A stretch of DNA of 40,178 nucleotides from Flavobacteriaceae bacterium (lineage in GTDB: Bacteria > Bacteroidota > Bacteroidia > Flavobacteriales > Flavobacteriaceae). Made by a program: the position numbers and the translations under genes. The notes under the pieces were generated by a model. The model was not told where the DNA came from, ran no database searches, and saw only the letters and a list, made by a program, of their open reading frames with translations. The DNA is taken from positions 1-40,178 of the forward strand of contig JANTGS010000019.1 of the NCBI GenBank assembly GCA_024762795.1. The letters run 5' to 3'. This document shows, piece by piece, positions 1 through 40,178 of the stretch. Numbering within the stretch: position 1 is the first letter of the stretch; every line of letters starts with the position of its first letter.

Positions 1-40
1 AAGTCTATCTATATTTATCCAATCTTGATCTAAACCCCCA

Positions 41-2467
41 ATGAGATTTTTAATAGCTTTTTTATTTTTGTTTTCATTCCTACCTTTTTATGGACAAGAG
101 TCACCGGAGAGTGTAACCATTTATGGTTCGGTGTATGATGCTGAGACCAATGCCCCGCTTCAATATGCAACTGTAACCCTTCAAAACATCAAGACGAAGA
201 ATTTTACCGGAGGGATTACCAATAAAAAAGGAAAATTTGATTTTAGTATCAGTCCCGGTAAATATAAATTTACTGTAGAATTTATTTCATTTAAACCCTT
301 TATAATAAACACATTAGATATCGATCAGGATATCGATTTTGGCATGATCGCTTTAAGTCAAAATTCTGAGAAACTCAATGAGGTTGAAGTCTCTGCAGGC
401 AAAAATGTAGTAGGTTATAAATATGATAAGAAGATCTATTATGCTTATAAAGATATTGGAAATAAAGGAGGATCGGCAGTTACAGTCCTTGAAAACACAC
501 CTACTGTCAGGGTTGATGAACAGGGAAACATAAATATCCGTGGAAATAAGGCCATGATCCTTGTTAACGGAAAACCCTTTGGTGGAGAAAATGCCACAGG
601 AGATATATTAAGCCTGATCCCTTCCAATACCATCAGCAGGGTTGAGATCTACTCACCCTCTGCCAAATACGATGCAAACAGCGGAGGTGGTATTGTAAAT
701 ATTATTTTGAAAAAGGGAAAAGGTCTGGGCTTTACCGGAACAATGGAAGTTCATGGAGGTTTACCGGGAAACGATGGGATCTCTTCTTTTATCAATTATA
801 AATCCGATAAGGTAAATGTATATTCAACAGCCAGTTTTAACCATACTATAAAAATAAAAAGTGCAAATATAGAACAGGAATATTTTAATACACATAATGA
901 TCCTGCAGGAAATATGGAACAAGATCGTGAAGACGACCGGCAAAAGAATAGTTTTTTATTCAATATCGGCAGTGATTTCAGTATTGATGATAAAAATACT
1001 GTTTCAACTTCAATTTTGTACTCTATGAGTAATAAGAATTATGATTCAGATATTTACTTTGAGGATTTTAACAAATCAGGTAATCCGATTCAATCTACCA
1101 ACAGAAATGTTTCTGATAATACAGATGACAATAATCTGGAAGCCCTGATCAATTATACAACCGTTTTTAACAGTGATGATCATAAATTATCATTTAACCT
1201 GAAATACAACGGATTAAATTCAGAAAATTACACTGATATACTGAATAGTGTTTCAAGAAGTAATATTTCCAAACAAAATTCCACTAAAAATCAAAAACTC
1301 TCTACCTATCTTTTTCAGGCTGATTATCAAATTCCTTTTGCAAAGAACAACATGCTCGAAACCGGGCTTAAAACCAATGTAAGAAAATTCTCGAACAATT
1401 TTTTATATTCTACATTAAATTCTGACACACAAGCTATTGAACCTTTTGATGGCTTTGTTAATGATGTATTATACGATGAATATATTTTTGCCGCCTATGC
1501 AAAATACAGTAAATATTATGATTATCTCGACTTTTCACTGGCCTTACGCTCTGAAAAAACATATACACAGATACAGGAATTAAATATGAATTCAGATGAT
1601 AAAAATGATTATCTCGATTTCTTTCCTTCTGTAAACATAGGCTACTCCTTTAAGGATGAAGGAATACTTACTTTTAATTATTCCCGTTTTATCGATCGCC
1701 CCGAAGTTGCTCAACTAAACCCTTTTACATCTATTGCCGATAATAGGTTTATTTTGACCGGAAATCCATATTTAAAACCCTCCTATTCTAATTATCTTAT
1801 TCTGGAATATTACAAAGAGATTAAAAAAATATCGCTTACAACAGCTCTTTTTTATTCCGGTTCAACCGATTATATCAGATATATCATTGAAAATTCAGGC
1901 GATCAGAATGCAGATAATTTTGATATCTATATGAGAAAACCGGTCAATGACGGAAATCTTGATCAATATGGTTTTGATCTCTCATTAACCTATATTGCGG
2001 GAAAACACCTTAGACTAAGAGGTTATGTGAGTCCGTACTATTACGTAATCAGTAATACTTTTGAAAATATTTACGATTATGAGGATTATGTGATTTATGC
2101 CAATCTTGTAGGAGATTACAGATTTAATAACGGATTAAAATTTCAGTTAAATTATACTTATCAGTCTCCGAAAAAGACTGCCGTTACAAGCTTACAGGCA
2201 ATACAATTCCTCAATGCTTCAGTAAGTATGGACCTTCTTAAGAAAAAAGCAACTCTTACTTTCAGAGCCAATGACCTACTAAATACCAGAACCTACGATT
2301 ACGAATCATTTGAGGCAGATACTTTTACCCATAAGAACTGGCGTTTTGATTCTCAGTACTTAATATCTTTTATGTACCGATTTAATAAAGCGAGTAAAAG
2401 AAACTCTCACAACAGAAGTAAGGATATCGATAAAGAAGTATTTGAACTGGATGAGGATATCAAATAA
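41..2467 (+). CDS. TonB-dependent receptor-like outer membrane beta-barrel protein
   Basis: An 808-aa outer-membrane protein. Residues 1-19 are a signal peptide ending at FYGQ. Residues about 24-105 resemble the carboxypeptidase-regulatory-like beta-sandwich that Bacteroidetes receptors carry at the N-terminus (GSVYDAETNAPLQYATVTL). Residues about 130-230 look like a TonB plug (NTPTVRVDEQGNINIRGN, then VNGKPFG and GGGIVNIILKKGKG). The remainder is alternating aromatic/polar beta-barrel sequence of the OMP_b-brl_3 family. The substrate cannot be told from sequence. Genes of this kind often lack a SusD partner, and none is seen here. It stands alone: a strong terminator follows directly. A TATATTTA close to the TAnnTTTG consensus lies about 20 bases before the ATG, but the window starts too close to judge the rest of the promoter. 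Confidence 0.88.
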   Translation: MRFLIAFLFLFSFLPFYGQESPESVTIYGSVYDAETNAPLQYATVTLQNIKTKNFTGGITNKKGKFDFSISPGKYKFTVEFISFKPFIINTLDIDQDIDFGMIALSQNSEKLNEVEVSAGKNVVGYKYDKKIYYAYKDIGNKGGSAVTVLENTPTVRVDEQGNINIRGNKAMILVNGKPFGGENATGDILSLIPSNTISRVEIYSPSAKYDANSGGGIVNIILKKGKGLGFTGTMEVHGGLPGNDGISSFINYKSDKVNVYSTASFNHTIKIKSANIEQEYFNTHNDPAGNMEQDREDDRQKNSFLFNIGSDFSIDDKNTVSTSILYSMSNKNYDSDIYFEDFNKSGNPIQSTNRNVSDNTDDNNLEALINYTTVFNSDDHKLSFNLKYNGLNSENYTDILNSVSRSNISKQNSTKNQKLSTYLFQADYQIPFAKNNMLETGLKTNVRKFSNNFLYSTLNSDTQAIEPFDGFVNDVLYDEYIFAAYAKYSKYYDYLDFSLALRSEKTYTQIQELNMNSDDKNDYLDFFPSVNIGYSFKDEGILTFNYSRFIDRPEVAQLNPFTSIADNRFILTGNPYLKPSYSNYLILEYYKEIKKISLTTALFYSGSTDYIRYIIENSGDQNADNFDIYMRKPVNDGNLDQYGFDLSLTYIAGKHLRLRGYVSPYYYVISNTFENIYDYEDYVIYANLVGDYRFNNGLKFQLNYTYQSPKKTAVTSLQAIQFLNASVSMDLLKKKATLTFRANDLLNTRTYDYESFEADTFTHKNWRFDSQYLISFMYRFNKASKRNSHNRSKDIDKEVFELDEDIK

Positions 2468-2494
2468 AAAAGGCTTGCAATTGCAAGCCTTTTT
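2467..2494. terminator. Bidirectional intrinsic terminator
   Basis: A perfect 14-bp inverted repeat (AAAAAGGCTTGCAA / TTGCAAGCCTTTTT) begins at the last base of the upstream stop codon. It has an A-tract on the left and a T-tract on the right, so it can stop transcription from both the receptor gene and the small convergent gene. Confidence 0.85.
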
Positions 2495-2512
2495 ATTCTT
2501 CTATTTCTTATT

Positions 2513-2677
2513 TCAGGACTTTAATTTTTTAGCCTCTTTCTTTAATTTAAAATGCTCTACAATATTACCAAACAACCAGTAAGGTACTACAAATGAAATC
2601 AAAAAGATCATCAACCAAAATCCCATTGTAAAGATGGTCATAAATACTAAAAAACCTAAAAATTGCTGAATGTCCAT
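2513..2677 (-). CDS. Small membrane protein, 54 aa
   Basis: A 54-codon reading frame starting MDIQQFLGFLVF and ending in KKEAKKLKS. Residues about 6-38 are strongly hydrophobic, giving one long or two short membrane segments (FLVFMTIFTMGFWLMIFLIS, then FVVPYWLFGN). The last 15 residues are lysine-rich, which suggests a cytoplasmic tail by the positive-inside rule. Support for a real gene: a TATTTTTG promoter box lies 24-31 bases upstream of the ATG, and a bidirectional terminator sits just behind its stop. I do not recognise a named family, and no function is proposed. Confidence 0.62.
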   Translation of the reverse strand: MDIQQFLGFLVFMTIFTMGFWLMIFLISFVVPYWLFGNIVEHFKLKKEAKKLKS

Positions 2678-2700
2678 GAATTATGTTTTTCTATTTGTTA

Positions 2701-2708
2701 CAAAAATA
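2701..2708 (-). promoter_or_regulatory. Bacteroidetes -7 box for the 54-aa protein
   Basis: TATTTTTG on the minus strand matches TAnnTTTG exactly. Transcription would begin about 15-20 bases before the ATG of the small membrane protein. No clear -33 TTTG is visible. Confidence 0.4.
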
Positions 2709-2802
2709 TAATTATTTTTTTAAAATCCTCATGATTCGTATTTTTTTTCTCTTCAATTGTTTTAACAGTAAACTACTGGTCTTTAAATACTCTCAATTTT
2801 TT

Positions 2803-3867
2803 TTATTGCTGAAAAACTACACTTCCGGGAATAATTCCGGCCGGTATAGTTTCAAGCAGGGTTCCGCTGGCTAAATTAAATATCTTCAATTCTCCTTCGC
2901 TGTTAAAATCTTTAGCATCTGTTGCATACATATCTCCGTAGTAGGTGGCCATACTATAGAAAAAGCCATCAAGTCCCGCAACAGATTCCTCCGGAAGATC
3001 TGCTGATGAAGGACTCATTTTGTAAACCTTCCCCTCCAGATTATAGTATAAATTACCTCCGTCAAAATTCAAAAAAGCCGGATGCTCTGTAGTGTCAAAA
3101 TTATAAATTCTTATTACACTCCCGGTTGCAGCACTCATCCTTACAAGTTTCCCTTCTGATTGAGAGTTTACAGGCCAGGAAATTCCTCCGCAAAGGATCC
3201 AAACATTTCCTCGTCCGTCATCAATAAGAGAATTAGGCACATCTCCTACGCCAACATTTTCAATAAGGCTTTGAGTTTGCAGATCAATTATAGCAACCTG
3301 ATCATTATGTCCCCATCCGCCTTTCAGGTTAACAAAAAGTTTGGTGTTAACAATCAACATATTTTCAGGACCTTCTCCAACGGAAATTGTATTGATTACC
3401 TGATTTGTATTGAGGTTTATTACAGAAATAAAATCATCGGAGGGATCAGAGGGATCTCCCCAGTTACTTACAAAAGCCCGATCATTCTCAGCCACCATAT
3501 ACCTGGGATTACTGATGTCTTCACTGATTACACCTTCCTTTTTAAATGTATATCGATTGGCCACAACGATCTTATTGGAATTATTTACCACAATATAGGC
3601 TTTATCTCCTTTTAAGGTCATCGACTGAACCACATTTCCAAGATCCTCATTATTTACAGTTTTGTATATATTCTGACTTACTTTACCATCGTCACCAACA
3701 AAAGTTATCGTTCCTGTACCTGTATTGAAAGCTCCTTCATTGGTAATAAAGAAACCGTTCTCGTAATCTCCCTTGGGTATATTAACCGGCGGATTGTCAT
3801 CACTGGAGCAAGAAGCAAAGAAAAGTGTAGTAATCATTAAAAAAGCTGTAATCTTAAATGTTTTCAT
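2803..3867 (-). CDS. BtuG-like beta-propeller surface lipoprotein (DUF5074/YncE type)
   Basis: A 354-aa lipoprotein: signal MKTFKITAFLMITTLFFASC with the lipobox cysteine at residue 20, followed by SSDDNPP, an acidic stretch typical of surface-exported Bacteroidetes lipoproteins. The body repeats blade-like units (VISVINLNTNQVINTISVG, VAIIDLQTQSLIENVGVG), as in YncE/DUF5074 seven-bladed propellers. In Bacteroides, propeller lipoproteins called BtuG sit on BtuB and bind cobalamin very tightly. The gene lies 1 base after a riboswitch-controlled BtuB-type receptor, so the same role is inferred. ATG at 3867 is chosen; a TTG three codons upstream would overlap the receptor stop. Assignment to BtuG rests on fold and context, not on binding residues. 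Confidence 0.78.
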   Translation of the reverse strand: MKTFKITAFLMITTLFFASCSSDDNPPVNIPKGDYENGFFITNEGAFNTGTGTITFVGDDGKVSQNIYKTVNNEDLGNVVQSMTLKGDKAYIVVNNSNKIVVANRYTFKKEGVISEDISNPRYMVAENDRAFVSNWGDPSDPSDDFISVINLNTNQVINTISVGEGPENMLIVNTKLFVNLKGGWGHNDQVAIIDLQTQSLIENVGVGDVPNSLIDDGRGNVWILCGGISWPVNSQSEGKLVRMSAATGSVIRIYNFDTTEHPAFLNFDGGNLYYNLEGKVYKMSPSSADLPEESVAGLDGFFYSMATYYGDMYATDAKDFNSEGELKIFNLASGTLLETIPAGIIPGSVVFQQ

Positions 3868-3868
3868 T

Positions 3869-5701
3869 TTAATCAATTTTATAGTTAATATTTAATTCGT
3901 AATTTCTGTTCGGCATAGGCCTGTATGCAACGCTTTGGTAAGCCTCCTTAAAGATATTTTTGATATGTAAACCTATATTCATTTTATTTTTAAGAAAACT
4001 GTAACCAAATTCAATATTGGAAAGCCAGTAATCATCCAGTGCCTGTGAATTGGATGAGGTAGTATAAACTTCGCCGGTATATTGTAAGTTATAATTCATA
4101 AAAATATTCTTATAATGGTACAGCAAATTTCCATACGCCTTATGATAAGGAACATAGATCAATTGTTTGCCTAAAGCATCATCATTTGATACGGTATAAG
4201 CGTATTGCAAACTTCCCCGAAGATGATTTTTACCCATTTCCATAGATTTTTGTAATTCAAATTCTATTCCGTACCCTGTAGATTCCTTTATGTTCTTGGG
4301 TTCCCAGATTCCGTTATTTTGGGTAGGCACCCACTGGATGAGATTCTTGCTATCTAGAAAGTAAACAGAGGTTTGTAATTTAAAACCATCATTATTAAAA
4401 CCGAATGCAATTTCACCGGTTGTACTGTTTTCGGGTTTAAGTTCAGGATTCCCTCCCGGATCCCAAAAGAGATCATTAAAGGTTGGCAAGCGATAGTTGG
4501 TTGAATAATTGGATTTTATACTGAATTTATCGTTAATGTTATAATTGAGATCTACAGCATAGATCAGCGGTATTCTGTACACTGAGGAAAAACCTTTTCG
4601 GAGACTGATATTATAGATTAGTTTGTCAAATACCTCCTGATGCCAAAGAGTATACATTTCGAAATTATTTTGCGACACAGATCCAATATGGTCTCCCTTT
4701 CCGGTAGAATAAGTATTGATAATTCCTGCTTTGACAGAAGTATTTTTAAACAAAAACCAGGTTAGATCATATTTTACAATAAGATCCCTGCTTTGATTTC
4801 CTGTAGCCGATTCCGAATCATCTTTTTGAAACAGATAAGTATATTTTTCATCCAGAGAAGAGAGATCTAAAAGAGAAGTGTATTTTGTTCCGGTATTTTT
4901 CCACGAAAGTAAAAAACGATTGTCTTTATTCAATAATTTTGAATTGCTGGGAGCAGACAGGGTTCCCGAAGTATTTCTATCATTATCAGTATAATAGGTA
5001 TGTAGTGAAAATCGGTTATTTTTATTGGGTTTCCAGCCCAGAACCGTTTGAACCCCCAAATTAATATATTCTCCGTTCTCGTTATACAAATCCGTATCCG
5101 GGTAAGGATAATTATTTTTGCTGTTGGCATAATTTATTGAGGCTTTGGCAAAATATTTTTCCGTAGAAAACTCCCCCTGAGTATTCCCTTTAAAAGTACT
5201 GTAACTTCCACCTCCCAGCTGAACAAATATTTTTTTATCAGGAGTAAAATTTAATCGGTCTCTTAAATTAACAGCGCCACCAACAGCACCACTGCCTAAA
5301 AGCACACTCCCCCCTCCTTTTCTAATATCAACAGCATCAAAACCGTTTGCGCTGATCGTATTAAAATCGGTTTGTCCGTTTAAAGAAGAGTTGATCGCAA
5401 TACCGTTCCAGTAAACTCCTGTATGGGCAGCAGAGGTTCCTCTAAGCGATATGGAGGAGACCATTCCGTTTCCATTTTCTTTAAAATATAGATTCAATTC
5501 TTTTTGCAGAAGATCTCCCAGTGATAAATTGTTATTTTTCAATACAGAATCCCTGATGATATCCACTGTATACCCAGAGTTTAAAGCAGGTGAAAAATTT
5601 CCATACAAAACTACTTCCTCTAATTTATTTATGGAATCGTTCTGTGAAAAAACAGAAAGGCCTGCCGCCAAGGTAAATGTTAAAAAAATATATTTCATCA
5701 T
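3869..5701 (-). CDS. btuB: TonB-dependent cobalamin receptor, BtuB-type
   Basis: A 610-aa outer-membrane receptor that would import vitamin B12 using TonB energy. Residues 1-19 form a signal peptide (ending VFSQ). A TonB-box-like LEEVVLYG follows at residues 27-34. The plug spans about 45-155 and contains the conserved GGGSVLLGSGAVGGAVNL. The remaining ~450 residues are a beta-barrel ending in a terminal strand that finishes ELNINYKID; FKEAYQSVAYRPMPNRNY is a typical late barrel motif. At 610 aa it has the size of E. coli BtuB and lacks the N-terminal extension of SusC proteins. A cobalamin riboswitch immediately upstream makes the substrate assignment firm. It is the first gene of a two-gene operon with the BtuG-like lipoprotein. 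Confidence 0.9.
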   Translation of the reverse strand: MMKYIFLTFTLAAGLSVFSQNDSINKLEEVVLYGNFSPALNSGYTVDIIRDSVLKNNNLSLGDLLQKELNLYFKENGNGMVSSISLRGTSAAHTGVYWNGIAINSSLNGQTDFNTISANGFDAVDIRKGGGSVLLGSGAVGGAVNLRDRLNFTPDKKIFVQLGGGSYSTFKGNTQGEFSTEKYFAKASINYANSKNNYPYPDTDLYNENGEYINLGVQTVLGWKPNKNNRFSLHTYYTDNDRNTSGTLSAPSNSKLLNKDNRFLLSWKNTGTKYTSLLDLSSLDEKYTYLFQKDDSESATGNQSRDLIVKYDLTWFLFKNTSVKAGIINTYSTGKGDHIGSVSQNNFEMYTLWHQEVFDKLIYNISLRKGFSSVYRIPLIYAVDLNYNINDKFSIKSNYSTNYRLPTFNDLFWDPGGNPELKPENSTTGEIAFGFNNDGFKLQTSVYFLDSKNLIQWVPTQNNGIWEPKNIKESTGYGIEFELQKSMEMGKNHLRGSLQYAYTVSNDDALGKQLIYVPYHKAYGNLLYHYKNIFMNYNLQYTGEVYTTSSNSQALDDYWLSNIEFGYSFLKNKMNIGLHIKNIFKEAYQSVAYRPMPNRNYELNINYKID

Positions 5702-5739
5702 AAAATATTCTTCCTCCGAAAATATTTATACTATTTCTG

Positions 5740-5932
5740 AAATTGGCAGGTTTCCTGGCTTGCATCCTGTTGATCGTCTTCCCATCAATGAAACTGACAG
5801 TGACATAAAGAGCATCAACAAGTATCACAAAGTGACTGAGCTTACAGTTGCGGAGACAGCTCCCGATTTTAACGGGATTCCCTTTTTAACCTTTTCCGTG
5901 AACAGGATAAAGGAGCACCAAAACTTCGTTGC
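5740..5932 (-). promoter_or_regulatory. Cobalamin (adenosylcobalamin) riboswitch
   Basis: Read on the minus strand, the leader contains the parts of a B12 riboswitch in order: TTGGTGCTCCTTTATCC near the 5' end, AAAAGGGAATCCCG, GGGAGCTGTCTCCGCAACTG (the B12-box region), a TGTCACTGT element, GGGAAGACGATCAACAGG, and the closing GCCAGGAAACCTGCC. The aptamer ends about 40 bases before the btuB ATG. That leaves little room for a separate terminator, so control of translation or of early elongation is more likely. Cobalamin binding would turn off btuB and the BtuG-like gene. The divergent plus-strand ABC transporter genes are not downstream of it. Confidence 0.93.
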
Positions 5933-5939
5933 AAATGTA
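5932..5939 (-). promoter_or_regulatory. -7 promoter box for the riboswitch-btuB transcript
   Basis: TACATTTG on the minus strand is an exact TAnnTTTG. It ends at the first bases of the riboswitch, placing the transcription start near 5925. A T-rich stretch about 20 bases upstream could serve as a weak -33 element. Confidence 0.55.
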
Positions 5940-6034
5940 AGTGAAAACTAAATTATAAAATAATCTTTTCTTAGTTTTTTTAAATCCTGATGAAAATAAT
6001 TTTCGTAAACTTGCCAAAATTTATATCAAAAATC

Positions 6035-7177
6035 ATGAAAAATATCCTGCTCCTTTTGCTACTTTTTACCGGTTTTTTATCCTGTAAAACCGATAATGAA
6101 TCAAAAGACAGAAATATAAATCTAAACAAAACCTATAATTTAATTAAATACGCTAAAGGGTTTGAATTAGAGCATATTAATAATATAACTAAAGTTACTA
6201 TTTTATCTCCTTATCCTCAGGCAAAAGAAGGATTTACTTACTATCTTATCCCTAAAAAAAATCAGTTGCCCGATTCATTAAAAGGTAAAAAAATAATCAG
6301 AATACCGGTAAATAAAATGGTGGCCAGCTCTACAACACATATACCGATGATCGAAATATTTCATCAGGAAAATACCCTGGTCGGATTTCCTCAAACACAT
6401 TATATTTCTTCTAAAAGAACTGTAGATCTTGTAAAAAAAGGAAAAATAAAAGAGCTGGGAAATACACAGGATATCAATACAGAAATCCTTATCGAATTAA
6501 AACCTGAGGTGGTTATTGGATTTAGTCTGAGCAGCAACAATAAAATGTATCACAATATTGAAAATATTGGCATACCGGTAATTTACAATGGAGACTGGCT
6601 GGAAGAAAATCCGCTGGGAAGATCCGAATGGATTAAATTATTTGGTGCTCTTTATAATAAATCCAAAGAAGCCGACAGTATATTTAAATCAATTGAGCGG
6701 GAATATAACAAAGCTAAAAAACTCGCCTTAAAGGCTGAAAAAAGACCCAAAGTCCTTTCCGGGGTCCTTTTTAAGGATAAATGGAACTTACCGGCAGGAG
6801 AAAGTTTTACTGCTACTCTTTTTAAAGATGCTAATACAGATTATCTGTGGAAAGATTCCGATGGGCACGGGAGTTTGGTATTGAGCTTTGAGTCAGTATT
6901 TGAAAAAGCTGTTAATGCCGATTTCTGGATTGGTGCAGGGATCTACACCTCCTTTGATCAAATGAAGAAAGCAGATGATCATTATACAGAGTTCAAAGCT
7001 TTTAAAAATAAAAATATTTATACTTTTTCTAAGAAAAGAGGAGCTAACGGAGGAGTGATCTATTTTGAACTCTCCCCAATACAACCTCATTTTGTTCTTA
7101 AGGATCTGATCAAAGTAACCCATCCTGAACTTCTCCCCGAATACAAAACACATTTTTTAGAAAAACTAAATCATTGA
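6035..7177 (+). CDS. Periplasmic B12/metallophore-binding lipoprotein, BtuF-like
   Basis: A 380-aa substrate-binding lipoprotein of the helical-backbone (BtuF/FecB/FhuD) class, delivering its ligand to the permease encoded next. The signal MKNILLLLLLFTGFLSC ends in a lipobox cysteine at residue 17. Two lobes follow: an N-terminal part with IRIPVNKMVASSTTHIPMIE and TEILIELKPEVVIGFSLSSN, and a C-terminal part with GESFTATLFKDANTDYLWKD. This pattern is typical of ABC binding proteins of this class. ATG at 6035 is chosen over an in-frame ATG at 5990 because the lipoprotein signal starts here and a near-consensus TAAACTTG lies at 6006-6013. Cobalamin is inferred from the divergent riboswitch-btuB operon; a siderophore is the alternative. 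Confidence 0.82.
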   Translation: MKNILLLLLLFTGFLSCKTDNESKDRNINLNKTYNLIKYAKGFELEHINNITKVTILSPYPQAKEGFTYYLIPKKNQLPDSLKGKKIIRIPVNKMVASSTTHIPMIEIFHQENTLVGFPQTHYISSKRTVDLVKKGKIKELGNTQDINTEILIELKPEVVIGFSLSSNNKMYHNIENIGIPVIYNGDWLEENPLGRSEWIKLFGALYNKSKEADSIFKSIEREYNKAKKLALKAEKRPKVLSGVLFKDKWNLPAGESFTATLFKDANTDYLWKDSDGHGSLVLSFESVFEKAVNADFWIGAGIYTSFDQMKKADDHYTEFKAFKNKNIYTFSKKRGANGGVIYFELSPIQPHFVLKDLIKVTHPELLPEYKTHFLEKLNH

Positions 7178-7224
7178 AGTACAGTAATTTTAACAGGATT
7201 AGTATCTTAGCAAAAAAGTAAGTA

Positions 7225-8253
7225 TTGAAACCAGCAAGAACATATTTAATATCATTTATAATCCTTTTTGTGGTATTATTTCTGGTTTTTCTAATCAATT
7301 TAAGTCTTGGATCTGTATCCATACCGCCTAAAGATGTATTTTTAGGATTGTTTGGAGGTGGATCTTCCAGTGAATCGTGGAATTACATCATTCTGAATTT
7401 CCGATTACCAAAAGCTCTAACAGCAATATTGGTAGGCTCAGGATTAAGCATTAGCGGCTTACTGATGCAAACCTTATTTAAAAATCCGTTAGCTGGTCCG
7501 TTTGTTCTCGGTATCAGTTCCGGTGCCAGTCTGGGGGTTGCCCTCTTGATTCTGGGAAGCTCTGTTATTGGCGGAAGTTTTATCCTTCTGGGGCATAATC
7601 AGATTGCTGTAGCCATAGCTGCAAGTTTAGGGGCTTTCTTTGTACTGAGCATTGTCATGATCCTGGCCAACAGTGTTAAAAATACTATGGCTATTTTGAT
7701 CATCGGACTTATGTTTGGTAGTTTTACAGCAGCTATTATCAGTGTTTTAGCTTACTTTAGTAATGCTGAAGACCTACAGCAATACCTTTTTTGGAGCTTT
7801 GGAAGCCTTGGAAATCTAAGCTGGAAAGAACTATCGGTCTTTACCGGCGTTTTCTTTTTGGGAATTCTATTGGTAACCCCCAATATAAAAGCACTGAATT
7901 CACTTCTGCTGGGAGAAAATTACGCTAAAAGCCTGGGTCTGAATTTAAGCCGCTCAAGAAACAGTATCTTACTTTCTACCAGTATTTTAACCGGTGTAAT
8001 CACTGCTTTTTCCGGACCTATTGCATTTATCGGTCTGGCTGTTCCTCATATAACAAAAATGGTTTTTAACACCTCAAACCATAAAGTTCTGATTCCGGCT
8101 GTGGCTATCTTTGGTGCGATCATCATGCTTATCAGCGACACTATAGCGCAATTACCCACCAGTGAATATGTTTTGCCCATCAATGCAATAACTTCAATGT
8201 TTGGTGCCCCTGTGGTTATTTGGTTACTCATTCGTAAACGAAAGATCAGTTAA
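7225..8253 (+). CDS. ABC transporter permease, FecCD/BtuC family
   Basis: A 342-aa inner-membrane permease with about ten hydrophobic segments, normal for FecCD/BtuC proteins. Family marks include RLPKALTAILVGSGLSISGL near residue 60, LAGPFVLGISSGASLGVA near residue 90, and the coupling region FSGPIAFIGLAVPHITKM near residues 260-280, followed by the C-terminal PINAITSMFGAPVVIWLL. It would carry cobalamin or a similar chelate across the inner membrane. The start is TTG; no ATG is available before the first membrane helix. It lies 47 bases after the binding-protein gene and 1 base before the ATPase gene, so the three form one operon. Confidence 0.88.
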   Translation: MKPARTYLISFIILFVVLFLVFLINLSLGSVSIPPKDVFLGLFGGGSSSESWNYIILNFRLPKALTAILVGSGLSISGLLMQTLFKNPLAGPFVLGISSGASLGVALLILGSSVIGGSFILLGHNQIAVAIAASLGAFFVLSIVMILANSVKNTMAILIIGLMFGSFTAAIISVLAYFSNAEDLQQYLFWSFGSLGNLSWKELSVFTGVFFLGILLVTPNIKALNSLLLGENYAKSLGLNLSRSRNSILLSTSILTGVITAFSGPIAFIGLAVPHITKMVFNTSNHKVLIPAVAIFGAIIMLISDTIAQLPTSEYVLPINAITSMFGAPVVIWLLIRKRKIS

Positions 8254-8254
8254 G

Positions 8255-9043
8255 ATGAAAAACAGAAATAATATTATACTCAGCACAAAGGATCTTAGCA
8301 TAGGATACAGATCGCGTAAAGAGAAGCTCGTTATTGCTTCCGGACTCGATCTCGGGTTATATCAAGGAGAAATGGTCAGCCTGATGGGTATAAATGGCAT
8401 TGGTAAATCTACCCTGCTGAGAACATTAACCGGCGTTCAGAAAGAGATCTCAGGGAAAATTCTAATTCAGGGCAAAGAACTCAGATCAATGCAACCGAAT
8501 GAAATAGCCAAAAAAATCAGTGTAGTACTTACTGAAAGAATTCCATCAAATAATCTTACGGTTTATGAGCTTATAGCATTAGGCAGACAACCTTATACCA
8601 ACTGGCTGGGATCACTTTCTGTAAAAGATAAGGAGCAGATCAGTTTTGCCATAGAACAAACAGGATTAGAAAATTTACTCGAAAAAAAATGTGATTCCTT
8701 AAGCGATGGCCAGCTTCAAAGAGTTATGATCTGCAGGGCTTTAGCACAAAATACTGAAATTATTTTTCTGGATGAACCCACAGCTCATCTGGACATTCAG
8801 CATAAGATTGAAATTTTTAAGATCCTCTCCAATCTGGCACATCAACTGGGAAAAAGTATCCTGATCTCTACACATGAGATTCAGTTTGGGGTGCAAATGA
8901 GTGATCAATTATGGTTAATGACGCGTGATGGGATCTTATCGGGCACTCCTGATGAAATGATAGAAAACAACAGTATTAATAAGATTTTTGATACCGGTCA
9001 GATTAAATTTGACAAGGATTACAGGCAATTCAGAATCATTTAA
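8255..9043 (+). CDS. ABC transporter ATP-binding protein, BtuD/FecE-like
   Basis: A 262-aa ATPase that powers the upstream permease. Counting from ATG 8255: Walker A GINGIGKS at 45-52, signature LSDGQ at 149-153 followed by QRVMICRALAQ, Walker B IIFLDEPTAHLD with its aspartate at 173, and the switch histidine in LISTHEI. The LSDGQ signature departs from the usual LSGGQ by one residue, which is common in this family. An in-frame ATG at 8201 lies inside the permease gene and is rejected in favour of 8255, two bases after the permease stop. Context gives cobalamin as the likely cargo. Confidence 0.87.
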   Translation: MKNRNNIILSTKDLSIGYRSRKEKLVIASGLDLGLYQGEMVSLMGINGIGKSTLLRTLTGVQKEISGKILIQGKELRSMQPNEIAKKISVVLTERIPSNNLTVYELIALGRQPYTNWLGSLSVKDKEQISFAIEQTGLENLLEKKCDSLSDGQLQRVMICRALAQNTEIIFLDEPTAHLDIQHKIEIFKILSNLAHQLGKSILISTHEIQFGVQMSDQLWLMTRDGILSGTPDEMIENNSINKIFDTGQIKFDKDYRQFRII

Positions 9044-9057
9044 AATTATACTGACCC

Positions 9058-9708
9058 ATGTGCTTTTATACCAAACAAACCAAAAAAGCCGTTGAAATAG
9101 AATTTAGATTCAATGCTAAATTTAATCAACCCGATCAATTTTCTCCTTCTGATTTTATCAACGGATTTACTTTTCCAAAAACACCGGTGATCACTTCAAA
9201 TGATCCGGAAATTATTCAACTTTTTAATTGGGGGTTGATCCCTGCATGGTCTTCTGATGAAAGAATAAGAAGATCTACCCTCAATGCCAAAATTGAAACC
9301 CTGAGTGAAAAACCATCATTTAAGGATTATATTTCAAATCGTTGCCTGATCATTGCAAACGGATTTTACGAATGGCAGTGGCTTGATAAAAAAGGGAAAC
9401 ACAAACAAAAATATGAAATTACCTTACCCGGAGAAAGTCTCTTTTCATTTGCTGGGATCTGGTCGACCCGGCAAGACCATGACGGTAAACAGAAATTCAC
9501 GTACAGTTTGCTTACAACCAAGGCAAATTCATTGATGAGTGAGATACATAATACAAAAAAAAGAATGCCTGTTATTCTTTCAAAGGAGCAGGAAATGCTT
9601 TGGCTTAATGAGGTTCCGGTTGAAGAGTTCAGACGATCCGATCCGCCGTTGATCGCTAAGAAAGTTGAAGACCTCAGCAATAAAAATAGTCAGTTAAGGC
9701 TTTTTTAA
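9058..9708 (+). CDS. SRAP-domain protein (YedK/HMCES-like abasic-site DNA-protein crosslinker)
   Basis: A 216-aa SOS-response-associated peptidase-family protein. Cys2 is directly after the initiator Met, as required for exposure by Met removal and covalent linkage to abasic sites in single-stranded DNA. Other active-site residues are visible: Asn76 in STLNAKIE, Glu105 in ANGFYEWQW, and His164 in MSEIHNTKKRMPVIL. Length is normal for the family (about 200-230 aa). It begins 14 bases after the ABC ATPase gene and may be read on the same transcript, although no functional link to B12 uptake is known. Confidence 0.92.
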   Translation: MCFYTKQTKKAVEIEFRFNAKFNQPDQFSPSDFINGFTFPKTPVITSNDPEIIQLFNWGLIPAWSSDERIRRSTLNAKIETLSEKPSFKDYISNRCLIIANGFYEWQWLDKKGKHKQKYEITLPGESLFSFAGIWSTRQDHDGKQKFTYSLLTTKANSLMSEIHNTKKRMPVILSKEQEMLWLNEVPVEEFRRSDPPLIAKKVEDLSNKNSQLRLF

Positions 9709-9793
9709 AATTAAGGATTAAAAAAAACAGATCCTTACCAAAAGTTAATCCTGTAATAAATAGTTCATTTACTTAAAAATCTTAAAATCTTAT

Positions 9794-9801
9794 TATATTT
9801 G
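9794..9801 (+). promoter_or_regulatory. -7 promoter box upstream of the secreted 154-aa protein
   Basis: TATATTTG is an exact TAnnTTTG, 31 bases before the ATG at 9833. No good -33 TTTG is seen at the usual spacing. Confidence 0.45.
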
Positions 9802-9832
9802 TTATTATTAACCAATTTTTAAAAAATTTAAC

Positions 9833-10297
9833 ATGATGAAAAAAGTATCAGTATTAATTATCGCCTTCCTGTTTGCCGGTATTGCACAGGCACAGACACA
9901 AAAGGAAGAAGTAGACATGATTCAGTCATTATTTGGAATGCAAAAAAAAGAATGGGTAGCCCAGTACATTGAACTGAATGATTCACAAAAAAGTGATTTC
10001 TGGAATCTTTATGATGAATATGAGGCTAAAAGAAAAGAATTGGGACAAAAAAAATTCAGCCTCTTGCTCAACTATGTAAATGATTATGGTGAGATTAAAG
10101 CGGCAGATGCCGATCGTTTTATGAAAGAAGCATTATCTTTAAGAAAGAATTCAGAAAAACTAACCTATTCTTATTATAAAAAGATCAAAAAGAAAACTGA
10201 TCCTGTGGTAGCCATGCAGTTTTATCAGATTGAAACCTATATTTCAAATTTGGTAAGATCAGAATTACTCGAAGAGTTGTTTGTTACCAAACAATAA
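9833..10297 (+). CDS. Secreted helical protein of unknown function (Spy/CpxP-like in outline)
   Basis: A 154-aa protein with a cleavable signal peptide (MMKKVSVLIIAFLFAGIAQAQ, cleavage after AQA or AQAQ). The mature part is predicted almost wholly alpha-helical and highly charged, with a segment ELNDSQKSDFWNLYDEYEAKR that resembles the helix-turn-helix hairpins of Spy/CpxP periplasmic chaperone-like proteins, although a true LTxxQ motif is not present. Flavobacterial genomes often carry such proteins under vague names. It is a single gene with its own promoter box and terminator. An alternative start at the second Met makes no difference to the signal. Confidence 0.75.
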   Translation: MMKKVSVLIIAFLFAGIAQAQTQKEEVDMIQSLFGMQKKEWVAQYIELNDSQKSDFWNLYDEYEAKRKELGQKKFSLLLNYVNDYGEIKAADADRFMKEALSLRKNSEKLTYSYYKKIKKKTDPVVAMQFYQIETYISNLVRSELLEELFVTKQ

Positions 10298-10320
10298 ATT
10301 TTTCGGTCAGCATACAAAAG

Positions 10321-10346
10321 AACTCCCCTTCGAGGGAGTTTTTTTA
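10321..10346 (+). terminator. Intrinsic terminator after the 154-aa secreted protein
   Basis: Stem AACTCCC / GGGAGTT around a CTTCGA loop is followed by a run of T. The 230 bases between it and the next ATG hold only a promoter box that I can support. Confidence 0.85.
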
Positions 10347-10543
10347 TGGAAAATATCTAAAAAGTATCCGTCTAAAAAGTCACTGAATTGAAATAAACAT
10401 TTTGCATATTTTTTATTTTACTAAAGCACAAACGTTTTCTCGAAATACAACAAAAACCGATTAAACCTCTTGTTCTTTCAAAGGTCAGGCACTTTATATG
10501 ACAAAACTAAAAAGAAACATTTTTTATTGATAAAGTAAAATTG

Positions 10544-10551
10544 TAAATTTG
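10544..10551 (+). promoter_or_regulatory. -7 promoter box for the NlpE/META lipoprotein
   Basis: TAAATTTG, an exact TAnnTTTG, 22 bases before the ATG. A TTG at 10527-10529 lies only 14 bases upstream, shorter than the usual spacing. Confidence 0.45.
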
Positions 10552-10573
10552 GATAAACTTAAAAGGATCTAAA

Positions 10574-11764
10574 ATGAAATACTTAAAATTTAACCTGGCA
10601 ATTTTATCTATTTTTATTATAAGTTCATGTGGATCAACCTCGGAAACAAGTGTTAACCCTCATGCAGAACCTCATATTCAAATGCATAAAGAATTTATTA
10701 AAGAAGAAAACCAGAAAGTTATGAATCAACAATTTTTAAAAGAAATTTCCGGAACTTATCTCGGTATGCTACCTTGTAACGACTGCGAAAAGATTATTTA
10801 TCGCCTTCAGCTTAATAAAGATCAAACTTATCAGGCAAAGATAACTTATAAAGGAAAAGAGGATACAATTCTGAAAAATGGAAATTTTAAAATTACCGAT
10901 AAATTAACCATAGAACTTGACGACTATATCAACGGAATGAATCAATTATTACCGGAGAGTAAAGGGCTCCTTTTACTGGATAGGAATGGAAACAAATTTA
11001 CAGGAGAAAATGCAGAACAGTATTACCTGTTACCGGTTACAAGAACTAACGAAAACCCAAAAGAGGCTCGTTTTCAAAAGATCCTACAAAATAAGTTTCA
11101 GGCTGGAATAGACTTCTTTGCTTTTGGCAATGAACCTTCATGGTCTCTTGATATGGATTTTGAAAAATCCATTCATTTTAAAGATCTTGACGGAATAGAT
11201 TTCTCTGCTCCCGCTGTTAAACCTGATCAAGCTATGGATGCAAATATTAAAAGATACAGATCCGTAACAGAATCGGGTGAAATTATTGTTCAAATTAATA
11301 AAATTCCGTGTTCCGATAGTATGTCGGGTAAAAAGTTTGATTACCAGGTAAATATCGATTACAAAAAATCGAATGAAAAGGATTACAGAACTTTTAAGGG
11401 TTGCGGAAATTATATACCTGATTACAGGCTACACGATATCTGGGCTATTATAGAAGTTGACGGAATTAAGATCAACTCCGATAATTTCAAGAAAAAAATA
11501 CCTATGCTGGAAATTAATCTTTCTGAAAACCGGGTATCTGGAACTGATGGATGTAATAATTTTACAGGAAAAGTTACTTTAGAAAAAGGAAAGATCCTTT
11601 TCGGACCACTGGCATCTACTATGATGGCATGCCTCGATAATAATGAGATCAGCTCTAAAATTGGTAAAACTTTATCAGATGCTGAATTAGATTATACATT
11701 TGACAATAATCTGGTTTTCTTTAAAAATGGAAATAGAGTTATGGTCTTAAAACATATTGATTAA
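10574..11764 (+). CDS. Three-domain lipoprotein: NlpE N-domain, COG3650-like domain, META/HslJ domain
   Basis: A 396-aa lipoprotein; lipobox cysteine at residue 19 (ISSCGSTSE). Residues about 57-155 match the NlpE N-terminal barrel, with the Cys-x-x-Cys pair at 68/71 (GMLPCNDCEKIIYRLQL) that in E. coli NlpE relates to envelope and copper stress sensing. Residues about 178-280 resemble the COG3650-type domain (FFAFGNEPSWSLDMDF, later IPCSDSMSGKKFDYQV and GCGNY). Residues about 285-396 form a META/HslJ domain (VSGTDGCNNFTGKV, ASTMMACLDNNE). All three modules occur separately or paired in other envelope proteins. The function of the combination is unknown; an envelope-stress or metal/heat-resistance role is inferred only from the parts. 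It has its own promoter box. Confidence 0.85.
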   Translation: MKYLKFNLAILSIFIISSCGSTSETSVNPHAEPHIQMHKEFIKEENQKVMNQQFLKEISGTYLGMLPCNDCEKIIYRLQLNKDQTYQAKITYKGKEDTILKNGNFKITDKLTIELDDYINGMNQLLPESKGLLLLDRNGNKFTGENAEQYYLLPVTRTNENPKEARFQKILQNKFQAGIDFFAFGNEPSWSLDMDFEKSIHFKDLDGIDFSAPAVKPDQAMDANIKRYRSVTESGEIIVQINKIPCSDSMSGKKFDYQVNIDYKKSNEKDYRTFKGCGNYIPDYRLHDIWAIIEVDGIKINSDNFKKKIPMLEINLSENRVSGTDGCNNFTGKVTLEKGKILFGPLASTMMACLDNNEISSKIGKTLSDAELDYTFDNNLVFFKNGNRVMVLKHID

Positions 11765-11783
11765 ATAACTCCTTCAACAAATT

Positions 11784-11837
11784 ATATCCGGACAAAATTC
11801 AGAATAATCTTATTCATCAGAATACTTGTCCGGATAT
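11784..11837. repeat. Nested inverted repeat (12-bp arms with an inner 6-bp hairpin)
   Basis: Arms ATATCCGGACAA (11784-11795) and TTGTCCGGATAT (11826-11837) are perfect complements separated by 30 bases. Inside the spacer GAATAA-TC-TTATTC forms a second perfect hairpin. It lies 20 bases after a stop codon with no long T-tract behind it, so it may be a processing or weak termination structure, or a protein-binding palindrome. Confidence 0.7.
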
Positions 11838-11905
11838 TCTCTTATACAATTATTTTATTTATTATATTTACTACCTGTTCAAACCTAATCTAAAACCGAA
11901 ATATT

Positions 11906-12991
11906 TTGACTTCAAAAGAACTTTCAAAAGGAATTTTAAGAGCGGTTGGCATTCTGGCCGGAATCGCTTTATTGATTTTTTTTCTATATGAAATTCAATC
12001 CGTGCTGGTCTACCTAGCCATAGCGGCTGTCCTCTCACTCATTGCACGACCCATCATGACATTTTTAAAAGAAAAACTAAAACTTCCTAATCTGGCTGCT
12101 GTATTGATTACGATGTTATTATTCGTGCTGGCAATTTTTGGTATCGTATCCATGTTTATACCGCTTATCGTACAGCAAGGATATAATATATCCCTTTTGA
12201 ACACCTCTGAATTGCATCAGAATATTAAAACTCTTTTGGTTGAGATCAATCAATATTTTTCCAAAAGAGGTATTGATATAACCAATCAGATCAAAGATAT
12301 TGATATTGCATCCAATTTAAAGGTAATCCCCAGCTTTCTCAACACAATTCTTGCAACTGTGGGTACAATCAGTATGGGGCTTTTTTCTGTCTTGTTCATT
12401 CTTTTCTTTTTTCTAAAGGACAAAGAGATCTTACATCAGGTTTTCTTTGCTGTTACCCCAGACGGAAAGGAACAAAGGCTTATGAACTCATTAAACAAGA
12501 TCAGTAAATTACTGTCCAGATATTTTATCGGACTCATCATACAAATTGCAATTTTATTTACTATTTATTCTATTATTCTATTGGTTTCAGGTATAGAAAG
12601 TGCTTTGGTGATCGCCTTTTTATCGGCAATTTTAAATATCATACCCTATATAGGGCCCTTGATTGGGGGAATTTTAATGATAACCCTTACCATGACCAGT
12701 AACCTTGAATACGATTTTCAAACTGTGATCTTACCTACAACCCTTTGGGTTTTTATTGGTTATTTGGTAGCTCAGATGATCGATAATTTTTTCAGTCAAC
12801 CCATTATATTTTCAAAAAGCGTTAAATCTCATCCGCTTGAAATCTTTCTTGTCATTATTATTGGCGGGCTTATTTTCGGTATTGCCGGTATGATCATAGC
12901 TGTACCCACTTACACTGCTTTAAAAGTAATTTTTAAAGAATATTATGCAGAAAACCAAGTGGTTGAACAATTAACTAAAGATTTGGATTAA
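11906..12991 (+). CDS. AI-2E family transporter (PerM/TqsA-like permease)
   Basis: A 361-aa membrane protein of the AI-2E exporter superfamily. It has the usual layout: two or three N-terminal helices (ILRAVGILAGIALLIFFLYE, VLVYLAIAAVLSLIARP), a soluble helical middle region (about 85-145), then five C-terminal helices with the family's characteristic ILNIIPYIGPLIGGI and a closing GMIIAVPTYTALKVI. The family contains quorum-signal, ion and unknown transporters, so no substrate is assigned. The start is TTG: an in-frame stop is 15 bases upstream and the first internal Met is beyond the second helix. The following gene starts 2 bases after its stop. Confidence 0.88.
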   Translation: MTSKELSKGILRAVGILAGIALLIFFLYEIQSVLVYLAIAAVLSLIARPIMTFLKEKLKLPNLAAVLITMLLFVLAIFGIVSMFIPLIVQQGYNISLLNTSELHQNIKTLLVEINQYFSKRGIDITNQIKDIDIASNLKVIPSFLNTILATVGTISMGLFSVLFILFFFLKDKEILHQVFFAVTPDGKEQRLMNSLNKISKLLSRYFIGLIIQIAILFTIYSIILLVSGIESALVIAFLSAILNIIPYIGPLIGGILMITLTMTSNLEYDFQTVILPTTLWVFIGYLVAQMIDNFFSQPIIFSKSVKSHPLEIFLVIIIGGLIFGIAGMIIAVPTYTALKVIFKEYYAENQVVEQLTKDLD

Positions 12992-12993
12992 AT

Positions 12994-14178
12994 TTGAACA
13001 GGTTTATTTTAGATACTGAAGTTCAATTATTTATAAACAAACACCTCCGGGATGATCCTGTTAAACTTATACTTGTCGGGTCTCCCTTTTCTAAGGTCAG
13101 TGTTCAGGAACTTGCGAAACAGATCATCTCCAAAAGAAAATGTGAAACCAAATTACCTTCCTGGTTTGCTACGGCAAATATCTACTACCCTGATAAATTA
13201 AATATCGAACAAACTTCTTCAGAAATAACGGCCAATTATAAAGCTAATCTTATTTCAGGAGAGAATTTACTAGATATTACCGGTGGTCTCGGTGTGGATG
13301 ATCTCGCTTTCGCGGATAGATTCACAAAGGTATTTCATTGTGAGATCGATAAAGAACTTTCTGAGATCGTAACACATAATTATAAAAAACTCGGAATTAA
13401 GAATATTGAAACTATAGCCGACAACGGATTAAATTACCTAAGGCGGAGTAAAAAGAAATTCGATTGGATTTATATCGATCCTTCACGAAGAAACCAGTTT
13501 AAATGGAGAGTTTTTCTTTTAAAGGATTGTTTACCCGATATCCCTGAAAACCTCAATTACCTATTTGAATATACAGATCAGATCTTACTAAAGGTTTCTC
13601 CCATTCTTGATATCAGTTCAACAATTACTGAGCTAAAATTTGTGTATGAAATACATGTTGTAGCTGTAAATAATGAAGTTAAAGAGTTACTTTTTCTACT
13701 CAAAAAAGACTATTCAGAACAGGTTTTGATTAAAACAATCAATATCAAAAAGGATACCAATGAAGTATTTGATTCTGTTTATTATTCTCTCTCCGAACCC
13801 ACCTATTCTCTCCCCGAATCATATCTTTATGAGCCTAATTCCGCTATCCTGAAAGCAGGTCTTTTTAATGAAGTATCATCTCAGTTAAACATTTATAAAT
13901 TGCATAAAAACAGCCATCTATACACTTCGAGAAATCTGATCGATTTTCCTGGTAGAAGATTCCGTATCTTACAAATTACTCCTTATGATAAAAAACAACT
14001 TAAAAGATTGATCCTTTCAAAAAAAGCAAATATCACCGTTAGAAATTTTCCTGAAACTGTTGCGCAGATTCGCAAAAGAACAGGCTTTAAAGAAGGCGGA
14101 GATCTGTATCTTTTCTTTACCACCGATTTGCTTAACAAACATCTGGTTCTCGTCTGTGAAAAAGTTATTCAAAAGTAA
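12994..14178 (+). CDS. SAM-dependent methyltransferase with PG_1098-type N-domain and THUMP-like C-domain
   Basis: A 394-aa predicted class I methyltransferase. Motif I is DITGGLG at 94-100, an acidic residue follows at the end of beta-2 (HCEID), and the catalytic-loop motif is DPSRR at 162-166, a known variant of the DPPY type in this family. The region before motif I matches the ferredoxin-like N-domain described for Porphyromonas PG_1098, and the C-terminal ~70 residues (KKANITVRNFPETVAQIRKR and onward) look like the THUMP-like module. An RNA target is likely from the architecture but not shown. TTG is the only usable start. It lies 2 bases after the AI-2E gene, so the two are cotranscribed. 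Confidence 0.85.
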   Translation: MNRFILDTEVQLFINKHLRDDPVKLILVGSPFSKVSVQELAKQIISKRKCETKLPSWFATANIYYPDKLNIEQTSSEITANYKANLISGENLLDITGGLGVDDLAFADRFTKVFHCEIDKELSEIVTHNYKKLGIKNIETIADNGLNYLRRSKKKFDWIYIDPSRRNQFKWRVFLLKDCLPDIPENLNYLFEYTDQILLKVSPILDISSTITELKFVYEIHVVAVNNEVKELLFLLKKDYSEQVLIKTINIKKDTNEVFDSVYYSLSEPTYSLPESYLYEPNSAILKAGLFNEVSSQLNIYKLHKNSHLYTSRNLIDFPGRRFRILQITPYDKKQLKRLILSKKANITVRNFPETVAQIRKRTGFKEGGDLYLFFTTDLLNKHLVLVCEKVIQK

Positions 14179-14232
14179 ATAATTCATCATCAATTTTTTT
14201 AACTTTACGCATTACTCAGAAAAAATCATAAA

Positions 14233-15855
14233 ATGTCAAACAAAAACATAAGAGCACTTTCCGAAAGAAAAGGCTTAAGCGACAATCTATTTGAAAATAT
14301 CTCAGAACTTTCTCTAAAAGACGCCGTAAAAGAGGAATTCCACGAACTGGCCGACAGGTTTCACCTGGATGATTCGGTAGTTTTGGGTACTTCCAGTTTC
14401 TATGATTTTTTAAAACCCGGAAACAGAAACAAAAAAGTTCATGTATGCAATGGTACTGCCTGTATGACCGCCGGAACACAAAAAAAACTCATCAAAGAAC
14501 TCGAAAATCATTTTGATGCAGATGAAATTGGTCATGCTGCTTGTTTGGGCAGGTGTCATAGCAACAGCGCTTTTATGTTCAACGACAGAACTTATTCGGC
14601 TAAAAATGATGAAGAATTAAAAGAAATATTCTCTAAAAAAGAGTATTTCCAGGAAAACATATATCAAACAGCTTGTAATACTACACCTGTTCTTACATCT
14701 CAAATTGATGATTTAAAAGATTTTTACGCTCTGGCAGAAGAATTTTCCGGTAAACCACAACAGATCATAGATGAATTAAAAGTCTCAAATCTTCGAGGAA
14801 GAGGCGGTGCCGGTTTCCCATTCTGGTTTAAACTTGATGCTGTGATCAAAGAGCAGAATGATCAAAAATATATTGTTTGTAATGCTGATGAGGGGGATCC
14901 GGGAGCTTATAGCGATATGTATCTGATGGAGCATCAACCTCATAAGGTACTTTTTGGTATGTATATTTCCGGCAAATGTGTTGGAGCCGATACAGGAGTT
15001 TTATATATCAGAGGGGAATACCCCGATTCTATCCGGACCGTTAGGAAAGCTATTGATGAACTCAAATCTTTGCAGTTGATCAATGATTTTAATTTTAAGA
15101 TCATTCGCGGACAAGGAGCTTATGTGTGTGGTGAAGAAACAGCTCTATTGAATTCTATTGAAGGACTAAGGCCTGAAGTAAGAGTACGTCCGCCCTACCC
15201 TGCTCAGGAAGGTTTGTACGGCAGACCTACCGTTTTAAGTAATGTTGAAACTTTTGCCAATATCAATTGGATCTTAAAAAATGGAGGAAAAGCTTATAAA
15301 AAGCTCGGGACAGAAAATTCAACCGGAACAAAGCTGGTATCCTTAGACAGTTTGTTTAAAAAACCCGGGATTTATGAGATTGAAATGGGAACTCCTCTTG
15401 AAAGTGTTTTAAATGATTTTGGAGGAGGATTTACCTCAGTGGTAAAAGCTTTGCAGATTGGTGGTCCTCTAGGTGGAATTGTTCCGCTATCTAAAATAAA
15501 AGAGCTCACTTTAGATTTTGAATCTTTACAAAATAATGGATTCCTCTTGGGGCATGCCAGTTTTGTGAGTATTCCCAAGGATTTCCCAATGATCAGATTC
15601 ATCGAACATCTGATGAAGTTTACTGCCGATGAAAGCTGTGGAAAATGTTATCCCTGCCGTATAGGTTCCTTTAGAGGTTATGAAATGCTTAAAAAGGCCC
15701 AAGATGAAAATTACAAATTAGATAGACGATTGTTCGATGATTTACTGGAAACCCTGGAAATAGGGTCTTTATGTGCACTTGGTGGAGGAGTTCCTTTACC
15801 AATTAAAAACGCATTACAGTATTTTAAAGATGAGTTAAAAGAATATTTTTCTTAA
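14233..15855 (+). CDS. NAD-dependent formate dehydrogenase, flavin (beta) subunit with fused NuoE-like domain
   Basis: A 540-aa diaphorase subunit that passes electrons from formate to NAD+. The N-terminal part holds a thioredoxin-like [2Fe-2S] domain with Cys72, Cys77, Cys104 and Cys108 (VCNGTACMT, ACLGRC), corresponding to NuoE/FdsG. Then comes a NuoF/FdsB part: GRGGAG at 189-194 and NADEGDPGAYSD at 217-228 for FMN/NAD binding, an SLBB region, and a C-terminal [4Fe-4S] site with Cys469, 472, 475 and 514 (ESCGKCYPCRIG, GSLCALGGG). HoxF- and NADP-hydrogenase-like subunits share this layout, but the neighbouring molybdopterin alpha subunit points to formate dehydrogenase. Its stop codon lies within the left repeat of the cassette that follows. 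Confidence 0.9.
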   Translation: MSNKNIRALSERKGLSDNLFENISELSLKDAVKEEFHELADRFHLDDSVVLGTSSFYDFLKPGNRNKKVHVCNGTACMTAGTQKKLIKELENHFDADEIGHAACLGRCHSNSAFMFNDRTYSAKNDEELKEIFSKKEYFQENIYQTACNTTPVLTSQIDDLKDFYALAEEFSGKPQQIIDELKVSNLRGRGGAGFPFWFKLDAVIKEQNDQKYIVCNADEGDPGAYSDMYLMEHQPHKVLFGMYISGKCVGADTGVLYIRGEYPDSIRTVRKAIDELKSLQLINDFNFKIIRGQGAYVCGEETALLNSIEGLRPEVRVRPPYPAQEGLYGRPTVLSNVETFANINWILKNGGKAYKKLGTENSTGTKLVSLDSLFKKPGIYEIEMGTPLESVLNDFGGGFTSVVKALQIGGPLGGIVPLSKIKELTLDFESLQNNGFLLGHASFVSIPKDFPMIRFIEHLMKFTADESCGKCYPCRIGSFRGYEMLKKAQDENYKLDRRLFDDLLETLEIGSLCALGGGVPLPIKNALQYFKDELKEYFS

Positions 15856-16317
15856 CCGCAAAGGTCACTAAGATTTTCGCAAAGAACGCAATGAATAATA
15901 TTATGACGGAAAATGAAATTTCAAGAATTATTTTTAACTGTTCCCTTAAAGTGCATAAAGCTTTAGGCCTAGGACTTTTAGAAAGCTCTTATGAAGAATG
16001 TCTGTTTTATGAATTGAATAAATCTGGACTCAATGTTCAAAAACAAAAGGCTTTACCTCTTATTTATGAAGAAGTGAAATTAAATGTTGGTTATAGAATT
16101 GACATTTTAATCGAAAATAAAGATATCATAGAAATTAAATCAGTTGAATCTGTAAATGATATTCATTTGGCTAAAATATAAACATATTTAAAATTATCAA
16201 ATTGTAAATTAGGCATGCTGATTAATTTTAATGTAACACTAATAAAAAACGGAATTAGGAGAGTTGCAAATAATCTTTAGCGACCATAGCGTAAATCTTA
16301 GCGTTCCTAGCGGTTAA
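15852..16317. mobile_element. Inverted-repeat-bounded cassette carrying a GxxExxY gene
   Basis: The interval between the two formate dehydrogenase subunit genes is bounded by imperfect terminal inverted repeats of 40 bases: 15852-15891 against 16278-16317, 29 of 40 positions pairing by my count, with perfect ends TTAACCGC / GCGGTTAA and a perfect inner CTAAGATTT / AAATCTTAG. Each repeat contains CGCAAAG-like units. The left repeat begins at the stop codon of the beta subunit gene; the right repeat ends 11 bases before the alpha subunit ATG. GxxExxY genes in Bacteroidetes are, from memory, often flanked by such repeats. No transposase and no clear target-site duplication are seen, so mobility would have to be provided in trans. 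Confidence 0.62.
15891..16280 (+). pseudogene. GxxExxY-family protein interrupted by an in-frame stop
   Basis: The reading frame encodes the family motif G28-x-x-E31-x-x-Y34 (GLLESSYEE) and a nuclease-like D71 ... E81-x-K83 (RIDILIENKDIIEIKS) of the PD-(D/E)XK kind. It stops after 96 aa at a TAA (16179-16181). Reading through that single codon continues in the same frame for 32 more codons (TYLKLSNCKLGMLINFN, ending RRVANNL) to TAG at 16278-16280. This is exactly the conserved C-terminus of the family, where AQLxTYLKL is expected; a CAA to TAA change explains it. The 129-codon total matches normal length. The first ATG at 15891 or the one at 15903 could start it. A 96-aa fragment might still be made, but the core fold would be incomplete. 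Confidence 0.82.
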
Positions 16318-16328
16318 ACAATACTAAC

Positions 16329-19040
16329 ATGAAAGCATATATAAACAATATACCACATTCTATAAAAAAAGGAGAAACCATTCTTGAATTTGTCAGAAGA
16401 ATCAAAAACCGGGAGGCAATTCCAACCATGTGTCAGGATGACCGGTTAGAGAACTTTGGTTCCTGCAGGGTTTGCTCCGTTGAAGTTGCCCGTAAAAAGG
16501 ATGGCCCGACTAAAGTTGTAGCTTCCTGTCATACACCGGTGTTTGAAAATGCATATATTTATCATGAAACTGATAAAATTAAAAAGCTTAGAAAAAATAT
16601 TGTTGAATTGGTTTTAACCGATTATCCCCCGGAAAAAGTTTTCCCGGAAGAAGGAAAAAAACCTACTGAGTTTCAAAGAACCATCGAGCAAATAGGTGTT
16701 CCCAATATCAGATATCCCAAAGGAGAAGATCATCTTAAAATTGAAAAGGACAATTCTCATCCTTATATCAAATCAGATCTTTCACAATGCATCAACTGCT
16801 ATCGTTGTGTTAGAGCCTGTGAAGAGATCCAGGGGGAACTGGTTTTGGGAATGAGTGGCAGAGGTTTTGCCAGCCAAATCATAAAAGGTTTTGATACCGA
16901 TTTTGATCTTTCAGCTTGTGTATCCTGTGGTGCCTGCGTACAAACCTGTCCAACCGAAGCTTTAACTGATAAATTTGAAAGCAAAACACTTTTAGCTGAT
17001 AAAACGCTAAGAACAACCTGTACTTATTGCGGTGTGGGGTGTCAGCTGGAGGTTTCTGTAATCAATGGAGAGATCAAAGGAATTCAGGCTCCGGAAAATG
17101 CAGAAGTGAATTTTGGGCACACTTGCCTGAAAGGTCGTTTTGCATTCCAGTTTTATAATCATCCGGACAGATTAACCGACCCATTGATCAAAAAGAATGG
17201 ACAGTTTGAAGTAGTTACCTGGGAGGAAGCTTATGATTTTATCACTGAAAAGTTAAATAAAATAAAACGCGATTTAGGTCCCGATGCCATTGGCTGTATT
17301 TCCTCTTCAAGAGCGACCAATGAAGAGAATTATCTGATGCAAAAAATGACCCGGGTGGCTATTGGCACTAATAATATTGATGGTTGCGCGCGGGTTTGCC
17401 ATGCGCCTACCGCCTATGGTATGCAACAATCTTTTGGGACAGGAGCTGCAACCAACTCGGTTGATGATCTGAATGATACCGATTGTATTTTCCTCTTTGG
17501 GGCCAATCCTACCGAGGCACATCCGGTAACGGGAGCAAAGATCAAACAACTGTTTATGAAAGGAGTTACTTCCATTGTTGTTGATCCTGTAAAAACAAAA
17601 CTGGCTAAACTGTCCCAATATCATCTGCAATTACGTCCCGGAACCAATGTTGCTATTCTGAATATGCTGATGCATTATATTATCAAAGAAGAACTTGTTG
17701 ATCAGGATTTTATCCATAAATATACTACCCAATTTGATGAATTGAAAGAACAGGTGATCCATCTTGATATGGACGAACTGGAATCGCTTACCGGAGTGTC
17801 AAAAGAACTGGTCAGAGAAACTGCTATGGCCTATGCCAGGGCGGACAAGGCAATGGAATTTCACGGACTCGGAGTAACAGAGCATTATCAGGGAAGTAAA
17901 ACTGTTATGTTATTGGCAAATCTGGCCATGATGACCGGAAATATTGGAAAACGCGGCGTAGGATTGAATCCTTTACGAGGCCAGAACAACGTGCAAGGGG
18001 CAGCAGATATGGGAGTTCAACCCCATCAGGGAGCCGGATATCTAGATGTTAACGATCCTGAAATACAAAAATACTATGCCAAAAAATACGGCGTAGAAAA
18101 AATGCCAAAAAAAGAAGGACTTAAAATACCTGAAATGCTCGATGCAGCCATTGAGGGTAAATTAAAAGCCTTATGGATCATGGGAGAAGACACTTTAATG
18201 ACCGATCCCAATACTCATCACATTCAGAATGCGATGGAACAACTCGATATTCTGATCGTTCAGGAACTGTTTATGTCGGCCACAGCCGAAATGGCCGACG
18301 TGGTCCTGCCGGCAAATTCTTATTTTGAAAAAAACGGAACCTTTACCAACGGAGAACGAAGAGTACAACGGGTTAATAAAATTATAGATCCCATTGGAAG
18401 ATCAAAATCTGATGGACAGATCATTATTGATATGATGTATAAACTGGGCTACGAACAACCTACCGGTAAAATTTACAATGCTGAAAAAATTATAGAAGAA
18501 ATATCAGAGGTAATTCCTTTTATGAAAGGATTGCGCTGGGACAGACTTGGGAAGAACGGACTTCAGTGGCCGGTACTGGAAGACGGAACCGGTACACAGA
18601 TCATTCATAAAAATGGTAATTTTAAAAAAGGTAAAGGAACTTTCCACCATTTTGATTTTGAAGAAACTCCTGAACTGGTTGAACACAGAAAACAATATCC
18701 TTTTATTCTGACTACTGCCCGTCAATTGGAACATTACAATTCCGGCACTATGACAAGAAGAACTAACAATCAGGAGATTTCACCAAGTGATTACCTTGAG
18801 ATCAACCCTGCTGATGCAGCCGGGAAAGAGATTATAAACGGAGATATTGTTAGGATTTTTTCCGACAGAGGCAGTGTGGAAATCCCTGTAAAGATCACCT
18901 ACAAGGTTAAACCCGGCGTAGTGCGCACAACTTTTCATCAGCCGGAAATTTTTATCAATATGATTACGGGAAATATTGGGGATTACGAAACAAAAACACC
19001 CGAATATAAGGTAGTTGCAGTTGACTTTGAAAAAATATAA
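16329..19040 (+). CDS. Formate dehydrogenase alpha subunit (molybdopterin, Cys form)
   Basis: A 903-aa catalytic subunit oxidising formate to CO2. Domains in order: [2Fe-2S] ferredoxin with Cys35, 46, 49 and 67; a NuoG-like His/Cys segment; two [4Fe-4S] sites (Cys154/157/160/164 and 197/200/203/207); the MGD-domain [4Fe-4S] site (Cys231/234/238/266); then the bis-MGD core. The molybdenum/tungsten ligand is Cys357 followed by His358 (ARVCHAPTAYGM), coded TGC, so selenocysteine is not needed. The C-terminal molybdopterin-binding domain begins near 780 (FILTTARQLEHYNSGTMTRR). The layout is that of cytosolic NAD-linked FdsA/FdhF-type enzymes and fits the beta subunit upstream. No fdhD or cofactor genes are in the window. 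Confidence 0.93.
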   Translation: MKAYINNIPHSIKKGETILEFVRRIKNREAIPTMCQDDRLENFGSCRVCSVEVARKKDGPTKVVASCHTPVFENAYIYHETDKIKKLRKNIVELVLTDYPPEKVFPEEGKKPTEFQRTIEQIGVPNIRYPKGEDHLKIEKDNSHPYIKSDLSQCINCYRCVRACEEIQGELVLGMSGRGFASQIIKGFDTDFDLSACVSCGACVQTCPTEALTDKFESKTLLADKTLRTTCTYCGVGCQLEVSVINGEIKGIQAPENAEVNFGHTCLKGRFAFQFYNHPDRLTDPLIKKNGQFEVVTWEEAYDFITEKLNKIKRDLGPDAIGCISSSRATNEENYLMQKMTRVAIGTNNIDGCARVCHAPTAYGMQQSFGTGAATNSVDDLNDTDCIFLFGANPTEAHPVTGAKIKQLFMKGVTSIVVDPVKTKLAKLSQYHLQLRPGTNVAILNMLMHYIIKEELVDQDFIHKYTTQFDELKEQVIHLDMDELESLTGVSKELVRETAMAYARADKAMEFHGLGVTEHYQGSKTVMLLANLAMMTGNIGKRGVGLNPLRGQNNVQGAADMGVQPHQGAGYLDVNDPEIQKYYAKKYGVEKMPKKEGLKIPEMLDAAIEGKLKALWIMGEDTLMTDPNTHHIQNAMEQLDILIVQELFMSATAEMADVVLPANSYFEKNGTFTNGERRVQRVNKIIDPIGRSKSDGQIIIDMMYKLGYEQPTGKIYNAEKIIEEISEVIPFMKGLRWDRLGKNGLQWPVLEDGTGTQIIHKNGNFKKGKGTFHHFDFEETPELVEHRKQYPFILTTARQLEHYNSGTMTRRTNNQEISPSDYLEINPADAAGKEIINGDIVRIFSDRGSVEIPVKITYKVKPGVVRTTFHQPEIFINMITGNIGDYETKTPEYKVVAVDFEKI

Positions 19041-19136
19041 ATGAACATAAAGTTTGTTCCTGAGTATGTCAGGTGACGTCCTATATAATTTATATGACAC
19101 CGTTATTGTTGTTTAGTACAAGGTGAATTATTTCAG

Positions 19137-19144
19137 TATATTTG
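19137..19144 (+). promoter_or_regulatory. -7 promoter box upstream of the glycine-repeat outer membrane protein
   Basis: TATATTTG, an exact TAnnTTTG, 119 bases before the ATG. A TTG lies 25 bases upstream, slightly beyond the usual spacing. The leader of about 110 bases would be long for this genome. Confidence 0.35.
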
Positions 19145-19262
19145 TCTATGATTGAATTTTTTAAAGCAGCATTTTACAAAATAAAAAGTATCCGTATATT
19201 CTGAGTTTAGTTAGCCTGTTACTTAAATCTGACGAATATTCTTTCATCTAAATACCATTAAA

Positions 19263-20801
19263 ATGAAGATTATTATTTTATCATTCATGTTGTTATTTGC
19301 ATTACAAGGGCTATCACAGAATAAATCGCCGGTCCAAATTCCAAAACTATCGCAAAAAGCAAATGTAAGGATCAACTACTTACCGGTCAGTATGCCAGAG
19401 AATGAAAATGATATGGGACTTGCTGGAATTCATTATAACCTATTCTTAAACAAATGGATCTATACGGGTATTGGAATGTTTAGTGCCGTAACAGGCACGC
19501 GTGGTGGTCTGTTTACATTAGGAGTAAACTTGGGTGTTAAAAAAAATATTTTAAACAGGTTTTATTTAGATACAGGTTTACATTTTGGAGGTGGTGGAGG
19601 TGCCGGATCTCCTGATGGTGGCGGAGCCTTTATACTTCCTCACTTCAATTTAGGCTACGCATTTAAAAAGTTTTCTATTGAAGGAGGTTACAGTTATATC
19701 AATTTTTTTGATGGAGGAGATATCAATAGCAGTCAATGGAATATTGTTGTTCAGATTCCATTGCACTACCATTATACTTCCTTTGATTATACCGAAACTA
19801 CACTCAGTAGTACTGATATTCCTAATCAGAAATCCTGGCAACAAAAAAGTAAAAGATTTTCAGTTCTGCTCCACTTTAATAATCATGATCTGATAGGAGA
19901 AACAAAAGACACTGACGGGTTACCTATGGATGATCAGATGATCAATACTGTTGGTATTGAACTCAACTCTTTTTTCAGCAGAAATACTTTTTTCTTTTTA
20001 AAAGCCGATGGAGCTTATAATGGTATAGATGCCGGTTATATGGACCTGATCGCCGGGTTAGGATATGAATTTTCATTTAATAAGGAAAGAACGAGGATCC
20101 TTGGAAAAATAGGGTTGGGTGCTGCCGGAGGAGGTGGTGTAGATACAAACGGAGGTTTTGTTATCTATCCGGATATCTCATTTGAACAAAAAATCTTTAA
20201 TGATGTTTTTATCTCACTAAACAAAGGCTTTTTGCTTAGCCCTGATGCCAGTTTCCTTTCCTCTACTTATGGAGTTGGTTTCAAGTATTATTTTAATCAG
20301 AATGGATTAATATCCAAAGAAAATGAAACCTATACTTTTGCCAAGTTTAAAGGAAAAGAATTTATATTAGGGGAAGAGTACTATTTTGATGTCGCGAGAA
20401 ACTATGAGGGCTTACAAAAAGATATGCAACAAATGGTTTTTCAGATAAACTTCTATCTAAAGAAGAATTTCTATCTTTCGGGAGAAGCAGCTTTTGCTAA
20501 TTTCGGTGATGCCGGAGCATATGCTGAAGGTTTGGCTGGTGGTGGATTAACTACTTCTCACGATTTTTCTCAACGATTTCAGTTTTTCGGCCAAATTCTT
20601 GCCGGTGCAGCAGGAGGCGGATGGATAGATACCGGCGAAGGTTTGATTATAAAACCCTCTGTTGGTGGTTCTGTTTTTTTTAATGATAAGCTGGGGCTGA
20701 GGCTTTCAATAGGTCAATCCAAGGCTATAGGTGGTGGACTTAATACCACATTTGCAAATGCTTCATTAAGTTACAGGCTGGCTTTACTAAAAGCAAGATA
20801 A
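19263..20801 (+). CDS. Predicted outer-membrane protein with three glycine-rich repeats
   Basis: A 512-aa exported protein; signal peptide 1-19 (ending QGLSQ). The rest alternates aromatic and polar residues as in beta-barrels (LTLGVNLGVKKN, NRFYLDTGLHFGG, FEQKIFNDVFISLNKGFLLS) and ends ANASLSYRLALLKAR. Three glycine-rich blocks stand at about 108-121, 284-298 and 447-460. The last two share GAAGGG(G/W)xDT followed by G(F/L)xI, and the first keeps GGGGGAGSPDGGGAFI; they are spaced about 165-175 residues apart, which suggests a triplicated unit. I recognise no named family. It follows the formate dehydrogenase genes with a 222-base gap and its own candidate promoter, so no functional link is claimed. 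Confidence 0.75.
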   Translation: MKIIILSFMLLFALQGLSQNKSPVQIPKLSQKANVRINYLPVSMPENENDMGLAGIHYNLFLNKWIYTGIGMFSAVTGTRGGLFTLGVNLGVKKNILNRFYLDTGLHFGGGGGAGSPDGGGAFILPHFNLGYAFKKFSIEGGYSYINFFDGGDINSSQWNIVVQIPLHYHYTSFDYTETTLSSTDIPNQKSWQQKSKRFSVLLHFNNHDLIGETKDTDGLPMDDQMINTVGIELNSFFSRNTFFFLKADGAYNGIDAGYMDLIAGLGYEFSFNKERTRILGKIGLGAAGGGGVDTNGGFVIYPDISFEQKIFNDVFISLNKGFLLSPDASFLSSTYGVGFKYYFNQNGLISKENETYTFAKFKGKEFILGEEYYFDVARNYEGLQKDMQQMVFQINFYLKKNFYLSGEAAFANFGDAGAYAEGLAGGGLTTSHDFSQRFQFFGQILAGAAGGGWIDTGEGLIIKPSVGGSVFFNDKLGLRLSIGQSKAIGGGLNTTFANASLSYRLALLKAR

Positions 20802-21053
20802 CCTTATAACTAAATTACCCGATAATAAATTTACCAAAGAATTAAGCCTGTATATTTCATTTTTTTTTGAAAAAAATCCTCTTCTATAAAGTGAAAAAAT
20901 TGAAATTAATTTTTTAGAGTCTCACGAATAAAAAATATTAAAAAAATATCAGTTTTCTTAAAGAAATTCTCGAATTTTGTATGATCAGAAAAATATTTCA
21001 GTATGGCAAACAAATATATTGTTTGATCCAGCTGAATTTTTAAAAATCTATCG

Positions 21054-22118
21054 ATGAAAAAACATAATTTTAGTGCCGGACCAAGTATTTTACCTCAGGA
21101 AGTTTTAAAAAAAGCTTCAGAGGCTGTATTGAATTTCAACAACTTAGATCTTTCCTTGATTGAGATCTCTCACCGAAGTGCAGATTTTGTAGCTGTGATG
21201 AAGAAAGCTCAGGAACTTGTACTCGATCTTCTCGACCTTAAAGATAAAGGATATTCTGTATTGTTCCTTTCAGGAGGAGCCAGTACCGAATTTATTATGG
21301 TTCCTTACAACCTGATGAAAACTGATGGAAAAGCTGCTTATCTCGATACCGGAGCATGGAGCTCGAAGGCCATCAAAGAAGCAAAATTATTTGGAGAGGT
21401 TGATGTAGTTGCTTCTTCAAAAGATAAAAATTACAACTTTATCCCAAGCTTATATACTATCCCTTCCGATGCAAATTATTTCCACTGCACCAGCAACAAT
21501 ACCATTTATGGTACACAAATAAAGGACTTTCCAGAGACTGATGTTCCTATGGTTTGCGATATGAGTTCAGATATTTTTTCAAGAAAACTCGATTTTAGTA
21601 AATTTGATGTAATCTACGCCGGAGCTCAAAAGAATATGGGGCCCGCCGGTACTACGCTTGTCGTTGTTAAAGATAGAATTCTCGGTGAAACCGGAAGGAA
21701 GATCCCTTCAATGCTGGATTACCAGATTCAGATCAGCAAAGACAGCATGTTCAATACACCACCGGTATTCCCTGTATATGTTTCTATGCTTACCCTGCAA
21801 TGGTTAAAAGATATGGGAGGCATTGAAGCTATTGAAAAGATCAATAATAAAAAAGCACAAATGCTTTATGATGAGATTGACAGAAATCCCCTTTTTATTG
21901 GTACTGCAGCCAAAGAGGATCGTTCTAATATGAATGTTACCTTCCTCTTAGCTGATGATTCGAAAAAGGAGGCATTTGATAAAATGTGGAATGAAGCCGG
22001 AATAAGCGGATTAAAAGGACACCGATCTGTAGGTGGATACCGAGCCAGTATCTATAATGCTATGCCTGTTGAAAGTGTTCAGGTACTGGTAGATGTAATG
22101 AAAAAACTTGCAGAGTAA
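21054..22118 (+). CDS. serC: Phosphoserine aminotransferase
   Basis: A 354-aa PLP enzyme making 3-phosphoserine from 3-phosphohydroxypyruvate and glutamate. The sequence begins NFSAGPSILP as in SerC, has FLSGGAST near 72-78 (phosphate/PLP contacts), the PLP lysine Lys193 in YAGAQKNMGPAG, and KGHRSVGGYRASIYNAMP at the C-terminus, typical of class V SerC proteins. Length is normal. The 252 bases before it hold no clear promoter or structure that I can support. It leads a tight cluster with a thioesterase (2-base gap) and serA. Confidence 0.96.
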   Translation: MKKHNFSAGPSILPQEVLKKASEAVLNFNNLDLSLIEISHRSADFVAVMKKAQELVLDLLDLKDKGYSVLFLSGGASTEFIMVPYNLMKTDGKAAYLDTGAWSSKAIKEAKLFGEVDVVASSKDKNYNFIPSLYTIPSDANYFHCTSNNTIYGTQIKDFPETDVPMVCDMSSDIFSRKLDFSKFDVIYAGAQKNMGPAGTTLVVVKDRILGETGRKIPSMLDYQIQISKDSMFNTPPVFPVYVSMLTLQWLKDMGGIEAIEKINNKKAQMLYDEIDRNPLFIGTAAKEDRSNMNVTFLLADDSKKEAFDKMWNEAGISGLKGHRSVGGYRASIYNAMPVESVQVLVDVMKKLAE

Positions 22119-22120
22119 AG

Positions 22121-22546
22121 ATGCCTGTCGATCATAAATTCAACATGCTCAAAACGGTCTTTCAGGATCAGATGCCCGCAAACAAGCATCTCGGACTCAA
22201 GATCGAAGACCTGGAAGTAGGTTATACCAAAATTTATATTCCTTTTAAAGATGAATTTATAGGTGATTTCTTCCAAAACCGTTGGCACGGAGGTATTCTG
22301 GCAAGTATTGCTGATACCGCAGGAGGAATTGCTGCCGTATCTACTGTGGAATCTATAGAAGATAAAGTGAGCACTATTGATATGCGGATCGATTACCTTT
22401 ACGGATCCGAACCCCGTGATCTTTATGCTGAAGCAGAAATGATTAAGAACGGAAAAAGAATAATAAAAGTAGATGTAAAGATCTATCACGAAAAAGAAAA
22501 AATAATTGCTGTAGGGCGATGTGCTTACAGTGTTTTAAGAAAATAA
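22121..22546 (+). CDS. Hotdog-fold thioesterase, PaaI-like
   Basis: A 141-aa protein of the hotdog fold, PaaI type. It shows the family's acceptor helix and catalytic region RWHGGILASIADTAGGIAAVS, where HGG is followed by the helix carrying the aspartate, and the beta-sheet segment STIDMRIDYLYGSEPRDLYA. Such enzymes hydrolyse acyl-CoA or related thioesters; the substrate is not evident. It lies between serC (2-base gap) and serA (12-base gap), an arrangement I recall from other flavobacteria, but a role in serine synthesis is not known. Confidence 0.85.
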   Translation: MPVDHKFNMLKTVFQDQMPANKHLGLKIEDLEVGYTKIYIPFKDEFIGDFFQNRWHGGILASIADTAGGIAAVSTVESIEDKVSTIDMRIDYLYGSEPRDLYAEAEMIKNGKRIIKVDVKIYHEKEKIIAVGRCAYSVLRK

Positions 22547-22558
22547 AAAAATAAAATA

Positions 22559-23509
22559 ATGAAAGTTTTAGCAAATGACGGTATAGCAACTTCAGGAGTT
22601 GTAGCCCTTGAAAAAGCCGGATTTGAGGTAATCCTTAATAATGTACCTCAGGAAGAACTGATCAATTTTATCAATAAAAATAATGTAGATGTACTTTTGG
22701 TAAGAAGTGCAACCAAAGTTAGAGAAGATCTTATCGATGCCTGTCCTTCTTTAAAGGTCATCGGAAGAGGTGGCGTTGGAATGGATAATATTGATGTGGA
22801 ATATGCAAGGAATAAAGGACTTAAAGTGATCAATACCCCTGCAGCCTCTTCCCATTCGGTAGCAGAATTGGTTTTTGCGCACCTTTTCGGAATGGTTCGT
22901 TTCCTTCATATTTCTAACCAGAACATGCCTCTTGAAGGAGATTCAAAATTCAAGGAACTTAAAAAATCCTTTGCCAAAGGTATCGAACTGAAAGGGAAAA
23001 CACTGGGAGTACTAGGATTTGGAAGAATTGGTCAGGCTACTGCAAAGATTGCCTTGGGCATAGGTATGAAAGTCATTGCCTTTGATCCTTTTATCGACAG
23101 TGCACATCTTGAACTTGATTTCTTCGACGGACAATCTATAAGTTTTACCATTGATACCATCTCTAAGGAAGAAGTGCTCAAACAAGCCGATTTTATTACA
23201 CTTCACGTTCCCGCACAAGAAAATTATGTGATCTCTACCAAAGAATTTGAAATGATGAATGATGGGGTGGGTATTGTAAATGCTGCCCGTGGTGGCGTAA
23301 TTGATGAAGTTGCCCTGATAAAAGCTATTGAAAGCGGAAAGGTTTCCAATGCAGCTCTTGATGTATTTGAAAATGAACCAAAACCGGAGATTCAACTGCT
23401 GATGAATAATAACATCTCTTTAACACCTCATATCGGTGCAGCAACCAAGGAAGCCCAAAACAGAATTGGTGAAGAATTGGCTTCTCAGATCATAGAGATT
23501 TTAAAATAA
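22559..23509 (+). CDS. serA: D-3-phosphoglycerate dehydrogenase
   Basis: A 316-aa NAD-dependent D-2-hydroxyacid dehydrogenase, giving 3-phosphohydroxypyruvate from 3-phosphoglycerate. NAD-binding motif GFGRIG at 153-158; substrate/catalytic region VIGRGGVGMDNID at about 68-80; the catalytic Arg lies in NAARGGVIDE, the Glu in DVFENEP, and the His in LTPHIGAATKEAQ. It is a short form with no C-terminal ACT domain, so serine feedback through that domain is not expected. Position two genes after serC supports SerA over other hydroxyacid dehydrogenases. Confidence 0.92.
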   Translation: MKVLANDGIATSGVVALEKAGFEVILNNVPQEELINFINKNNVDVLLVRSATKVREDLIDACPSLKVIGRGGVGMDNIDVEYARNKGLKVINTPAASSHSVAELVFAHLFGMVRFLHISNQNMPLEGDSKFKELKKSFAKGIELKGKTLGVLGFGRIGQATAKIALGIGMKVIAFDPFIDSAHLELDFFDGQSISFTIDTISKEEVLKQADFITLHVPAQENYVISTKEFEMMNDGVGIVNAARGGVIDEVALIKAIESGKVSNAALDVFENEPKPEIQLLMNNNISLTPHIGAATKEAQNRIGEELASQIIEILK

Positions 23510-23576
23510 AAAAAATCGAAATAACATCCTGTCAATAGATTTTATGATATGGTGATATTTAAAGTATAATAAAGTT

Positions 23577-24827
23577 ATGGCAATTATAAAACCCTTTAAA
23601 GGATTAAGACCACCCAAACAAATAATTGAGAAGGTAAGTTGTTTACCTTATGATGTTATGAATGCTGAAGAGGCTGCAGAAATGGCTTCGGATAAACCGG
23701 AATCCTTACTGCATATTACCCGTGCCGAGATAGAATTTGAACCGGGAACCGATCCTCATGATGAAAAAGTCTATAAGAAAGCTGAAGAGAATTTTAAAAG
23801 ATTTCAGGAGGAAGGAATTTTAGTTCAGGATGCAGAAGATAAATATTATATCTATGCCCAAACCATGAATGGGAAAACCCAGTATGGAATTGTAGGAGCT
23901 GCATCTTATAAAGATTACGAAAACGGAATTATATTAAAACATGAACTGACTCGCCCTGATAAAGAAGAAGACCGTAAAGTATTGATGCGTAAATTAAACG
24001 CAAATATTGAACCTGTATTCTTTACTTATCGTTCTGTTCCTGAAATAGATGCTATTGTAGAAGATATTGTGACCAACAATAAGGCCGATTATGATTTTAC
24101 TTCAGAAGATGGTTTCGGTCATCATTTCTGGACAATTGAGGATAAAAAAACCAATGAAAAGATTGAAGAATTATTTAAAACCAAGGTGCCTTACACCTAT
24201 GTAGCCGATGGCCATCACAGAACGGCTGCCGCTGCAGGTATTGGTAAGGAACGAAGTGCTGCAAATTCGAAGCATACCGGAAAAGAAGCCTATAATTATT
24301 TTATGGCAGTACATTTTCCTGATAATCAATTACAAATTATCGACTATAATCGGGTTATAAAAGATCTGAACGGCCTGACTCCCGATGAAGTACTGGAAAA
24401 GATCAAAGAGAATTTTAATATCGTTTCTGAAAGCACTTCCATTATAAAACCCTCTAAACTACACCATATATCGATGTATTTAGAAGGAAAATGGTACTGC
24501 TTATCGGCTAAACCAAATACGTATGATGATTATAAACCTATTGAAAGTCTGGATGTAACTGTACTGTCAAAATATATTCTGGATCCAATTCTTGGAATCA
24601 AAGATCTACGAACAGATACACGTATCGATTTTGTAGGTGGAATCAGAGGGCTGGAAGAATTAAGTAAAAGAGTTGACTCAGGTGAAATGGCAATTGCATT
24701 TGCCCTGTTTCCTGTAAGCATGCACCAATTGATGCATATTGCTGATACCGGAAATATCATGCCGCCTAAAGTAACCTGGTTCGAACCTAAACTACGCTCC
24801 GGACTGGTAATTCATAAATTAGATTAA
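23577..24827 (+). CDS. DUF1015 family protein
   Basis: A 416-aa protein of the DUF1015 family (COG4198). It begins IKPFKGLRPPKQIIEKVSCLPYDVMN, as family members do, and contains the strongly conserved YVADGHHRTAAAAGI near residue 210 and HPxD-like segments at the end (SMHQLMHIADTGNIMPPKVTWFEPKLRSGL). The molecular function is unknown in general. Members are widely found beside serA/serC, and it follows serA here by 67 bases, so a link to serine metabolism is an inference from context only. Confidence 0.9.
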   Translation: MAIIKPFKGLRPPKQIIEKVSCLPYDVMNAEEAAEMASDKPESLLHITRAEIEFEPGTDPHDEKVYKKAEENFKRFQEEGILVQDAEDKYYIYAQTMNGKTQYGIVGAASYKDYENGIILKHELTRPDKEEDRKVLMRKLNANIEPVFFTYRSVPEIDAIVEDIVTNNKADYDFTSEDGFGHHFWTIEDKKTNEKIEELFKTKVPYTYVADGHHRTAAAAGIGKERSAANSKHTGKEAYNYFMAVHFPDNQLQIIDYNRVIKDLNGLTPDEVLEKIKENFNIVSESTSIIKPSKLHHISMYLEGKWYCLSAKPNTYDDYKPIESLDVTVLSKYILDPILGIKDLRTDTRIDFVGGIRGLEELSKRVDSGEMAIAFALFPVSMHQLMHIADTGNIMPPKVTWFEPKLRSGLVIHKLD

Positions 24828-24831
24828 TTAA

Positions 24832-25509
24832 ATGCTGATAAAAAATAATTTAGATAAAATCTTAGAAACTGTTCCCGGGGGTGTTACCCTGGTGGCAGTT
24901 TCTAAAACTAAGCCCATCTCCGATATTCAGGAAGTCTATGATGCCGGTCACAAGGTTTTTGGCGAAAACAAGGTACAGGAAATGGTTCAAAAATATGAAG
25001 CCCTGCCTAAAGATATCGAGTGGCACATGATTGGTCATTTACAACGCAACAAGGTAAAATATATGGCGCCTTTTGTAAGTCTGATCCATGGTGTTGACAG
25101 CTTTAAAACCCTAAAAGAAATCGATAAACAAGCCCAAAAGAACAACAGGATCATACCTTGTTTACTCGAAGCAAAGATCGCTCAGGAAGACTCTAAGTTC
25201 GGTTTATCCTTTGCTGAGATCGAAGAGATCCTTACTTCTGATGCCTTTAAAGAATTAAAGAACATACAGATCAGCGGATTGATGGGTATGGCGAGCTATA
25301 CGGATGACAAAGAACAGATCGCCAAAGAATTCCGTTCGTTAAAGAACTTTTTTGAAAAGCTTAAAAAAGAACTCCCCAAAGCAGAAAATATCAATTTAAC
25401 GACCCTTTCCATGGGAATGAGCGGCGATTATAAAATTGCCCTCGCCAATGGCAGTAACATGATCAGAGTGGGCAGCGCTATCTTTGGTGCAAGAAATTAT
25501 ATCGCCTGA
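24832..25509 (+). CDS. YggS/PLPBP-family PLP-binding protein
   Basis: A 225-aa member of the YggS (PLP homeostasis) family, folded as the N-terminal barrel of alanine racemase without its C-terminal domain. The PLP-binding lysine is Lys25 in LVAVSKTKP. Other marks: FGENKVQEMVQKYE, WHMIGHLQRNKVKY (the conserved HxIGxLQxNK), and near the end LSMGMSGDYKIALANGSNMIRVGSAIFG. It is not a racemase; family members buffer free PLP and affect amino-acid pools. The 4-base gap to DUF1015 puts it in the serC operon, which fits the need of SerC for PLP. Confidence 0.94.
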   Translation: MLIKNNLDKILETVPGGVTLVAVSKTKPISDIQEVYDAGHKVFGENKVQEMVQKYEALPKDIEWHMIGHLQRNKVKYMAPFVSLIHGVDSFKTLKEIDKQAQKNNRIIPCLLEAKIAQEDSKFGLSFAEIEEILTSDAFKELKNIQISGLMGMASYTDDKEQIAKEFRSLKNFFEKLKKELPKAENINLTTLSMGMSGDYKIALANGSNMIRVGSAIFGARNYIA

Positions 25510-25606
25510 GAATAGCTACAGATCTGTTAAAAAATGTGAATCCTTTTGGTTTTATCCCTCCCCTTTTTAATTATTATTTTATCTTTATAACTTTAGTATT
25601 CTGATC

Positions 25607-26863
25607 ATGTATGCTCTTGTAGACTGTAATAATTTTTACGCTTCGTGTGAGCGGGTCTTCCGGCCCGACCTGCAAAATAAGCCTATTGCCATCCTGTCAA
25701 ATAATGACGGATGTGTGATCGCACGCAGTAATGAAGCCAAAAGATTTATTCCTATGGGAGCTCCGGCATTTAAATTTGAAAAGATCTTTAAAAAAGAACA
25801 TATTCATGTTTTTTCTTCCAATTATGCGCTCTATGGCGATATGAGTACACGGGTGATGAATATTCTTTCGGGGTTTACCCCTGAAATAGAAGTATACTCC
25901 ATAGATGAAGCCTTTATGGATTTTAGCGGATTTGAGAAATACAACTTTTCCGAATACGGGAAAAAGATCAGATATAAGGTTACTAAGAGTACCGGGATAC
26001 CCATAAGTATAGGCTTTGCTCCTACCAAAGCACTGACCAAAGTGGCAAACAGAATCGCCAAGAAATTTCCGGAGCAGACCAGGGGAGTATATCTTATAGA
26101 TTCGGAAGAAAAAAGGATCAAAGCCCTTAAATGGCTAAAAATAAGTGATGTATGGGGAATCGGCCGTAAGCATACAAAACGCTTAAAGGCAAAAAACATT
26201 CATACGGCTTACGATTTTACAAGGCTTCCGGATGCCTGGGTACAAAAAGAAATGAGTGTGGTTGGCCTGAGGCTGAAGCATGAGCTGGAAGGGAAACCGC
26301 GTCTTGGCCTTGACGAAATAAAGAATAAAAAAGTTATTGCTACTACACGTTCTTTTGAAAGAATGTACACGGATTATGAAAATCTGAAAGAGCGTATCAC
26401 CACTTTTACTGTCAGCTGTGCCGAAAAACTTCGCCGGCAGAGATCACACTGTAACCTGATAATGATCTTTTTGCATACCAACGGCCACAGGAAAGACCTG
26501 AAACAATACAGCCGGAATATCGTGGTCAAAACCGAATATCCCACAAATTCAAGTATCGATCTGGTTCGGTATGCCCTGCAAGGGCTCAAAGCTATCTATA
26601 AAAAGGGTTATGCCTATAAGAAAGCAGGAGTCATTGTAATGGAACTGACCCCGGAAAGCAATCCACAGATCGGGCTGTTTAAAAACGAAGATCCCAGACA
26701 TAAGGTTTTAATGCAACATATAGATCATCTCAATAAAAGTATCGGATATCAGAAGGTAAGATTTGCCGGACAGGATCTGCAGCGGATGTGGAAAATGAAT
26801 CAGAACAGCCTGTCGCCCAGATATACCACGCGTCTGGACGAAGTAATAGAACTAAAAGTATAA
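25607..26863 (+). CDS. Y-family DNA polymerase, UmuC-type
   Basis: A 418-aa translesion polymerase. Metal-binding residues are visible: Asp6 in MYALVDCNNFYASCERVFRP, and Asp100-Glu101 in YSIDEAFMDF. SNNDGCVIARSNEAK and GIPISIGFAPTKALTKVANR are typical of UmuC rather than DinB, and the C-terminal UmuC-specific domain ends near RYTTRLDEVIELKV. Length equals E. coli UmuC (422 aa). UmuC is usually preceded by a LexA-like UmuD; here the upstream gene is YggS and no umuD frame exists nearby. A weak TAACTTTA box precedes it, and no SOS operator was recognised. The next gene, a nuclease fusion, follows 24 bases later. Confidence 0.93.
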   Translation: MYALVDCNNFYASCERVFRPDLQNKPIAILSNNDGCVIARSNEAKRFIPMGAPAFKFEKIFKKEHIHVFSSNYALYGDMSTRVMNILSGFTPEIEVYSIDEAFMDFSGFEKYNFSEYGKKIRYKVTKSTGIPISIGFAPTKALTKVANRIAKKFPEQTRGVYLIDSEEKRIKALKWLKISDVWGIGRKHTKRLKAKNIHTAYDFTRLPDAWVQKEMSVVGLRLKHELEGKPRLGLDEIKNKKVIATTRSFERMYTDYENLKERITTFTVSCAEKLRRQRSHCNLIMIFLHTNGHRKDLKQYSRNIVVKTEYPTNSSIDLVRYALQGLKAIYKKGYAYKKAGVIVMELTPESNPQIGLFKNEDPRHKVLMQHIDHLNKSIGYQKVRFAGQDLQRMWKMNQNSLSPRYTTRLDEVIELKV

Positions 26864-26887
26864 CATGATCAAAAGCAAAGAGAAAGA

Positions 26888-27970
26888 ATGAATTATGCAA
26901 TTTTAGATATAGAGACAACCGGTGGAAAATACAATGAAGAATCCATCACCGAAATTGCTATTCATAAATTTGACGGACATAACGTAGTGGAATCACTGAT
27001 CAGCCTGATCAATCCTGAAAAGGAAATACAGCCTTTTGTTGTAAAACTTACCGGGATCAACAACAAAATGCTGAAAAATGCGCCTAAATTTTACGAAATA
27101 GCCAAAAGAATTATTGAGATCACCAATGATTGTGTACTCGTGGCTCACAATTCTAATTTTGATTATCGTATTCTGAAAACAGAATTCAGGCGACTGGGTT
27201 ATGATTTTGATATTCCAACACTTTGCACGGTTGAACTGAGCAAAAAACTAATTCCGGGACTGGAATCATACAGTTTGGGAAAACTTTGCCGGGCCATAGG
27301 AATACCGGTAAGCGACCGCCACCGTGCCAACGGAGATGCGCTGGCTACGGTAAAACTTTTTGAATTGCTCCTGCAAAAGGACATCCGTAAAGAGATCATA
27401 AAAAAATCGATAAAATCGGGAAACAAAAGAGATCTCCCTCAAAAATTACTAAGAATCCTCGATGAACTTCCCAGTAAAACAGGCGTTTTTTATATGCACA
27501 GATACAACGGGGAGATCATTTACATCGGCAAAGGCCGGGATATTAAAAAGAGTGTGAACAAGGTATTTTTAAGAAATTCAAAATACATGCGCCAGATGCT
27601 CAAGGAAATGGCCGATGTTACCTATGAAGAAACCGGAAGTACTTTGGTAAAAAGGATCAAATATCTGGAAGAGATCACACAACATAAACCGAAGTACAAC
27701 AAGAAGCTTAACCACAACGAGTTTAATTTTGGTTTTTCCAATCCCAATATGGTCATCATAGACAAAGGTAAAAATGTGATGGAAAAATCGGTACTCCTTA
27801 TAGAGAATAACCAGTTCAAAGGCTACGGATTTACCGATCTGAATCATCAGATCGACAATATTGAGATCCTGAGATCGTTAGTAACTCAAAATAACTATTC
27901 ATACAAATTTAACAATATCATTCATTCCTATCTGCAAAAAGAAAAAGTTGAAAAAATAATCCGATTTTAA
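26888..27970 (+). CDS. DnaQ-like exonuclease fused to a degenerate GIY-YIG (UvrC-N/Cho-like) domain
   Basis: A 360-aa two-domain protein. Residues 1-165 are a DEDDh 3'-5' exonuclease: Asp7/Glu9 (DIET), Asp92 (NFDYRIL), His145 and Asp150 (DRHRANGD), as in the DnaQ epsilon subunit. Residues about 195-275 have the UvrC-type GIY-YIG fold: GVFY (199-202), IYIGKG (211-216) and HKPKYNKKL. The catalytic Arg of that domain (KKR in UvrC) is Ser222 here, and the catalytic Glu (LLLE in UvrC) aligns with Tyr259 in RIKYLEEIT, so the nick-making site appears lost. The last ~85 residues form a domain I do not recognise. DnaQ-UvrC fusions exist elsewhere (for example mycobacteria). Pairing with UmuC suggests a DNA-damage role. 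Confidence 0.85.
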   Translation: MNYAILDIETTGGKYNEESITEIAIHKFDGHNVVESLISLINPEKEIQPFVVKLTGINNKMLKNAPKFYEIAKRIIEITNDCVLVAHNSNFDYRILKTEFRRLGYDFDIPTLCTVELSKKLIPGLESYSLGKLCRAIGIPVSDRHRANGDALATVKLFELLLQKDIRKEIIKKSIKSGNKRDLPQKLLRILDELPSKTGVFYMHRYNGEIIYIGKGRDIKKSVNKVFLRNSKYMRQMLKEMADVTYEETGSTLVKRIKYLEEITQHKPKYNKKLNHNEFNFGFSNPNMVIIDKGKNVMEKSVLLIENNQFKGYGFTDLNHQIDNIEILRSLVTQNNYSYKFNNIIHSYLQKEKVEKIIRF

Positions 27971-27974
27971 TTCT

Positions 27975-29540
27975 ATGAGAAAGAGCCTGATCCTCCTGAT
28001 TCTTCTTAGCTTCAGCATTGCTACTGCACAAAAAAAACAAAAAAACCATATACTTTCGGGAAGATCTCAGCAGCAGAACTTTCGATGAAAACCTATGAAA
28101 AAGATACCACAGCCAATGCTTTTGTCTTGGCCGAATTTGGAGATGTTTCCGTTAAAAATGAGAACAGCAGTATCTTTCTCAGATCCAACGTATATAAAAA
28201 GATCAAAATACTGAATAACGACGGGAAAGATCATGCTACAGTTCAAGTTTACCTGTATAATGGTAAACAAAGCAAAGAAAAAGTAAACCATCTAAAGGCT
28301 GTTACTCATAACTTAGGGGAACCTGATCAAAATCTGAATCCTAAAAGAGTTTATACCAAAACCATCAATGATCACTGGAGTGAGCTCACCTTTACTTTTC
28401 CAAATGTCAAGGCAGGAAGTGTACTGGAATATACTTATAATCTCGATTCAAAATTCTTCTTTACTTTTCAGGGATGGACTTTCCAGTCGGATATACCGAA
28501 GATCTACAGCGAGTTTCATGCTTCAATACCGGGCAACTGGAGATATAACAGGCATCTTGTTGGAAGTTTAAAACTTGACAATAATATTGCAGGAATCAAA
28601 AAAGATTGTTTCTCCATTGGCAGTGGTACAACAGCAAATTGCGAAGAACTTACCTATGCCATGAAAGATGTTCCGGCTTTTATTATTGAGGATGATTATA
28701 CCAATTCACCTAAAAATTACAGGTCGAGAATTAAATTTGATCTGGCAGAAATTTTCTATACCGATGGTAGTACTAAAAAATACACAAAAACCTGGAAGGA
28801 TACAGATAAACGCCTGAAATACAATAAGAATATAGAGAAAAGTGCCAATAATGATAAGTTCTTTTTAAAAAGTTCTACCTCCTGATCTTTTAAAAACCGA
28901 GAATGATCTGGAAAGAGCCAAAAAGATCTTTTATCATATCAGGGACCATTATGCATTTAATTCTGAGAAAGAAGGTATTTTCGATCAGATCGATGTAAAA
29001 AAAGCCCACAAGGAAAAATTGGGAAATTTATCTGAAATCAATCACGGACTCATCAATGCATTACAGGCGGGAGATATTGATGCAAAGATCTTCCTCTCCT
29101 CTACAAGGGAAAATGGTTTTCCTACCAAATTGCATCCGGTGATGACCGATTTCAATTACCTGATGGCTTTTGTAAATATTGATGGAAAAGAATATTTACT
29201 CGATGCATCAGAAAAAAATCTCCCTTTTAATATGGTTTCCTATGATGCTTTGAATAGTTTTTGGAAGAGTAATGGATTTTGATAAAGGCAGTTACTGGTA
29301 TGATTTTGTCCATAAAATATCTACGCTTGAAAAGATTAAAATCGTTTCAAGTCTGGATGATGGAGATTATTTATAGCAAATATTGTAAAACAAGATTATA
29401 AAATATTAATTTATACCAAGATCAGCCTGCTAAAGACCCTTTATGCCCCAAGTGATTATGAATATTTAAAAGGTTTATTCAGTGAAATTATTAAATTTCA
29501 GAATAGTTTTATAATTTTAGAAAAAAAAATATCTAATTGA
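27975..29540 (+). pseudogene. Decayed DUF3857/transglutaminase-like secreted protein
   Basis: The remains of a gene for an exported DUF3857 protein with a transglutaminase-like middle. The signal peptide (MRKSLILLILLSFSIATAQ) lies in one frame and the DUF3857 body (GKISAAELSMKTYEKD onward, from about 28050) in another. A third frame from about 28872 gives LPPDLLKTENDLERAKK and the transglutaminase region, which again shifts near 29262 to FGRVMDFDKGSYWYDF. Each shift sits in a homopolymer: A7 at 28039-28045, A5 at 28867-28871, T5 at 29258-29262; one base gained or lost repairs each. After a stop near 29370 only the C-terminal end survives (KTLYAPSDYEYLKGLFSEII). Intact relatives are about 640 aa by memory, so several hundred bases have also been deleted. 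It is not a working gene as read. Confidence 0.82.
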
Positions 29541-30370
29541 GTACACAGAACGAAAAGAAGAACTGGAAACAACATCTGTTTGAGATCATTTATGAAGCCG
29601 ATACCAAAGAAGGCAAATTATTTGATGTAGTACTGTTATGGGTAATTCTTTACAGCATTGTACTGGTTATGCTGGAAAGTGTTAGATCACTGGATGAAAA
29701 ATACCACAATTTTTTCTATATCTCTGAGTGGATCATTACCATACTTTTTACAATAGAATATATCATCAGGGTGATCAGTGTTAAGGATCCTAAAAAATAC
29801 ATTTTTAGTTTTTACGGAATTATCGATTTTCTTTCTACCATTCCTATGTATCTTTCATTTGTATTTGCCGGAGGCCATGCACTGATCGCATTACGTGCCT
29901 TGCGTTTATTGAGGGTCTTTAGAATCTTAAAACTGGTACGCTTTGTTGGAGAGGCCAATAAATTACGGGCAGCCCTAAAAGCAAGCCGGTTTAAAATACT
30001 GGTCTTCTTACTGGCCGTTGTGATCTTATGTGTTATTCTGGGCACGGTTATGTACCTGATAGAGGGAGACGATAGTGGTTTTACCAGTATCCCAAGAAGT
30101 GTTTACTGGGCGGTGGTTACTCTAACCACAGTGGGGTACGGAGATATTCACCCTACTTCTGCTTTAGGACAATTTATCGCAAGCCTTGTAATGATCCTCG
30201 GTTACGGTATCATTGCCATTCCAACAGGAATCGTTACCGCTGAATATTCTAAGCAGACCCCACACCATGAGGTTCATTTGAATACACAAACCTGTCCGAA
30301 TTGCTCAGCCGATAATCACAAGGATGGTGCTAAATATTGTTACAAATGTGGTGAAAGATTAAAAGATTAA
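29537..30370 (+). CDS. Voltage-gated-type potassium channel with C-terminal zinc ribbon
   Basis: A 277-aa ion channel subunit with six helices. S1 is at about 30-48 and S2 at 62-80. The S4 voltage sensor is ALIALRALRLLRVFRILKLV, with charges at 120, 123, 126, 129, 132 and 135. The pore helix and selectivity filter are TLTTVGYGD at 195-203, followed by an S6 around 211-235. The TVGYGD filter indicates K+ selectivity. Residues 253-271 carry CPNC...CYKC (Cys253/256/268/271), a zinc ribbon facing the cytoplasm. The start is TTG (29537), overlapping the TGA of the preceding pseudogene by three bases, a sign of former translational coupling. A 6-bp hairpin TGTTGT/ACAACA at 30373-30390 separates it from the convergent gene. 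Confidence 0.9.
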   Translation: MSTQNEKKNWKQHLFEIIYEADTKEGKLFDVVLLWVILYSIVLVMLESVRSLDEKYHNFFYISEWIITILFTIEYIIRVISVKDPKKYIFSFYGIIDFLSTIPMYLSFVFAGGHALIALRALRLLRVFRILKLVRFVGEANKLRAALKASRFKILVFLLAVVILCVILGTVMYLIEGDDSGFTSIPRSVYWAVVTLTTVGYGDIHPTSALGQFIASLVMILGYGIIAIPTGIVTAEYSKQTPHHEVHLNTQTCPNCSADNHKDGAKYCYKCGERLKD

Positions 30371-30382
30371 GGTGTTGTTTAT

Positions 30383-31060
30383 TTACAACAAATAAGCTCC
30401 TGCAAAAGCTACAAGAAATCCCAGCAGGATGGCCATAAATTTCTTTAAATTAAAATGATGATTGTCGGAACTTTCAAACAGAATTGCTGTTGAGATATGC
30501 AGAAAGACACCAATAATAACAGCCGTAACTTCCTTATGATAAAGCTCCAGGAATGGAATTTTTCCTGCCAGTAAGCTTCCCAGGGGACTCATTAAAGCAA
30601 AAAAACTGATAAAAATATAAACAGCTGTTTTTGATAAATTTGTATTTTTAAGAAAAATAAAAAGTATAACTGCAACCGGCACTTTATGTATCACAATTGC
30701 CCATAAAAGCTGGCTGTGATTATCAAATCCCAGGGGCATACCTTCTAATAAAGCATGTATACTTAAACTAATAAAAAGCATCCAGCTTACATCGGCATCG
30801 TGACCATGTACATGTCCGTGCTCTGCTCCTTTTGAAAAGTACTCAAGAACAGTCTGGATCACAATACCCAAAAGAATGAACAATCCTATATTTTTCTGAC
30901 TGTCCTGATAAACCTCCGGTAAGAGGTGTAGAACCGTAATAGATAATAAATAAGCACCACTAAAAGATAAGAACAGTTGTATCCACTTTTTATCCTTGGC
31001 AAAGAATCCGGCAGTGAAAACCCCTAAAAAAACAGCGAGTATTAGGATTATATAACTCAT
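30383..31060 (-). CDS. ZIP family metal transporter
   Basis: A 225-aa membrane protein of the ZIP (zinc/iron permease) family, moving divalent metal into the cytoplasm. About seven to eight helices are visible. The family's metal-binding helices are seen as ALLEGMPLGFDNHSQ (about 112-126) and AIVIHKVPVAVILFIF (about 131-146), and a His-rich loop EHGHVHGHDADV precedes them at 80-91. Metal specificity, zinc or iron, cannot be read from the sequence. Its start overlaps the stop of the upstream methyltransferase gene by 4 bases, so the two are cotranscribed on the minus strand. Confidence 0.9.
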   Translation of the reverse strand: MSYIILILAVFLGVFTAGFFAKDKKWIQLFLSFSGAYLLSITVLHLLPEVYQDSQKNIGLFILLGIVIQTVLEYFSKGAEHGHVHGHDADVSWMLFISLSIHALLEGMPLGFDNHSQLLWAIVIHKVPVAVILFIFLKNTNLSKTAVYIFISFFALMSPLGSLLAGKIPFLELYHKEVTAVIIGVFLHISTAILFESSDNHHFNLKKFMAILLGFLVAFAGAYLL

Positions 31061-31782
31061 TCAAAAATAATTATCAAACGTTCAGAATTTTCTTCATCAA
31101 AGGGATTCAGATCATAATCACCAAAAGTATGCTTTATTTTTAAGCCGGCAATTTCTCCCATCTCCTTAAATTTACTCAAATCAATACACTTTAAGTGCTC
31201 TTCAAATTCATAAGATCTGTCCCCGGCATCAAATTTTATTTTTTTAACCAGATTATTATTATCAATACAACGGGAGATCTTAAAATCAATAGCATCTCTT
31301 CTGACCACTTCTTCTGGTACCAAATTATTACGTATTTGTTGAATATTCAGAAAATCGATCACAATGATCCCCGATGGATTTAAAGCCCTGACAAAATTTT
31401 GCAATACGGCAATATTATCCTCTTCGTCAAAATATCCGAAACTGGTAAATAAATTTAAAACTGTATCGTATTTATCCGGAAGCGGCTTCATCATATCGTG
31501 AATAAAAAAAGAAAGATCTTCTTTCTCAAAATTTTTAGCAGAACTTATACTCTTTTCCGACAGATCAGCACCATAGACCCTATACCCTAGCTTGTTTAAA
31601 AAAACCGAATGCCTACCTTTTCCACAAGGTAGATCCAGAATTTTACTGCGCTTAGGCAGATCTAAAAACCGCATCAGATTAATCATAAATCGCTCAGCCT
31701 CAGCCTCATCCCTATGATTGTATAGTTGATGATAAAAAGGGGTATCAAACCAGCTTTGATACCAAAGATCTTTTTCTGACAT
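31057..31782 (-). CDS. Class I SAM-dependent methyltransferase
   Basis: A 241-aa small-molecule-type methyltransferase. The SAM motif I is ILDLPCGKGRHSVFLNKLG, with motif II YGADLSE and a post-I acidic loop SFFIHDMMKPLPDKYDTVLNL. No specific target is recognisable. The ATG at 31782 (MSEKDLWYQSWFDTPFYHQLY) is chosen. A longer frame reaches a TTG at 31815, but a TATTTTTG promoter box overlaps that codon, so the transcript should start after it. It is the first gene of a two-gene operon with the ZIP transporter, and divergent from an RlmL-like methyltransferase. Confidence 0.88.
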   Translation of the reverse strand: MSEKDLWYQSWFDTPFYHQLYNHRDEAEAERFMINLMRFLDLPKRSKILDLPCGKGRHSVFLNKLGYRVYGADLSEKSISSAKNFEKEDLSFFIHDMMKPLPDKYDTVLNLFTSFGYFDEEDNIAVLQNFVRALNPSGIIVIDFLNIQQIRNNLVPEEVVRRDAIDFKISRCIDNNNLVKKIKFDAGDRSYEFEEHLKCIDLSKFKEMGEIAGLKIKHTFGDYDLNPFDEENSERLIIIFE

Positions 31783-31812
31783 ATCTATATACTTATCAGA
31801 TTTAAAAATATA

Positions 31813-31820
31813 CAAAAATA
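31813..31820 (-). promoter_or_regulatory. -7 promoter box for the methyltransferase-ZIP operon
   Basis: TATTTTTG on the minus strand, an exact TAnnTTTG, 31 bases before the chosen ATG at 31782. It overlaps the upstream TTG and so argues against that longer start. Confidence 0.5.
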
Positions 31821-31824
31821 AGTA

Positions 31825-31852
31825 TTTGCAATAATTAATAAGAGTATTTTTG
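31825..31852 (+). promoter_or_regulatory. Promoter of the RlmL-like gene, close to the start codon
   Basis: TTTG at 31825-31828 and TATTTTTG at 31845-31852 are separated by 16 bases, near the TTTG-N17-23-TAnnTTTG pattern of Bacteroidetes. The ATG starts 5 bases after the -7 box, so the transcript would have almost no leader. Confidence 0.5.
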
Positions 31853-31856
31853 TAAG

Positions 31857-33017
31857 ATGGAAGAAAATTTTAAAATGACGGCCAAAACCCTTTTCGGATT
31901 TGAGTCAATTTTAGCTAACGAATTACGCCGGTTGGGAGCCATGAGCGTCAAGGAAGGAGTACGAAATGTAACATTTATAGGAGATAAAGGTTTTATGTAT
32001 AAAGCTAATCTGGCCTTACGAACTGCAATCAGAATTCTTAAACCCATCAAAAAATTCAGAATCTATGATGAACACGATCTGTATAAAAAGATTCAGCAGA
32101 TCAGATGGGAAGATTATTTCCATACAAAAAACACCTTTGCCATTGAGGCAGCCGTACATTCCGAAAAATTTACCCATTCTCATTATATTTCATTAAAAAC
32201 AAAGGATGCCATTGTAGATTATTTCAGAGACAGATACAATGAGCGGCCGAGCATAGATCTGAGACATCCTGATATGATGATCAATATACATATCAAAGAG
32301 GATCAATGTACAGTTTCCCTTGACAGCTCGGGCTCTTCCCTCCACAAACGCGGTTATCGAACTGCAACCAATATTGCCCCGATCAATGAGGTTTTTGCTG
32401 CCGGGCTTATTATGCTGAGTGGTTACAACGGAAGTCAGAATTTTCTGGATCCTATGTGTGGCAGTGGTACCATGCTGATCGAAGCTGCCATGATTGCCAA
32501 CAATATTCCGGCCAATATCAACCGGCCTGAGTTCGGTTTTGAGAAATGGGCAGATTATGATGAAGACTTATTCAATCTTATCCATGATTCACTGTTAAAA
32601 AAAATTACCTCTTCCGATAAGAAGATCATGGGATTTGATAAGGCAACTTCTGCAGTAAGAAAAGCCAAAGATAATATAAAAAATGCCGGACTTGAAGAGT
32701 TCATTACGGTTGAAAAAAAGGATTTCTTTGATTCTGAAAATCCCATTGGTGAAAATACCATCGTTTGCTTTAACCCACCCTACGGCGAACGCCTGGAAAT
32801 TAATGTTCCTGTTTTTTACAGAGAAATCGGTAATACACTTAAAAAAGGCTATACAGGAACTAACGTATGGTTTATTACTTCTGATTTTAGCAACGGACTT
32901 AAAAATGTTGGTTTACGGACTTCCCGAAAAATTAAGGTTTATAACGGAAAACTGGAATGCCGTTTTGTAAAATATGAAATGTATAAAGGAACAAAAAAGA
33001 TCCGTAAGACGGAATGA
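31857..33017 (+). CDS. THUMP-domain rRNA methyltransferase, RlmL N-half/YpsC-type
   Basis: A 386-aa RNA methyltransferase. Residues about 45-155 form a THUMP RNA-binding domain after a short N-terminal NFLD-like segment (AKTLFGFESILANELRRLGA). Catalytic domain: motif I DPMCGSGT at 198-205, followed by LIEAAMIANNIPANI, and motif IV NPPYGER at 306-312, the pattern of N2-guanine methyltransferases such as RlmL, which modifies G2445 of 23S rRNA. It lacks the C-terminal RlmK half found in gamma-proteobacteria, so it corresponds to the single-domain YpsC form. Exact rRNA position is by homology only. The transcript may be leaderless. Confidence 0.9.
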   Translation: MEENFKMTAKTLFGFESILANELRRLGAMSVKEGVRNVTFIGDKGFMYKANLALRTAIRILKPIKKFRIYDEHDLYKKIQQIRWEDYFHTKNTFAIEAAVHSEKFTHSHYISLKTKDAIVDYFRDRYNERPSIDLRHPDMMINIHIKEDQCTVSLDSSGSSLHKRGYRTATNIAPINEVFAAGLIMLSGYNGSQNFLDPMCGSGTMLIEAAMIANNIPANINRPEFGFEKWADYDEDLFNLIHDSLLKKITSSDKKIMGFDKATSAVRKAKDNIKNAGLEEFITVEKKDFFDSENPIGENTIVCFNPPYGERLEINVPVFYREIGNTLKKGYTGTNVWFITSDFSNGLKNVGLRTSRKIKVYNGKLECRFVKYEMYKGTKKIRKTE

Positions 33018-33032
33018 TGCAGAAAGACTTAT

Positions 33033-33479
33033 TCAATAGAATTCCTGATCATTTCTTAAAATTTTCAGCATATGAAATCCGTAGATCTCATAGCCCTCAT
33101 TGTAATAAAACTTATGTGATTTTCTGTTTCCGGTAAAAGTGTTCAGCTCCGTTGCTTCACATCCTTTTTCTTTCAGGTAAGTATAGATCTTTTCAAAAAA
33201 ATACCGGCCAAGCCCTTTATTTCTATAGTCTGAGTTGATAATAACATGATCAACTTCTGCACTTTTCCCAATATAATGACGTGTACTGTACCAGAGTCCG
33301 CAAATTCCGATCAGTTGTTCACGGTCATACAACCCGAGGCACTCATAATTTTGTTCGGTCATTTCCTTTAGTCTTTCCTTTAAAACCTTTTCGGGAGTAT
33401 TTTCATTTAAGATCCGCAACAGCGGAATGATACTAAATATTTCTTCTTTTTTAACAATTTTAACCTCGAGATCTTTCAT
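33033..33479 (-). CDS. GNAT family N-acetyltransferase
   Basis: A 148-aa acetyltransferase. The acetyl-CoA pyrophosphate loop is seen in VDHVIINSDYRNKGLGRYFFEKIYTYLKEKG (the R/Q-x-x-G-x-G/A form RNKGLG). It ends with the usual CEATELNTFTGNRKSHKFYYNEGYE segment, where N and Y near the end shape the last strand. The substrate is unknown. It converges with the RlmL-like gene across a 15-base gap and diverges from another GNAT gene 44 bases away. Confidence 0.88.
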   Translation of the reverse strand: MKDLEVKIVKKEEIFSIIPLLRILNENTPEKVLKERLKEMTEQNYECLGLYDREQLIGICGLWYSTRHYIGKSAEVDHVIINSDYRNKGLGRYFFEKIYTYLKEKGCEATELNTFTGNRKSHKFYYNEGYEIYGFHMLKILRNDQEFY

Positions 33480-33523
33480 AAAATGCTAATTTAGTAAGCA
33501 TAAATATAAAAAGATTCTGAAGA

Positions 33524-33955
33524 ATGATATCGATAAATTTTATAAGTCCTAAAGAAACAGTGGGTATAAGAAAAATTGTTCTCAGGAAAAATATTGAACT
33601 CCCCTCTGTATTTCAAGGAGATCATGATCTAGATACTTTTCATCTCGGGCTTTTTTACAATGAGCAGTTGGTATCAGTTGTCAGTTTTATGAAAAATGGT
33701 CATCCCGATTTTAAAGGTAATCAATACCAACTTAGAGGTATGGCAACTTTAGAAGAATTTCAAAATAAGAGATTCGGTAATAAACTCATAGAATATGCCG
33801 ATAAAATATTAGAAAAAAGAAATACTGATCTGGTGTGGTGCAATGCCAGAGTTAAGGCTCTAAATTTTTATAAAAAGCAAGGATTTAAGGTTCATGGAAA
33901 AGAATTTGAGATCCCTCTTATTGGTGGTCATTTTGTAATGTTCAAACCTATTTGA
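33524..33955 (+). CDS. GNAT family N-acetyltransferase
   Basis: A 143-aa acetyltransferase of a different subgroup from its divergent neighbour. The central region reads QYQLRGMATLEEFQNKRFGNKLIEYADKIL, where the pyrophosphate loop EFQNKRFGNKL is less canonical than Q/RxxGxG/A. The closing VWCNARVKALNFYKKQGFKVHGKEFE is typical of the family. The substrate is unknown. The low sequence likeness to the neighbour argues against a recent duplication. Confidence 0.85.
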   Translation: MISINFISPKETVGIRKIVLRKNIELPSVFQGDHDLDTFHLGLFYNEQLVSVVSFMKNGHPDFKGNQYQLRGMATLEEFQNKRFGNKLIEYADKILEKRNTDLVWCNARVKALNFYKKQGFKVHGKEFEIPLIGGHFVMFKPI

Positions 33956-34017
33956 TAAGTGTACATACTAAACAATTGATTTTAACGTTATTAAACTATT
34001 AACAATAACGTTTATTT

Positions 34018-34116
34018 ATGATCATTTCGGATAAAGATAGAGAGATTTTCGTAAAAGTAGTTTTTACTGCAGCCCTTGTTTTATTGTTTGCTTTTATCAT
34101 TTATTACAATCTATGA
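34018..34116 (+). CDS. Possible 32-aa single-pass membrane peptide
   Basis: ATG to TGA encodes a 32-residue peptide with a charged head (MIISDKDREIFVK) and one hydrophobic helix (VVFTAALVLLFAFIIYYNL) with a tyrosine-rich end. The composition is that of small membrane proteins, and an intrinsic terminator follows 46 bases after the stop. No consensus promoter is evident, and I know no homologue. A chance frame cannot be ruled out. Confidence 0.42.
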   Translation: MIISDKDREIFVKVVFTAALVLLFAFIIYYNL

Positions 34117-34161
34117 GAGCAAGATAAGACTTCAGAAAGTAATTCTTATTTGTCCCTAAAG

Positions 34162-34190
34162 AAAAAAGAGGCCTTTTTGGCCTCTTTCTT
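34162..34190. terminator. Bidirectional intrinsic terminator
   Basis: Stem AAAGAGGCC / GGCCTCTTT around a TTTTT loop, with A-rich sequence on the left and T-rich sequence on the right. It can end the plus-strand transcript and the minus-strand hut operon. Confidence 0.85.
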
Positions 34191-34223
34191 TTTATCAACA
34201 AAGTAACTTGTAAAATAAATTTC

Positions 34224-35459
34224 CTATATCAGTTTTCCATTCAGATAAACACTTTCTATCTGACTAGTACCAAAGGAATAAGGTATAAATCCGTATGAAT
34301 TTATCGGTTTTGTCAATAAAAGATTTGCCTTTTTACCAACAGTGATCGATCCTGCCTCTTTTTCTACACCCATCGCATAAGCTCCGTTTATTGTAGCTGC
34401 ATTAATCGCTTCTTCCGGAGTCATTTTCATCTTAATACAGGCTGTGGCCACTACAAAGTTCATATTTCCCGAAGGTGTTGAACCCGGATTAAAATCGGTG
34501 GCCAGTGCTAAAGGCAAACCTGCATCGATCATTTTTCTTGCAGGAGTATAAGGTATACTTAAAAAATAAGAGCAAGCCGGTAAAGCAACCGGCATGGTCT
34601 TACTTCCTTTTAATGATTCAATATCTTCATCACGCATCACTTCAAGATGATCAACCGATAAAGCTTTGTATTTTACTCCTGCCTGTACCCCACCTATGGC
34701 TGTAAACTGGTTGACATGAATTTTCGGTACAAGTCCGTGCTTTTTTCCAGCTTCCAGGATCAATTCTGTATCTTCAACCGAAAAATAACCGGTTTCACAA
34801 AAAATATCTACAAATTCTGCTAATTTTTCTTTTGCGATCAGGGGCATTAACTCCTCGATAAGCATTTTCAGATAGCCTTTTTTATTATTTTTATAGTTTT
34901 CGGGTACCGAATGTGCTCCCAAAAAAGTAGCTTTGATCAGAACAGGATAATTCTCTTTTAATCTTCTGATTATACGAAGCATTTTTAGTTCCGATTCGAT
35001 GTTGAGCCCGTAACCGGATTTGATCTCAACGGCACCGGTTCCCTGCTCCATGATCTCTTCAAGGCGTTGTTTGCTTTGTTGAAACAGTTCCTCTTCGGAG
35101 GTTTCCTGCAATATTTTAGCTGAATTTAGAATTCCTCCTCCCCTTTTGGCGATTTCCTCATAGGACAATCCGTTGATACGGTCAACAAATTCTCCCTCAC
35201 GATTTCCTGCATAAACAATATGGGTATGCGAATCGCACCAGGCGGGCAGGATCATTTTTCCTGTGGCATCCACAATTTCATCAACTTCTATGTCAGGACA
35301 CTCCTTCATCGGACCGAAATCAGAGATCACACCTTCTTTTACATATAAAAATGCATTTTTTAAAGTAGGTAATTCTTTCATTTCCTTACCGGAAACAAAA
35401 GATAAGGGCTCATTTCGTACCTGAATTAATTTCTTTATATTTTTAAATAATATTTTCAC
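34224..35459 (-). CDS. hutI: Imidazolonepropionase
   Basis: A 411-aa amidohydrolase, the third step of histidine degradation, converting imidazolone-5-propanoate to N-formimino-L-glutamate. Metal-binding HTH is in WCDSHTHIVYAGNREGEF near residue 75-80; KATFLGAHSVP, KIHVNQFTAIGG and VDHLEVM contain the other metal/active-site residues; LALATDFNPGSTPSGNM holds the conserved Asp. Length fits the family (about 405-415 aa). It is last in the hut operon, 20 bases after hutU, and ends before a bidirectional terminator. Confidence 0.96.
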   Translation of the reverse strand: MKILFKNIKKLIQVRNEPLSFVSGKEMKELPTLKNAFLYVKEGVISDFGPMKECPDIEVDEIVDATGKMILPAWCDSHTHIVYAGNREGEFVDRINGLSYEEIAKRGGGILNSAKILQETSEEELFQQSKQRLEEIMEQGTGAVEIKSGYGLNIESELKMLRIIRRLKENYPVLIKATFLGAHSVPENYKNNKKGYLKMLIEELMPLIAKEKLAEFVDIFCETGYFSVEDTELILEAGKKHGLVPKIHVNQFTAIGGVQAGVKYKALSVDHLEVMRDEDIESLKGSKTMPVALPACSYFLSIPYTPARKMIDAGLPLALATDFNPGSTPSGNMNFVVATACIKMKMTPEEAINAATINGAYAMGVEKEAGSITVGKKANLLLTKPINSYGFIPYSFGTSQIESVYLNGKLI

Positions 35460-35479
35460 TTTGTGAATTTTTTATTGAC

Positions 35480-37477
35480 TTAAAACAAATCTTTTAAAAT
35501 ACTGTCGTCAACCAGATTAGGAAGAGTTACCTTTAAATTAGGGGTTCTTTCCATTTCACGTTTAGCTGCAAAGATAGCCTCATCGTTTCTCGCCCAGCTC
35601 CTGCGTGCAATACCATTGTTAACATCGTAAAACAACATACTTTTTAAACGGGCTTCAGCTTCCGGTGTTCCGTCAAGCAGCATTCCAAAACCACCATTAA
35701 TCACTTCTCCCCAGCCTACACCACCACCATTGTGTATGGAAACCCAGGTAGCTCCTCTAAAACTATCACCAATCACATTTTGAATGGCCATATCGGCAGT
35801 AAATTTACTGCCATCATAGATATTGGAAGTTTCTCTGTACGGAGAATCAGTACCACTTACATCGTGATGATCCCTTCCCAGAACTACCGGTCCGATCTCT
35901 CCATTGGCTACAGCATCATTAAACGCTTTGGCAATTTTCACACGTCCTTCAGCATCGGCATAAAGGATACGCGCCTGGGAACCCACTACCATTTTATTCT
36001 TTTTTGCATCTCTGATCCAGGTAATATTGTCCTGCATCTGCAATTGGATCTCTTCTGGAGAATGATCCATGATCTCCTGTAAAACTTCCATGGCCAAATG
36101 ATCGGTTTTGTCAAGATCTTCAGATTTTCCTGATGTACATACCCATCGGAAAGGACCGAAACCGTAATCAAAACACATAGGGCCTAAAATATCCTGTACA
36201 TAGGATTTGTATTTAAAGTCGGTATTATTTTCAGCCATCACATCGGCTCCGGCACGGGAAGCTTCCAATAAAAACGCATTACCATAATCGAAAAAATAAG
36301 TACCCTTTGCGGTATGTTCATTGATTGCAGCGGCTTGTCTGCGAAGGGATTCCTGAACTTTTTCTTTAAACAACTCAGGCTCTTCACGGATCATACGGTT
36401 AGCTTCATCATAGGATATTCCCACCGGATAATAACCACCAGTCCATGGAATATGCAAGGAAGTCTGATCTGAACCTACATGTACAAAAATATCTTCCTGG
36501 TCAAATCGCTCCCAAACCTCTACTACATTACCAATATAAGCAATGGAAATCACTTCATCATTTTCTTTGGCTTCCTTTACTCGTAACACAAGTTGATCCA
36601 TATCATCTATCAAAACATCCACCCATCCCTGGCTATGCCGTTTTGTGGCCGCTTTTGGATTTACTTCAGCGCAAACAGTAATACAACCGGCAATATTTCC
36701 GGCTTTAGGCTGCGCACCACTCATTCCTCCGAGGCCTGATGTTAAAAAGATCTTTCCGGAAGGAGTTTCTTTTTTGGGAAGGATCTTACGGAAAGCATTC
36801 ATTACTGTGATGGTTGTTCCGTGAACAATTCCCTGCGGACCGATATACATAAAAGATCCGGCTGTCATCTGTCCGTATTGGGTTACCCCAAGTGCATTAA
36901 ACTTTTCCCAGTCGTCAGGTTTAGAATAATTTGGAATCATCATACCATTGGTTACCACTACCCTTGGAGCATTTTTTGAAGAAGGAAACAATCCCATCGG
37001 ATGTCCGGAATACAAATTCAGCGTCTGTTCATCGGTCATCATTGATAAATACTTCATGGTAAGCAGATATTGTGCCCAGTTTTGAAAAACAGCTCCGTTA
37101 CCGCCATAGGTAATCAGCTCTTCAGGATGTTGTGCTACCGCAGGATTCAGGTTATTCTGGATCATCAGCATAATAGCAGCAGCCTGTTTTGTTCTTGCGG
37201 GATATTCAGAGATGGGACGGGCATAAAAATCATAATCCGGTTTAAAACGGTACATATAGATCCTGCCGTATTCTTTCAGTTCTTCGGCAAATTCAAGAGC
37301 AAGCTCCTGATGCCATTTTTCAGGAAAATATCGTAAGGCATTACGTATAGCCAGCTGTTTCTCTTCTTTGGATAAAATATCTTTTCGCTTTGGAGCTCTG
37401 TTCACATCTTTTGGGTATTCCCTTTTCCGAGGAAGCTGATCAGGAATTCCCTGCTGAATTTTTTCTTGAAATGTCAT
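35480..37477 (-). CDS. hutU: Urocanate hydratase (long form)
   Basis: A 665-aa NAD-dependent enzyme, the second step of histidine degradation. Family sequences include YGGNGAVFQNWAQYLLTMKY, YSGHPMGLFPSSKNAPRV, the NAD-binding LTSGLGGMSGAQPKAGNIAG and the active-site region VVGSQARILYADAEGRVKIA. It ends with GATWVSIHNGGGVGWGEVINGGFG. At 665 aa it belongs to the long form found in Bacteroidetes and animals, not the ~555-aa enterobacterial form. It lies between hutH (76-base gap with A/T-rich repeats) and hutI (20-base gap). Confidence 0.97.
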   Translation of the reverse strand: MTFQEKIQQGIPDQLPRKREYPKDVNRAPKRKDILSKEEKQLAIRNALRYFPEKWHQELALEFAEELKEYGRIYMYRFKPDYDFYARPISEYPARTKQAAAIMLMIQNNLNPAVAQHPEELITYGGNGAVFQNWAQYLLTMKYLSMMTDEQTLNLYSGHPMGLFPSSKNAPRVVVTNGMMIPNYSKPDDWEKFNALGVTQYGQMTAGSFMYIGPQGIVHGTTITVMNAFRKILPKKETPSGKIFLTSGLGGMSGAQPKAGNIAGCITVCAEVNPKAATKRHSQGWVDVLIDDMDQLVLRVKEAKENDEVISIAYIGNVVEVWERFDQEDIFVHVGSDQTSLHIPWTGGYYPVGISYDEANRMIREEPELFKEKVQESLRRQAAAINEHTAKGTYFFDYGNAFLLEASRAGADVMAENNTDFKYKSYVQDILGPMCFDYGFGPFRWVCTSGKSEDLDKTDHLAMEVLQEIMDHSPEEIQLQMQDNITWIRDAKKNKMVVGSQARILYADAEGRVKIAKAFNDAVANGEIGPVVLGRDHHDVSGTDSPYRETSNIYDGSKFTADMAIQNVIGDSFRGATWVSIHNGGGVGWGEVINGGFGMLLDGTPEAEARLKSMLFYDVNNGIARRSWARNDEAIFAAKREMERTPNLKVTLPNLVDDSILKDLF

Positions 37478-37485
37478 CTTTTAAT

Positions 37486-37546
37486 GTGTTTTAGTATTTT
37501 TAATGTTTCAAATTTTTAATCTTTCAATCTTTTAATTCTTCTATAT
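37486..37546. repeat. Degenerate A/T-rich short repeats between hutU and hutH
   Basis: The gap contains about six loosely repeated units of the form TTTTAATnTTTC/A on the plus strand (TTTTAATGTG, TTTTTAATGTTTC, TTTTTAATCTTTC, AATCTTTTAATTC). Read on the operon strand this is an A-rich leader before hutU. Confidence 0.45.
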
Positions 37547-37553
37547 CTCAAAA

Positions 37554-39044
37554 TCAATCTACAATAAAGGTTCTGTTTTGAACCATTTCGATCATTGCGT
37601 TAATATCATCTTTTAAGATTCTGTCCTCTTCGAGTTTATCTACCTTGCTTCGGATTATTTTAAAATTTTCTTCAACAATATCAGAACATTGAAGCGGACG
37701 CCTGAATTCAATGGCCTGTGCAGCATACATCATTTCAATGGCCAGAATTTTTTCTAAATTACCAAGGATCTGATTGAATTTCCTCCCGGAAATACTTCCC
37801 ATAGAAACATGATCTTCCTGTCCTAATGAAGTAGGAATACTATCCGCAGAAGGTGGAAAGCATAAAGATTTATTTTCAGTAACCAGGGCTGCAGTAGTAT
37901 ATTGCGGAATCATAAAACCGGAGTTCAGACCACCACTTTCTGTTAATAAACGGGGCAATCCGTATTTTCCTTCCAAAAGCAAGAAAGAGCGCCTGTCGGA
38001 AATATTACCAATCTCCGAAGCTGCCAAAGCACCGTAATCCAATGCCATCGCCAAAGGTTGTCCGTGGAAATTTCCACCAGAAATAGCCACTGTATCACTC
38101 AGTACAATGGGATTATCCGTAACCGAGTTCATCTCTATCTCAGTGAGTTCCTTTAAATGATAATAAGCATTTCTGGATGCGCCATGTACCTGAGGGATAC
38201 AACGCATAGAATACGGATCCTGAACACGTTCGCAATCTTCATGCGACATGATGTTTTGAGAATCTTTAAACAGCATACGCATACGTTTGGCCACTTTCAG
38301 AGTTCCTTTATAGGGTCTGATACTGTGTAAAGCCTTTTTAAAAGGAGAAGCACTTCCCTTATAACCTTCAATACTCATTGCTCCGGCCAGATCGGCGAGA
38401 TCAAGCAGATATTTCATTTTATCCAGTCCTTTTATAGAATGAGCAAGAATAAATTGCGTTCCGTTGATCAAAGCCAGCCCTTCTTTTGCAGCGAGTTTAA
38501 CAGGCTCAAGCTTATGTTGTTTTAAAACCTCTTTTGCAGGAATCGTTTTTTTATCATCCCAGAATTCACTTTCCCCTAAAAGCGTTAAAAAAAGATGAGA
38601 CAAAGGAGCCAGATCGCCGGAAGCCCCCACCGATCCTTGTTCTGGTACCACAGGCAACAGGTCATTCTCTATAAAATAAATAATTCGCTTGACCACTTCA
38701 ATACGAATCCCTGAATAGCCCTGGCAAAGGGCATGAACCTTGGTGATCATCATGATCTTGGATAAGTCTTTATCAATAGGTTTTCCTACACCAACGGCAT
38801 GTGTGATCAGTAAATTTTCCTGCAATTTACTGGTCTCATCAGGAGAGATCTGCACATCACACAAGGGGCCAAAACCTGTATTAATTCCATAGACAGCTTT
38901 ATTGGAAGCCGAAATGGTTTCTACTTTACATCGACAGGAATTTACTTTTTCAATGGCTTCTTCAGTTAAAACTGCTTTAAGATTACCCTTTGCAATAGCG
39001 ATTACTTTGGCAACCGTTAGTTTGTCAATTCCGTATTTGAACAT
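37554..39044 (-). CDS. hutH: Histidine ammonia-lyase
   Basis: A 496-aa enzyme that deaminates histidine to urocanate, the first step of the pathway. The Ala-Ser-Gly at 141-143 in SVGASGDLAPLSHL forms the MIO cofactor. Other conserved parts are YGINTGFGPL (52-61, with the catalytic Tyr53), LINGTQF, QDPYSMRCIPQVHGASR, and NPIVLSDTVAISGGNFHGQP. Length is typical of bacterial HutH. It leads the hutH-hutU-hutI operon under a well-matched promoter at 39101-39131. hutG is not present in the window. Confidence 0.97.
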   Translation of the reverse strand: MFKYGIDKLTVAKVIAIAKGNLKAVLTEEAIEKVNSCRCKVETISASNKAVYGINTGFGPLCDVQISPDETSKLQENLLITHAVGVGKPIDKDLSKIMMITKVHALCQGYSGIRIEVVKRIIYFIENDLLPVVPEQGSVGASGDLAPLSHLFLTLLGESEFWDDKKTIPAKEVLKQHKLEPVKLAAKEGLALINGTQFILAHSIKGLDKMKYLLDLADLAGAMSIEGYKGSASPFKKALHSIRPYKGTLKVAKRMRMLFKDSQNIMSHEDCERVQDPYSMRCIPQVHGASRNAYYHLKELTEIEMNSVTDNPIVLSDTVAISGGNFHGQPLAMALDYGALAASEIGNISDRRSFLLLEGKYGLPRLLTESGGLNSGFMIPQYTTAALVTENKSLCFPPSADSIPTSLGQEDHVSMGSISGRKFNQILGNLEKILAIEMMYAAQAIEFRRPLQCSDIVEENFKIIRSKVDKLEEDRILKDDINAMIEMVQNRTFIVD

Positions 39045-39100
39045 GTTTTTTTATATTTTAATTATCTTGATTAATTATTTTATGATCTTTTGGATTATTA

Positions 39101-39131
39101 CAAAGATATATCTACTTTTGATACTTAACAA
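39101..39131 (-). promoter_or_regulatory. Promoter of the hut operon
   Basis: On the minus strand TTG (39129-39131), 20 bases, then TATCTTTG (39101-39108): a full match to the TTG-N17-23-TAnnTTTG pattern. The box ends 56 bases before the hutH ATG. Confidence 0.65.
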
Positions 39132-39132
39132 G

Positions 39133-39152
39133 ACTAATTATTTTACTAATTA
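39133..39152. promoter_or_regulatory. Candidate LysR-regulator operator
   Basis: ACTAATTA occurs twice (39133-39140 and 39145-39152), starts 12 bases apart, close to one helix turn. It lies just upstream of the hut -33 element and before the divergent LysR gene. Position fits an activator site, but the sequence is AT-rich and simple, so chance is possible. Confidence 0.35.
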
Positions 39153-39158
39153 ATAACT

Positions 39159-40037
39159 TTGAAGCATCAATTAGAATACCGGCATTTACGCTATTTTTTG
39201 GCTGTAGCCGAAGAATTACATTTTAGACGTGCCGCCGAGAAATTGTATATTTCTCAACCCGGATTAAGCAGACAGATCAGGCAAATGGAAGAAGATCTGG
39301 GAATTAAACTTTTTGAACGCCATAACCGAAAAGTTAAGCTTACTGCAGTTGGAAAATATCTACAAACAGAGATCATTAAGAATTTTAAAGAACTGGAGGA
39401 TATTTTTAATCATGCAAAATTGCTGCATGACGGTATCGACGGAAGTTTAAAATTTGGTTATGTAGGTTCTGCCATGCAGGAAGTAATTCCGAATATTTTA
39501 CCAAAATTCAGGAAAGAGCATCCTAATGTAATTTTCAGTTTTAACGAAATGGACAACAGAATGCAGATCGAGGCATTGCTTAACCGCAAGATCGATGTAG
39601 GTTTTGTTAGGCTTGAGAGAGTGCCCAGAGACTTAGAGATCAAACCGATTTTTGAAGATACTTTTTCATTGGTTTTACCCGGATCACATCGGATCAATAC
39701 TTCAAATTTTAAAGATCTCAATCAGCTGCAAAATGAATCTTTTATCTTATTTGACCGCTCTTACAGCGAATCTTATTATGAAAAAGTGATGCAAATTTTC
39801 GATTACAGCGGATTTACGCCACTGATCTCACACAATACGGTTAATGCGAGTTCTATTTACAGGCTGGTTGAAAATAATTTTGGCGTTTCGATAGTGCCCA
39901 CCTCTTTAAAGCTGGGTTATGATATGGGTATAAAATTTATCGAACTAAAAAATATTCCCCAGCGCACTACATTAAAAATGGTTTGGAACAATACCAACAG
40001 CAATCCTGTTCTAAAGAATTTTCTGGCACTCATTTAA
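39159..40037 (+). CDS. LysR-family transcriptional regulator, likely of hut genes
   Basis: A 292-aa regulator. Residues 5-65 form the winged helix-turn-helix (YRHLRYFLAVAEELHFRRAAEKLYISQPGLSRQIRQME in outline, with GIKLFER at the wing). Residues about 90-290 are the two-lobed effector domain, starting SLKFGYVGSAMQEV. The closest well-known subgroup by eye is CatR/BenM-like (LHFxRAAEKLxISQPxLSRQIRQ). It is divergent from hutH with a 114-base shared intergenic region, so control of histidine catabolism, perhaps by urocanate, is inferred. The start is TTG; no ATG exists before the DNA-binding domain. Confidence 0.88.
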   Translation: MKHQLEYRHLRYFLAVAEELHFRRAAEKLYISQPGLSRQIRQMEEDLGIKLFERHNRKVKLTAVGKYLQTEIIKNFKELEDIFNHAKLLHDGIDGSLKFGYVGSAMQEVIPNILPKFRKEHPNVIFSFNEMDNRMQIEALLNRKIDVGFVRLERVPRDLEIKPIFEDTFSLVLPGSHRINTSNFKDLNQLQNESFILFDRSYSESYYEKVMQIFDYSGFTPLISHNTVNASSIYRLVENNFGVSIVPTSLKLGYDMGIKFIELKNIPQRTTLKMVWNNTNSNPVLKNFLALI

Positions 40038-40071
40038 AATAAATAGAACGCAGAAAGTTTTTGCAACAAAA

Positions 40072-40100
40072 AAAGCCGGAAACTAACTACCGGCTTTCCT
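40072..40100. terminator. Intrinsic terminator between the LysR gene and the tRNA gene
   Basis: Stem AAAGCCGG / CCGGCTTT, loop AAACTAACTA, preceded by an A-tract and followed by a mixed T-rich run. It can serve both the plus-strand LysR gene and the minus-strand tRNA. Confidence 0.75.
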
Positions 40101-40111
40101 TATTTTATATG

Positions 40112-40178
40112 TAGCGAGGAGCAGAATCGAACTGCCGACCTCCGGGTTATGAATCCGACGCTCTAACCATCTGAGCTA
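40112..40178 (-). tRNA. tRNA-Met (anticodon CAT), cut by the window edge
   Basis: On the minus strand the D arm (TAGCTCAGATGGTTAGAGC), an anticodon loop TTCATAA with CAT at 40149-40151, a T arm GGCAG-TTCGATT-CTGCT, and a 3' acceptor strand CCTCGCT with discriminator A are visible. The 5' acceptor strand (expected AGCGAGG) lies outside the window. The 3' CCA is not encoded. An elongator tRNA-Met is most likely; tRNA-Ile with a modified CAT anticodon cannot be excluded. The closing pair of the anticodon stem is an A-C mismatch. Confidence 0.88.

Follow-up and report, generated by a model that had tools for sequence, protein, structure and literature searches.

The gene at 26888..27970 on the forward strand of the window, that is, of the whole 40,178-nucleotide stretch of flavobacterial DNA that was analysed, encodes a protein of 360 residues in which a DEDDh exonuclease domain is followed by an apparently catalytically dead GIY-YIG domain and a C-terminal tail. 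With a probability of roughly 0.6, this protein is a 3'-5' exonuclease in which the one-time incision domain survives as a noncatalytic module that positions DNA. The comparisons establish the homology, the orthology by synteny, the residue losses and the missing segment; beyond these, confidence in the parts of this reading decreases from a working exonuclease, through a GIY-YIG domain that does not nick, to the positioning of DNA by that domain. Annotation by fold alone would count the protein as a nuclease twice over.

An intact exonuclease joined to a GIY-YIG fold with a replaced active site

The exonuclease domain comprises residues 1-165 (26888..27382, forward strand), with the Pfam RNase_T family covering residues 5-158 at an E value of 1.5e-33, and its signature residues D7, E9, D92, H145 and D150 are all intact, in agreement with the preliminary description of this DNA. 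The same five residues are intact in 124 of the 125 proteins extracted for comparison, the exception being L111, whose first position was left unread, probably as an effect of start choice. A fold search with the window protein returned DinG, PolC and epsilon exonucleases at VIA Z scores of 22-25; its match lists were filled by exonucleases, so that the absence of UvrC from them carries no weight for the GIY-YIG part. A 3'-5' exonuclease activity is predicted. The score against TIGR01406, the DnaQ equivalog for the DNA polymerase III epsilon subunit, is 77.9 bits and lies below the membership cut-off of 222.7.

The GIY-YIG fold spans residues 193-275 (27464..27712, forward strand). In a full-length phmmer search, residues 186-275 matched the UvrC GIY-YIG structure 1yd6 with an E value of 3.9e-8, and the GIY-YIG fragment alone matched it at 1.5e-8 in an alignment over 84 residues whose single one-residue gap lies away from the catalytic stretches. 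The Pfam family PF01541 gave no match at E <= 1 in the window protein and none in two further members of its clade; a long-form relative, L249, matches it at 2.3e-10. Within the GIY part, strands and helices follow one another in the same order in the AlphaFold2 models of a long form (pLDDT 84.2, pTM 0.82) and of the window protein (pLDDT 89.7; its pTM of 0.53 leaves the domain arrangement unsure), and pLDDT is about 90 across most of the domain. Downstream, the tail formed by residues 284-360 (27737..27967, forward strand) aligns with the last ~77 residues of the long form; we considered that it might conceivably be a remnant of the RNase H half of UvrC. No Pfam match at E <= 1 was obtained in the window protein for the UvrB-binding, RNase H and HhH parts of UvrC.

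Although the fold is held in common with the N-terminal domain of UvrC (1yd6, 1ycz), four catalytic positions are replaced in the window protein, as indicated by both the 1yd6 alignment and that of the relatives. The preliminary description had placed Ser222 (27551..27553) at the catalytic Arg and Tyr259 (27662..27664) at the catalytic, metal-binding Glu, and both assignments are borne out; the loss is nonetheless of four positions rather than two, since Phe201 (27488..27490) replaces the GIY tyrosine and Val226 (27563..27565) the catalytic His/Tyr, all on the forward strand. This last position, four residues after the Arg, is occupied by Tyr in UvrC, and 49 of the 50 active relatives have His there. 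Of the motifs earlier described as remaining, the YIG mark stands, with Tyr212 present together with Lys215 and Asn271, but GVFY is itself a departure from the GVYY of active relatives on account of Phe201. In the tentative UvrC mechanism outlined in parts of PMC2630997, the Glu binds metal, the Arg contacts the phosphate and the Tyr acts as the base. The GIY-YIG domain of the window protein would no longer nick DNA.

Substituted active-site residues are also known from the R.Hpy188I family, as described in passages of PMC2630997, but R.Hpy188I is an active enzyme, whereas the window protein lacks the metal Glu itself. It is very improbable that the domain remains active with relocated residues, Arg229 (27572..27574, forward strand) standing in for the Arg and Glu261 or Glu262 for the Glu, even though, in some R.Hpy188I homologues, a relocated Arg has been suggested (PMC2630997, in part) and position 229 is newly conserved as a basic residue, being Lys or Arg in 26 of the 28 proteins of the window's clade and mostly Gly, Asn or Ser in active forms. 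The metal Glu, the GIY Tyr and the His/Tyr are all missing at once; Glu261, which the preliminary description had named as the residue that might take over the role of the Glu, varies within the inactive clade, and Glu262, found in 20 of its 28 members, is already present in 46 of 50 active forms, where Glu261 and Glu262 accompany Glu259.

Relation to Cho+Exo fusions and to a longer orthologue

An N-terminal DnaQ-type exonuclease followed by a UvrC/Cho-type GIY-YIG domain is the architecture that sections of Dunin-Horkawicz et al. 2006 (PMC1564403) assign to the Cho+Exo and Cho-like+Exo subfamilies. The window protein shares with Cho+Exo and PRK07883-type proteins the intact N-terminal DEDDh exonuclease and the downstream GIY-YIG fold; on the contrary, it has neither the four-Cys region nor the catalytic GIY tyrosine, Arg, His/Tyr and Glu, and its curated score falls short. 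Its best NCBIfam match, an NF005906-type "DEDD exonuclease domain-containing protein", extends over residues 2-275 and scores 217.9 bits against a cut-off of 495, below which the long form L249 also lies (269.2). The window protein varies an architecture already known, that of Cho+Exo. The text of PMC1564403 contains none of the terms Bacteroidetes, Flavobacter and Cytophaga, and no description of a dead GIY-YIG domain in DnaQ fusions was found in the literature searched, a scope outside which most subscription papers lie.

Homologues were detected at E <= 1e-25 in 288 of 299 sampled genomes of Flavobacteriaceae. The 125 proteins extracted comprise 115 of family 1, to which the window protein belongs, and 10 of a paralogous family 2; two of the family 1 proteins, those of genomes G001 and G003, came from a genus-level search. 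Frames under about 400 residues were all fetched and long frames only in part, so the family counts are not prevalences. Family 1 divides into 7 exonuclease-only proteins, 2 cut by contig ends and 106 complete ones. With the presence of the four Cys scored by alignment columns, 52 complete proteins have them (Arg and Glu both kept in 50, one changed in 2), 11 have a degenerate Cys region (both kept in 6, one or both changed in 5) and 43, among them the window protein, lack the region after the GIY-YIG domain (both kept in 4, one or both changed in 39). The paralogues of family 2 (L167-L176), at about 39-49% identity, retain both Arg and Glu in all 10 proteins.

The neighbourhood yggS - gene - Kch, often with a DUF1015 gene before it and a DUF3857 gene after it, is common to short and long forms, and on this basis the short form is the orthologue of a long form of ~455 residues. 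In the window, yggS lies at 24832..25509 and the downstream potassium-channel-like gene, here labelled Kch, at 29537..30370, both on the forward strand. The ~455-residue orthologues (L221-L227, L229-L254 and L256, from Flavobacterium, Aquimarina, Kordia and others) have the same neighbours in the sampled genomes, the same exonuclease and C-terminal tail, and about 60-65% identity to the window protein over residues 3-283. Unlike it, they possess an intact YYKRHEN-type catalytic set, with Arg and Glu in 33 of 34, and the four-Cys region. The segment missing from the short form amounts to about 100 residues of the long form (~276-375), the four Cys among them, and the alignments and models place the corresponding junction at 27713..27736 on the forward strand. 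A match to the excinuclease Cho covers residues 184-375 of L249, a long form, with an E value of 2e-28. As told in part of PMC9426483, UvrC carries a [4Fe4S] cluster in a loop downstream of its GIY-YIG domain, and this loop supports complexes with DNA.

It has been proposed, according to portions of PMC1564403 that cite earlier work, that the Cho+Exo fusion nicks beside a lesion and then digests through it. A clade that has the exonuclease and lacks both the nicking site and the four Cys offers a natural test of this nick-then-digest model: either the exonuclease serves an independent function, for which the GIY-YIG fold suffices as a means of placement, or the nick comes from another enzyme, for example UvrC. 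The window's genome contains a UvrC-sized frame with a GIY-YIG match, and 3' incision may, judging from that frame, be available elsewhere. The same genome also holds a stand-alone GIY-YIG frame, L005 (G000:C32:22381-22599), with a TAG within the match.

A clade without the active site and the fate of its inactive domain

Twenty-eight short proteins, including that of the window, form one clade with SH-aLRT support of 96 by a quick method, and all of them lack both Arg and Glu, which extends to flavobacterial homologues the two replacements first noticed in the window. This tree was built on all shared columns minus the catalytic ones and holds 110 of the 125 rows, the 7 exonuclease-only, 2 truncated and 6 long-branch proteins (L107, L176, L100, L101, L175 and L106) being left out; a tree of the exonuclease part only was poorly resolved, and the 28 were not recovered as one clade in it. 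Of 80 relatives with named records, 37 carry both residues, among them those of Flavobacterium, Aquimarina, Kordia and Eudoraea. Both are missing in 38, which include proteins of Lutibacter, Polaribacter, Tenacibaculum, Flavicella and Wenyingzhuangia; a single one is kept in 4, and the remaining protein is truncated. The absence from all 28 clade members and from 38 of the 80 named-record relatives shows that the loss is no matter of chance or sequencing error. Over the whole tree, the starred branches imply at least 7 changes of Arg/Glu state. In raw counts, proteins that have lost the four Cys show a strong tendency to have lost Arg/Glu as well; once the tree was taken into account, a sign test gave no significance (median p of 0.25 and 0.125, with 5 and 6 independent pairs, respectively). 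In Polaribacter and Tenacibaculum, many copies (L192, L193, L196, L197, L202, L204 and others) carry Glu at the lost Arg site, a reversal of charge.

In the wider class, homologues were detected at E <= 1e-40 in 167 of 295 genomes. Seven unusual frames taken from there comprise 3 that are exonuclease-only, 2 that have lost Arg and Glu (taxonomic family f2), 1 with Gln for Arg and the Glu kept (f21) and 1 of the window type. Exonuclease-only relatives (L109-L115 and L291-L293, of 167-184 residues) occur both among flavobacteria with small genomes and in a further taxonomic family (f34).

All 28 clade members keep the whole GIY-YIG domain, at total lengths of 358-365 residues. Of the two closest pairs, one gives a dN/dS of 0.010 for this domain and the other 0.042-0.049, with the exonuclease at 0.05-0.06; in a third close pair (L020/L021) the domain stands at 0.126 and the exonuclease at 0.042. 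At longer range such ratios are rough, since synonymous sites are near saturation. Particular residues recur at the lost sites, namely Phe201 in 24 of 28, Leu226 in 20 of 28 and Tyr or Phe at 259 in 20 of 28. The basic residue 229, seven after 222, would share one helix face with it if the helix continues. The mean net charge of the GIY domain is +8.7 in the 28 clade proteins, compared with +6.8 in 50 active long forms. These low ratios, the charge and the recurrent residues are consistent with the earlier suggestion that the fold was retained without activity as a recognition module.

The opposite possibility, that only the exonuclease matters and that the GIY-YIG half is a decaying relic slowly disappearing, would account for the graded series running from long intact forms through degenerate Cys regions and short forms with Arg/Glu to short forms without them and, finally, to the exonuclease alone. 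The domain is gone entirely in 7 of the 115 family 1 proteins and can therefore be dispensable. Once inactive it also diverges faster: at an exonuclease identity of 0.75-0.80, GIY identity is 0.42 in the inactive forms and 0.57 in the active ones (21 proteins of the inactive clade compared with 50 active long forms). Such decay is nonetheless rather unlikely in view of dN/dS values within 0.01-0.05 in the two closest pairs and of a domain kept whole throughout the clade with its recurrent residues and its charge.

It is likewise unlikely that the GIY-YIG domain and tail serve as a protein-protein docking module instead of contacting DNA. Retention of the fold without catalysis would fit such a role, and a new FL[KR]x[ST] stretch together with the aromatic-filled active site could form a protein surface; however, a domain so strongly positive is more fitting for a nucleic-acid surface, and no partner has been identified. 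A module that positions DNA for the exonuclease is the reading preferred here.

The proposed course of events would begin with an ancestor of Cho+Exo architecture, combining the exonuclease, a GIY-YIG 3'-incision nuclease and the four-Cys region. The four-Cys segment would have been deleted, and the GIY-YIG active site lost, in the ancestor of a group to which Lutibacter, Polaribacter, Tenacibaculum, Flavicella and Wenyingzhuangia belong, with the fold being kept in a noncatalytic, positively charged state; its most probable task would be to hold or position DNA for the exonuclease. A more specific version is tentative, at somewhat less than even odds: a single conversion of the Cho-type incision domain, in the ancestor of this large marine flavobacterial group, into a nuclease-dead reader of DNA structure or 3' ends that loads the 3'-5' exonuclease and bears a motif of its own, Phe201, Leu226, an aromatic at 259 and Lys/Arg229. 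If true, nature would here have produced a separation-of-function form of the exonuclease-incision fusion.

The UmuC gene and other neighbours

A umuC gene (IMS, IMS_C and DUF4113 domains; 25607..26863, forward strand) ends 24 nt upstream of the exonuclease gene, and the preliminary description had linked the exonuclease to this translesion polymerase. A functional pair acting at translesion sites is highly unlikely, despite the shared strand and the same adjacency in genome G001. Only in the window and in the near relative G001, whose UmuC is 97% identical, does umuC separate yggS from the exonuclease gene, and none of 40 context loci from homologues, a set without G001 and the window, has umuC near the gene. 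UmuC matches at E <= 1e-60 were obtained in 11 of 21 genomes carrying window-type genes, the window's own included, and in the other 10 of the 21 there was none at that threshold; in the congeners G002 and G003, UmuC is encoded on contigs other than that of the exonuclease gene. With umuC rarely adjacent and often absent or elsewhere, the adjacency is local and probably recent, and a UmuC partnership as a general feature was rejected, there being neither conserved linkage nor co-occurrence. In the window's genome, the gene for a UmuD-like protein (L295) lies on contig C100, away from umuC; umuD adjoins umuC in the relatives L088, L089, L091 and L093-L096.

Neither of the two window upstream regions, those of umuC and of the exonuclease gene, contains a Bacteroidetes SOS box (CTAA-N5-TTAG or GGA-N5-TCC/TTC), an absence that also speaks against the UmuC pairing; SOS control of the window genes by these two published motifs was rejected. 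A Bacteroidetes GIY-YIG exonuclease of COG0847 is predicted, in parts of PMC8565304, to be under SOS control under both motifs. When one mismatch to CTAA-N5-TTAG was allowed, family 1 genes with Arg/Glu gave 5 of 61 (shuffle mean 6.0) and those without 6 of 47 (shuffle mean 4.7), which is no excess; the small sets of family 2 and of exonuclease-only family 1 genes gave 5 of 10 (shuffle mean 1.2) and 6 of 7 (shuffle mean 0.9), respectively, a possible enrichment. Family 2 may be what the published prediction refers to, but with so few genes this is a guess.

In two congeners, Kch follows the exonuclease gene almost directly. In the window, the DUF3857 gene downstream (28085-29282) is broken into a 266-residue piece with its continuation in another frame; several long-form relatives have a DUF3857 gene at the corresponding place.
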